Assembly: GCA_026874595.1 (NCBI GenBank)
Contig: CM049307.1
Span: forward strand, 9,633,579 to 9,697,578
Reading direction: 5' to 3'
Length of the DNA: 64,000 nucleotides
Source of the DNA: Sipunculus nudus
Lineage: Eukaryota > Annelida > Sipuncula > Golfingiida > Sipunculidae
Under the pieces are notes generated by a model. It was given only the letters and a program-made list of their open reading frames with translations. It searched no databases and was not told the DNA's origin. This document shows, piece by piece, positions 1 to 64,000 of the stretch. The position numbers and the translations under genes are program-made. Within the stretch, counting starts at the first letter, position 1; the number at the start of each line of letters is the position of its first letter.

Positions 1-383
1 CTTTTCCAGTGAATTTCTATAAACACAAGACAAATGTGATTATAAAATTTTAGCAGAAAAAACCTGCACATTTGCAGCTGGCTGGATGCTTGAAGCCAAG
101 ATTTTCAGAAATAATATTTCCTAGGCATTGGCTTAAAGCAGTCCCCAGCTGTGGTCTGCCCCAGGGTGACAACAAATACATCTGAAATAACAGATGCATT
201 TATCAGCCCCTGTTGAGATGGTTCTCGCTGTAAACCTAGACAAGGTGCCAAGTACCTGTGCTCCTCCTACCCTGTGATACTGTCCCACATATACCCTACC
301 CTACCCCGTGTGCGGCCCATGTCCAAAGCCCACCCCGTCCCGTGTGTAACCCACCCCCCATGTGTGCTGTCAGCAGTTTGTTT
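1..383 (-). other. MAT 3'UTR and downstream flank
   Basis: This lies directly after the MAT stop codon. No clear AATAAA is visible on the minus strand, so the transcript end probably lies at or beyond the window edge. The stretch 240-360 is C-rich with repeated ACCC and CCGTGT words and holds no further coding signal. Confidence 0.4.
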
Positions 384-620
384 TTACATCTCTAGTGTCT
401 TGGGTTGTTCCCATGTGAATTCAGGGCGTCCAAAGTGACCGTAACAGGCAGTCTTCTGGTAGATGGGTTTACGCAATTCAAGCTCACGGACAATGCAGCC
501 CGGGCGCAGGTCAAAGTTCTTCTTTACAATGGCCAGGATTTCTTCATCAGGGCGGGTACCGGTACCATACGTCATCACATAAATGGACAAAGGCTCAGCA
601 ATACCAATGGCATAGGACAC
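384..620 (-). CDS. MAT2A: MAT coding exon 7 with stop codon
   Basis: 78 codons and TAA (386-384). The acceptor is CCAACAG|. Encodes [13 protein letters not shown] to the C-terminus, ending KTLEM. Confidence 0.95.
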
Positions 621-3600
621 CTGTTGGATGGAAAAAGGCTGTTTTAACAATATGCAGATTTCAATGAATATTCATACCAATTAATGATCACATATTACTA
701 TAGTCCGTTTCAGTTAAGTTGGCCGATGGCAAGAATATCAACCCCTAGCCCAATCACTTTCCCTTGGGAGCAATTAATGGCTAATACGCATCACTCCTCT
801 TATCTTTTGGATATCTGAGTGGTGATGCATGTGTCAAAAGGATATAAAAGAGTTCCACTTAAAGTCATACAAAATAAGGATCAATTCTGACATTTTCCCT
901 TCACTTTTGAAATGATTAACATGCTTTAATCAGATCTTCAATCTATAATCATGTGGGTTCCACAAAGTAGCACTGTTCCTATAAACACTTTTATTGCTGT
1001 TAAGTGGGCAATTAGCAGTGACCCCTGGACTGTCAAAGTCTCAAAATCTCCGTTCTGTTTGAGAACATGTCATTATTCCATGATCACATAATCATTCCAT
1101 TTATTGCAGTAATATTGTATACTACTTTACTGGCCCCTAACATCTAACTCAGGTTTTTAATGACCTGTAGATAACCCAGCACATGGTGAGTACTGGCATG
1201 TTGCCTGTCAGTATGTGTCATTTTGGTGGTATCATTACACTGATTCTGTGCAAATGCTGTTTCTCTAACTTGAGTGTTTGAATCATTTAATTTTATTCAG
1301 AGACTGTGTCAACTTCAGAATTTCATTGTGCTCTTGATACTTTTTACTTGTTAATTTAAATCATTTGTTTGTAAACACAAATAATGGAGGAGCAACGTAC
1401 ATCAAAACTAATGCCTGTCACACCCAGAAGAGCTATCAGTTCATGGGTGTAACTTTTCTCATGGAAAGCCCATCACTAACCAGGCAAGAGGAATGGTTCT
1501 GAGTGTTCTTAACTATTTTGAAGAGGAAAAAGAAGCTGGCCATTTTTAACTTTTTTTAACAAATTTTTCATCTAGCTGTATTATGTTACCATTCCTGCAT
1601 GCTGGTGTTAATAATTATGCTATAGCATGTGTTTGTGGCAAACTTAGCTGAAACAGACTATAATCGCCAGTTTACACCTTACAACATTGTGTTGGTACAG
1701 TCCGAGAAGCAAAAGCAGTACAGGAGCGCAGGACAATTTTTGCTATGGCACAATGACCATTCTTTAAATACAACTTGCAGAATGTGCAACAATCTGGGCC
1801 TTTGAAAACCTTGAAGATGCATAGATTGGAAGCTTCTAACATGAACATTTCCCCATTGCCAGAATTGCCTAGCTTTATATCTCTTCCACAATACATCTGG
1901 TAGATACGGATTAAAAGCCACTCAACGTTCAGCACCTGGTTTATTATAGAAATGGATATATCTTGTTAATTAAGCAGGTATCATTTACACTATATGCTAG
2001 TACTTAGCATGTTAAAGGTGACAACTTACCTGCACAAGGACACGACGACACAGACCAGCCTTGACGAGTGACTTGGCCACCCAGCGACTGGCGTAGGCAG
2101 CTGAACGATCCACCTTTGAGAAGTCCTTGCCAGAGAATGCACCACCACCGTGGGCTCCCCAACCCCCGTACGTGTCAACAATGATCTTTCTGCCAGTCAA
2201 ACCAGCATCACTCTAAAAGAATAAACGCCAATTACAAAAAAAATATTAGACAAACATGATTAAATAAAAGCTGAACCAGATATACATATGTACTAGGCAG
2301 ATTTCACAAATGTCTGATTTTATCGAAAGTGATACTGAAATTACTGCTGCACATGTAACAATATATGAATAAAATTTTTCTCCATTCAGTCAGTCTGTTA
2401 AATAGTTTAACAGATAGCATGGAACTAAAAGCAAGGTAGCCAATATTGTCGTTTGTAAACCCCTTGCAAGTCTTGGATTCGGCAGATATAACTACACAAA
2501 CACAGCTGATCTTAGCCAAAACCATCTAACATATTATGCCATAAAACATTTGATGGAAATAAAAACATTTGCTTTGATCACCTCAAACAAAATTCCTGGA
2601 ATCCTGGATATGGAAATCCAAGTATGCTAGCTTACAATTACAGTTGTCTAAACAGTATAGTCATCTACATATATAATTATGATATTCAGTTTCAAAGTAA
2701 CAAGTATAGAAGATCATAAAATTTCCAATGAAAGTTTACTCTTAATAACTTGAGCAAATACTATGAAGCACCTACCTGTGGGCCACCAATCACGAATCTT
2801 CCTGATGGCTGAAGATGGTAGATGGTGCGGTCATCCAGGTACTTGCTTGGGATGACCTTTGTAATAACCTTTTCCATAAGATCAGTGCGGATTTGTTGAA
2901 GGGTGACATCCTCGGAGTGCTGGATGGAGATGACGACAGTGTGGACACGGACTGGCACGCAGGCACCACCATCCATCCTGTATTCACAAGTCACCTGTGT
3001 CTTGGAGTCTGGGCGTGCCCAGGCCAACTCACCACTTCTCCTAAGCTCTGCCATCTTGGCATTCAGCTTGTGGGACAGAACAACTGTGAGGGGCATGCAC
3101 TCTTCTGTCTCATCAGTGGCATAACCAAACATTAAACCCTGAAGCACAAACACACACCATATGCTAAGATGTAAAATATGTACAGGACTTCCAAAGCTTC
3201 ACAGAATGCAAAAGATTTTCTTTTTTATTCAAGGATTATTACTGTAACTATATATAACAAACTTAGTATAAATAACAAACCCCTAACTAGGCCTGCCACG
3301 TTTACATATTTAAAAGTCATTTTTTGGGGGTGTAGCAGGGAAGCGCCAACATTTAGTATATTTAATATTTCAATTTTCATAGTTTAAATGGCAACATTAA
3401 ATTTTTTCCTGTTCGCATAATATATTTTTGTGTAAACTACCACTATTTGTATACAGTAAAAAAGGCCTGCCTACAAAAATAATCTAGCTCTTAAAATAAT
3501 ACAAGAAAAACCAGGACAGATGCATACCTGGTCACCGGCTCCAATCTCCTCATCGCTGCGACCAATGTGAACACCCTGGGCAATGTCTGGGCTCTGGGCT

Positions 3601-6600
3601 TCCAAAGCAGAGAGCACGTTGCAAGTTTTATAATCAAAACCTGCAATAGAAAAAAGAAGGCCTTAAATGATGCAACAAAAGCAGCAGTATCGATTCATCA
3701 AGTGAAATTATGAACACTACAAGGCACCTACCTGTGGTCCACCAATCACCAACTGTCAAATCCGGAATCATCCAGACTGTTCATTAAATAATTACAGATA
3801 TTCAAATTTGAAAAAACTTGAAGATAACAATGGCAGATTACTGAAGCTGATGGCAATTACAAAGACTACATGATGGCCTATTTAAAATTACACAAACATG
3901 AAAATATATTTAGTTGTTGACATACATACCTTTATTGGAGTCATCATATCCGATGTGCTTGATGGTGTCCCTGACCACTCTCTGGAAGTCAATGGTTGCT
4001 GTTGTGCTGACTTCTCCAAGCAGCATCACCAGTCCAGTCTTGGAGGCAGTTTCTGGAGGAGAAGTTGATATATCACAAACAACTGAAAACATCTACGCAC
4101 ACAGTTTTTTTAAACAGGTCAATTTACATTTATCCACTGAATTTATAGGTGGCGTAATTTTAGCAGCTGAACATATCTAGAAAATATATCACATCTATTA
4201 TTTTCACCTAACGGTCAATAGCAGTTTTATTTCAAAAGTGGTCAATTTTCTGTAAAAGTAAGTAAATGCTTTTAATAAACAGAATTAAATTTTTGTCATT
4301 GTTAAAAAGCAGAAAACATCTAGAATTTAAATTACATTTATATAATATCAGCAAAAATGATCAGACAACCAAACCATATTATACGAAAAGTTAGATTCTA
4401 GATGGTGTGCAATACCAGTTTACCTGGCATCAACTGGTAATTAAAAGGCTGACTTACCACAAGCTACTTTAGAGTTTGGATCTTGCTTCAGAAGAGCATC
4501 CAGAACAGCATCACTGACCTGATCACAGATCTTATCTGGAACAAAAAACACAAAATATATTAAGGTTAACATACCAGCAACAGCTCTTACTGACATGCTC
4601 ATTTGGTAGACCTGTACCACTGCATTTTCATCAACCACCTAATGCTCCAAATATCTTTGTCAGAGTAACACAAAAAGGAGTACTTAAATTTAGTTAAAAC
4701 CTAAAAATAGAAGTGGTGTCCATGCATGTGAATGCTTATCTGCACATTACTGTGAACATGCAGGATTTCTAAATTTGTTCATGTGGTTGGGCTTTAAACT
4801 TTGCTAGAATTGTCCGAAGTCAATTTCAGGGCTTCCACCAGGCCTATGAAGAAACAGGAATTTTATAGCAGCACTTGAAACATTAATATTATAGTAAAGT
4901 TTATATGAATTTTCAGCAATATTAAACAGGAGTTAACTGCGCAATCATTGCTTGAGAAGCATCTTAACCTAGCTTCTGAGAGGTCCGTTTTAATTGGTTT
5001 AGATGGCTGTACTTTTTGACACTATCCCTTACAAACACACACCAGTATAGGGAGCATAATTTCTATAATAATAGGGCGCTATAATAATTATTCAGTAATA
5101 TCAGTTATATCTGAGACAGGATTGTGCAGTGAAAAATTTTAATGTTTTATATTCAAGGCAAACACACAAAGTCAAAACACAAACTAACAATGAAAAGGAA
5201 ATGTCCTTAGCAGTGGTAGGACCACACATCATGAGCAGTGAATCAGCTAATTCAAAGGACGGGTCACAAAGGACACATGAGACCATTACAAGACCCGAGG
5301 ACCTAAAAGCTGATCAACTATGACACTGCATTAAGATAATTTTCACACCCTCCTGAAACAAACTTGACCAAGGTTCATTTCCTGGGGATAAACTCTGGAC
5401 AGAATTCTGTTTATGTCTGAGCAGGTGAAAGTATCCAGTAGAAAATATTGCATACACCAGCTCAGCAACACTGCAAAGAGGACACGCCTTATGACTTTAT
5501 AAATACATATATTTTCATCCTGGAACCCAGGCCTCGCGCTCCGTTGAGCAGAAACCTTGATTCTGTGATTGTGTTGCCTGTGTACTGCTTACAAAGGTTG
5601 AAACAATGAACTTGATCAACTGTAATGAATTCCACCCCATCAAATGCATGACTGTTCAAAACAAGGTACCAGCTCAAGTGTGCTCATGATCTGGCTCCCA
5701 GAAGGTCAAAATGAGCCAACCATATTTCTAAGTATTTTCTGAAGGCAATTGAAACTTGTCCATGATCCACTGATCATATAAGGAGTGTACATGATGATAA
5801 TCCTCACTATTACTTCCACTAAGCATGACTGACATATGTTAGCAACCTCAATAGTTTGTAGTGATGTCAAGAAAAATGTGGCAGCTTGGGCAAGTTGGGA
5901 TTAATAACCCCCCCCCCCCCCCCCCTTCAAATGGAAGAATGAGTTATCAGGACTGTTCTTAAAGTATTTATCAAAGCCATCCTTGATTGCGATCTGAATG
6001 CACTTCAGAAATGACATTTTCCCCTCTTCCCTGCATGATGAAGACTGAAATTTAATCTTGAACACTCAAGCAGACCACGCAAATACAATGTCAGCCAAGT
6101 TTGACTCCTGCCACAACACTTGCAGGAAGTACTGAATGCCAATCCACTGTGGTCAGGACATTAATAATGTCCCAGTAATACCCCTAGTGGCATAAATAAC
6201 TCTCATGCCTCTCCAGAAAGAATTAAAAAGGCAGTGTAAATGAAGGACACATATGACAGTATCAATTTTGCATCATTTGATCACAGTGAACCCACGATCA
6301 TCTACAAGGAGTAGCCCGATTTTATCAGACTTAATATTAATAGGCAAAGCCATATATTGAGTCCGATAGCTATACAGCGAGTTTTTCTACAATATAAGCC
6401 TCAGACTACACACCACCCAATGCATTTGTAACCAGTGTCAACTTTTTTTTACCTCCTGCCAGTGCTTCACTCTCTAAAGCTGGGCCCGTTAAAACTAAAT
6501 GTAACAAAATTCTGGCTGACAATCATTTGAGTCAGCAAGGCTGCCAGCGAGGTCTTCATGTGCGCCAATTCGACAGTTCTTCTTTGTCCCTACTAAACTT

Positions 6601-7661
6601 GCTGACATGCCACTGGCAAGTGGTTAAAAGGTCAGTAAATGTTTAAGAATGATGATCCAAGTTTAATTTTAGTTGCCATTGAAAACTATGAAACACGTAC
6701 TTATTGGTATTAAAATAGTGTCATCATGCGTCGTTGGTTGGCAGTAAATAGCAAGTCTAAGAAGATGCAATGGATCTGTTGCATGTTCTGTGGCTTATAT
6801 TTTAAAACTCACTCAATGGCTATTGAACTCTAATAAATGGCAGGACCTAATAATATCGAGTCTGATTAAATCAGGCTACTACAAGGTGCTGTTACAAGTT
6901 TATAAATTATCAGAGAGCACCAGTGGGCCTCTCATGATCCTATAATAATATAAAGTTAACAAAATAAGTTGACAGGCCAAGTACAGGTAAATTAAACTAT
7001 AGTGGACCGTGGACACTGGTTTACAACTACCAGAATAGGCCCAGTTGTGGCTGTGGAATGCAGTGTATTCCACATTCTAAATCTAGTAGTAGTACTGACC
7101 ACACATTCTTTTGTCAATTAAATGTAAATTGACAATGCAATGGTTTCCTAAACAGAAATGGTTTTCATGTGATTATACTTAAAATCGAGCCCTGGCAGGG
7201 TTACTTTCGGTCTACAGAATGTTATTAAGGCTTAGTATTTGAAAAAAATGTTAGCAACATGCAATTAGATGAATATTGCATCATATACGCTACAAGCACA
7301 CGATCAAACAAGTACACTTTCGTCAGCTCAGTGGACCGCCATGTAAACACAACCACGTGCGTGAGGCTCGAGATACGCACCATAAAATGTTAGCAAGATT
7401 TCAGCTTTTAACAATCACTAGTTCTAGAATTTGAACATCAAGAAATCTCACATGAAGAAGTCAAATTCAGTAGGAAGTTGTACAAAATGCGAAATTCCCC
7501 TGAAAATCATGAAAAATATTCAAAACTGCAAAGATGTTCGAAATGACAGTTGGCTTACCAGGATGGCCTTCTCCGACAGATTCTGAAGTGAACAAGAACG
7601 TATGGTTGTCACCAGCCTGGCTCATGATGAAGTCTCCGTTTACGGTACGTGCTTGTGGCAT
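384..7661 (-). CDS. MAT2A: S-adenosylmethionine synthase (methionine adenosyltransferase), complete, 7 coding exons
   Basis: Cytosolic enzyme that makes S-adenosylmethionine, the main methyl donor, from methionine and ATP. Joining exons 7661-7559, 4535-4458, 4052-3930, 3640-3528, 3138-2776, 2212-2030 and 620-384 (all GT-AG) gives an unbroken 399-residue protein; human MAT2A has 395. Visible landmarks are the N-terminal catalytic GHPDK (residues 32-36), the gating-loop signature GAGDQG (135-140) continuing into LMFGYATDE, the GGGAFSGKD signature (282-290) and the C-terminal RKPIYQ and YGHFGR blocks. The start is the ATG at 7661-7659: it has A at -3, and an in-frame TGA lies 19 bases upstream (7682-7680), so no longer form is possible. 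Splice phases are consistent at all six junctions. It could be labelled MAT1A-like, but invertebrates usually have a single MAT gene, so the symbol marks the family. No catalytic residue is missing. Confidence 0.97.
621..2029 (-). other. MAT intron 6 (1.4 kb)
   Basis: Lies between exons 6 and 7. I see no coding exon, clear repeat or RNA gene in it; the short open frames at 1672-1935 are not conserved-looking. Confidence 0.5.
2030..2212 (-). CDS. MAT2A: MAT coding exon 6
   Basis: 183 bp, 61 codons, SDAGLTGRK to RRVLVQ, containing the GGGAFSGKD signature that contributes active-site Lys and Asp. The acceptor is TTTTAG| and the donor |GTAAGT. Confidence 0.96.
2776..3138 (-). CDS. MAT2A: MAT coding exon 5
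   Basis: The largest exon, 363 bp or exactly 121 codons, from [10 protein letters not shown] to FVIGGPQ. It carries the central-domain KTQVT and YHLQPSGRF blocks. The acceptor is TTCAG| and the donor |GTAGGT. A 29-bp near copy of its 3' edge lies at 3724-3752. Confidence 0.96.
3528..3640 (-). CDS. MAT2A: MAT coding exon 4
   Basis: 113 bp with acceptor TTGCAG| and donor |GTATGC. Encodes [13 protein letters not shown] to the gating-loop motif GAGDQ and ends at a codon boundary. Confidence 0.95.
3724..3752 (-). repeat. Duplicated 3' edge of MAT exon 5 with its splice donor
   Basis: Matches 2768-2796 at 27 of 29 bases. On the minus strand it reads VIGGPQ and then the donor GTAGGTGC, exactly like the end of exon 5, but it sits in intron 3, about 84 bases upstream of exon 4. 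No matching acceptor or longer exon remains, so it is a relic. Confidence 0.7.
3930..4052 (-). CDS. MAT2A: MAT coding exon 3
   Basis: 123 bp with acceptor CTCCAG| and donor |GTATGT. Encodes [15 protein letters not shown] through the HIGYDDSNK block of the N-terminal domain. Confidence 0.95.
4458..4535 (-). CDS. MAT2A: MAT coding exon 2
   Basis: 78 bp, bounded by TTCCAG| and |GTAAG. It completes Asp35 and encodes [15 protein letters not shown] and KVAC, the helix after the catalytic His-Pro-Asp. The phase matches exons 1 and 3. Confidence 0.95.
4536..7558 (-). other. MAT intron 1 (3.0 kb)
   Basis: No coding exon is seen. It contains an 18-base poly-C tract (5908-5925 on the plus strand) and a promoter-proximal CACGTG at 7354-7359. 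It is otherwise unique-looking AT-rich DNA. Confidence 0.6.
7559..7661 (-). CDS. MAT2A: MAT coding exon 1
   Basis: Encodes residues 1-34 and the first base of Asp35. It includes [13 protein letters not shown], the conserved start of the N-terminal domain. The donor is G|GTAAGC. The first 18 or so residues are poorly conserved, as usual in this family. Confidence 0.95.
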
Positions 7662-7773
7662 GTTTTTATATTTCAAGTTTCATACAGATAATAACTATAT
7701 GATATATATATCAGGAGTTGCTTTCAGCTACACTGTTATATGGAAAAGAGGCCGATTACGGGCAGGCCTTGGC

Positions 7774-7821
7774 TTTTATAGGAAGGTGAATCACGTGCCG
7801 GACCCTGATGTTTCACATTGG
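7774..7821 (-). promoter_or_regulatory. Probable MAT core promoter: CCAAT box, E-box, TATA box
   Basis: On the minus strand, in transcription order, are CCAAT (7821-7817), the perfect E-box CACGTG (7797-7792) and TATAAAA (7780-7774). A start site about 30 bases after TATA, near 7745, would leave a 5'UTR of about 85 bases before the ATG at 7661. Order and spacing are those of a classical RNA polymerase II promoter. The start site is inferred. A second CACGTG lies in intron 1 at 7354-7359. Confidence 0.65.
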
Positions 7822-8359
7822 TCTGAATAATGAACTCGTCCTGTGGGGTATATTTTCTGGTATAAAAAAATCATTCAGTTAAACAGTTAAAGGTTTATTT
7901 TTGATTAATCCGCCTCATGTTCAAAATATAATTAATTTGTTTAAGCATGCGCAAATTTGACATAAAAATTTAAAAAATAATGAAAACTTATGCTAACATT
8001 GCAAACAAACAATAATTGACATCCCTATCAGCAAGTCACCTTTTCCACAGACTGGTACCATTGCCATTTTCATGACGGAGGTAATTTCCGATAAGGGTAC
8101 CAAGCCATCAGCTACTGTGACAAGTGAACAAACATGGCAGCATATGGGGGAAGTACTACTTCTCATGCTCGTGAAATATCAGTCCTGGTGGTCGTATGTG
8201 CGGGACTTTACCTCATTTTCTACCAACATACAGGTAGCTTATATGGCCTGTTTAGAGCTGTACTGTTGGTTGTAGCTGTCATTCACAATGAAATATAATA
8301 ATTCACTAATCATTTTTTTTTTACCAGAAATGTCCAAATCCAATACTCCTCTTTGGCTG

Positions 8360-8410
8360 ACTAAATACCGAAATACACCGAAAAACTCTGAAATACACTG
8401 AAATACATAT

Positions 8411-8443
<33 letters not shown>

Positions 8444-8585
8444 AATATTGTGTAATGAACACATATACTGGTGGTATTGTCTGTAATTTCAGTGTATTTC
8501 AGTGTTATTTAGGTGTATTTCGGTGTTATTTCAGTGTATTTCGATGTATTTCAGTGATTATTGGTGAATTTCAGTAGTTAGGCCA
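8360..8585. repeat. Inverted simple-sequence repeat around an AT tract
   Basis: The left arm is built of GAAATACACTGAAATACA words. The right arm, from about 8490, has the complementary words TTCAGTGTATTTC. Between them lie (AT)n runs at 8407-8447. This could fold into a long imperfect hairpin. Confidence 0.6.
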
Positions 8586-8660
8586 GTCCCTACTGGGCAA
8601 AACGGAAATAAACATTAAATCAGATAATAACTAGAAATCTGAATTCTAATGATTGCAACC

Positions 8661-8774
8661 CAAACTGGGTTGGTATGATATTACAATACTGAGGTGTGTG
8701 TGTGTTGGGGGGGGGGGGGGGGGGTCCCCATTGAGGGATGCTCACAAAACTGGGTTGGTATGATATTACAATAG
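8661..8774. repeat. Short direct repeat flanking a poly-G tract
   Basis: A 26-base word beginning AAACTGGGTTGGTATGATAT occurs at about 8663 and again at about 8748. Between the copies are a GT run and 18 consecutive G (8707-8724). Confidence 0.6.
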
Positions 8775-9585
8775 GTGGGACTCCAGACCAGTATAAAGAT
8801 CGAACAGGAATGCCTGGTGCCTAAAACTGGTGATCAGTAATGTTAAAAGGTTCTGTTATATCTTATGTGTCATATATTGCTAGTACTTGGCACTCCATAA
8901 AACTGGGAATTTCCTCAGAATTTTTCAAGAGATCTGGGAATAAAAGTTTATGCATTTCCTACACCTACATTTGGGCTTGTAAATCAATGTTTCTGTCTTT
9001 GTCTTACCAAAATCATTGTCCTATTAAGGTCAAAGGACAATTTTATTTAAAATAGTTTTGAAACGACCAAGACGACCGCCAACTGAGATTTCTTGGAGAA
9101 TCTGGACCCAACGTGACAAAATAAGCCTGTTATGTAAAAACATAATTTTAAGACTGTATAAAAGGTTCGATGTATAGCTAAAACTTTATTCTAGTGACCT
9201 TATTAAATAGTTAGCTACATATATAAATACTAATTATATCCATGTACATCAACCAAAAAAATTACTGCTCTGCGATGGCATCTTATCTAGCCAACCGTGA
9301 TCATTTCATTACAATTAATACCCAGTCAATTAAACCCCCACCCTTATTAACCTGGACAATTAGGTACAGGCCCAGGGCATTGCAGGTGCATGAGGGTGTG
9401 CCTTGGAACATAGGCTGCTATTTTGACAGGGATATAGGCCACAGTATAATATGAATTTTGTCTAAACAAATACAGAAAAGATAGATATATGGCACACACA
9501 CACACACATATTACATATTTATAATGTACTAATCCATGTATATATCATATATAAAATGCAGTAGGATAATATAAATACACACACA

Positions 9586-9588
<3 letters not shown>

Positions 9589-9650
<62 letters not shown>
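9589..9650. repeat. (AT)n microsatellite
   Basis: About 60 bases of uninterrupted AT dinucleotides, preceded by CA-rich words. Confidence 0.9.
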
Positions 9651-9653
<3 letters not shown>

Positions 9654-10707
9654 CTCTCTTGACTCAAGTATTAGCTAGATATAGCAGGGTGATTATTTTG
9701 GCCAAGAAAAGACAGAAACAGAAAGATTGATAGTTATTAAAACAGTATGTGCAGTCTTTAAATCATCTAAATGGGTTCTCAGGTTAAGAAAATATCATGC
9801 GATTCAGTTCATGATTGCATGAATTATGTATTGGTCATATGCGTGCACACACACACAATCATGGATGAACACATATCCTTCTGATGGAGGCAAATAGTTG
9901 GCTATACTTTATCTGTGGTACACTATAATATCATGGATTTATAATTTAAGGAGGAGTGAGAACTCCAAAAGCAAAGCTACCAACAAAGCTGCCCCCTGAA
10001 GTTTATTGCCCTGGTTTATTGTCCTGACTGTTTAAACCCTATCCTGAAGTGTCTCTGTCATAAACACAAGAGGCACTATTTCCTGCTTTCAAAAACCCAG
10101 CAGACAGGGCTGCAGGAGAACAGTATAGACTGTTCAGTACATTTTCCTGATTAATCGAAGACCCACTGCTTTCACTGTTTATTTCTACCCCTTCCTGTGT
10201 TTAGGATAATTATGTACCAATCAGCTAAAAAAATTAGGACTGTAAATCCATTTCGAACATAAATACTGATGGTATGAATCATTTGTAAACTCATATAACA
10301 ACACAGATGATCCATTATTAATCAATTATTTCAAGTACCAGCTAGATTATGGTGAAATTTGCTCTATAGAATTATACCTAAATTTTTTATACCTAAAATT
10401 TTCTCTGTTTTAATTCAGTTTAACTTGTATAAGTTATATTTCATGCTAAAAGGTTACTTAGGTCAAGGTAATGGCTGGGTGGTTGACAGTTATTCTTTGC
10501 ACAAGGTAAAGTTTTAATGCTGTTCAGGGTTTTGTGCCCGGTCTTCCGGGCATATTTCATATATACATATTATCTCTATAGTATGACTTCCTTGAATGTG
10601 CTGGTCAGGTGTCATATGTATATATATATACAAATTATATACAAAATACTTATAAAATTGTCAACATTACAGTTATCTGAATTATATATTCAAATAACCA
10701 TTTCATT

Positions 10708-12179
10708 AGCTTGGCTGACTTTTAAGTTATCTGAGCTTTGTCTCTGTCATCCAGGTGTCCATTAACAGTGCATGTTTTGGACCTACTAATCCAAAATTTG
10801 GCATACAGTTAGACTCGGATGTCACCAAAATCTCCTACATAATGCACTTTGTAAAAAATTGGAAAATATATTTACTCACTTGACATGAGACTTGCTGAAT
10901 CAAGAGACTTTTTTTCAGGTTTAAAACTTTATTTAATCAAGATTCAATTGTATTCCCAAAATAAGTTTAGCAAATTCTTAAGCATAATTATAAAATCAGT
11001 ACAATAAATTTTGCCCAGCTTTGATCATGGCACGTTTTATTCTGTAAGTTTTGTAGATATATTTATCACTCTTATGTTTGCATAATCATTTCATCTGTTA
11101 AAATCTGAAATTTGAAACCAATTGATCAAAACCTGTGGATTTTATTTAAGTTTTCAAGCACCATGTCAAGTACTCTTTACAACATGCTAGTGGTATGTAT
11201 AGTGTACTAGAGCTAGCTCTCAGCTCCCCAGGCTATTATTTAATCACTTCAGTCCTTGCCAGCTCCCTCTGTCTAGGGTCAGGCTGTCTACAAGGTCCTA
11301 CCACAGAGAGACTCTCTCCCTCTCTATGTCTCTTTACCTCTTTCTCGCTCTACCTCTCATCCATTTCTTTTGACAGACCTGTACAATAAACTAGATGAAT
11401 CATGTAATTGCATATTTTTCTGGCAAACAACACTTACCACTGAGACTCCTCCCACCACCCACCCCTTCAATACACAAGACTAATGAACAAGATGAATCTT
11501 ATAACTTCAATTTACATTCATTTTTTTTAGACTTAAAACAATTTTGAAATTTTTTTGTTTTATCAAAATTTTTGTTCAGGATTTTAATCCTAATATTCAA
11601 ATGTGATAAATATTAGTACCATTGACATGTTTATAAGATTTAATAAGATATAAATACTTTTTAGCATTTCATTCATATCTCTTAAAGTTGCTAGGCCTTG
11701 ATATGAATAACAGTGTTAAACTTAGTTAAACAGGAAAATTGGGCAACTTTTGTGGGATAAACTTTTAGCTCATATAGCCATATATTTAACTATTGAAAAC
11801 TTAATTACATTCAAAAATTGTTTGTTTATGATTTGTATCCTTGCATATATTGCTTAGGCCCATTTTTTTCCTTATTGCATCCTTAAATGGTTTCACGCCA
11901 CATGTTTCATTTATTACACAGTGCAATTGCGATTTATACCTAATTAACTTGTTTAAACATGCTTATTGAATTTTGTTTATGCTCATTTGAATATTTTAAA
12001 TAATTTTTTTCAGTTAATAAATTAATCTTTCATTTACAGGGTTTCATTTTAGCACGGCCATTTCCTTTTAGCATATCAAATGCTAATACATATTAAAAAC
12101 CAAAAGAAATAAGTATATTTTGCATTTGCTAAAAATTTCTAAAACTCAGCTGAGCAACATGACCCATGGGTCCCTTGTT
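10708..12179 (+). mobile_element. Diverged, shortened copy of the AGCTCAGCTGAC / CCCTTGTT dispersed family
   Basis: The head at 10708 is a decayed form of the AGCTCAGCTGAC hairpin. The body shares family phrases such as 'aatccaaaatttggcatacagttag' and 'ttatttaatcaagattcaattg' (shortened here) with the copies at 48.4, 53.1 and 58.8 kb. The tail ending at 12179 reads GACCCATGGGTCCCTTGTT. It is 1.47 kb against about 2.6 kb for the fullest copies, so it carries internal deletions. No transposase is present. Confidence 0.65.
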
Positions 12180-15100
12180 CCTGAAGGTGCTAAGCTACCC
12201 TAAGTGATGAGCCTGATAGCAAGATGCTCCTATTGTCCTTGGCCACCACCCATGGCAGTCCGTTTTCACCTAGATGTGAGGTTCTTAAATGCATTGATGT
12301 AAAACTGACTTTGACTTATGTCAGTATAAGGCCACGCAAAAAATATATTCCGAGACCAAAAATTATGGAGTGAGTGGGCAATTATTTTTGCTAAATTTAT
12401 CAGTTGAGACAAAATACATGGCGTTATGCAAACTCTCAGGAAGTACTGGTATGCCTAATTGCACTTTAATTTTTCAAATGAACAGAAAATTTAGTCCATT
12501 TTCAATGATACTTCAGAAAATTCTTTGAAGGGATCAAAGTAAAAGCACCAATTTGCAATGCTACCAAGCATTTCATGTTCATTCACAACCAAAAATTTGG
12601 TGAAAAATATGAGTAACAATTCCATTAAATATTATTTTTTGGTGAGGCCAATAAGAAAAATTAAGATTCACTCTATTGATTACTGTGTTCAAAATAAAAA
12701 ACCATGAACTTGTGCTGGTGAATATACTGCAGAAATTATTATGTTCTGCTATACTGAGGTAGTTAATATAGGTCAAGTCCTGTGGTTCAGTTCAGAAACT
12801 GGAATATCAATTGATGCTGTTTGTATCACATGAAAATGCCAAATGGTCAGTGTGGAGGAGTCCATCCTATCATTATCAACCAACATAACATATGAAATAA
12901 TTTAATGTCATGGTATTGTCAGTATTGTTGGTGTCCATCATGGTCACAAACAGTTGAAACCTTTAATGTTCCCCGGCACACCTTCACCTTTTCCAGTATC
13001 ATAACCTATCTTAATTGTCAGTGTTGTTTTTGGTTACAGGTTCTGAATGCCATGTGAATGGTTTCAAGGAATTGTATCAATTTGCTATCTTGTTTCACCA
13101 TCCCATTTTATTTGGTTTCACCTGGTACATGTACATAGATATCAGAATGATAAAAAGAAAGCAATGAATTTATTAGACAGTAACCTAATTAACTAATCAG
13201 AAATATGAAAGGTAAGGACTTCAGTAACTAGAGTATGTAAGTTATAATGTATATTACATCCGTTTTCATAACAAATTAAGTTTATTATAACATTAACAGC
13301 AGTTTTGAACAATTTGTGGGGGGTTATACACTGTCGAATCAACCCTAATAGTTGGAGTCCCCTTCATCACCATCTCCTTTTGTGTTTTTGTTGGTACTGT
13401 GAAATGTATAATGAAATTCTGTGATAGTTTATTACCATTTTGTGAAAATTTTCTTTTTTTTGGCTGTTTTTGCCATGGAAGGGAAGGGGTATAAAATTAA
13501 TCATCCCCCCCCCCCCCAATAGCAGGAGCTCCTTACTTCATTTATATTGGGACCATAATTCTGTAATTTGAGAGACGCACAAGTCTAGTAGGTGTATATC
13601 AGACAGTAAAAGTAAACAACATACAGAAATTATAATCACATATGATTATGTGAAATAACAAAACAAAATCATAACACAAAAGTTCTTATTTTATAAAGTT
13701 TCTTCATATTTTATAAAGTTGCTTCATCTAGTATTCTTCACTGGACAGATCAAAATTAGAAAATAAATTTGTATGGCCATTGTGACAGCCATAAAATCTA
13801 TTTTTTGACACTTTTTACAGACTTTGAAATTGTCATAAGTGATAGAATACCTGCTTATAATGTTCATGTATTACCTCAGTGTCTGGAATAAAGTTTTATT
13901 CAACACAGCTGAATATATTCCATAGTTAATTCTAAGAGTGGATATATAATCATATATGTATTTATTGAGTAAATTAAATAAACAACCTAATTTGAGGATA
14001 AGGGTGGGCCACTCATCATATTCACAGAGTAGTAATGGGCATGGTGGCACCATCCTGACTCAGGCTGTAAACCAGTCAGGGATGTATTAACCACCTTGAC
14101 CTGACCTTCACATCTACCTCTATATCACCCGGGCAACCTTAAACTCATCCAACAGGAACATTATGTTTGATACTGGTACTCATGTGTGCTAGTAGGGCTC
14201 TGCATTACACATTCAAATGTAGATAGTGTGTTTATATAACATAAAGAAATACAAGAAGAAAGATTCATCATCAGGAAAAATCTAACTGATATTACAGTTT
14301 TCATTGTTTAAGGAATCAGTCTCATATATAGTTCACTCTCATGGTATATCTTGCATCTTACATCTTACAAACTTTAACAGACCTATACGCAAGAGGCTTG
14401 CATGTTTTGGCTCAGGCCTATATTTGTATTTATTAGTCTCCCATGATCTCTTTTAACATGAAGTGATGAAATAATCTCTGTTAAACATAATAATTCATAT
14501 AACAATTATTTGGCTTTTTAATCAACAAATTGTGGGTCTATGCCCTAGAATATCAAAACTTGTTTGTTCACTGTGTTTAAAGTTAATCATTCAGCATTAA
14601 CAGGTTATGGCCCATGGGTTGTGTACATGAGGTGGTTGAGATGAATAAAGTGAAAGGTTTCCTGTTTCAAAATGTTTGATTTTTAATAAATAATTGTTTT
14701 GATAACATTTTGATCATTTTTCCATTACCAGCAGTTCTCCTACCAGATTTTAGATTTTGATCTTTTACTATGAGTGTGCTCACAAAAATAGATGGGACCT
14801 AAATTTCATGACGGGCCTTGTAAAAAAGAAAAAGCAGATTCTCCTGGCCTATCATTAAAAAAATAGAAACCTGTCACGGACCTTATTAAGATATTCCCTG
14901 AAAGAATTATATCATTTAAATTAAGACTCATCCTAAAGTAGCCTTTGGTGCCAACATTTGGATTGGATTTTAATATATGGCAGTATAAAGTATTTATAGA
15001 TGACTATGATTACCCACAGGTCAGTGCAGACAGAACCTCACTTTGAAACTGCAGTATTGAGTGGTGCCAGTATGGTTCATTGGGCCAACAGGTCTATCTC

Positions 15101-15592
15101 TAAAGATCATACATGGTTTTAATATAAAAATACAGATCTTCCTATTAACATAGGATGATCGGAATAAAGATCAGAAAAATTAAAAAGGATAAGAAAAATA
15201 ACATGGATATAAAAAAAAATATAAATTTAAATTCTGATGAAAATTTAAATCAGGTTACTGAAGGGACAACCTTTTGTATGTTTATTTGTATAAATATAAT
15301 TTTAATGTGAAAGTTATAAACCATAACAGTCAATGTCTAGGTAACCAATGAGTCCCTGATAAACAGGAAATAGCCTGTGGATATTCCTACAAAAATGCCT
15401 GTAATGAAGGGGTAACCAATGCTATTTAAACAAGAGGTATTGAATAATTCTAAATGGAGATATTTAGTACTTAATTATCTACAAAAAAAGGAGGACCAAC
15501 AATGTAGAGGTGTTTAATAACTGTCCAAAATACAGAGAGTCAGATATACTGAAAGGTTTCAAAGCAGGTTAATCAAGAGAGTTTTGTGTTTT
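12180..15592. other. Non-coding stretch, no supported feature
   Basis: AT-rich DNA with poly-C tracts at 13505-13517 and scattered short repeats. No exon with credible splice sites or family similarity was recognised. Confidence 0.4.
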
Positions 15593-15800
15593 CAGGGGCA
15601 GATCCAGGATTTAGGAAAAGGGGGTACAACCCAGGAGGACTAAGGAAAAACCTAAAAAAAGGATCCCAGGTCTAGAAAAGGGGGGTGGGGGGGGGATCCA
15701 GATCGCGAAATTTTGACTGAAACACTTAAAAAAGGTTCCTAAGGAGGAAAAAGGGGAAGTCCTGACACCCCCCCCCCCCCCCCCCCCGGATCTTATTCTG
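15593..15800. mobile_element. Degenerate MITE of the CAGGGGCGGATCCAGG family
   Basis: Begins CAGGGGCAGATCCAGG and ends GGATCTTATTCTG, a decayed version of the element at 39939-40050. The interior holds poly-G and a 20-base poly-C tract (15768-15787). Confidence 0.5.
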
Positions 15801-16919
15801 GTTATTATATCTTGTATTCATAGCTAATCATCAATAAATGGTGAACAGGGTGCTTCAATTGATTTCCACCCTCAACATTTCAGATACTGCCCACAGCAGC
15901 AGTTATACAAGTTTTGAAAAACCATGTCAGGTATCACTCAGATTATAAATCAAATGACCTGAGATTAGGCATAGACATATATGAGACCATAAAGTAAAAC
16001 CAGATAATTATTTTAAGGAAATAGCTGAAGCAACATGACCAAAAATGACAAAGTGCTCAATATTTGTGAATACTTTTCCCTCCAGAATTAAAATGTTCAT
16101 TATTTCAGTCAGAACAGTTTATAACAGAATACTCTGCAGTTATTCTATGACATATGTAAAGTGAAATGCCCTGTCACGCACTGAACCTAGTTAACTATGA
16201 ATGTTATCACCCTACAGTAAGTATTACCTGAACTTGTACTTGGACATTAACCAGCATATTGACTGATGGGTGATGCCATGACAGTTATCACGTGATCAGT
16301 AGATTTGTTACATTGTTGTTAGGTAAATGTTCAAGGTCTGCTTGATGTTGGGATTCATTTTCCACAGAATCCAATAATATATATGGTCACATGAAATTTG
16401 TCCTAGTGGGAAAAAATGCCATCAAACACTCATTCAAGGGTCATTTACATGTGATGATTATCACCAAAATTTAATCACTTTGAGATGTGCAAACTTGCAA
16501 CCTTTATTTTGAAATTTGGTGATATCCATGAAACAATTCCTCAGATATCTTGTGGACACACACACATAATCCACCAAAACCTATACATCTTTGCTTTGAG
16601 AATGGTTAATATAGATGAGAAAGAAATACATGTATCTAAAGAAAGATTGGTTGGCACAGAAGAGAAAAAGAACCCCAGTTCTTGAAACCATGCTATGACT
16701 TAAGTCAAAATTTAATGGATATTTCCACAACATTGACAGCCTCACATATAAGCTATGGCAGTTTTTTGTATTGGCCAAAACAAAGTTTTGCAGATACTAT
16801 GTTTTTGACTGGGTTCTGTCGCCACAGCCATATTTGTTTCCAGAGAACTCCTCTGAGACTACTTGACCAATTTTTCCAAAACTCACACCACGTGTGAACT
16901 GGTGCCTAACCATTCTGTG

Positions 16920-17890
16920 TTGACCTCTGACCTTTTTCTTCGAACTCCTAAAATTCGGCATGCTTATACATCCTAGATAGCTTTCTTGATTTTCTGACAG
17001 GTGGCGCCACCTACATTCACGTTAACACTGCAGACATCCAAGCTCATATCTCGGGAACTGTTTGACCAATCAGGAAAAAAATTTTTTACAAATGTATCCC
17101 TTGGATAGCTTTATAACATACACAAAGGTGGCACCACCTGCAACCCTTTTTGGCACAGCGTCCATCTGTTCTTCTGCTTTGGGTTAAAATCACTCATATC
17201 TCTTCAGTTGTTTGACTAATTCACCTGAAATTTGGCAAATGTATACATCCCAGATAGCTTTCTTGATTTTATGACAGGTTGTGCCACCTACATTGATGTT
17301 CACGCTGCAGACATCCATGCATATATCTCCGGACTGATTTGACGTATCTTCTTGAAACTTTGCATGTGTTTAGATCTCACATAGCTCTTTATCATACAAG
17401 AAACATGATGCACCACCTGCAACCATTTTTGCACTGTCCATCTTTTCGTTTGGCTTGGCTAAATTCATTCATATCTCGACTGTGGTTTGACTTATTCACC
17501 TGAAATATTGCATGCTTTTACATCTTGGATAGCTTTCTTGATTTTATGATTGTTGGCGCCACCTACGTTCAAGTTCACGCTGCAGACATCCATGCTGATA
17601 TCTCCAGACTGGTTTGACATATCTTCTTAAAAAGTTGCATGTTTTTAGATCTCACATAGCTCTCATTATCATACAAGAAACAAATGGCATGACCTGCAAG
17701 CATTTTTGCACAGCATCCATCTGTTTGTCTGCTGTGGGATAAAATCACTCATATCTCGGGAGTGGTTTGACTTTTCCACCTGAAATTTTGCATGTGTATA
17801 CATCTTGAATAGTTTTTTGTTCAAATAACAGGTGCTGCCACCTACAATTATGTTTACCTTGCAGACATCCATGCTAATATGTAACACATC
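16920..17890. repeat. Tandem repeat, about 277 bp, roughly 3.5 copies
   Basis: The word GCAGACATCCA recurs at 17030, 17307, 17582 and 17861, and GATAGCTTTCTTGATTTT recurs between them. Each unit has phrases such as TCATATCTC, GTTTGACTTATTCACCTG and GGCGCCACCTACATT. Related phrases appear in the 24.5-26.5 kb element, so this is probably mobile-element derived. Confidence 0.75.
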
Positions 17891-18199
17891 TAACTTTTTA
17901 TCCCCTTGACACTTAATCCATTCCTCACTTCACCCGTCCTACTCTGATTTTGGTGGATACACGTAGTCCCTTGATGACTACCGGTATTCAAGTTTTAAAA
18001 AGGATAGGCCCATGGCCTGTTGGTGGCACTGTCTATTGAATGAGGATGAAGGTATCCATACTATAAGAATGATATGTTATTATTAAGCCTTCTGGATTTC
18101 AAGTTTTAATTGCACAGGGTTAGGAATAATCCAGAAGTCATACCTTGTTGTTAAGACATTACAGTGAATCTCTAAGGTTCAACAAAATTACACAAGTAT

Positions 18200-18285
18200 G
18201 CCATTGAGGCCCTGGCAGGGTTCAAACCAGGGTCCTTCAGCTCCAAAGTCCCTGCCTTAAGCACCAGGCTATGCCTACCAGTCAC
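18200..18285 (-). repeat. tRNA-like relic, possibly the head of a tRNA-derived SINE
   Basis: On the minus strand, ATAGCCTGGTGCTTAAGGC resembles a polymerase III A box and D-arm, and about 35 bases later GGTTTGAACCC resembles a B box and T-arm. The stems do not pair well enough for a functional tRNA, so I call it a relic only. Confidence 0.35.
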
Positions 18286-18617
18286 TGACAGAGGTCATTA
18301 TCAGGAAATGCATTGCTAATAGTTGCACTAATTGTTCTTAAATTTTTATTTTTAATGGTATTCTTCTTTCTTTAGGAAACTTGAAAGAAATAAAAAGTAA
18401 GCTTCTTATTAAGTTCATAATTTTTCTTGGAGGGGCAATTTTCTAAATGTTTTTTCCTGTGATGACTTGGTATCATCTGTTTATCTATACAGAGACATCT
18501 TACATTACTGATACGGTGACAGTATACATCTCCATGACAGTGTTCGTGACATTACCAGAGTATGATTTACTAGAATTGACAGTTTATGGGATGATTGTGT
18601 TAATTTTTTTTTTCCAG

Positions 18618-18752
18618 ACTTTACTTCACTGTTCCTTGGCTCCCTGCGTCTGGTGTTTCTGTTAGGCTTCGTTACCTTGGTGATTGCTGGGATCCAACGC
18701 CTGTGGAAGTCACTAGGTCTTCAGAGAAGGTCTAGTCAGAACCAGCAAGCAG
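18618..18752 (+). CDS. UBXN8: UBXN8 exon with membrane helix
   Basis: 135 bp, acceptor TTTTTCCAG|, donor |GTATAT, entering in phase 1. It encodes a hydrophobic helix with the stretch LVFLLGFVTLVIAGI, then a basic QRLWKSLGLQRR segment that fits the cytosolic side. It aligns with human UBXN8 from its KDFLLL block onward. Confidence 0.85.
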
Positions 18753-21700
18753 GTATATGTAATGTATTCTGTACATTCAGATGAAACAGTAGCTACCTGA
18801 ATGGTAAGAGATATTTTGATAATAGTTCATAGAATATATAAATGTTACAACTAAAATTGTGAAATTGCCCATTTTATGAAATGGGAATCTGAACTGCCGG
18901 GAATATATTTCTTGATTCTGTAAGGTATAAAGGACTGTTTGAAGGATTCTTTGTGACTATCTGCTCATGTGAATCCCAATGCCAAATCTTAATGCCTATC
19001 CTGTAAGAGCATGAATTAACATTGAGTTGTTACACTGAGATGTATGGTTTCATGAGTAATTGTGTATATCACCAGAGTGATACAAAACAGCACATGCATA
19101 ATGGCATATAATTGATCAAATGACTATAAATTCCAAATTTGCAGTTGAAGTTCATTTTATTTGTAACTTTAAATGATGTGTTTGTTTTTTGGAAATATGA
19201 ACAACATTCTTTTAATCAATGTATTAATAACTTTTTATTTTCATTTTAATGCCAGAGTTTAAATTAAGTATTTTAAGTATTTATAAAAAGTATTTAATTA
19301 AATTGATAGGTAATATATTATATAATTATCATATATTATTCAGAAATATATTACCAATCTTTTTTACTGTTGCATTTTATTTTCAAGAAGTTCTTTGATC
19401 TTTGTTTGTTTCTGCCACTTAATTAAAGTACACTATGTTTGCCCCTTAATTCAAATGATTAACCTGAATTCACCTGGTATGTTGGTAGTAATCATTAACA
19501 TACATATATAAATACTAGCTGATAAACCCGGTATACCGGGCTTTTCACCGCGGTTTGGGAGATATATTTACTGAGATATTGAAGGTTGGCTCATTTTTTA
19601 TTATAAAAGTTAAAAGAAATATAGATTTTAGTGGGATACTCTTGGAATACAATATGTACAAATATTTTTTACTGTTATTTTGTGGCGCTGTGCTCGTAGC
19701 AAAAATCATATCCCGGTATGTTTACCTTAAAGACCTGGTCAGTGATGGTTTACATTGCGAACCGGAATGAGACGCGGAGGCATACAGTGTTTCGTTGATA
19801 TTTGACTGGTTTTTATCGTTGGACGTATAAAGAATAGGTTGATGTGAGGAACACATTAGATTAATTAAATGTACGTTGCAAGGAAACTTCCTGAAGAAGG
19901 AAACAGAAATATACATGTATCGTAAGTAGCAGAAGCGGACCCAGCGAGACTCCATGCAGTGGGTCCGTATCCCATTTTCAGACCCCCGACACCACCCAAG
20001 CCCTGTTCCTGAATTCAGGACCTTGAATTAGGTTTTGTCATTAATCCTCCTGGGTTGAACTCTCCATTTCATAAAGCGAGAAACATGTGTTTTTCTCTTT
20101 TACTGACCACGCATGTGGGTCAAATCCCTCATTGAAAGCAAGCGTTATTCATATGAACAATAGTCCTTAGTGTTAGAGGTTAAGTGACCACGATGCACGC
20201 ATTCCGGTGATTGCCGAAGGCAATTCGGTTGTGCTCGGTAAAAAAACGGAAAAATCACTCAAAATTATGTGTATATTAAAAATTATTTATTTTCATATCG
20301 CCTATGTCACTGCAGGGATAATAACCTTTAAAATGATGTATGGCACAATATTGTACACAACGCGGTTTTTGAGAACAGCGCGAACAAACGTGAACTGTAT
20401 TCCTTTTATAAGTATTAGATTACTTCAGATTTCAGAATAATGTGTAGCTGCTCATGTATGACATGTGATTTACATACACATTTTTTAGTACATTTCCTAT
20501 CTGTGGCTTAATACATTAGTTGAAGCCTACAAATTATGGCTCACCCAACCATAGATGAAAAACTATCAATTTTTAGGTCACAGGGCAAACGTCAAGGCCA
20601 CAGGATCCACTCGTTCAAAATCTTTGTGGACTCAGTTTAAGCTTAACTGTTTGACCTAAACCTTTCAACTTGCACATAAGGCCCACCCAACCATGTATGA
20701 AGAACTATCAATTTTGAGGGCAAAGGCCAAGGCCACAGGACCCTCTTCTTGAAAAAGCTTGTGGACACTCTTAAAGCTAAACTGTTTGATCTAAATCTTT
20801 CATCTTGCACATATAAATCACCCATCCATAGATGAAGATGAAGAGTTTTAGGTCAAAGGTCAAGGTCACAGAACTGCCTTTTTCATTTTCACACACATGT
20901 AATACACCAGTATATTTATGCTCCCATGCAAGGGGATGCTCTGCTCTGCGGTGCCCTTGTAAGTATGGTCTCTTTGAGATGAAAGAAACATAAAATAAAA
21001 TACTATAAATATGATTAGAAGAAATCAACCATTCAAAAATAAATTGTGAGACCATTATCCTCTGGCTGATCATCATGTTTTCTAAACAAAGAACTCAAGA
21101 AGATCCTTTTATTCCTTACAGTTATAAGGGAAAACTATGTACAGATTCTTACAGATCAAAACAAATGGTTATTAAAAATTAATTAGTTAAACTGAGATAA
21201 TCAAATGATTTGTTATTATCTGATTCAAAATAGCAATATGTTTGCATGTATGACAATGTTGATACATCTTTATGTCATGTGTGACCAGAATCTAGCAAAA
21301 ATTCTCGGTTTTAAATGTGCCACTTTTAGAAATGAGCAAAATTCCTCCAATTTCATGAAATGGGCAATTTCACATTTTGGGTGTAATATATATACTGTGG
21401 TTGGCTTTATATTCGCGAGACTGAAGTTTCGCTCTTTCTTCATTTTGAGCGTTTCGCGAGGGTTTCATTTTCGCGATTGTACTAGAACATGTACCATCTA
21501 AGTACAGCAGTATACATAATTGTATTTGTATTGACTTTGAATTTAGAACATATCCTACAATGTCTCACTCATTTCTGGTTCAGTCATTCACTTATGACCT
21601 GTTTAACAGTTGATATATTTCATGTGATTACCACGTGTTTCAATAACGATAAGTTTTCTGATTATTTTGTTTCCAGAGGTGGGATAACCATATTCCCTCT

Positions 21701-24700
21701 TGTTCATCTTAGTTGATGAGGCATTTATTCCCAAGGGTTTAATATTCGCGATTATTTCATATTCGTGATTATCACGAAATTTAATCCCTCGCGAATAAAA
21801 CGGCAACTACAGTATGTCAAGGCCCAGATCCTCATCTTGACCAATCGCCGATTGGTCTGGACCAAATTCTGATCAGGATTCAGTCGGGCCTAAATCGTGA
21901 TCCTCAATTAATAACAAAGAGAATGACATCCTGTGTAATCAGTTGAAGGCTATGGCTACCCATATCCCTGATCCAGCTCATAATTGTACCTTCTTGCTTA
22001 ATTCATGCCCACAAGACTCTTTTTAATTATCAGATCAATGTTAAATTGAGTATATTTATAGAATGTTTTTGTTTATTTTAGATACAGAATTTAATTATTT
22101 TGATCCATACATACATGATGTATATAGGTAATACAAGCCAGAAAAAGTTTTATCATCAAGTTTTACATATTTTGAATTTTACAAAAGTTAAGTTGTGCCT
22201 GAAAGGTCAGTAGTATTCATTTATTCCATTAATTAATTCATGTCAGGTACCAATCCTACTAATATTCACTTGTTCAGCCAACTCTTTATGTTTTTGAAGT
22301 TTGGTAAGGCTTAAATTAAAGTTTGTCATGATGATATTAGATTAACATTTATGAGAAGGCTGAACTAAGCTGAATTTTCCTCAGTTTAATTAGAAGTATG
22401 TGCCATAGGTATTATTTGGTATTATTATGGTCTGAATCATCATTTGGTGTGGACCAGATCCTGATCAGGGTTTAGACTTTTCAGAGTCCGGATCGGGATT
22501 TGGTCTGCAACAATGGGGAATGAGTCCAGACCAATCTGTGATTGGTCCAGTCCAAATCCCCATCGGGATTCAGTCTGCCCAAAACTCTGATCGTGATCCT
22601 GACCAGCCCTGGTCCAGCCCAGATCCTGATTGGGGTTTAGGCTGGACTAAATCCTGACCGGTATTTGGGGCTTGACAAATATATAATATATCAAATATCT
22701 GTCAAGGAACAGTTAAAGATTTCTGGCCACAGAATCAGCAGGACACATCTGTGATCATTTAAAGAAAGGTAACTGACCAAGTCTTCACTGTTATTACACA
22801 GAATCTTATGGGGATCTACCTTTGCAAACAATTTCTGTACTTAATAAAATTTAACCCCTTTCTCTGATGAGAAGAGCATGAGTTGTGGAAGGCCTCCTTG
22901 ACAAAAGCCAGGTGTATCATGAATAAAGCTAGGTGTATCATGAATAAAGCTAGGTGTATCATGAATAAAGCTAGGTGTATCATGAATAAAGCTAGGTGTA
23001 TCATGAATAAAGCTAGGTGTATCATGAATAAAGCTAGGTGTATCATGAATAAAGCTAGGTGTATCATGAATAAAGCTAGGTGTATCATGAATAAAGGTTT
23101 TTGTTTCACCTTTTCCTAGTAGTTTGTCCTGAATTAAGTTCTCCATGTAAACTGACAGGAATTATAATTAACTTTCACAGTTTTTACATGTTCACATACA
23201 TGCATGCAAAGCAAAACATTTTCTAGGTGTCTAGGTTTATATTCCAGGAGCCGAGGTAATTCTGTTTAATCATAATTATGTTTGATAAACCTATACAAAG
23301 GATAAACTCCCCATGTGTATACAACAGTTTTATGTATTTGGCCAAAGATCACAGATATTTATTAAAAAGGAAATACCAGGTTTGTCACATATCTAGGTGT
23401 TTTAATGAGGCATTGTGTAACTTTCTTCATTTCATGTAAACCTGTCTATATATTGATCTAGCTGAGTTAACCAAAAACCTGGATGATTGTATTGCGTTGG
23501 CTGGAAACTTTAGTCAGTGGCAAATAAGCAGGTGTATCATTTCAATTGAACAGTTAGTCCTTTTCTGTCAGAAATAAAATGTGTACAACTACAAGATGAT
23601 ATACTTGTAATTGTTATACTGCAAGAGAACTTTGTTTACTAAACTATAATATGAAAATGTGGGCCATTTATTTGTAATGATATTTTACTTCCATAGGTAT
23701 TAGAAAATAACAAAATTGATAAACTCTCAAAATGTACACATAAAAATAATAATAATTATATTTCAGATTGATCAAAAACTAGAAATAAATAAATAAAAAA
23801 TTAACAAGGAACAAAAATTATAAATCCTGAATCATTAGTTCTAAAGTGTTCAAAAAAATTATTAATAAAGCCAACGATAGATCAAATATATGAACAGCAG
23901 TTTTTCAAATTCAAAAATATTATTAATTGCAGTGAGTTAATGGTAGAATAGATAAGGAACATTGTTAAAATGTTTGGATTAAATCATCTTGAGACTAAAA
24001 TGACTTTTAAAGCTGTTAGAGCTAACTATTCTGTTCTTGTCCTTGTCATGAGTGATTAGGATTCACCTGTATTTTTTTATGAAATATCACAGGTACCCTT
24101 ACTTTTTTCTTTTTATCCCCAATCAAGTATGACTGATCAGAATTATTGATGTCCTCTGTGACACTTGCATTATGAAAAAAAGACACATATCTGATAAGTC
24201 ACATTGTTTCATGGAGTTCATTGTAATAGCTGTCAGACTACTCAGTCATAAATTTGATTAAGACAATACATAAAAGTCTGTTTATCAGATGACATGGTCA
24301 GAGCCCACTTGTTAAGGTGGCAACCTTGATATATACCTCTTCATTTAAAATCACTTCTGAAGGTGTTTTAAACACATTTTGAGACTTCATAAAGTACATA
24401 TAATTTAAAAACCAGACGTACTGTTTTCCCTCATGAAATATTTGTTGATGAAAATTTCCTTCATTTTTAGCTCAGCTGACTGTAAGTCATCTGAGCTATA
24501 GCGATCACTCTTTGTCTGTCGTCCGTCTGTCGGTCTGTCAGTCTGTCCTTCTGTCTGTCCATTAACCAGGCACAAATCGTAACCACTGGACCTAGAATCT
24601 TGTAACTTGAGATTCTGAGAGGTCCATAAAAAATCTCCATGGAAACCAGACATTAGGTCTCTGTTACCCATATTCTTCGAGCGATGGGGCCCCAAAGTAC

Positions 24701-27700
24701 CCCCAAGAATAGTCAAAAATTTCATACAAAAACTTCAATATCTCATTAACTACATCCCTGATGGTCATGATTTTTGGCACACATATTGATCATGAGATGT
24801 TTCATCAGTTCCTGCAGACTGGTGGCGCCACCTGTATTTTTCAAATTTTTACGAATAGTTTTCTCTATTTTTGAGACCTTTAAAAATGTGAACATCTGTA
24901 AACAGGGCACAAATCGTATAGACTGGACCTAGAATCTTTATTCTTGACACAGTGAGAGATCTATGAAGAGTCTCCATGGAAACCTGAAATTAGGTCTCTG
25001 TTACCCATATCTTTTGAGCTACGGGGCCCCAAAATACCCCCGAAAATAGACAAAAATTTCGTTCAAAAACTCAAGTATCTCATTAACTACATCACTGATG
25101 GTCATGATTTTTGGCATACATATTGATCATGGAGTATTTCATCAGTTTCTGCAGACTGGTGGCGCCACCTTTATTTTTCAATTCTTTATGAATTGTTTTC
25201 TCTATTTTTGAGACCTTTAAAAATGTGATCATGATCATGATTTTTGGCATACATATTGATCATGAGGTGTTCCATCAGTTTCTGCAGACTGGTGGCGCCA
25301 CCTTTACTTTTCAATTCTTTACGAATTGTTTTCTCTATTTTTGAGACCTTTAAAAATGTGATCATGATCATGATTTTTGGCATACATATTGATCATGAGG
25401 TGTTCCATCAGTTTCTGCAGACTGGGTGTGCCACCTCAATTTCTTTCAAATTTTTATGAATTTTTTTCTCTTTTTTTGATACCTTTAAAGATGTGGTTAT
25501 CTGTCAACAGGGTACAAATCGCAACAACTGGACCTAGAATCTTCATTCTTGTCATGCAAGAAGGCCCATGAAAAGTGCCTGTGGAAACTTAAAATTAGGT
25601 CTCTGTTACCCATATCCTTCAAGCTATAGGACTCCGAAGTATCCCTCAGAATAATGGACAATTTGATACAAAAGCTGAAGTATCTGAACAACTAATGCAG
25701 ATATCACCATGATCCTTTGCATGGATATTGATTATGGAGTGTTTCATCAGTTTCTGCAGACTGGTGGTGCCACCTATATTTTATTCAATTTTTCGAATTT
25801 TTTCCGCTATTTTTGAGACCTTTAAGGATGCTGCCATCTGTTAACGTGGCACAAATTGTAACAACTGGACCTAGAATCTTCATTCTTGTCATGCAAGGAG
25901 GCCAATTTGATACAAAAGCTGAAGTATCTAAACAACTAATGCAGATATCACCATGATCCTTTGCATGGATATTGATTATGGAGTGTTTCATCAGTTTCTG
26001 GAGACTGGTGGTGCAACCTATATTTTATTCAATTTTTCGAATTTTTTCTGCTATTTTTGAGACCTTTAAGGATGCTGCCATCTGTTAACGTGGCACAAAT
26101 TGTAACAACTGGACCTAGAATCTTCATTCTTGTCATGCAAGTAAGCCCATGAAAAGTGTCTGTGGAAACCTGAAATTAGGTCTCTGTTACCCATATCCTT
26201 CAAGCTATAGGACTATAAAGTATCCCTCAGAATAATGGAAAATTTGATACAAAAGCTGATGTATCTGAACAACTAATTCAGAGATCACCATGATTCTTTG
26301 CATGCATATTGACCATTAAGTCTTTTTATTAGTTTCTGCAGACTGGTGGAGCCACCTGAATTTTTTACGCATTTTTTTCTCTATTTTTGAGATATATAAA
26401 TACAGACACAATCTTGGCCTGTTGGTTATTCTGTTTGATGCTTCAGTTGAATGGGTATATACTACCATTCAGATGATAAAATTTCCTTTTGCGAATCTCT
26501 TCCCATTTAGCTGAGCGTCATGACCCATGGGTCACTTGTTATGTAAGTGTATCACAGTTTTTTAAGCACTCTGTATTACATATTAAATAACATGGTAATA
26601 TCCTAAAAGTTTTTTCCTCTGCTATGTTTCTCTCTTTCCTTGTTTAAAAAATGAAATTTTATTAAAATAAAATTTAGAATTTTTGTAGAAAGAAACATTT
26701 ATGGTATGAAATGGTATGACAAGTTTCCTCAATTGATTTCCCTTTGTGCAGGACTTGATGAGGAAGCGGTGAAGGCTGAACAAGAGAGATGTAGGCAGAA
26801 AACACAAGAAAGCCACACTGTAAAGGTTAGTCATAAAATGATATTACTCACTATATTAACACATTCCCTTCCAATGATGTGTATACCCTTCATTTATTAT
26901 GATTACCCCAGTGCCAAGCACAATACATGTCATTTATTGATCACCAACTTCTCCCCCCCCCCCTGAGTTTTATTGCCCCTGAATTATTATAATTCACACT
27001 GTTTATGGCCTTGGCACTGGGGTGGGGAGGGGGGGGGGAACATGGGCTTGGCAGTGGATGTGTCAGCTGACTTGTCTGTATTGTGTGAAAGCATAAAAAC
27101 GTAACAGAATGTTACAGGCAATATTACTGTTCAAGGACTAGCTCATCACTTTAACACCAGTGGGATGGTAAGATAAAGAAATTAACACACCTAGATTTTA
27201 TCATTCTAAAAACAAGAACTAGAATGCTGATAATCTGATGTTTTATCAGTTGTAATTGGCATTGACCTTTTCACTTTTGACTCTACATTTTAAAGGCATA
27301 TTTGATCGATCACTATGCCTAAAGGAAGGTTATGTCAAAGCAAAATTTATAATGGTTGAAAATATTTATAATGCCTATGTATATTGACAGACCAGCACTT
27401 TGAGAGTATATTTTTTTTATTGCCAGGCCAGCAGTTACATTGAGAGGATACAGTGTATCTTACCAGGCCAGCAGTTACTATGAGAGGATACTGTGTATAT
27501 TAACAGGCCAGAAGTAACTTTGAGAGGATACTATGTATATTGACAGGCCAGCAGTAACATGGGAGTGGATACTATGGATATTGACAGGCAAGAATTTACT
27601 TTGAGAGGATATTATGAATATTGACAGGCCAGCAGTTACTATGAGGGGATACTAAGTATATTTACAGGCCAGCAGTTGAGAGGATAATATGTATATTGAA

Positions 27701-30700
27701 AGCCCAGCAGTTACTATGAGAGATAACTATGTATATTGACAGGCCAGCAGTTATTATGAGAGGATACTATGTATATTGATAGCCCAGCAGTTACATTGAG
27801 AGGATACTTTGTATATTGACAGGCCAGCAATTATTGTGAGACATAACTGTGTATATTGACAGGCAAGCAGTTACTATGAGAAGAAAATGAGTATATTTAC
27901 AGGCCAACAGTTACTATGAGAGGATACTATGTATATTGACAGGCCAGCAGTTATTTTGGGAGGATACTTTAAATGAGAGACAAGCAGTTTATTTGAGAGG
28001 ATACTAAACATATTAACAGGCCAGTCGTTATTTTGTGAGGAATCAGAAGATACTATGTATATTGACAGGCTAGTTGTTATTATGAGGGGATACTGTGTAT
28101 ATTGACAGGCAATCAGTTACTATGAGGGGATACTGTGTATATTGACAGGCCATCAGTTACTATGAGGGGATACTGTGTATATTGACAGGCCATCAGTTAC
28201 TATGAGGGGATACTGTGTATATTGACAGGCCATCAGTTACTATGAGAGGATACTATGTATATTTACAGGCCAGCAGTTATATTTTGGGAGGATACTATGT
28301 ATATTTACAGGCCAGCAGTTATTTTGGGAGGATACTATGTATATTGAAAGCCCAGCAGTTACTATGAGGGATAACTATGTATATTGACAGGAAAGCAGTT
28401 ACTAGGAGAGGATACTATGGATATTGATAGGCAAGCAGTTACTATGAGAGGATGTGTATATTGAAAGGCCAGCAGTTACTATGAGAGGATACTATGTATA
28501 TTGACAGGCCAGTAGTTACTATTAAAGGATACTTTATTGACAGACCAGCAGTTTATTGAAAAGATACTTTATATATTGACATGCCAGCAGTTACTATGAA
28601 AGAATACTATGTATATTGACAGGCCAGTTGATATTATGAGAGGATACTGTATATTGACAGATCAACAGTTACCATGAGAGGAAACTATGAATATTGGCAG
28701 GCCAGCAGTTTCTATGAGGGGATACTATGTGTATTTACAGGCCAGCAGTTATTTTGAAAGGACACTATGTATATTGACAGGCCATCAGGTACTATGAGAA
28801 AATACTGTTTATATTGACAGGCCATCAGTTACTATGAGAGGAAACTGTGTATATTGACAGGCCAGCAGTTACTATGAGAGGAAACTATGTGTATTGAAAG
28901 GCCAGCAGTTACGTTGCTATGAGAGGATACTATGTATATTTACAGGCCAGCAGTTATTTTGGGAGGATACTTTGTATATTGAAAGCCAAGCAGTTACTAT
29001 GAATGAAAACTATGTATATTGACAAGCAAGCTGTTACTATGGGAGGATACTATGTATATTGATAGCCCAGCAGTTACATTTAGAGGATACTTTGTATATT
29101 GACAGGCCAGCAGTTACATTAAGAGGATACTTTGTATATTGACATGCCAGCAGTTACTTTGAGAGGATACTATATATATTGACTGGTCAGCAGTTACCAT
29201 GAGAGGATGCTATGCATCTTGACTGGCCAGCCATTATTATGAGAGGATACTATATATATTGACAGGCCTGAAGTTATTATGAGAGGATACTATATATATT
29301 GACAGGCCAGCAGTTATTATGAGAGGATCCTAAAACCTCGACAGGAGGCCCAGCTGGAGCAGAAGGAGAAAGAATTCAGGAGGTTCATGGGACCAGCCTG
29401 GAAAGGAAAAGGACATCAGCTCGGCAGTGTAGGTTTTAATTATCCCTAGAAACGTTACCATTCAAGATAAACGGTCAGCTCTGTCTAACTGTTATTCCTC
29501 TCTAGGTCTTTTAACTTTTCATATTAAATGCTAAAGCCTTAAGTCAGTCCTATTTTGTAAACATACTTTGTATCTTATTGAAAGGCTATTGTAATGTTCA
29601 CACTCTTCAAATATTGACTTTAACTTTTCACAGGCTGTGTTGTAGGTTTCGGATGTGGTACATTAATAATAGCTCCACAGTTGCACCACTCAACAAAGAG
29701 TTATATATTCTGGACAAAATATATCTGGACAGCATTACAACTGTCGAACTGAAGAGAAAAGCCTAAAGTAGAAATGTAGCCCTGATTACTGCTGGTACTG
29801 GGGCTGTAACAATACATCTCATGATACATGTCATGATACTTAAATCACGATAGGATACATGATACAATATATATATGATATGCTGTAATTAGGCTTTCAA
29901 GCTGAATTTTCCCCCATCTTTAAAATGTAAATAAGCTAACTTTCATATAATTTGATTCCAAACCATAAATAAATTGATCTCCCAAACCATTAACCAGTCA
30001 GATGCCATTCAGTTTGTTTCTTATCAATTAAGTTTCATCTCAGATGCCTTATATAGCCCTGATAGACTGTTTATAAATTTCATCAGATGATTATTTATAT
30101 TCAGTGTTTTGATACAAGAACAATTGATGACAAAGGTACAAAATTTCACTTTGTACCACAATGTATTGCTTCACTGGATGGTTAATGCTTACAGCCCTAT
30201 TTGACATTGATACTTTGAGGTGTAACTTAATTATTTTGTATCAGTTCTTTTTGAATTGGATATTTTTGCTTTTGCATATATTCACCTACTAAATGTTCTC
30301 GTGTACATAGATGTATTTACATCCATAATTCATTGCTTGGCCTTAATACCCATTACACTTCAATAACAGTTGAGCAGGCTTAGTCAGAGAGTGATATGAG
30401 TAAGGCCCGTTTTCAATGTACACTTTTTTACACGATTTTCTGCACGCAGAAAAGTCGGAACAGTGCAAACAAGTTGTAACATTTCCATGTACGCTTTTCA
30501 TGGCACTTGCATTCATCGAGATGAAAAAAAAAGTCAATTCCTGTTTGACTTTTCTGCTCACTTTTTTGCTCATTACAGTAAAAACAGTCAGTACCCGGGA
30601 TACAGTGAGCGGAAAAGTGCACGTTGAACATATATTCAGCGTGGTTTTCTGCTTGTTGATTTCAAGCGCGATGAAATTTCAGCGAACACGGAAAACCGGC

Positions 30701-33700
30701 CTTAATATGAAGCAGGAAGTGAATATGAAGTTCAAATGATACAAGGATCTTCATCAGTTGTTATTCAAAGAATGCACATGTGTTCTTTTTTCAGGAAGAT
30801 GGAGTAACAAAGAAACCTTCCAAGAAGGAGGGGTCCAGCCAGGATGCTGCCAATTCCAGGAAACTGCCAGAACCTCCCAAGAGGGCTCAAGTCACACCAG
30901 AACCACAGAAAGTCAAAAAGGTCAGGGGTCACCAGACATAACAGTCAAGGATGTATGTTATATATGAGAAAGTAGTAACCAAATTAGTGATCAGAACATG
31001 TGTGCCTTTGTATATGTGCAGACGTTTGATAATTCACTCCTCACTGGCTCAGTTATATTGTTTTGGTCATATAATTATACAATACCTCCAGAGTGCAGAC
31101 TCTGATGTGACTTAGAATGTTCCCAGTAATATACAGAGGTGCCAAAATTATGATATGGACCTTTATTCTGCATTTCATGGAAGCATCTCATGTTGTAGGG
31201 AGCTTCCAGTTAATAGAGAGCTTACATGCAGGAGGAAGTTTCTTGTAATTTTAAATCTAGAATATATTATACTGGTAAATATTTAAATATTTCTATCACA
31301 GTGTGTCTTAATGGCTAAGTGCTTTGATAAACTGTGTGACTGTCATCAAAAGGCACACAGTTTCACAGGAATCAATTACTTCAAGAGCTTAGAGATATCA
31401 TCAGAATACTGATATATTTTAACTGGCTCCAGGTATTAGAAGTTCCTGATGAACCACCAGAGGGAGCCGTAGACAGCCTCATTATAATCCTCCGAACTCC
31501 CCAGGGAAGAAACTATAGAAGAAGATGGTTGAAATCACATACAATACAGGTTAAACTTAAATTATGTTCATTATATGACATAAAGCATTGAGTAGGTTGA
31601 GCATATAAAGCTTGATGGTGGATAGGTAAATGAAGGTAATGGGAGCCAAATCATTAAAAAGATTGTGTATGCACTGTAAATCAAACTTTTCATCCCAAAC
31701 TCTCCATCTTTCACACATGGCTTACTTGCCCTTTGGAGTGAAGAAATCTGTAGATTTTGAGGTTACCTGGTCAGAGGTCAAGGTCACCTTTTTAAAAGAT
31801 CGTTACAATTATCAAAATGCTGCAAGTTCAAAGATAATAAGTTCTAAGTTTTTTGGGCACAAGGTCATTGGTTAAGGTCACTTGACTGTCATTCTGAAAA
31901 ATTTCTTAAAGGGACATAATCAGGAGCAATATTATTACTGTTCTTTTACACTATTATTTCAGTTTTGCTTTATACAAAAGTTCCCAGCTAAACCATCCCA
32001 GCACAGTCTCATTTTCTTCGCATATGCCTGTACAACACTTTGTTATAGCCTGCGTGTTGGTAAACACAGTCTGATAAAAATTGTAACTGCTGGACCTAGA
32101 AACTTCTAAGTAATTATCCAGGAAGGTCAATAAAAAATCTGAAATTAGGTCACTGCGACCTATATCATCTGAGCTATGGGGCTTGAAAGTACCCCCCGAA
32201 TAATCAAAAATATAAAACAAAACCTCCAATATCTTGATCATTAATGCATGGATTGTCATTAATCTTGCCTTGAATATTGACCATGACTAGTTTTTTCAGT
32301 TCTCGAAAAGTGGTAGCACCACCTGTATTTTTTGCTATTTTAACGAATATTTTTTTTGTTTTTTTTTTTAATTTAAATTGACAACAATCATGTTAGTTTC
32401 TCAGCTGTAATTACATCTAGTGTCCCATAATGTGGTGTGTTTATTGATCACAAGTGGATCCCATATAGTTATCACCCTGTCAGTCTGTTTGTTCATCTGT
32501 CTGTCTGTCCATCCATCCATCCACACAAATTTGTTTCCAGGTGATAACTCCAGGTTGTATTGACACATGGATTTCAAACTTGACTAACATATGGCCCACC
32601 ACTAAAGCAAGAACCTATATGATTTTGGGGTCATAAGGTCAAAGGTCAAGGTCACAGGACTCACTTTTTTAAAAAGATTATGGCTGCATTTTAAGCCAAG
32701 CTTTTCATCCCAAACTTTCCATTTTGAACATTAAGCTGACTTGCCAGTATGGGGAGAGCATAAATGAATTTGGGGTCACAGGGTCAAAGGTCAAGGTCAC
32801 AGGGGCCATCTATTCACAAATTAGATTCAAACTTTTCATCTCAATTCTTCCATCATCAACATGTGGTGCACCTGCCAATAGGGGAAGTTTCCTTTTGATT
32901 TTGGGGTCATAAGGTCAAAGGTTAAGGTCACAGGGCCCATCCATTCACAAATTAGTTTATGGATGATAACTCCAGTTTGGGTAGACAGGTTGGCTTCAAA
33001 CTGATCACAGGACCAATATTTTGGAAAACCTCATAAACATATATCCTTATAGACAAGTGCAGCTGAGCGTCGAGACCCATGGGTCCCTAGTTGGGGCAGA
33101 GTCAGTCAGGGCATTTCCTTAATGGCATAGGTTATGGCTTTGCGCAGCACACAGCCCAACACACTGTATTTATGTTGACACCTGCAATTGCGCCCTGTTC
33201 ACTGTTTTTAACACTCTTTCATAGGAGTAAAAATAAAAGCACTGCATAAAAAAAGGAAATCTTATCAAAATTGTATTATTTCATCTTCTTAAAAGATGAA
33301 AACAAAATCGAATTTTTTTTTATGCGGGAGGGGGGTTTAAATTGACGTAGATAATACCTGAGAACAATAGCTTTCATTTTCTGTTGGCAATAAGCACTTG
33401 TTAAACAGAGGTGTCCAGACGTAGTTTTTTTTCTTGTGTTCTAATTTTACTATTAAGAAAATGAATAAATTGTTATTTTCAAACCTTGCACCATCTGACA
33501 CAAGTCAGCATCTTATTGAAGATTTTCAGCTTTACCTGTAGTTTGTATGGACTTCACTCACAAGTTTTTCCAGGTTCAACTTTTAAATTACCTGCTATGT
33601 TCTAAAACTCGGTATGAAATGCTAAACTGTGAAATAGGAATATTGTAATCAGTTTTTATGAATACATAAATGTTATAAAATGAATGGCTTCTAGTAGAAT

Positions 33701-35526
33701 TTTGGAGTGTGTATTTAATAGTTTTATAGTGTGTCAGTTTGCATTTTAATTGTGTTATTTAATATAAAAAATGATAGTTGGGAGTATAGAACTTTTGTAC
33801 AGGTTTAAAATTCTGCCTTTGGGCATGAATGAAAGCAGCTAATTATGTGTAGAATATTTGAAGAAATTTTTTCATGAATGAATAAAAGTGATTTCTCAGA
33901 ATTTAATAACTATTTTTTATCTCATTAATAACAGCACCATCTTGGTCACTTTCTTTAGGCATAGTAAATAAATTTTATGCTTCAGTATCATCATGTTGGC
34001 TCTGAGTTCATTTAAGGTGAAACCTTCATGGTTTAGTTGTTAGTTGCAGTTACTAAATTTCATGGTTCAGGGTCACCATCCCCCCCCCCCCCCTTTCCCC
34101 ATGGTAGGGCCTGGAATCCTTTAAGGTGAAACTGTCATGGTCTAGTTGTTGGTTCTGTGTCACTTCCATTATGCCATTAACTTTATTTCATGTCCCACCC
34201 CACCCCCCCTGTAGGGCCAGAGTTTTAAGGTGAAACCTTCATGGTCTAGTTGTTGCTAACAACCAAGTAACTTCCAGTACACCTAGATTGATTGATTGAT
34301 TGATGTTATGGTTCAGTGTCAGAGTGAGAGGTCTTTTTGATTTAAGGTCATGGTCAGTAGTACTAGGTAGGCCTTCCTGTAGCCCCAGTGTCTTAATTTT
34401 ATAATGCAGTGCCAGTAGTTCTGCTCAGCCACACTGGGGATGATTCCCCTGCACATTAGGCATGTATAATAACAGCTTATGTAATGCCACACTCCCAAAG
34501 TCTAGGTTTTATTAGCAGCACTAGTTTTTACCCATTCTTGTGTAGTTCACCTTGGTTCTGATAGATGTTGCTGTTAATGTCAGGTTCCTCAGGATTTCTG
34601 GCAAACTTGGGAAATTAACCCTCAAAAGGTACACTGGGCATCATTCCCAACTGTTCAAGACCTCCCCCAAAAAGTATACAATCTGGATTTATTAAAATTT
34701 GAAGAAAAAGGCACCCTAATGGTTGATTACTAACCCTCTTCACATCCATCGTCCATGGTGTATAAGACTGTATAATTAAGTCCACCATTGTACCCAGTCT
34801 TTGGCAGTGGTTGTTGCTTGTTATGAGTTCACTATCTCATCTCTCTCTTTTTCTACGATTCCTCTCCATGTTACTCTTGGTCTGTCTTTTTTCCTTTTTC
34901 CTTCTGGCGTCCATGTTAATGACATTATTATATTATAGACTTATCTCGTTTAAGAACTCACCCTACCAACTTCAACCAGTTCTGATTAACCATTTTGCTA
35001 GCTTCTGAAGTGTTTGTTCTCTTATAATGCTCTTGGATGCTTATTTTCATTGGCCAATGAATTTTTAGAATTCCCCTGAGTCTTCTTTTTTTAATAGTGT
35101 CAGTCTTATTTGCATCTCCTTCTGTCATTTTCTGTCTCCTTCACCGTTACATTACTGTGGGAAATTTTGACCTTTTTCTGTGTTTGTATACTGAAGGATT
35201 TTATTTTTGTTTTAGTTTGACATATGCTGTTCTTGCTTGTGCTGTTCTTCTACTTACATTCTCTTTTTTGGTTGATTAAACATGTGTAAACATATGTGGT
35301 TGTGTTATTATTAGATGTAAATAATTAACTAATTCCTCTCATATTTGTTTTTTTTTTCCAGGTGTTGCTGAACTACATTACAAAACTAGGATACCACCAG
35401 AAGTTTTATACAGTGTTCACGTCATACCCACGGTGCTGCGTGTCATATGACCCAAATGTGACGTTAGAAGAAGCCGGGATCACCAGAGACATTACACTTA
35501 ATGTACAGGAGAAGGATGATGAATAA
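18618..35526 (+). CDS. UBXN8: UBX domain-containing protein 8 (UBXN8/REP8) orthologue, 5' end missing
   Basis: In mammals UBXN8 is an ER membrane protein whose cytosolic UBX domain tethers p97/VCP for ER-associated degradation. Exons 18618-18752, 26752-26825, 29306-29428, 30795-30920, 31433-31549 and 35362-35526 join in phase into 246 residues ending at TAA; human UBXN8 has 270. Order: a short segment starting DFTSLF and one hydrophobic helix (about residues 5-27), a basic stretch, a charged coiled linker, ASSYYERILKPRQE (human has a close ASRYIENVLKP block), the MGPAWKGKGHQLG block, a Lys/Pro linker, then the UBX beta-grasp fold from LRTPQG through SYPR (canonical FPR loop, here Tyr-Pro-Arg) to LEEAGI. 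The start Met exon, about 25-30 codons, was not identified upstream of 18618. Introns total about 16 kb and are full of repeats, including a splice-site minisatellite before exon 29306. Confidence 0.9.
19510..20440. repeat. Unclassified, possibly mobile-element-derived stretch in UBXN8 intron
   Basis: Higher in G+C and CpG than its surroundings. It begins near the 14-base palindrome CCCGGTATACCGGG (19527-19540). No coding domain or termini could be recognised. Continuous short frames at 19555-19770 and 20207-20440 match no family I know. Confidence 0.3.
20530..20870. repeat. Tandem repeat of about 140 bp, 2.4 copies, with AGGTCA half-sites
   Basis: The words CACCCAACCAT / CACCCATCC recur at 20542, 20684 and 20819. 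Each unit ends in a GGTCAAGGTCACAG-like phrase. The same family occurs at 31.7-33.0 kb. Confidence 0.7.
21395..21812. mobile_element. MITE-like element with terminal inverted repeats and TA flanks
   Basis: The left end is CTGTGGTTGGCTTTATATTC then GCGAG. The right end is its imperfect reverse complement, ending GGCAACTACAG. Both ends are flanked by TA, the target duplication of the Tc1/mariner superfamily. TTCGCGA words recur inside. It is 418 bp with no coding capacity. Confidence 0.65.
21820..22670. repeat. Scattered GACCAGATCC / GATTGGTC repeat words
   Basis: Phrases such as GACCAATCGCCGATTGGTC (a perfect palindrome, 21839-21857), its variant at about 22527, and GATCAGGATTCAGTC recur in both orientations. 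This looks like a degenerate tandem or fold-back repeat. Confidence 0.5.
22904..23096 (+). repeat. 21-bp minisatellite, 9 copies, one AATAAA per unit
   Basis: Unit AAAGCTAGGTGTATCATGAAT, almost perfect. The 21-bp length keeps frames open on both strands (Lys-Ala-Arg-Cys-Ile-Met-Asn on plus), but this follows from the period and does not show coding. Each unit carries the polyadenylation hexamer AATAAA in the sense strand of UBXN8. Confidence 0.95.
23100..24468. other. UBXN8 intron stretch, nothing recognised
   Basis: AT-rich DNA with no exon or repeat that I can support. Confidence 0.4.
24469..26540 (+). mobile_element. Dispersed family element with full head and tail, 2.07 kb, internally repeated
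   Basis: The head AGCTCAGCTGACTGTAAGTC forms a hairpin with ATCTGAGCT and is followed by GTCC/GTCTGTC microsatellite. The tail is AGCTGAGCGTCATGACCCATG then GGTCACTTGTT. The interior is a tandem series marked by GGACCTAGAATCTT (about 24590, 24926, 25530, 25868, 26111) and CAGTTTCTGCAGACTGGTGG. A 133-bp piece is duplicated back to back at about 25225-25490. No protein is encoded. It lies in the UBXN8 intron. Confidence 0.75.
26752..26825 (+). CDS. UBXN8: UBXN8 second identified exon
   Basis: 74 bp, acceptor TTGTGCAG|, donor |GTTAGT. Encodes LDEEAVKAEQERCRQK and ends SHTVK at a codon boundary. The charged linker corresponds to the Glu/Lys-rich region of human UBXN8. Confidence 0.85.
27381..29305 (+). 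repeat. 40-bp minisatellite built from the splice acceptor and first codons of the next UBXN8 exon
   Basis: About 48 imperfect units of GCCAGCAGTTACTATGAGAG / GATACTATGTATATTGACAG. Each unit contains a 3' splice site (TTGACAG|) followed by codons for Ala-Ser-Ser-Tyr-Tyr-Glu-Arg-Ile-Leu, the same nine residues that begin the real exon at 29306. The array runs without a break into that exon, so its last boundary is the working acceptor. A unit of 40 is not a multiple of three. Variants include losses of the AG and unit-length changes. Confidence 0.95.
29306..29428 (+). CDS. UBXN8: UBXN8 third identified exon, seed of the 40-bp minisatellite
   Basis: 123 bp, 41 codons. The acceptor ATTGACAG| is supplied by the last unit of the 40-bp array. 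Encodes ASSYYERILKPRQEAQLE through FMGPAWKGKGHQLGS, the best conserved non-UBX block of the family. Only this acceptor keeps the frame; the next unit upstream would give Ala then TGA. Confidence 0.9.
29807..30199. mobile_element. Possible hAT-like MITE
   Basis: The left end GGGGCTGTAACAATACATC and right end TTACAGCCCTATT are roughly inverted, sharing GGGCTGTAA. The interior has GATACATGATAC words. No clear target duplication is seen. Confidence 0.35.
30401..30704. mobile_element. MITE with TAAGGCC terminal inverted repeats
   Basis: The left end TAAGGCCCGTTTTC and right end GAAAACCGGCCTTA are inverted with one mismatch in 14. ATATGA flanks both sides (30394-30399 and 30705-30710), a likely target duplication with one extra G on the left. 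Non-coding, 304 bp, in a UBXN8 intron. Confidence 0.65.
30795..30920 (+). CDS. UBXN8: UBXN8 fourth identified exon
   Basis: 126 bp, 42 codons, acceptor TTTTTTCAG|, donor |GTCAGG. Low-complexity Lys/Pro/Ser linker containing KLPEPPKR. It matches the variable linker before the UBX domain. Confidence 0.82.
31433..31549 (+). CDS. UBXN8: UBXN8 fifth identified exon, first half of UBX domain
   Basis: 117 bp, 39 codons, acceptor CTCCAG|, donor |GTTAAA. Encodes VLEVPDEPPEG, then the beta1-beta2 hairpin SLIIILRTPQGRNYRRR, with the basic and Gly positions typical of UBX domains. Confidence 0.9.
31670..33092 (+). mobile_element. Dispersed family copy with tandem AGGTCA-rich units
   Basis: Ends with the family tail (CAGCTGAGCGTCGAGACCCA, then TGGGTCCCTAGTT). 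The word GGTCAAAGGTCAAGG recurs at 32637, 32782 and, with one change, 32913. These units of about 140 bp match those at 20.5-20.9 kb. The head is not clear. Confidence 0.55.
33093..35361. other. Remainder of last UBXN8 intron
   Basis: Contains short local repeats at 34010-34260, where TTTAAGGTGAAACCTTCATGG / GGTCTAGTTGTT phrases recur about every 100 bases, and a 14-base poly-C (34080-34093). No exon is seen. Confidence 0.4.
35362..35526 (+). CDS. UBXN8: UBXN8 last exon, second half of UBX domain
   Basis: 165 bp, 54 codons plus TAA, after a strong polypyrimidine tract. Encodes VLLNYITKLGY, the SYPR loop that stands for the p97-contacting FPR turn, and TLEEAGI. The tail is acidic, QEKDDE. Confidence 0.92.
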   Translation: MLLNYITKLGYHQKFYTVFTSYPRCCVSYDPNVTLEEAGITRDITLNVQEKDDE

Positions 35527-36080
35527 GCTGTTTAACACAAAATATTTTGTTGTTTTTATTCATGTTATTCATAGGTTATTTGTCAACTAAACAGAATTAT
35601 AGAGTACATAACAAGAGCAAGTGTTGGTCCATGATGTTATGATACGTGGTGTTGAAAGCTTCTTTTATATGATTATATTCACTGCGTATGCACTGTATGC
35701 AAATTACAATGAAGTGTGTCATGGTAAGGGCATTTTAACGGTAGTATTACCAGAAAATTATGGGTCCATGTCCCACAGGGACTGTTCTCCTCAGTAAGAC
35801 CACAGGCCAAGGTGTATACCACAAGGCTGTGCCCTCTTTACACTGGAATGGATGGGCACTGGTCATGGGCAGCAGGCATTTTGTTTGCAGTGTGTGACTT
35901 AATATGTCTTCATAACGTTAAATTGAGCATTCTTGGTGAAATGTTTTAGGTGGGTCTGTGTCACATTCAAGATTGAAATCAAGGAATAGTTTTAAATTCT
36001 GCTAAAATCAGCCTGGAACTTTAATATTCTTGAAAGACTATTAATATTAAAGCAAAATAATCCACATTATAAATAAAAAA
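35527..36080 (+). other. Probable UBXN8 3'UTR
   Basis: Non-coding sequence after the stop. The first AATAAA words on the plus strand lie near 36068-36076, so a 3'UTR of about 550 bases is plausible. No experiment is available to fix the end. Confidence 0.4.
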
Positions 36081-36943
36081 TTGAGAATGGAGAATGGTTT
36101 CAGGGATAGATCTCTTCCATCTTTTACTTGTTGCATGTCAAAGTAAAAAAGAAGACAGTTTTGAAAATTTATATGAGCATGACGTATATTTCAGGTTTCT
36201 AAAAAAATATAATTTACACTACCAGATGTTAGGTGTCTGTAATATGAAAATGTGTTATCATCAGTGTGTGTGTCCTTTGGGGGGGGGGGGGGGGGGGGCT
36301 ATGGCTCTGTCACTCCCAACAGTGTTTGTGATATTTTTCATATTATTTACTTATTCACAGTGCATGTCAAAATATTTTGTCTATAGCTATTTATTTTTAT
36401 ATACAAGCTTGTTTAATGGGGAAAATGTTTTAAACATATTCAGCATATTGACTCTTAACTAGTGGTAGGGATTTGAAGTAAAGTCAATAAGGTGATTGAA
36501 AGAGAGCAAACAACAGATCGGTTATGAATCGATTATTATATGTTCCTTATATTTTACCATGAAATTTACTGTATAAACTTGTACATAAAATGTTGATCAA
36601 GTAAATTCAATCAGACTTGTACATTACGCTAACAGGTAAAGGTAATGGCCAGGTTGTTCACACTGTTTTGCTGCACAAGGTTAAGTTTTAATGCTTTTAG
36701 CTCCTTTGTGTCCCATCTTCATATTTCTCTGATCAGAATTGTTTTATCTATTTAATCACTTTTTTGCATTTATACATATATGTTAATTATACAAAAATGT
36801 AACCAAGTTAATTTATTATGGAAAAAATCGACCAATCATTATTACAACTGTTTAATACTATACTGTTGTCTCATAATGATATTCATAGTTAATAAAGAAT
36901 TATGTAATATATGTTTTCAGCGTCTCTGAGTGACATATTCAAC

Positions 36944-36991
<48 letters not shown>

Positions 36992-39933
36992 TTGTATTAT
37001 AAATATACTTAATCATATTTCAAATAATTAAAGTGTTTTAGAAAATAAGTTAGTTGTGAATTCTAAGCAAGGTTTAGATATAACATTTTTTAGTAAATGG
37101 ATCCAAAGTTTTTAATTCTATTTATTAATTTATTATATTTCTCTTATATTATTCTCTGAAAAGTGGGGGGGGGGTGATTACATTGACCATCCCTCCCTTG
37201 CCAAAAAGTGGTGGGTATATATACCCCCAACACCCCCATATTGACGACCCTGGTGACTGGTTTCGGCCTGTTATTATTATATGCAAACATGGATATCGCG
37301 TTGCAAAATGGAGTTCAAGTGCAACTGCATTTTGTAAGTAGATTAGCAGTCGAAAATTTTTTGACATGTGTTTTATAATGTAACTATACATTAATTTATT
37401 TGGAATATTTGCATTCTAATGCATATGAACCCAACACGGATATAATTTCTTTTTCATTTATTGATTGGAGTTGAATGATAAGCCGCTCACCAGCTGAGCG
37501 TCATGACCCTTGTTTATGAATATCTCCCACGTGCCTTCGATAACTATGCGTCAAGGCTACGCTGAACCTTGAAAATGTGTCATATTTATTTTATCAAAAT
37601 AAAGACACTTTTATATATGACATTACTTTGTCAGTATCCAAAATTTTAGTCTGTTACTGAATAAAACTTTTTACTGTCTACTGATTGTGTGTTGTATATC
37701 TAACTCATTACACGTCATTTATCATTTTAGATTATTCACGCCATTCTTGTGTTTTCTTACATTCTCCCTCTTTGTCAGAGTACACTTGACAAGCGACGGT
37801 TTCGATACAATTTAATAGGAAACATGCCATGCCATACCGAGCAGGCAAAAAATTAAATCGTGAACAAATTTATTGGATTTGAAAATTTGTGTGTCGGTAC
37901 CAGATCGCGAGTCAGATATGACAGAAAATCTCGGGCTTTTTTTTTTTAATTCTAAAATGCAGGAAAGCAACTGCCTTACCATTCTTATAAGAAGAAATAA
38001 GATTCGCAATTGAAAGATTTCATATAAACGCGGGCAGTCAAACTTAAAGCATCATCGAAAGCGAGGAAACGCACTCCAGTAATAATAACGTGATAACCCT
38101 TCATCACAAATATACATCATAAGTCTCAACCTTTGACTTGGGGAATCCTCTCTCTCTCTCTCTGTCTCTCTCTGTCTCTCTCTCTCTCTGTACATATAAA
38201 TATAAAGTATTTTCGGCCCTGCAAATATTAAGACGAAGTACACTGATTCTTGACTGCGGAAACTTCATGACAAATAATAAAAAATGTTGGTCCACTGAAG
38301 AATCGAAAGAAGTTTACTTTTTTTCTTCTGGGCAAATTATTGTCGTTTTGCTTACAGTATAATCTAATCTTAATTTCGTCAGGAAAATGTAGAAGCTAAA
38401 TCGAACATTTAAAAGGCTAGTTGTATTGTAAATTAACGTTCTTCCCATCAAGACTGAATTGTGTATGTTTTAAATAGAATTAACGCATCAGTATCCGTAT
38501 AATATATATGCGTCGCCATTAGAATACCTGTATATCTTTGATTTCGGGAAAGCATACACCCTCTAGGACCTGAATCATGAAATCACCAGTAAAATGTCCT
38601 GATGTGCATAGAATCACACTGAATGATGTCCTGTATCACCATTAAAACATTTAAATACCCATTATGGACAATTTCTGCAGATTACTGTGATATATAAACA
38701 GGATTAAATAGGAATTAACATCCTTGATAATTATTGATTGAAAGTGCATTTTTATTCTAATTTTTTTTCAAAATGATCACATAAATTAATGATAAGCCTA
38801 TCAAAACATATATCATTAGACAAAACTATAGTAATATTCATTGAAAACAAATGTTGGGGTGATTTTAAATGATGATAAATTCAGGGATGGTACCTTAAAT
38901 ATAATAACCGGAATAGCGACGCATCGGGGGAAAATAAATCATTGAATAGCCAAGGAATATAAAGGGACATGTAATAACAAAGCTAAGTGTGGAATTCTGG
39001 ATCCTTTACGTATATAACACAGTTTTGTTAATCGAGATGGTTTCAGGGTCACCCGCGGGCGTATAATGTTATCGATTAATGTTTGATCATGTATAGTTCA
39101 TTAACAAACTACGTCAGGGTGCCTTCATGAGGAAGGAAATAAGAACGTTCGCAGACACCAGTATAATGATTTAACAACTAGGGTGCCATTATACATGTCA
39201 TACTCTCATACAATTAACCAGCTGCTGCATGAGAGGTGAATGTACTAACTTCATGGTCTCCCACATACAGATAAATATAACTGTGCTTTCTAATATTGCG
39301 AATTTAATTGACCAGTTATTGTTGTGAGTACGCCGATTTCACGAAAATCTAGATATATAGAAAGTCAATTAAAAAACTGTGTACACTTGTTTGCAATTTT
39401 CTTGTTTTGATTTCAATCTAACCATTTATACTAATACTTCATTCCACAAAAGCAAACTTTCTGACCAGTATAAGAATTACCTTAATTCGAACAAACACGG
39501 AATATCTATAAGACAGATCCATGACCATACATGAGAATGGTACACATACATGTAGTGTACAAATACACAGACCGTACTATACTTTACTCAGTTGACCTTT
39601 TAAACTCTTTCCGTTTATGAGCAGAATAAGGTCTGTAAGCGTAAAGGAAGGTCAAGTAGACAAAACTGACCCGGCTTGACCTTTCGTCAGCAATCCATTT
39701 TCTAAGGTTTTGGTCGCACCAACCTTCGGTCTCGCTTCAATAACCAAAACAGAAATACACACCTGCAGCTTACTCGTACGGTGTAAGAAAAAGAAAATGT
39801 ACACGTTTTCTTACTCTCATAAATTTCACATAATTTATTCTAAAATCTAATTTTAAATTTGATCAACCCTGTAATATAATTATGAACAAAACCTTTCATG
39901 CAAAAATGTTATGCATGTAAACTTACATATGTA
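36081..39933. other. Intergenic DNA with microsatellites
   Basis: Holds a 20-base poly-G (36279-36298), (AT)n at about 36951-36987, a (TC)n tract with G interruptions at 38148-38190, and an isolated family tail AGCTGAGCGTCATGACC at about 37494-37514. No gene is supported. Confidence 0.4.
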
Positions 39934-39938
39934 TTATA

Positions 39939-40050
39939 CAGGGGCGGATCCAGGATTTAGGAAAAGGAGGGGCCAACCATAGAGTTTGCGGTAGCTGAAA
40001 CAGGGGGGGGGGGCAGGACCCCCTGGGCTCCTCCCCTGGATCCGCTTCTG
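39939..40050. mobile_element. 112-bp MITE with CAGnnGCGGATCCAGG ends and TTATA duplication
   Basis: The left end is CAGGGGCGGATCCAGG. The reverse complement of the right end is CAGAAGCGGATCCAGG, 14 of 16 identical. TTATA lies at both sides (39934-39938, 40051-40055). A degenerate relative is at 15593-15800 and a fragment is near 45341. Confidence 0.75.
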
Positions 40051-40117
40051 TTATAAGCATGAGTAATATTTGCATATGATTATGTTTTCAAAGTAACAAT
40101 GTTTTTATACGTATTTT

Positions 40118-40130
40118 CACTGCAGCAACT

Positions 40131-40200
<70 letters not shown>

Positions 40201-40213
40201 AGTTGCTGCAGTG
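40118..40213. repeat. 96-bp perfect palindrome with (AT)n core
   Basis: Arms CACTGCAGCAACTAATAAT and ATTATTAGTTGCTGCAGTG are exact reverse complements around about 58 bases of AT repeats, which are themselves self-complementary. Confidence 0.92.
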
Positions 40214-40859
40214 CTTTATTATAAAATAAATGTGCAACGAAACACCTTGTGTATATAGATAGTCGTCACAGAATCGGTAAAAGTTCCTACAGGGCCTGAT
40301 TAAGATACATTGGTGCCTTCTGTGCTTGGAATTTTAAGGTTTTTCATTTTTATTTATTATTTGACAAACCGCATTCTGAGACAGTGTCACGTGACGTGTC
40401 TTCTGACTCGCGTGCATCATCTGGTGACTGTATGTACATGTCAGTCCTCCTGCTAAGTTGGACAGTGCAAACACAATAAAGCAGATATAGTCTGTTATCA
40501 AGAAAGATAAACAGATTGATCGAAGCGGCATTATGCGTGTCGTCTGGTCAGATTTACCCGAGATTTATTGTTATTGAGAGCGTGTTATTGAGAATAAAAA
40601 AAGGGTTTTTTTTTCTCTATGAAGCGAAAATATTAAGAAAAATACAGATATGAGACATTCCATGGTACGAAGTTATTGTAGTAGTCTGAATAAAGATCAT
40701 GAAACCGAGATGTATTTATAATTCTATTTCCTTGTTCTTTATATTTGATCTTATTAATATCCTGTATAGAAATTATTAACAAAAATGCCTGCTTTCCTTC
40801 ACTTGTATACCTCTTGTATTTATCCATATAACCAAGGATAATCATTTTCATGCAGCCGG

Positions 40860-43310
40860 ACTTGTTAACGTGTGGACGAAGGCTTTCACTCGATAACTCA
40901 GAAAATCAAGGTCACAGTCACCTACTTTTATGTTTCAACAAAGAACCTCTGTGAGTCAGTTGAACGTGAATTAAAAAAAAAAGACTTCTTGAGGTTACGA
41001 TTCGAGCACTGTTAAGTGTTAATGAGATTCACAGATGAAACTTCTGGGGTTTTGCTCGGTAACCAGAAAGTCACAGTGACCCACTTTACAATTTTCTCCA
41101 GAGAACCTGTCAAGACCTGTGATCATGTAAGATTAAACTCCCCGGGTCTTGCAGTTACTATTTGTGCCGGGTTACCTGCGGAAGGTGGTTTCATGGTTTT
41201 CACTCATTTACTCAAGAAATATATATCACAGAGATCTACATTTAGGTTTCCACAAAGATTCTTCTGGGCCTGTGAGCATATGAAGTTTGTAGTTCCTTGG
41301 TCTTTCACATACAAGTTTTGCCACAATGATTCTTCTGGGCATTTGAGCATATTAAGTTTGCAGTTCCTGGGTCTTTCACATACAAGTTTTGCCACAATGA
41401 TTCTTCTGGGCCTGTGAGCATATGAAGTTTGCAGTTCCTGGGTCTTTCACATACAAGTTTTGCCACAATGATTCTTTTTGGCATTTGAGCATATGAAGTT
41501 TGCAGTTCCTGGGTCTTTCACATACAAGTTTTGCCACAATGATTCTTCTGGGCCTGTGAACATATGAAGTTTGCAGTTTCTGGGTCTTTCACATACAAGT
41601 TTTGCCACAATGATTCTTCTGGGCCTGTGAGCATATGAAGTTTGCAGTTCCTGGGTCTTTCACATACAAGTTTTGCCACAATGATTCTTCTGGGCATTTG
41701 AGCATATGAAGTTTGCAGTTCCTGGGTCTTTCACATACAAGTTTTGCCACAATGATTCTTCTGGGCCTGTGAACATATGAAGTTTGCAGTTCCTTGGTCT
41801 TTCACATACAAGTTTTGCCACAATGATTCTTCTGGGCATTTGAGCATATGAAGTTTGCAGTTCCTGGGTCTTTCACATACAAGTTGTTCCACAATGATTC
41901 TTCTGGGCCTGTGAACATATGAAGTTTGCAGTTCCTAGGTCTTTCACATACAAGTTTTGCCACAATGATTCTTCTGGGCATTTGAGCATATGAAGTTTGC
42001 AGTTCCTGGGTCTTTCACATACAGGTTTTGCCACAATGATTCTTCTGGGCCAGTGAACATATGAAGTTTGCAGTTCCTTGGTCTTTCACATACAAGTTTT
42101 GCCACAATGATTCTTCTGGGCATTTGAGCATATGAAATTTGCAGTTCCTGGGTCTTTCACATACAAGTTTTGCCACAATGATTCTTCTGGGCCTGTGAAC
42201 ATATAAAGTTTGCAGTTCCTGGGTCTTTCACATACAAGTTTTGCCACAATGATTCTTCTGGGCCTGTGAACATATGAAGTTTGCAGTTCCTTGGTCTTTC
42301 ACATACAAGTTTTGCCACAATGATTCTTCTGGGAATTTGAGCATATGAAGTTTGCAGTTCCTGGGTCTTTCACATACAAGTTTTGCCACAATGATTCTTC
42401 TGGGCCTGTGAGCATATGAAGTTTGCAGTTCCTGGGTCTTTCACATACAAGTTTTGCCACAATGATTCCTCTGGGCCTGTGAGCATATGAAGTTTGCAGT
42501 TCCTGGGTCTTTCACATACAAGTTTTGCCACAATGATTCTTCTGGGTCTGTGAACATATGAGTTTGCAGTTCCTGGGTCTTTCACATACAAGTTTTGCCA
42601 CAATGATTCTTCTGGGCCTGTGAACATATGAAGTTTGCAGTTCCTGGGTCTTTCACATACAAGTTTTGCCACAATGATTCTTCTGGGCCTGTGAACATAT
42701 GAAGTTTGCAGTTCCTTGGTCTTTCACATACAAGTTTTGCCACAATGATTCTTCTGGGCATTTGAGCATATGAAGTTTGCAGTTCCTTGGTCCTTCACAT
42801 ACAAGTTTTGCCCTGTCAACAGACTGACAGATTGATTCTGTTTTCGCTGCTTAAATTGGAAAATTTAGGTCACAGTAAACTGTATGTTACTCGCACAGAG
42901 AACCTATCACTAACTGTCAGTATATGAAGTTTCAACTTACTGAGTATTGTGGTTATGATCTGGGCTCTGTTAATGTTGGACAATAGCTATCGGAGTTTTC
43001 TCTCCATAACTCCGACAGTACATGTCACAGTGACCTATTTTTGGTTCCCACGGAAAATCTGTCTGGACCAGATAGTATTTAAAGTTTGAAAACCCCGCGT
43101 AAAAATGTGTGCCCTGTTATGCCCCATCAACAGACTGATAGATAGGTTCAGATGTTTTTGCTGCTTAACTCAGAGAATATACGTCATACCTGTCAGCATC
43201 TACGGTTTAAATTTGCGTCCTGTGAGCGGACGACCGGACGACTGACAAAGAGTGATTGCTGTAGGTCAGATATGACTTTCATTTACCTGAGCTAAAAAGT
43301 AAAATAAATA
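40860..43310 (-). mobile_element. Inverted copy of the dispersed family carrying a 71-bp tandem array
   Basis: Near its right side (about 43225-43310), read on the minus strand, it has TTTAGCTCAGGTAAATG and then CAATCACTCTTTGTCAGTCG. This is the family head, so the element points left. Non-array parts contain ordinary family phrases such as AAGGTCACAGTCACC and CAGAGAACCTGTC. The left boundary is uncertain. Confidence 0.55.
41240..42820. repeat. 71-bp tandem array, about 22 units, with two alternating variants
   Basis: The unit starts TTCTGGGCCTGTGAGCATAT and continues through GAAGTTTGCAGTTCCTGGG, TCTTTCACATACAAG and TTTTGCCACAATGATTC. Phase marks at 41262 and 41333 give the period. Units with CCTGTGA(A/G)CAT alternate with units having CATTTGAGCAT over much of the array, giving a partial 142-bp higher-order repeat. 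The open minus-strand frames are by-products of the repeat. Confidence 0.93.
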
Positions 43311-43597
43311 CAGAAACCCAATTTTCTATATTCATTGAGGATGTAGCATGACCTGTCGGTATGTGAATCTAAATTTCCTTTCTGTGGTTTAGAAAAATAG
43401 CTTTGAACTGTCAGCCATATCACGTCACAATTAATTTTTTATATAAAAAACTGCAGGGCCTAGTTTTGCTGTCTCCATGCGGGTTTATGTACTTTGGGTA
43501 AATAGGAAAAAAGAAAGCGACATGTAACAACAGCCATGAGAGGATGTACCTAAAATTACAAGGGCCGGATCAAGCGGGTTATAGTGTTCTCCCCCCC

Positions 43598-43602
43598 CCC
43601 TC

Positions 43603-43631
<29 letters not shown>
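43598..43631. repeat. (CA)n microsatellite after a poly-C tract
   Basis: Run of CCCCCCCCCC, then about 30 bases of CA dinucleotides. Confidence 0.9.
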
Positions 43632-43634
<3 letters not shown>

Positions 43635-46600
43635 TATAATCAATAAAATTGGCTTTTATAAAAAAAAAGATAGGCATAGTAGACTGAAGAATGAATACCT
43701 GAGAATGATGTTATTGATTCCTTCATTGAACACTGTCCTGTCAGAACACGTTGTCCATGAGACATTTGTTGAATACACATGAATTCCTTTAATGGAAACA
43801 TTTTATGACTTCATTATATTTTTCTACAAAGCTTCACTCATGGTAAATAATATAGGTTCCAGTTATTCCATAAAAAAATTTGATAAAAAGGACCTGTTTT
43901 TGTAAATTATTTGACTTGTAAGATAAGTTCTTTAAAAAACATTGATTGGTTGGTCTTTTCATGGATCAGTCTCCAATCACTGTCACCCCTAGCACCCCCC
44001 CCCCCCCCTACATTACTTTGTAGAAGTATTTGAAATATTACTATCATAACTCATCATCCACTCATTTAACAAAAGTATTGAATGGTAAAAGGAAAACAAA
44101 TAAAAATTATAGAGTAAATCCTCCCTATTGCAACGTTTAACTTTAAATTATTAACATGCATTGTATTTTAACCATAATCACGATTGTAACGTGGTCCTGC
44201 CAGTAAGGTGCTGCCATCTGTCCGTAGCAGTGATCACCAATCAAACATTTGTCCATTTGGCGATTTGCAAACGAAGAGAAGTAAGTTAAATTACATATCT
44301 ACTAATGGGTATTAAAGCATTAGATTGTTCAATGCAAAGGGAAAACTGAAACAAAGTCAGGTCAGGCGGGGGGGGGGGGGGACCAATATCCGAACAAGCC
44401 AGAATCCTGAAATTTAATAGGTTTTAATTTTATCCCAAAATTCTTGAAATTTAGGGATATCTTGTAATATTTGTAATCCTCTTCGAAGTGTTATTTTACC
44501 CTTGTATTCATCGTAAAAAAATATCTGGGAATTGTAATTTAAAAAAAAATTTAAATATTTGAATGATAATGTGTTGTTTGTGGTTGCGTGGTTTGCTCTG
44601 TTTAGTTAGTCCAGGTGTCCCAGCAATCTTAATTCTGCACTGAGGGTAGGAGCTGCCCTGGTGCTGGGGTCTTAAAAGGTGGAAGTTAAAGAGAAATATG
44701 TGTGTACCACTACAAGCACGTATATTATACTTTTTTTTAAACTGAAATGTGAGAACATTTTGCCAGGTAAGAATATAGAATGATACATGTCACTGGTAAA
44801 GCAGGACATATAAATACGAAATACGGTACAATGACAAATCTTTCTTTACGTGACTGGTATTTTTTCCCTGGTGTGCATTGTATATTTGAGAAAACTGTAG
44901 GCTTTTTTTTATTTCAACTGAACATATATAAAAGTTGAGCTGCAAGACTACCACAATAGTCATATATTTATATATATATATACACACACACACACGAAGA
45001 TCTTGTTCAGAACTCCTAATAATGTTGAAAAGATCAAGCTGAAATATATAGATCGACAAATAATTTCTTGGAGCCAAAAACGAACATCAAGGGTTTTCAT
45101 ATGTAATGTATATTGTAGATTTCTTAACAGATCTATATTTCAGAGAGATTGCGTAACATTATATGATAATGATGGTGTTGAATATGGCTTAAATGAAAGG
45201 TGCTGCAATATGTAATGCGTCGAGAATTATTATATTTTCCTATATTTGATGCCTAAGACTAAAAGAAAATGCTTATATACAAATAAAAGATGCTGGTTTC
45301 TCAGACACCACGCACGTCAAGTTTGAAGTCCTCCCCACCAGAAGCGGATCCTGGGGCACGAGAGTAAATTCACGCCAGACGATGCTGGGGCATCTGGTCA
45401 GAAGCGCATAAATGAAATTGTCACATGTTCGACTCCGGACCAATATTTTGATTGTTGCTTGCTCATTAAAGATATTTTCTCTTGGTAAAGGCAATATTTA
45501 TTTACAAATATGAAAAATTTAAATTAAAATAAATAATAAAAATAAAATGAGAAATAGAAAGAGACGATTGTCATCAGTTGTGTCATATTCAAATCAGAAT
45601 TTAATTGGCATCTCACATGTAATAGATGATCTCATCATTTTTATGATGAATTATGGATGTTATGGGATTTGACGTCCTAAGTTTTATGCGGATAAATCCT
45701 ATGACCCAGCTACGCGATACGCCAGTTCAAGGGGACCCGGGGGCACCGTCTGGCGTGAAAATTATTCTTCTGCGGTCCCCTCTTTACAGCCACTGCAACC
45801 ATTTTAAGGGTTAAATTTAGACCAATTTTTGCGATATCGACCCCCCCCCCCCCTTCTCCTGAACATCCTGACCCCCCCCCCCCCCCCCCCCTGCACACGC
45901 AAACAACATAATTTTGATATTTTGAACAAAAATGTAGGCTTACTGATTTTGAGCATTTCGATTAAGATTCCTTTTTTTGTTCAGGTGTCATTTACCTGTT
46001 TAGCGAAACGTCTGTTTAATTCATGATGTTCCCTGATCATATGAACCTTTTTTTCAATTAATAATTAAAAAAAACAATCGGCCTCACCCATTGATTTATG
46101 AAAAGGTACCAATTAATTAATATTTTTATTATATTCACAAATATAGAATAAAAATCATCAAAATCAAGTCAATATTGAATTTTTAATGCTTAAATTTTAC
46201 TCTATATTTCATCAATTGACTTATTATATCAATATATTTATATATTAATATATGTTCTCGATTTTTTGTCATTATTTTTTATTTACATTCCATCTGTCTC
46301 TTTGAATAATTCTTTCCTGATTTCATTTTCTTAAATTCAGTGGGGGAGAAGGGCACTCTGATATAATCAATTTGTATATAATGATAACTGCTCCCACTGA
46401 CAACGGAAAATTTACTTGGGCAGTCCTTCACAGCCTCAGGTGGCAACCAGGTGTGAAGGTCAAGGCCGCGCGTATGTTTTGGTGCTGTCACTGCAGGGAG
46501 AGGGTTTAGACTGTCGTTATTTCAGTGTTAGTGAAGGTAAGGGCTGGGTTTGCATTAGTGATGGCTCAAGACAACAATGATATACCACAGTATATTGATG

Positions 46601-47263
46601 GAGGAACAGTACGATGCTTTATAAGTACTTGTGTGTGGTTAATGTGGTCGTGGCCTCGTGCTTCACACTACAGTCTACAGACCAATATCATTGGCAATGA
46701 TTCCCAACTGATCTCGAGTCAGTTGGACATGCATGCAGTGGTCCCAGTCAGACTTAGACTAGTCCTTTTTAATACTAAAAATAGATGTATATATTGAAAT
46801 GGAGCTCCAGCGACAGCTCTTGACGAAGTTTGGAAACGAAAATAGAATATACTCTTAATTTGACAGATGTTCAGAATATGGTTTACACCTTAAATATATT
46901 GCAAAGGGGTTCTGCTTAAATTGTTTCCCTAGAAATGCCGAAATATGATTAAATTTCCCATATAGAACGAGCCCATGTCTCCACAATATTAGCGCAGAGG
47001 GGTACCACCCATACCCTACAATATATGTCAATGTTAAATATATCCAAAATAATTTCCCATTTACTCGGTAGATGGTACTCGTCAATTAGACATAAATAAA
47101 AACCTAAACTGAATGATTCTTAGTATCTCGTCTTCCACCACTCTGTGACAAGTTGTGGGACATCTTATCATGAGATTGTGGGTTCCAATCCAGACAGTGG
47201 CAGCTTCTGACATTCAGCGACAATTTATGTTAGGAATATGAAGACATCTAGTGGAACTGCAAC
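43632..47263. other. Intergenic DNA, no supported gene
   Basis: Contains poly-C/poly-G tracts at 43995-44008, 44368-44381, 45840-45853 and 45872-45891 and a fragment of the GCGGATCC MITE family near 45341. Short frames at 45003-45215 and 46525-46797 have no recognisable similarity. Confidence 0.4.
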
Positions 47264-47704
47264 AGGACAACTACCCCTGTGACAATTACCCCCCAACAAT
47301 CAAATCCAGACAATTAACCCCCAAACAACTATCCCTGAGACTTTTACCACCCAGTCAATTACCTGTTTATGAATATATTGGATTATTTGAGAGGCATTGC
47401 CTACATCTTTGCCATGTAGTTGACCTTTAATGTAATGGTTTTTCTTTGGTTGTACACTTCCTGTCAGTAAATATGTTTGTTTTGAAATAATTTATACCAC
47501 TTTTTTTTTGTTGTTGTTTTTTTATAAGTAGTATACATAAAAATACCACCTATCATATTATTCTCAAATTCAACAACTACGGTACTTTAAAATGTATATT
47601 CTATACCAGGGGGTAATTGTCGAGGGGGGGGGGGATAATTGTCTGGGTGGTAATTATCTAGGGGTAAATGTACAGGGAGTAATTGTATAGGGGGTAGTTG
47701 TCCT
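47264..47704. mobile_element. Fold-back MITE with AGGACAACTACCCC terminal repeats
   Basis: A perfect 14-bp inverted repeat, AGGACAACTACCCC / GGGGTAGTTGTCCT. Inward of each end are several degenerate copies of ACAATTACCCCC in mirrored orientation. 441 bp, non-coding. Confidence 0.65.
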
Positions 47705-48436
47705 AGAGCCCCAGTGCAATACACAGGAAATTCATGAGAAAATAAGCAGAGAAAATGTCTTTATTTTTTCATGTCTTATAGTGTAGACACTTTTCTGAAC
47801 ATACACTTAAATTGTACAATTTAAAATAAACATATTTTCAGTGTAGGGAGACCACTACTGTCCTGTATTGACTTCTGATATCCTACAGCTGTACAGGTGT
47901 TCCTGACAGCAGACATACTAGTGATCTTGACCAAAAATACATGCTGCAATATCAGACATAGTCAGGGGGCTGGCTTTTACTTACAGACCACTGTCAGTTT
48001 AAACAAAATGTAACAAAACTTGCTTTTGGGTGGTCCTTGCTTGGTTAGTATCCATTTTGCTGGCAACGTTAACATGATTATATAAAATAGTCTTAATGTC
48101 ATAAAAGGTTGATGAACCAGGAAGCAAAGCGGAAGAGCAAAATGACCTATATAAGTAGGGTGCCACAAGTATCTGACATCACCCACACAACCTGCCATAC
48201 AGGGTGACACCATAAAGGTTTTGTAAAGTTAATTTTTATTTAATGATGAACTGCCACCTAATGGTTGATTGTATGACTAATGGATCATTTGGCATAGATA
48301 TTCAACAAAGGTTTTAGGGGCTGCCACCCACACAACAAAACTCAATCTCGGATCATAGGCTCTCCAGACTCTTCCATTACTAGTATCAAAGTATTTAAAA
48401 AATCCAGGTGTGGACAAAATCCATATGTTAATTTTT

Positions 48437-51071
48437 AGCTCAGCTGACTTTAAGTCATCTGAGCTATAGTCTTGGTCCATTGTCCGTCTGTCCGTCCGTC
48501 TGTCCGTCCGTCCGTCCGTCCGTCTGTCCGTAGATGTGGCACGTTTTAAAACCGTAAGACCTAGGATTCCAAAATTCGGCATAATGTTAGATGTCCCCAA
48601 GATCTCCTACCAAGCCGAAAACTGGGTCTTTGCGACTTCGTTCCTTTTAGAAATTAAGGAAAAACCTCAATTTTTTATTAAAAACCTATTTTTACACTTC
48701 AGGACTGCCTAATATCAAAACAGCTCATCTGTTTTTCCTCATATTTACCATAATTATTTCTCTATATAGTTCCTATGTACATGCCAGAAATTATGTCTGT
48801 ATTATGTAAATTTAAAAAGTTATGGGCCCAAACATAATGCATTGTGTAAAAAATCAGGAAAGATATTTGATCACTTAACACAAAATATGTTAAAGCTATA
48901 AACTTTTTTCCAGTAATATAACTTTAATTAATCAAAATTAAATTGTATACCCAAAATAAGATCAAAATCTTATAAAGTTTTTTAAATATTTACAAAAATA
49001 AAAAATTGGTACCTTAAATTTTGCCCAACTTTGACCATGGCACGTTTTTTCCCTATAAGTACTGTGGATTTAATTTTCACAGCATGTTTTTTTTAGCATT
49101 TTGTCTGTAAACACCAAAAATTTGAAACCAGTTGATCAAAAACTGTAGATTTTATTCAAGTTTTCAAGCACTATGTAACATATTGTTTACATCAAGCTAG
49201 TGTCATGCAGTTTGCAAGTGCTCAGCTCCCAAGCTTCAGCTCTCAGTTCCTAAAATTTGGCATGCAATTAGATGTCTCAAAAATCCCCTACCATGCCAAG
49301 AATTTGGTCACTAGGACTTAATACCTTCGAGATATTAATGAAAAACTTCATTTTTCCATACTTACACTTCAAGAATGCCTAATACCAAAACCACTGATCT
49401 GACTTTAATCATGTATAATATACATATTTTTCTATACATTCTCTATGCACATGCCAGAAATGATGTCAGTATTGCGTAATTGTTTTAAGTTATGGGCCCA
49501 AACATAATGCACTTTGTAAAAAATCAAGAAATATATTTACTCCCTTAACAAGAGGATTGCTGAAGCTAGAGATTTTTTGTCAGGGATGTAACATTATTTA
49601 ATCAAGATTCAATTGAATACCCAAAATTAGTTCTGAATTTTTCAAATTTTACAAGTTATTAGTATAAATATAAAATTAGTACCTTAAATTTTGCCCAAAT
49701 TTGACCATGGCATGTTTGTTTCCTGTGAGCACTGTTGATATAATTTTCATATCATGCACACACAAAGATTTCAGCTTTTTAGTTTAAAAAGCTGAAAGAA
49801 ATTGGCCAAAAATTGTAGCTTTTATTAATGTTTTTATGAGACCATGTCAGACCTTGGCTCTCTGTAGCACCTCTTGAGTCACCTGTATGTTGACCTTGTT
49901 GAACTTTCAGCAAATTATGCATGCTTGAAGGGAGGCATAAACTGGGGCTCCAGGCAGCTTATTATATAATGGCCAGCCACAGTTGATCCAGGTGTCCAAC
50001 CCAACTCATCTAGTAGTTTTAACCAACAACATAACAATAAACAATAAATTAATAAATTTTTATTGGTTTTTAATAACAAATTAAAGAAAAATAGAAAAAA
50101 ATTTGTTAGTTGATAATATCAGGAAATTAACTTGCAGTTACCGATGATATAAGAATCTTGTATCAATGGATAGAATGTCACGTATTCCAAATAACACCAT
50201 GCAGTCTCCTATGGTATTTTTCAGTTCAATTTTAATGATAAAAAAGTAAATCATATTATTCATTACTAATCATTTGGGATCATATGAAGGAAGTTAATGA
50301 TAGACAAAGATGCAGTTTATAATATTATTATCTAGATTCCTACTGTGTCTATAGTTAGTACATTGATGTGAAATTAGTCCAAAATGAATATAATACATTT
50401 TTTTTAATATAAATAAAAGCCATAAAACCAGGTACTTGTGATCATTATTTAAATGTGTGAATTTTGTATATTCTGGATTCTCAACATCATTGTTTGGTGA
50501 AAACTGAATAAATACCAGACATTGTGCGAATACTTTGCAATTGTATTTAAACACGAATATGAATATGTACTCCATTATAAAATTTCTTTCATAAGAATGG
50601 GAATTCAGGTAAAAATGAAAGTATATGAATACCAGTGCAAATACTTTCAAAATGTATTAATGAATGCATTAATGAATATATTCTTTAATATTATTTTAAT
50701 AATCATTTCAGTTATATTTTATTTGAAAAAATCATACTATTCTCTTATTTTTAAAAAAAAAATTATATTTGGGACAATATTTGTAATTTTTTTAATAAAT
50801 AGTTAAATTCTTATATTATATGTTCTGCTTATAAGTTATATGGCCAAGTCAAAAACTGTGTGACAATCGCACTCCATTTGTTAATAAAATAAATGAAATT
50901 AATCCTCTTTCCTGTCTCCAAAGGTACTATCAAAATCATACATAAGCTAAACAACAACTCATAATACAGCTTATTTTTATTACCACATAAAACCAGCATG
51001 TGCCTCATTTCTAAATCATATTTTTTTATCATATATAACAGCTGAGCGTTGTGACCCATAGGTCCCTTGTT
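48437..51071 (+). mobile_element. Near-full-length dispersed family element, copy A (2.64 kb)
   Basis: Head AGCTCAGCTGACTTTAAGTC, then ATCTGAGCT; a TCCG microsatellite at about 48481-48530; a body with two diverged tandem halves marked by TTAAATTTTGCCCAACTTTG; and the tail CAGCTGAGCGTTGTGACCCA, then TAGGTCCCTTGTT. It matches copy B at 58764-61402 almost throughout. No transposase or reverse transcriptase is seen. Confidence 0.8.
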
Positions 51072-51420
51072 TTGGATAGTAATAATAATCAGTATTAAAC
51101 AAAAAAAGATAAATATCTGGTAATGAAATGTAAATGAATAATTGAGAGTTTCATATTAATTCTTTCTTTGCTGTGACAGGAGACCATTCATAAAATAGAC
51201 CTGAAAAGAAAGATGAACAGTGATCTAGTAAATTTGAATAATTAAATCCAATACTCCCCAGAATGAATGACTTCATGCTGCATGACATTAGGTAAATTGA
51301 CCAACTGTAGGAGTCTGTATAGAACATGGAAGTGTACTCAGTAACAGTGATGTAGGACATGAGTCCATTCTTGGACTTTAGTCCAGACTCCAGTCCCGTT
51401 TTGGATGCGTCTTTGACTTA

Positions 51421-51749
51421 GACTTGTACTCAGAATAGAGGTAAGCCACTGGAGAAATCCGGCCATGTCCAGTGAAAAAAGAAAAGCTCTTTCAAAAACT
51501 ATGAAGATATATATACAGAGGACAATCCATGTAAACATGAGTCTCAGAAAATTGCCAGTAACTTGGGGATAATTAAAAAATCAATGCACAGATTGACAAA
51601 AGACTTAAATATTTTAATTACAAACTGTTAACAACAAAATTAATGAAAAATTTGGACTAAGACTTGTACTCAGAATTGGAGGTAAGCCACTGGAGAAAAC
51701 TGGCCATGTCCAGTGGAAAAGAAAAGCTCTTTCAAAAACTATGAAGATA
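51421..51749. repeat. Pair of direct repeats of about 90 bp, 240 bp apart
   Basis: 51421-51508 and 51661-51749 share GACTTGTACTCAGAAT, GGTAAGCCACTGGAGAAA and CTCTTTCAAAAACTATGAAG. Confidence 0.8.
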
Positions 51750-51779
51750 AATATATATATATATATACATAAATATATA

Positions 51780-52864
51780 CAGTACAACGCCTGTCTTACA
51801 GTCACCATCGGGACTGGATGAAAGTGGCCTTAATACAGGAGTGGCCATAATACAGGGCTTGACCAGGATAGGGGGTTATAATGTAACACGATACCAAGTT
51901 CAAATCTTTATTACAATCAACAAAATAAACGTATATACAGGGTATTAGTATAATTAATGTAATCAATAAAAAATAATACATTTACAATCACGTCAACCCT
52001 GTTTATAACAATCACCCACAATATATACAAATACAGTGTTTGTTTTTAAATTACAACATATTGTATATTCATAATATTTGTACAAATGTTGAGAAGCTCT
52101 TTGTATCCATAAAGCATACTAATAGCATGGAAGTATCAGCAGAAATATGTGAACATTCACAGAATACAATCTTTACATCTGGTAAAAGAAAACAGTTATT
52201 GAAGACTGATTGTTACACACTCTCGAGTTCACAATTTCATTTTGATAGGCAAATTCCAAATTCTTGGTAGCCATAATGATCAAAGTGATTGGGACAGAGT
52301 ATGCGTAACATTTCATCCATGTAACATTGTTTACTTTGCATTCATAATTATTCATGTATGAGTAGATTGTGCGATGTTTGCCGCACTGTTTTGTTTGATG
52401 TACGTGTTGACGAGGACGTTAAAGAAAGTTCAAAGATCAACAGTTTGTCTAAAATTTTTCTGATGATATAATCATCGGGACCCGCTGTTGTCATTCTTTA
52501 ATAAAATGACAAACATCCTGATTAAGATCCGGCTCGCGAGACTGATTCCCAAACATACATGCAGGTGGGAGCACATGCCTTGCTATTGTGCATACTAATG
52601 AGGCTGAGTGGGGTAGTACGACGCTGGCTACATGTCAAATAAACTCAGTCATGGTCGATTGGTTACATGCCCCTGACCGTAATTGAGGCATTTCCCGGCC
52701 TGCGGGACCGAGAGACCTGGCCGTAATACGGAATAGAGGAGTGACTGTAATTGACAAAAAAATGATTATGAAATATAACTGTCGAAAATTCGGGACCGGA
52801 AAATCTGACCGTTCTAGACGTATTGACCGTTATTGAGGCGTGGCCGTTAGCAGGCGTTCTTCTG
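51780..52864. mobile_element. Non-autonomous pogo/Tigger-like DNA transposon, 1.09 kb
   Basis: The left end is CAGTACAACGCCTG. The reverse complement of the right end is CAGAAGAACGCCTG, 12 of 14 identical. Both are flanked by TA. Ends starting CAGT and TA duplication are typical of the pogo branch of Tc1/mariner. No transposase frame was found. Confidence 0.6.
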
Positions 52865-53144
52865 TATATGTTTGCCTCAGTTCTTGCAGACCTTGGCCTG
52901 CCACTCCCAGCTTGCCAATCATCTGAACCAGTTTTGTCAAAAAAGTTTGATTATCCTATTCACAGAACATAGATTCCAACTTTTCCCTGAAAATTCTCGT
53001 AAGATCTGTGCCCCTGTCCATCCCTCTTCCATGAAACAAGACATGATCCTTTCCTCATCAGTAGAGCTAAAAACCATTCTGTGCACAGCAAGGTATTGAA
53101 TTCAATATAACAAAATATCTTTTTGAACAGAACAGAACATTATT

Positions 53145-56100
53145 AGCTCAGCTGACTATAAGTCATCTGAGCTATAGTCATGGTCCATTGTCCGTCGTCC
53201 GTCCGTCTGTCTGTCCGTCCGTCCGTCCGTCTGGATAAGACTGGCACGTCCCTCCGTAAGACTGGCACGTTTCGACACCGTTGGATCTCCGAATCTGAAT
53301 TTAGGCATACGGTTAGATGTCCCCATAATCTCCTTCCATGCCAAAAATGGGGTCAATAGGACTTCGTTCCTTTGAGATCTTAAGGAAAAACCTCAATTTT
53401 TTATTAGAAATCTATTTTCACACTTCAGGACTGCCTAATATCAAAACCACTCATCTGGTTTTCTTCATATTTACCATAAATATTCCTCTATATAGTTCCT
53501 ATGTACATGCCAGATATTAAGTCAGTATTATATAATTTAAAAAAGTTATGGGCCCAAACATAATGGACTTTGTAAAAAAATCAGGAATATATTTGGTCAC
53601 TTAAGACCAAAAGTGTTAAAGGTAGGGACTTTTTTCCAGTAATACAACTTTAATTAATCAAAATTTAATTGTATACCAAAAATTAGATCAAAATTTGTTA
53701 AATTTTTTTAAATATTGGCAAAAATATAAAATTGGCACCTTAAATTTTGCCCAACTTTGGCCATGGCACGTTTTTTTCCTGTAAGTACTGTGGATTTAAT
53801 TTTTACACCATGTATACATAAGGATTTAATCTGTTAAAATCTGAAATTTGAAAATAAAAGCTGCAAAATTAGGCTAGTTATTGAATTTTTTTGGAGGCTC
53901 TTGTTGTATTCCCTTACATTGTCAAGCAGTCCACTTTGATGACTGTAGGTCATTCAGTGCACATCTCTATGCTCCCCAGGCTGTTGACATATTTTTAGAT
54001 GTCCCAAAAATCTCCTACCATACCAAAAATTGGGTCATTAGGACTTTGTTCCTTCGAGATATTAAGGAAAAAAAAACTCTGTTTTCCATAAAAAAAGCCA
54101 TTGTTACACTTCAAGGCTGCCTAATATCAAAACCACTGATCTGTTTTTGATCGTATTTAGTATTCACATTCTTTTATACATTTTCTATGAACATACTAAA
54201 AATTAGGTCAGTATTGGGTATTATTTTGAAGTTATGGGCCAAAACATAATGAGATTTTTTTAAAAATCAGGAAATATATTTACTCACCTAACATGAGAAT
54301 TGCTGAACCTAGAGACTTTTTTTTCAGGAATATAACTTTATTTAATCAAGATTCAATTGTTTACCCAAAATTAGAACTGAATTTTGCAAATTTTTCAAGT
54401 TTTAAGCATAAATAAAAAATCAATACCTTAAATTTTGTCCAACTTTGGCACTGTTGATTTAATTTTCCCAGCATATATGCATAAGGATTTAATCTTTTAA
54501 AATCTGAACTTTCAAAAGAAATTGATTGGAATGAATAGCTTTTATTCATGTTTTCATACACCATGTCAAGTGTTGTTTACATCTAGCCCACCTAGTAGTA
54601 CAGCCTTCACTTGCATTATGTAGAGCCCCGTTTTTTCCGTTTTATAAAAAATTATTTTCCGTTTTAATAAAATCAAAATTCCGGAATTTTCCACTTTATC
54701 TTTATATTTTATGTAATAAAATTGCTACATCTTCTTAAGAGTTAAAACTTTTAAATCCAGATGATTAAATGGATTACGTGTTCAATAAGCTGTTTAAAAT
54801 ATTTTAAATTTAATTACTGCTAACATTGATGCCATAGTTACTTTACGTATATTTAAAATTATACCTGGTCCTTCGCATAAATGGTTCTTCGTCAGGCCCA
54901 CACGTAAGTAATCAAGCGCATGTGTTAACTGAATCGGCAAGACAGTTCTCTGCTCTGTAGTGTCTGCGTTTTACCGTCTATCATTTCAAACATTTGAAAC
55001 AAGTATGGTTATATTATATTCAAAGCTATTTCGCCTCTGAGATGCTATGACATGCAGCAATGCGCAGTTTGAAAGATTTTTTAATAAGATACTGGGTGAG
55101 AATTTTTTAATTTGCAGTTTAAATCGGCTCTAAATCCGACTTTCCGTCGTATTCCGTGTATTTGATATAATTCCTTTTTGAATCCTAAATCCGTTTTTCC
55201 GTCCGTTTTTCCGTTAAAACGGAAAAAACGGAGCTCTAATTATGTAACCCACCCCAGGCAGCTTACCTTGGCCCAGCTTGGCCACTACTAGCAGGCTTCC
55301 CCTCTGCCCTGCACTCAATCCCCCCCCCCCCCCCAGCTGGTGCATAAACTAGATGAATGTTATAATTTTTCTGTATTTTATTTTATTCTTGGACATGCTA
55401 CATTTTAGAGTTTGTATTGAACCACCAGGGTTACAATGATTAAAGTTGTACATTTAATTGTGTCCACAAAGTGGTGTATTGCTGTGAAAGTGTGGATGTT
55501 CATGAGATAAGTAATTCCTTACTTCAGAAGAGTAAAAACTTCACCAGGTGTGAAATTGACTATTAATTCCAGTAATTAATTAAAACTGGGATAGTAATTA
55601 GCACAATGATATTGTTTGTCCCTCATTCAACCAACAGTGTGTATACTTTAGAATTTATTTTATCAAATTTACTTTTATTTTATTTTGGTGAATAAAATTA
55701 AGCATGTCCTGAAAACTCCAATGTGCAAAACTTTTTAATAGTGATTCAAGTAATATTCTTGTAGATGCCATGTTGTGGCATTATTTTCTTTTAAAATCAG
55801 TTTAAACATTTATGATTTAAAAATAATAAAATATATGTGTATGCATAATATGACCCAATGTTTTTTACTCTGTATATATAATGACTGCAGCTTTTGCAAC
55901 AATTCTAATATTTTAACTTATATTTTCAGTTTTTTTAATTAAAAATTTATAAACCTGTAAATAAAAAAATGATTCAGATAAAAACTTATTAATGGAAAAA
56001 GTGGATCTGCTTAAAAAAATAGGATTATATATAAACTTAAATGCATTATTCTCTTGAAAGTGAAATAAAGGTATTAGTCCATTCTGTCCACTTGCCTGTC

Positions 56101-56934
56101 CATCTGTAAATTTTCGTATGCAACACAGTATCTCAAAACTTTTACTTTTTTTCTTCATGACAGTCTTGTCAGAGTATTAGTTTGCAATCATATATTTAGA
56201 ACTTTACTATAACCAAGTAGGAGGGCCCCTTTCCTCTTAGCTTTTCATATTCTTATATAAATGAAAAACATTACAATAGAATATTTCTACATCCACCTTT
56301 GTGCTGCCCTCACTTTTCCCTTCTCCGAACCCCATCCCAAAGTCAGCCACAGTAAGCAAGAACAAGATGAATCAGATATATTCATACTTTAATATTTTGT
56401 ATAACTATTCGTCCATAGGTACCTATGTACATGCCAGAAATTATGTCAATATTGAGTAATATGTAGACATAGTGGGCATCACAATAATGTACCTTGTCAA
56501 GACTAAAGAGATATTGTGTCATACAGTCACATATTCATAAATCACTTCATCAGCATGGTTAATCATAACATCATATCTGTCAAATTGAATGCTTGCAGAC
56601 TACCATACACTTTAGATCCTTCAACAAATAGCCTTATCATCATTCTACTACTGCTTATTACTGCTGTCATTGCATTCATATTTGCTCAAATATATCACAA
56701 TTTTCAACCCCTCCTAAATAAATAAAAAATGAACCACTTTATTTGACTCTATTAATCCATCAGTCAGGTAATTTCATTTATCATTTACTCACATATTACA
56801 TTACATTCCTTTATAATAGCCCAACATGTACATGATATTCATAAGCTTTATCGACTCGATATAGTATCACAGTGGAGAAACATTTATAGTCCAATCACGA
56901 TCAGCTGAGCGCCGTGACCCATGGGTCCCTTGTT
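53145..56934 (+). mobile_element. Dispersed family element interrupted by a nested MITE
   Basis: Head AGCTCAGCTGACTATAAGTC with the following TCCG tract, the family body and the tail CAGCTGAGCGCCGTGACCCA, then TGGGTCCCTTGTT. The span is 3.79 kb, of which 618 bp is the inserted element at 54621-55238. The part after the insertion is more diverged, so the right portion could include a second copy. Confidence 0.6.
54621..55238. mobile_element. hAT-like MITE nested in the dispersed family element
   Basis: The left end TAGAGCCCCGTTTTTTCCG and the reverse complement of the right end TAGAGCTCCGTTTTTTCCG differ at one base. ATTATG is duplicated on both sides (54615-54620 and 55239-55244). Inside, CCGTTTT words recur. 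Non-coding. Confidence 0.8.
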
Positions 56935-57350
56935 CTTTTTTACATGCCAAGGATGTACCTAGTCAACCCGAAAAAATGCCATAACACCTGTTACTTTTGT
57001 ATCCAATGATCTGTACGCAGATGATACTTGATACCGAACGCCAGGTAAACATGTACAACATGCAGTACCCAGCACTGGATATTGCAAAATTCGCTATGAA
57101 AAATTATTTCATGTCATAAATCAGGCAGCTGAAAGTCTGGACCAATGAAATTTTACAGACTTATACAAATTTTATACATCTTTCTACACACCAACTACCA
57201 ATAGTTTACATAGTATATTTTTTAAATAATTAACCCCTAAAGTTGGGGACGTTTTTTCTGAATCGCCCGAAATATATATCATAATAGGATGTATGTGCAC
57301 ATTAATTATTTTGTATGTGTATATGTACGTTATGTTTTCTGATGTTGCAG
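56935..57350. other. Upstream flank or 5'UTR intron of the proline-rich gene
   Basis: It ends in the acceptor TGATGTTGCAG| at 57350, ten bases before the ATG, which suggests an untranslated first exon further upstream. That exon was not found. Confidence 0.4.
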
Positions 57351-57360
57351 CAGATCAGTA

Positions 57361-57507
57361 ATGGGTAAACATAAGAAGCACAAGCACGGACACCGGCAGC
57401 GGTCCTGGTCCTCCTCCTCCAGCTCCAGCAGCTCGTCAGATGACGGTAAGGATCCGTACAAGAAGCAGATGAAGCAACAGAAGAAGATGATGAAGAAGAT
57501 GAAGAAG
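57361..57507 (+). CDS. Proline-rich gene coding exon 1
   Basis: 49 codons, donor AAG|GTGAGT. Basic and polyserine region. The splice acceptor ten bases before the ATG shows that this is not the first transcribed exon. Confidence 0.85.
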
Positions 57508-60500
57508 GTGAGTGGGTGGGATGCTGGCTGCTGCAGCAGGGAATGGTTCTAGACTCCCTTAAAATACTTCGATTTCACAATACAATTTTTGTAAAATGCA
57601 CCAAAGTCTTTATGCCATCATAGAACAGGAACATGATTAACTAACAGCAAAGCAGTATTATGGGAAAATTTAGCTGACATTGCAGGATGTTACAACAAAG
57701 GGAGTTAAAGTCAGATCTAGACGTTTGATTATGGAGATGCATGATGTCAGAATAGCATTGTAACTGTGCATGATCCAGTCTGGTACATCTGACTTGTATC
57801 CTGGTACATCATGCAGATAGACCAGACCACTCCCATATTCATGTTTTTTTTTAACATTCAACAGAATTTGCTAATTTTGGATTTTCAAATGGGAATCTTT
57901 TGTCAAGTAGGCCAAGTGTCTTTATAATTACCAAAGTTTGATAATATGTGATATCCTGATTTTTTTCAATTTAATCACTTCTCTTTGCTATGAATACACT
58001 TAGCAGGATGGATGCCCTCAAAGATCATATATTTTATGGTCTTAACACCTGATGTTTTGTTTATGTTACAGAAGGGGATGGTACCGGGACATGTTATGCC
58101 AGGACAGGTAAGATAAATGACCTCACCTTGACCTGTGGTTGACTATGTATACATATTCATATGTACTTACAAAATTACATGTTAAATGTAATATCAAACT
58201 TCTGCCCTTGGTGGTCAGCTGTTGTTTTACCTTCATTTCAATAATGATCCTAATGATGATGATGGTCCAACACCTTTACGCTGCTGAAGTGACTTAACCA
58301 TGATGTAATTATCCACACGGTGCATATTGGTATATCAAAGTTTATATAATAAATTCAGCCTGTTCAGTGTCCCTGTTGACCCAAATAATATAGCTAATAA
58401 TCAGCTTAGCTAAAAACAAAAATAAGTAATGGGTATCTATGAAGATAATTCTTTAAAAAATCTACAAGTAATGGTAAATCACCCATGACAAGATAAAAAG
58501 TTAGCTCTTACAACTTTGAAAGCCATTTAATCTCAAGATCATTTAATCAAAACATCACTGTGGTCAATAATTTCCAGTAATTTGAAAACTGTTGTCAAGA
58601 TATTTGATCTGTCTTTAATATTATTAATATTTTGTTGTTTGAACAATGTAGGATATAATGAAATGATGTTTACAGATTTTTTAAAATTTGTTTTGCCTCA
58701 TTAATTTGTGATGCATTTGTTTTAATTATCTGATTAATCTGTAAGATTTTTGTTGTAATTTTTAGCTCAGCTGACTATAAGTCATCTGAGCTATAGTCGT
58801 GGTCCATTGTCCGTCGTCCGTCCGTCTGTCCGTCCGTCCGTCCGTCCGTCCGTCCGTCTGTAGATGTGGCACGTTTTGAAACCGTAAGACCTAGGAATCC
58901 AAAATTCGGCAAAATGTTAGATGTCCCAAAGATCTCCTACCAAGCCGAAAACTGGGTCTTTTCGACTTTGTTCCTTTGAGAAATTAAGGAAAAACCTCAA
59001 TTTTTTATTAAAAACCTATTTTCACACTTCAGGACTGCCTAATATCAAAACCACCCATCTGTTTTTCCTCATATTTACCATAAATATTCCTCTATATAGT
59101 TCCTATGTACATTCAAGAAATTATGTCTGTATTATGTAATTTAAAAAAGTTATGGACCCAAACATAATGAATTTTGTAAAAAATCAGGAAAGATATTTGA
59201 TCACTTAACACAAAACATGTTAAAGCTATGGACCTTTATTCCAGTAATATAACTTTAATTAATCAAAATTAAATTGTATACCCAAAATTAGATGAAAATC
59301 TTTTAAATTTTTTAAAATATTTATAAAAATAAAAAATTGGTACCTTAAATTTTGCCCAACTTTGACCATGGCACGTTTTTTTCCTGTGAGTACTGTGGAT
59401 TTAATTTTCACAGCATGTTTTTGTTACCTTTTCAACTGTTAACACCAAAAATTTGAAACCTGTTGATCAAAAACTGTAGATTTTATTCAAGTTTTCAAGC
59501 ACCATGTAACATATTGTTTACATTAAGCTAGTGTTATGCAGTTTGCAAGAGCTCAGCTCCCCAGCTTCAGCTCTTAGTTCCTTAAATTCGGCATACAGCT
59601 AGATGTCTCCCAAATCCCCTACCATGCCAAGAATTTGGTCACTAGGACTTAATACCTTCAAGATATTAATGAAAAACTTCATTTTTCCATTAAAAACCCA
59701 TTGTTACACTTCAAGACTGCCTAATATCAAAACCACTGATCTGACTTTAATCATAAATAATATACATATTTTTCATTCTCTATGCACATGCCAGAATGAT
59801 GTCAGTATTGTGTAATTGTTTTAAGTTATGGGCCCAAACATAATGCACTTTGTAAAAAATCAAGAAATATATTTACTCCCTTAACAAGGGGATTGCTGAA
59901 GCTAGAGATTTTTGTCAGGGATGTAACATTATTTAATCAAGATTCAATTGAATACCCAAAATTAGTTATGAATTTTTCAAATTTTATAAGTTATTAGTAT
60001 AAATGTAAAATTAATAACTTAAATTTTGCCCAACTTTGACCATGGCACGTTTGTTTCCTGTGAGCACTGTTGATATAATTTTCATATCATGCACACATAA
60101 GGATTTCAGCTTTTAAGTTTAGAAAGCTGAAAGAAATTGGCCAAAAATTGTAGCTTTTATAAATGTTTTTATGAGACCCTGTCAGACTTTGGCTCTCTCA
60201 AGCCCCTCTTGAGTCACCTGTATGTTGACCTTGTTGAACTTTCAGCAAATTATGCATGCTTGAGGCGAGGCATACAGGGGAATCCAGGCAGCTTATGGCC
60301 AGCCACAGTTGATCCAGGTGTCCAACCCAACTCATCTAGTAGTTTTAACCAACTACATAACAATAAACAATAAATTAATAAATTTTTATTGGTTTTTAAT
60401 AAAAAATTAAAGAAAAATAGAAAAGGAATTTGTTAGTTTATAATAACAGGAAATTAACTTGCAGTTACTGATGATATAAGAATCTTGTATCGATGGATAG

Positions 60501-62542
60501 AATGTCACGTATTCCAAATAACACCATGCAGTCACCTATGGTATTTTTCAGTTCAATTTTAATGATAAAGAAGTAAATCATATCATTCATTACTAATCAT
60601 TAGGGATCATATGATGGAAATTAATGATAGACAAAGATGCAGTTGATAATATTAATCTAGATTCCTACTGTGTCTAGTGTGTACATTGATGTGAAATTAG
60701 TCCAAAATGAATTTATTACAGTTATTTTTTAATATAAATAAAAGCCATAAAACCAGGTACTTATGATCATTATTTAAATGTGTGAATTTTGTATATTCTG
60801 GATTCTCAACATCATTGTTTGGTGAAAACTGAATAAATACCAGTCATGGTGCGAATACTTTGTAATTGTATTTAAATACGAATATGATTATGTACTCCAT
60901 TAAAAAATTTCTTGCATAAAGAATGGGAATTCAGGTAAAAATGAAAGTATATGAATACCAGTGCAAATACTTTAAAAATGTATTCATGAATGCATTCATG
61001 AATATATTCTTTAATATTATTTTAATAATCATTTCAGTTATATTTTATTTTAAAAAATCATATGATTCTCTTATTATTTAAAAAAAAAATAATATTTGGG
61101 ACAATATTTGTAATTTTTTTTAATTAATAGTTAAACCCTTATATTATATATTCTGCTTATAAGTTATATGGCCAAGACAAAATCTGTGTGACAATAGCAC
61201 TCCATTTGTTAATAAAATAAATGAAATCAATCCTCTTTCCTGTCTCCAAAGGTACTATCAAAATCAAACATAAGCTAAACAACAACAACTCATAATACAG
61301 CTTATATCTATTACCACACAAAACCAGCATGTGCCTCATTTCTAAATAATATTTTTTTATCATATATAACAGCTGAGCGTCGTGACCCATAGGTCCCTTG
61401 TTTTTTAAGTTTTGATAACATTACTGTTTGATAACATTACTATGTATACATTTATGAATTTATTAATTTGGATATTTTATCCTGCCCATAGGCATTAAAT
61501 ATTTTCCCAAATATATCCTGTCATATGAGGTCTCAATAATTATGGTGCATAAAAATCATGCAGGATTTATAAAGAATTAAGTGTTTTTCATAGCCAATTT
61601 CCCAAGCAGAATAAGTCAAATGTATTGCCATGGCAGGTGAATAATAGAATTAATACCTACTTGATAATATTAAGTGATAATCCCAGTATAAAGGGAAATG
61701 AAGCTCTCTATTTAACTACCTGACTTCCTAAAGAGCCCAACCAAATATCTTCCAATATCTGAACAGTTAAAACATGTTTTTGGTGTTTTCAGCCTGGTTA
61801 TCCTGTGGGTGTAGCACACCCCCCTGGGGCGTACCCTACAGGTGCAGTGCCACCCCCTGCAAGTTATGTAGCCCCTGGACAGCCGGGTATTTACCCCACA
61901 CCCGGGGTACCCCCAGGTCAACCCATGTATCCAGCACAAGGCCAACCAACATATCCTGTAGCCCCAGGTTACCCAACAGGTGCTGCCCCCTACCCAGCAG
62001 CTGGAGCAGTACCAGGGGCGGGTTACCCTGCAGCTCAAGCAGGTGAGGAAGCTGTATGCATAAAATATGTAAATTCAGACTGAAGATATTACTATAATTT
62101 GATTACGATGTTTTTTTTTATTATATCATGTTATTTCTGTTGAAAATCACTGGGAGTATTTCTAAATTTTGAAGTGCAAAATGACAATACCAAAGGATCA
62201 GTGAGACAAAATGTCTTGAAATATTAATTAATTAATTTTTTTTTAATGACAGATCCTTGTTTCTCTGTGGTCATATGTTCATAACTAATCTCTGGAAAAT
62301 GAGAAAGTGGCCATAACAGTGTGAGAGAGGCAATCATATCTTGCATTTATGTGTAAATGAAAAATTTAAACTTCCCATTCAAATTGCTAACAGTTACAAA
62401 ATGTAGAAATGCTTGGTGTGATGTTGTTAGATTTGATACCTGTAACTACTGGAGGTTTCTGTCACACACAGGTCCATTCACTGCACCCCCTCAGAACCCT
62501 CCCATGTATCCCCCAGGAGCTCCTGGACCTCCCAGGTACTGA
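57361..62542 (+). CDS. Lys/His/Ser-rich and proline-rich protein, PRR13-like in composition
   Basis: Exons 57361-57507, 58072-58107, 61793-62042 and 62472-62542 join in phase into 167 residues. Residues 1-14 are Lys/His/Arg-rich (MGKHKKHKHGHRQR), 17-26 are ten serines followed by DD, 30-49 are Lys/Met/Gln-rich and probably helical, and 62-167 form a Pro/Gly/Ala/Tyr-rich tail with many PGYP, YPTG and MYPP words. No catalytic domain, signal peptide or membrane segment. Vertebrate PRR13 has the same three compositions, but with the proline-rich part first and the Lys/His and Ser parts last. Homology is uncertain because all segments are low complexity. The basic cluster could act in nuclear localisation or nucleic acid binding; that is inference. 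The ATG has G at +4 and a purine at -3. A dispersed repeat fills most of intron 2. Confidence 0.8.
58072..58107 (+). CDS. Proline-rich gene coding exon 2 (micro-exon)
   Basis: 36 bp, 12 codons KGMVPGHVMPGQ, acceptor TGTTACAG|, donor |GTAAGA. Being phase 0 at both ends, it could be skipped without breaking the frame. Confidence 0.8.
58764..61402 (+). mobile_element. Near-full-length dispersed family element, copy B, in an intron (2.64 kb)
   Basis: Head AGCTCAGCTGACTATAAGTC, then ATCTGAGCT (stem of 12 of 13 pairs); TCCG tract at about 58812-58860; tail CAGCTGAGCGTCGTGACCCA, then TAGGTCCCTTGTT. Colinear with copy A at 48437-51071 and in the same orientation. It inserted in intron 2 of the proline-rich gene in the sense direction. 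Confidence 0.8.
61793..62042 (+). CDS. Proline-rich gene coding exon 3
   Basis: 250 bp, acceptor GTTTTCAG|, donor G|GTGAGG. Encodes most of the Pro/Gly/Tyr tail. G+C content is clearly higher than in the surrounding DNA. Confidence 0.88.
62472..62542 (+). CDS. Proline-rich gene coding exon 4 with stop
   Basis: Acceptor CACACACAG|. Encodes PFTAPPQNPPMYPPG and ends GPPRY then TGA. A good donor (CAG|GTGAGT) follows at 62555, 13 bases after the stop, so the 3'UTR is split by an intron. Confidence 0.85.
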
Positions 62543-63555
62543 GGTGATGTGTCAGGTGAGTTATTGTTCAAGTGTTGCTGTAGCATGAATACAATACAAC
62601 ATCACTCACAGTCTTCAATTTTGTGACTTTGCATGTCTAGCAGTTTAGTAAGACTTGTGTGAACAGATTGTATGGTTTCTTTATTTAATCAAAATTTTTT
62701 ATTACACTGAACAAACTTGAGAAAAGAATAAGAATTGAATGTTATCCCTTAAAAAATGAGTTAAGAGACATTTCTGTTGGGAGACAGTAGCGCACTTCAT
62801 TGCTTGGTTCACTGATATATGCATGGGAAGGCTGTAAATTGTATGATCTGATTTAAATTATTGTATTTGCATTTTTTTACAACAAATGTTTGTAACCAGC
62901 ATGAAATTATCTCTGATTTATATAAATGTAAAAGAGAATCAGTGGAAGCATAAATATACAAGCTAAATGGTATGATAATCAGGAAACTAGGGAAGATCTG
63001 TAGTGGTGCAGCCCTTATGGTGTAAGCACTATGCATGGTTACTTATTAATTTAAATTTGAGAAAACTGGAGAGCTAGGAGTTCTGTTTTCCAAATTCACA
63101 ACAATTTACTGATGGCAATTACTGTAATATTGTTGTAACTCAAGAAACATTTTAATTGTACCTTTGTGGGGGATCGGGTAAGGGCAGGTTGAGGAGTTGA
63201 GTGTGGAGCAGGTCTCTGGTTTTCTTCAGTACCTCTAAAACAAAATTGTTAAACCTTGATAGAATATTACCTTGATGACAGGAAATGACCTGTTGATTAG
63301 TTGTAGCCATGTTAAACATGAGATTCAGAAGATTTAATAATAACATAATTCATGTTGTTTTCTACCTTCATCCTCATTCAGTCAACAGTGCCACCAACAC
63401 TACATGAAACTGATCTGTACCAAAGAAAACTTGCATACAAGTATTCTTAAATAAATAATACACCTGAGACATTTGGTTTTGTAAATTCTCATCATTGCTT
63501 TGACTGACATGTCTGGTTTCCTGACTTATAGCAATTTTTTTTTTTTTGTCTTCAG

Positions 63556-64000
63556 GGTACCATAATGCATGGATGAGCACCAAGGCGACAATGCAGCTAA
63601 GCATATTGGATTTAGCATGTCATTCAGCCTGCCTTTATACATATTGCATTATCACTCATATTTATGCAGTAATACCAGAAGGCCTATTAAATTGTATGAC
63701 ATCAGCTGATATTTGTTAACTATAAGTTCTTTATTGATAACTGAACCTAGTCACTAAGAGACACAGGTGCATTAAGTTTGTATAGTTTACATAGTGGTGA
63801 TAAAAAACAACACGAGCTGTACTGTGGATACAGCGTTATATTCCTAGTGTTTAACCACATGATGGGGCCTTTTTTGAAGCTGAGATTCTTTTAGAAATCT
63901 CTGGAATGTTTAGATCTGCTACCTTTAACAAAATGTTATGGATGTGTTCGTTTTAATAAGTGTGTTATTAATTAAAAAGTTTATTCTTTGATAACTGGTG
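63556..64000 (+). other. Probable 3'UTR exon of the proline-rich gene
   Basis: A long T tract and TCTTCAG| acceptor at 63555 follow the post-stop donor at 62555. No coding continuation is seen. No clear AATAAA occurs before the window ends. Confidence 0.5.

Follow-up and report, generated by a model that had tools for sequence, protein, structure and literature searches.

A minisatellite across an intron-exon boundary in a UBXN8-like gene of Sipunculus nudus, with the anatomy of an amphioxus mirage

Introduction

The closest described counterparts of the array reported here are the "mirages" of amphioxus, minisatellites that lie across an intron-exon boundary in Adh3 and in the globin genes BflGb6 and BflGb9 (PMC3087553). 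Arrays in PGBD5 and troponin C have been likened to them (PMC3902484). The reported units measure 10-160 bp, an AG or GT is present in many but not all of them, acceptor and donor edges both occur, and the arrays reportedly leave splicing undisturbed. Two other systems involve the same kind of boundary. In potato RdRp, a tandem duplication over an intron-exon boundary created a new intron (PMC4974935), and in human segmental duplications, internal tandem repeats at exon-intron boundaries, with units of 30 bp on average, alter gene structure (PMC2812944).

Here we analyse a window of 64,000 nucleotides from Sipunculus nudus (GCA_026874595.1, contig CM049307.1, positions 9,633,579 to 9,697,578 of the forward strand), in which an earlier note, made from the letters alone, had pointed to a minisatellite built from the acceptor edge of the adjoining exon. 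Coordinates are positions in this window unless another locus is named.

Results

The host gene

The array lies in a gene whose conceptual protein contains a UBX domain (PF00789, E 2.3e-7). Among PDB entries the best match of this domain is mouse Reproduction 8 (2cr5, E 1e-19), followed by FAF1 (E 3.3e-8). We take 2cr5 to be the mouse protein and Reproduction 8 to be UBXN8, and the start of the exon beside the array presumably resembles human UBXN8 around the same place. Judged by its sequence the gene is UBXN8-like, in agreement with the earlier note. Its parts, with a slash marking an exon edge here and below, are as follows.

26752..26825, + strand: upstream coding exon, ending AAG/GTTAGT (read from the sequence; protein match in the own genome)
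26826..29305, + strand: intron of 2480 nt, of which 1931 nt are array
29306..29428, + strand: array-side coding exon of 41 codons, phase 0 at both ends, starting ASSYYERILKP
30795..30920, + strand: following coding exon (protein match in the own genome; ends by eye)
31433..31549, + strand: coding exon with the start of the UBX domain (protein match in the own genome, domain match; ends by eye)
35362..35526, + strand: last coding exon with the stop and the remainder of the UBX domain (protein match in the own genome, domain match; ends by eye)

Read by eye, the exon at 29306-29428 is open and in phase with its neighbours at 26752-26825 and 30795-30920. The authentic boundary is retained on the exon side of the array, which occupies most of the intron. 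A protein search of the S. nudus genome returned six matches, five of them single exons of the UBXN8-like gene and one a UBX paralogue; there was no joined copy among them, as a retrocopy with a spliced junction would be. Upstream, at 18566-18784, an open frame with a hydrophobic stretch is perhaps the membrane exon of the gene, as UBXN8 has a membrane segment at its N end.

Units of the array

Tandem Repeats Finder places the main array here at 27375-29332 on the + strand, with a period of 40, 49.1 copies and 80% matches. Wraparound alignment resolves it into 48 surplus units of 40 bp, after which the exon's own copy forms the 49th. The earlier count of about 48 units is therefore upheld, while the earlier span of 27381-29340 gives way to the measured one. 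When up to 3 mismatches are allowed, the core of the unit, TTGACAGGCCAGCAGTTA, matches the window 48 times; 100 shuffles gave 0.06 matches on average.

27375..29332, + strand: minisatellite, 48 surplus units and the exon's own copy (Tandem Repeats Finder, wraparound alignment)
27374..27377, + strand: CCTA at the left end of the array (flanks, counted by eye)
29329..29332, + strand: CCTA at the right end, within the exon (flanks, counted by eye)
27368..27390, + strand: presumed ancestral acceptor context, a branch-like TTTAT lying 22 nt ahead of the first unit's AG, with 50 nt free of AG
29145..29225, + strand: three adjacent units that lack the acceptor AG (nominal acceptors 29145, 29185 and 29225)

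The tandem units straddle a splice boundary, each joining 17 nt of intron end to 23 nt of exon start. Their consensus is CTATGTATATTGACAG followed directly by GCCAGCAGTTACTATGAGAGGATA, the acceptor position lying between the two, and all 48 surplus units fall within the intron. Mean pairwise identity is 0.81 (range 0.625 to 1.0, exon copy included), and the exon's copy differs from the array consensus in 3 of 40 columns. The acceptor AG is retained in 43 of the 48 surplus units (42 before the gap placement in unit 28970 was corrected by eye), within a YAG in 37 and a CAG in 34, and is lost in five. In the earlier description every unit held the acceptor and the codons for ASSYYERIL; this is true of the consensus but not of the individual units, as only four encode the exact peptide, three of them behind an AG.

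The predicted RNA structure of 29090-29340 is nothing special (z -0.92). Elsewhere in the window, a 71-bp unit is repeated 22 times at 41250-42812 (94% matches), and a 21-bp unit 9.2 times at 22904-23096 (99% matches), the latter with open frames on both strands.

Source of the array

A 31-base unit pattern gave 27 matches in the S. nudus genome at up to 3 mismatches, all of them inside the array (the exon's copy included). Dispersed satellite copies of the unit, which the earlier note had said would speak against its reading, were not found in this genome with that pattern and threshold. With most of the array as query, a genome search that skips simple repeats and very common words matched the array itself only. 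The unit being seen nowhere else in its own genome, we agree with the earlier note that the edge of the exon is the likely source and the array the derivative.

The exon and the array consensus show two coding differences, both synonymous. The exon-derived 24 nt of the 48 units have 29 synonymous and 75 nonsynonymous substitutions and 5 stops, and the variable columns have no third-position excess (means of 4.6, 6.3 and 5.6 for the three codon positions). Random changes would be 17% synonymous; the observed 29 of 109 is higher, largely owing to one C/T column. Because both exon-consensus differences are synonymous, and the changes among units are mostly nonsynonymous without a third-position excess, the exon seems to be under constraint and the array to be free of it, an argument for which the exon supplies just two changes.

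Probably a tandem duplication captured the edge of the exon and copied these 17 nt of intron end and 23 nt of exon start, and later exchanges expanded it to 48 surplus units; the duplication may have come about through slippage of one short direct repeat (CTA or CCTA) on another. CCTA is present at both array ends, and in the ancestral sequence its two occurrences would lie 40 bp apart, the spacing that slippage would require. The unit junctions read GGAT-ACTA and not GGAT-CCTA, so only CTA is secure as the direct repeat.

Splice signals

From -25 to -5 the authentic acceptor is 38% pyrimidine, and AGs stand 20 and 22 nt upstream of it; for the other four measured acceptors of the gene the pyrimidine content is 57 to 86% (the position is one base off for two of these). 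The best acceptor context belongs to the first unit (27390), where 50 nt are free of AG, TTTAT stands 22 nt upstream and pyrimidines make up 57%; its acceptor is 1.9 kb upstream of the authentic one. Since the first unit beats the authentic acceptor in context, simple scanning would favour the wrong site, which counts against the mirage account that we favour below. The consensus unit has a single yUnAy, TTGAC, 43 nt upstream of the AG of the next unit, with other AGs in between.

Use of any surplus acceptor leads to an in-frame stop before the end of the exon (48 of 48). GTRAG occurs in the array only twice, and the last copy alone is followed at exon distance (123 nt) by exon body and donor. 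The earlier note had spoken of equal acceptors, a term that does not suit units that differ from one another, five of them without an AG and only the last backed by an exon. The gene would survive as long as the upstream exon is still joined to the authentic, 3'-most copy. Exon definition would prefer the exon-proximal acceptor, and use of a surplus one would yield a premature stop. Because the last copy alone has exon body and donor and GTRAG is found just twice, exon definition appears the likeliest explanation of why the gene can work.

Other duplicated boundaries in the genome

Exon matches were compared with their own flanks at 77 other loci, with the array exon as positive control. These comprised 70 of 75 myosin-head matches (30 with 1500-base and 40 with 300-base flanks), two ABC exons, the four other exons of the UBXN8-like gene and the UBX paralogue. 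The boundary is duplicated at 5 of the 77, all five at donor sites. The myosin matches in this sample come from a smaller number of genes and do not count as independent. A match may also end elsewhere than its exon, so that some duplications could have gone unnoticed; one flank scan overlooked L030, which a later comparison found, and others were possibly overlooked too.

In the following counts the authentic copy is included. The myosin exon of L041 (523-1522) has a 36-bp unit with 95% matches and 28 copies of the donor edge, 25 of which read CAG/GTCAGT. At L015 (1649-1989), the UBX paralogue, the end of the exon with its GTAAGT donor is present in four copies of an 85-bp unit. At the myosin exon of L096 the exon end with its GTA is found four times, twice as GTATAAGT, and the donor edges of the myosin exons of L085 and L030 each occur in two copies (81% and 78%). 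Read-through beyond the true donor hits a stop at all five loci (L015 and L030 by eye). L080 was dropped as a boundary case, its repeat being entirely intronic, as were L024, L025 and L038, which offered a single short weak match or similarity within the exon.

Local self-matches occur in 15 of 60 200-bp pieces of the window. At 30 myosin loci they occur in 12 of 60 220-bp intron pieces against 2 of 60 pieces centred on match edges (L041 and L030). Local repeats are thus commoner in non-coding DNA than at exon edges here, which argues against boundaries being special, and the boundary arrays may be ordinary repeat births that touched an exon. A bolder proposal, unlikely in our judgement, is that boundary arrays are widespread in this lophotrochozoan genome and asymmetric. 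Donor arrays would be tolerated (five of the five found in the 77 loci), and acceptor arrays, in which transcription reaches the decoys ahead of the true site, would be rare and persist only after decoys within exon-definition range have lost their AG. Were the asymmetry true, the genome would offer a series of natural experiments in how splice sites are chosen.

The genome searches also brought up matters apart from splice boundaries. Of eight places in the genome that match an FMRFG[KR]-type pattern, six are clustered within 350 bases of contig C14, as in an FMRFamide precursor, and the reversed control pattern gave none. Such precursors are characteristic of lophotrochozoans, and by this feature the host looks like one; myosin, compared with PDB chains from squid (the top match) and scallop, proved too conserved to place the host. 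Contigs C61-C137, which hold many of the loci L046-L075, are small and carry ABC transporters in long intronless frames. Ten matches share one score, and on C89 the same genes appear a second time at a distance of about 2.04 Mb, as though a circular genome that large had been assembled twice. These contigs are probably bacterial, from a symbiont or a contaminant.

Discussion

We consider it very probable that the array is a mirage-type minisatellite, an ordinary tandem duplication across an exon edge that is tolerated because the surplus copies would be spliced out. The reverse order, in which the array came first and the start of the exon was recruited from it, would fit an exon copy that is a unit like the many others and departs from the consensus in 3 of 40 columns; the confinement of the unit to this locus and the seeming conservation of the exon start in human UBXN8 make it very improbable. 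That the array is an artefact, known as it is from a single assembly, seems to us more improbable again, as its units differ (identity 0.625-1.0), unlike the product of a collapsed or looped assembly, and similar arrays stand at other loci of the genome. Least credible of all is that the units serve as coding exons, alternative or repeated, which add peptide repeats. The consensus does encode ASSYYERIL, but the unit length of 40 is not divisible by 3, the array has 32-36 stops per frame and only the two GTRAG donors, the peptide is exact in just 4 of 48 units, and array variation lacks a codon pattern.

Two further proposals give the surplus acceptors a role or a history of selection. They might be poison sites, such that a share of transcripts, spliced into the array, runs into a stop and is degraded, and copy number tunes the output of UBXN8. 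The retention of AG in 43 of 48 units, the in-frame stop that follows from each of the 48 and the better acceptor context of the first unit are all in keeping with this. We nevertheless hold it to be improbable, as the AG columns average 3.0 changes over the 48 units, compared with about 5 elsewhere in the array (before the gap correction in unit 28970), and, apart from this low count, are not clearly better kept; there is no sign of unit maintenance, and amphioxus mirages are said to leave splicing undisturbed (PMC3087553, PMC3902484). Tentatively, and with rather more doubt than belief, we also suggest that acceptors near enough to compete for the donor of the exon were selected to lose their AG, distant ones being free. 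AG is lost in 4 of the 7 exon-nearest units against 1 of the 41 others (Fisher 0.0009; order permuted 0.001), a clustering that is the strongest among 39 dinucleotide columns (next 0.017), and the last seven units are no more diverged overall than the rest (0.104 against 0.110). Among decoys that would make an exon of 300 nt or less, 3 of 4 have lost it, against 2 of 44 (p 0.002). However, the comparison is post hoc, the pattern having been noticed ahead of testing, and two CTG units may share one event, which counted once gives p 0.005 for the seven-unit comparison. Further CAGs remain 7-10 nt on, the nearest decoy, at 29265, retains its AG, and the donor array of L041 has intact decoys beside its exon. 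Similarity of units to the exon showed no significant relation to nearness (Spearman 0.25, p 0.09).

On the mirage account, the array has an anatomy of a kind already published. Boundary-spanning minisatellites are in print for amphioxus (PMC3087553, PMC3902484), so the kind is not new; the earlier note had called such an arrangement unusual. As in the amphioxus reports, tandem copies of a boundary stand beside the authentic boundary, with a splice signal in many but not all units. Unlike the amphioxus mirages, the array has a host that is not a cephalochordate, and it has 48 surplus acceptor copies where two BflGb6 haplotypes are given 6 and 3 units. In the literature searched we found no array called a mirage outside lancelets. 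What is new seems to be a mirage-type array in a seemingly new lineage, with many copies, and several boundary duplications in one genome. Mirages would thus seem not to be confined to lancelets; a single one can apparently comprise dozens of competing splice sites, and one genome can apparently harbour several.

The other two systems share the boundary and differ in outcome. In potato RdRp the duplication likewise spans intron and exon and brings splice signals, but there one duplication gave a new intron, whereas the many copies here come with no sign of one. The human segmental duplications resemble the UBXN8-like array in having minisatellite units at a gene boundary, but they average four repeats and give new introns or longer exons, whereas our repeats remain in a seemingly old intron. 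At loci such as these, natural sequence together with RNA-seq could show how the spliceosome chooses among near-copies, and one may ask whether introns arise from such arrays, as proposed for the globin genes of amphioxus.
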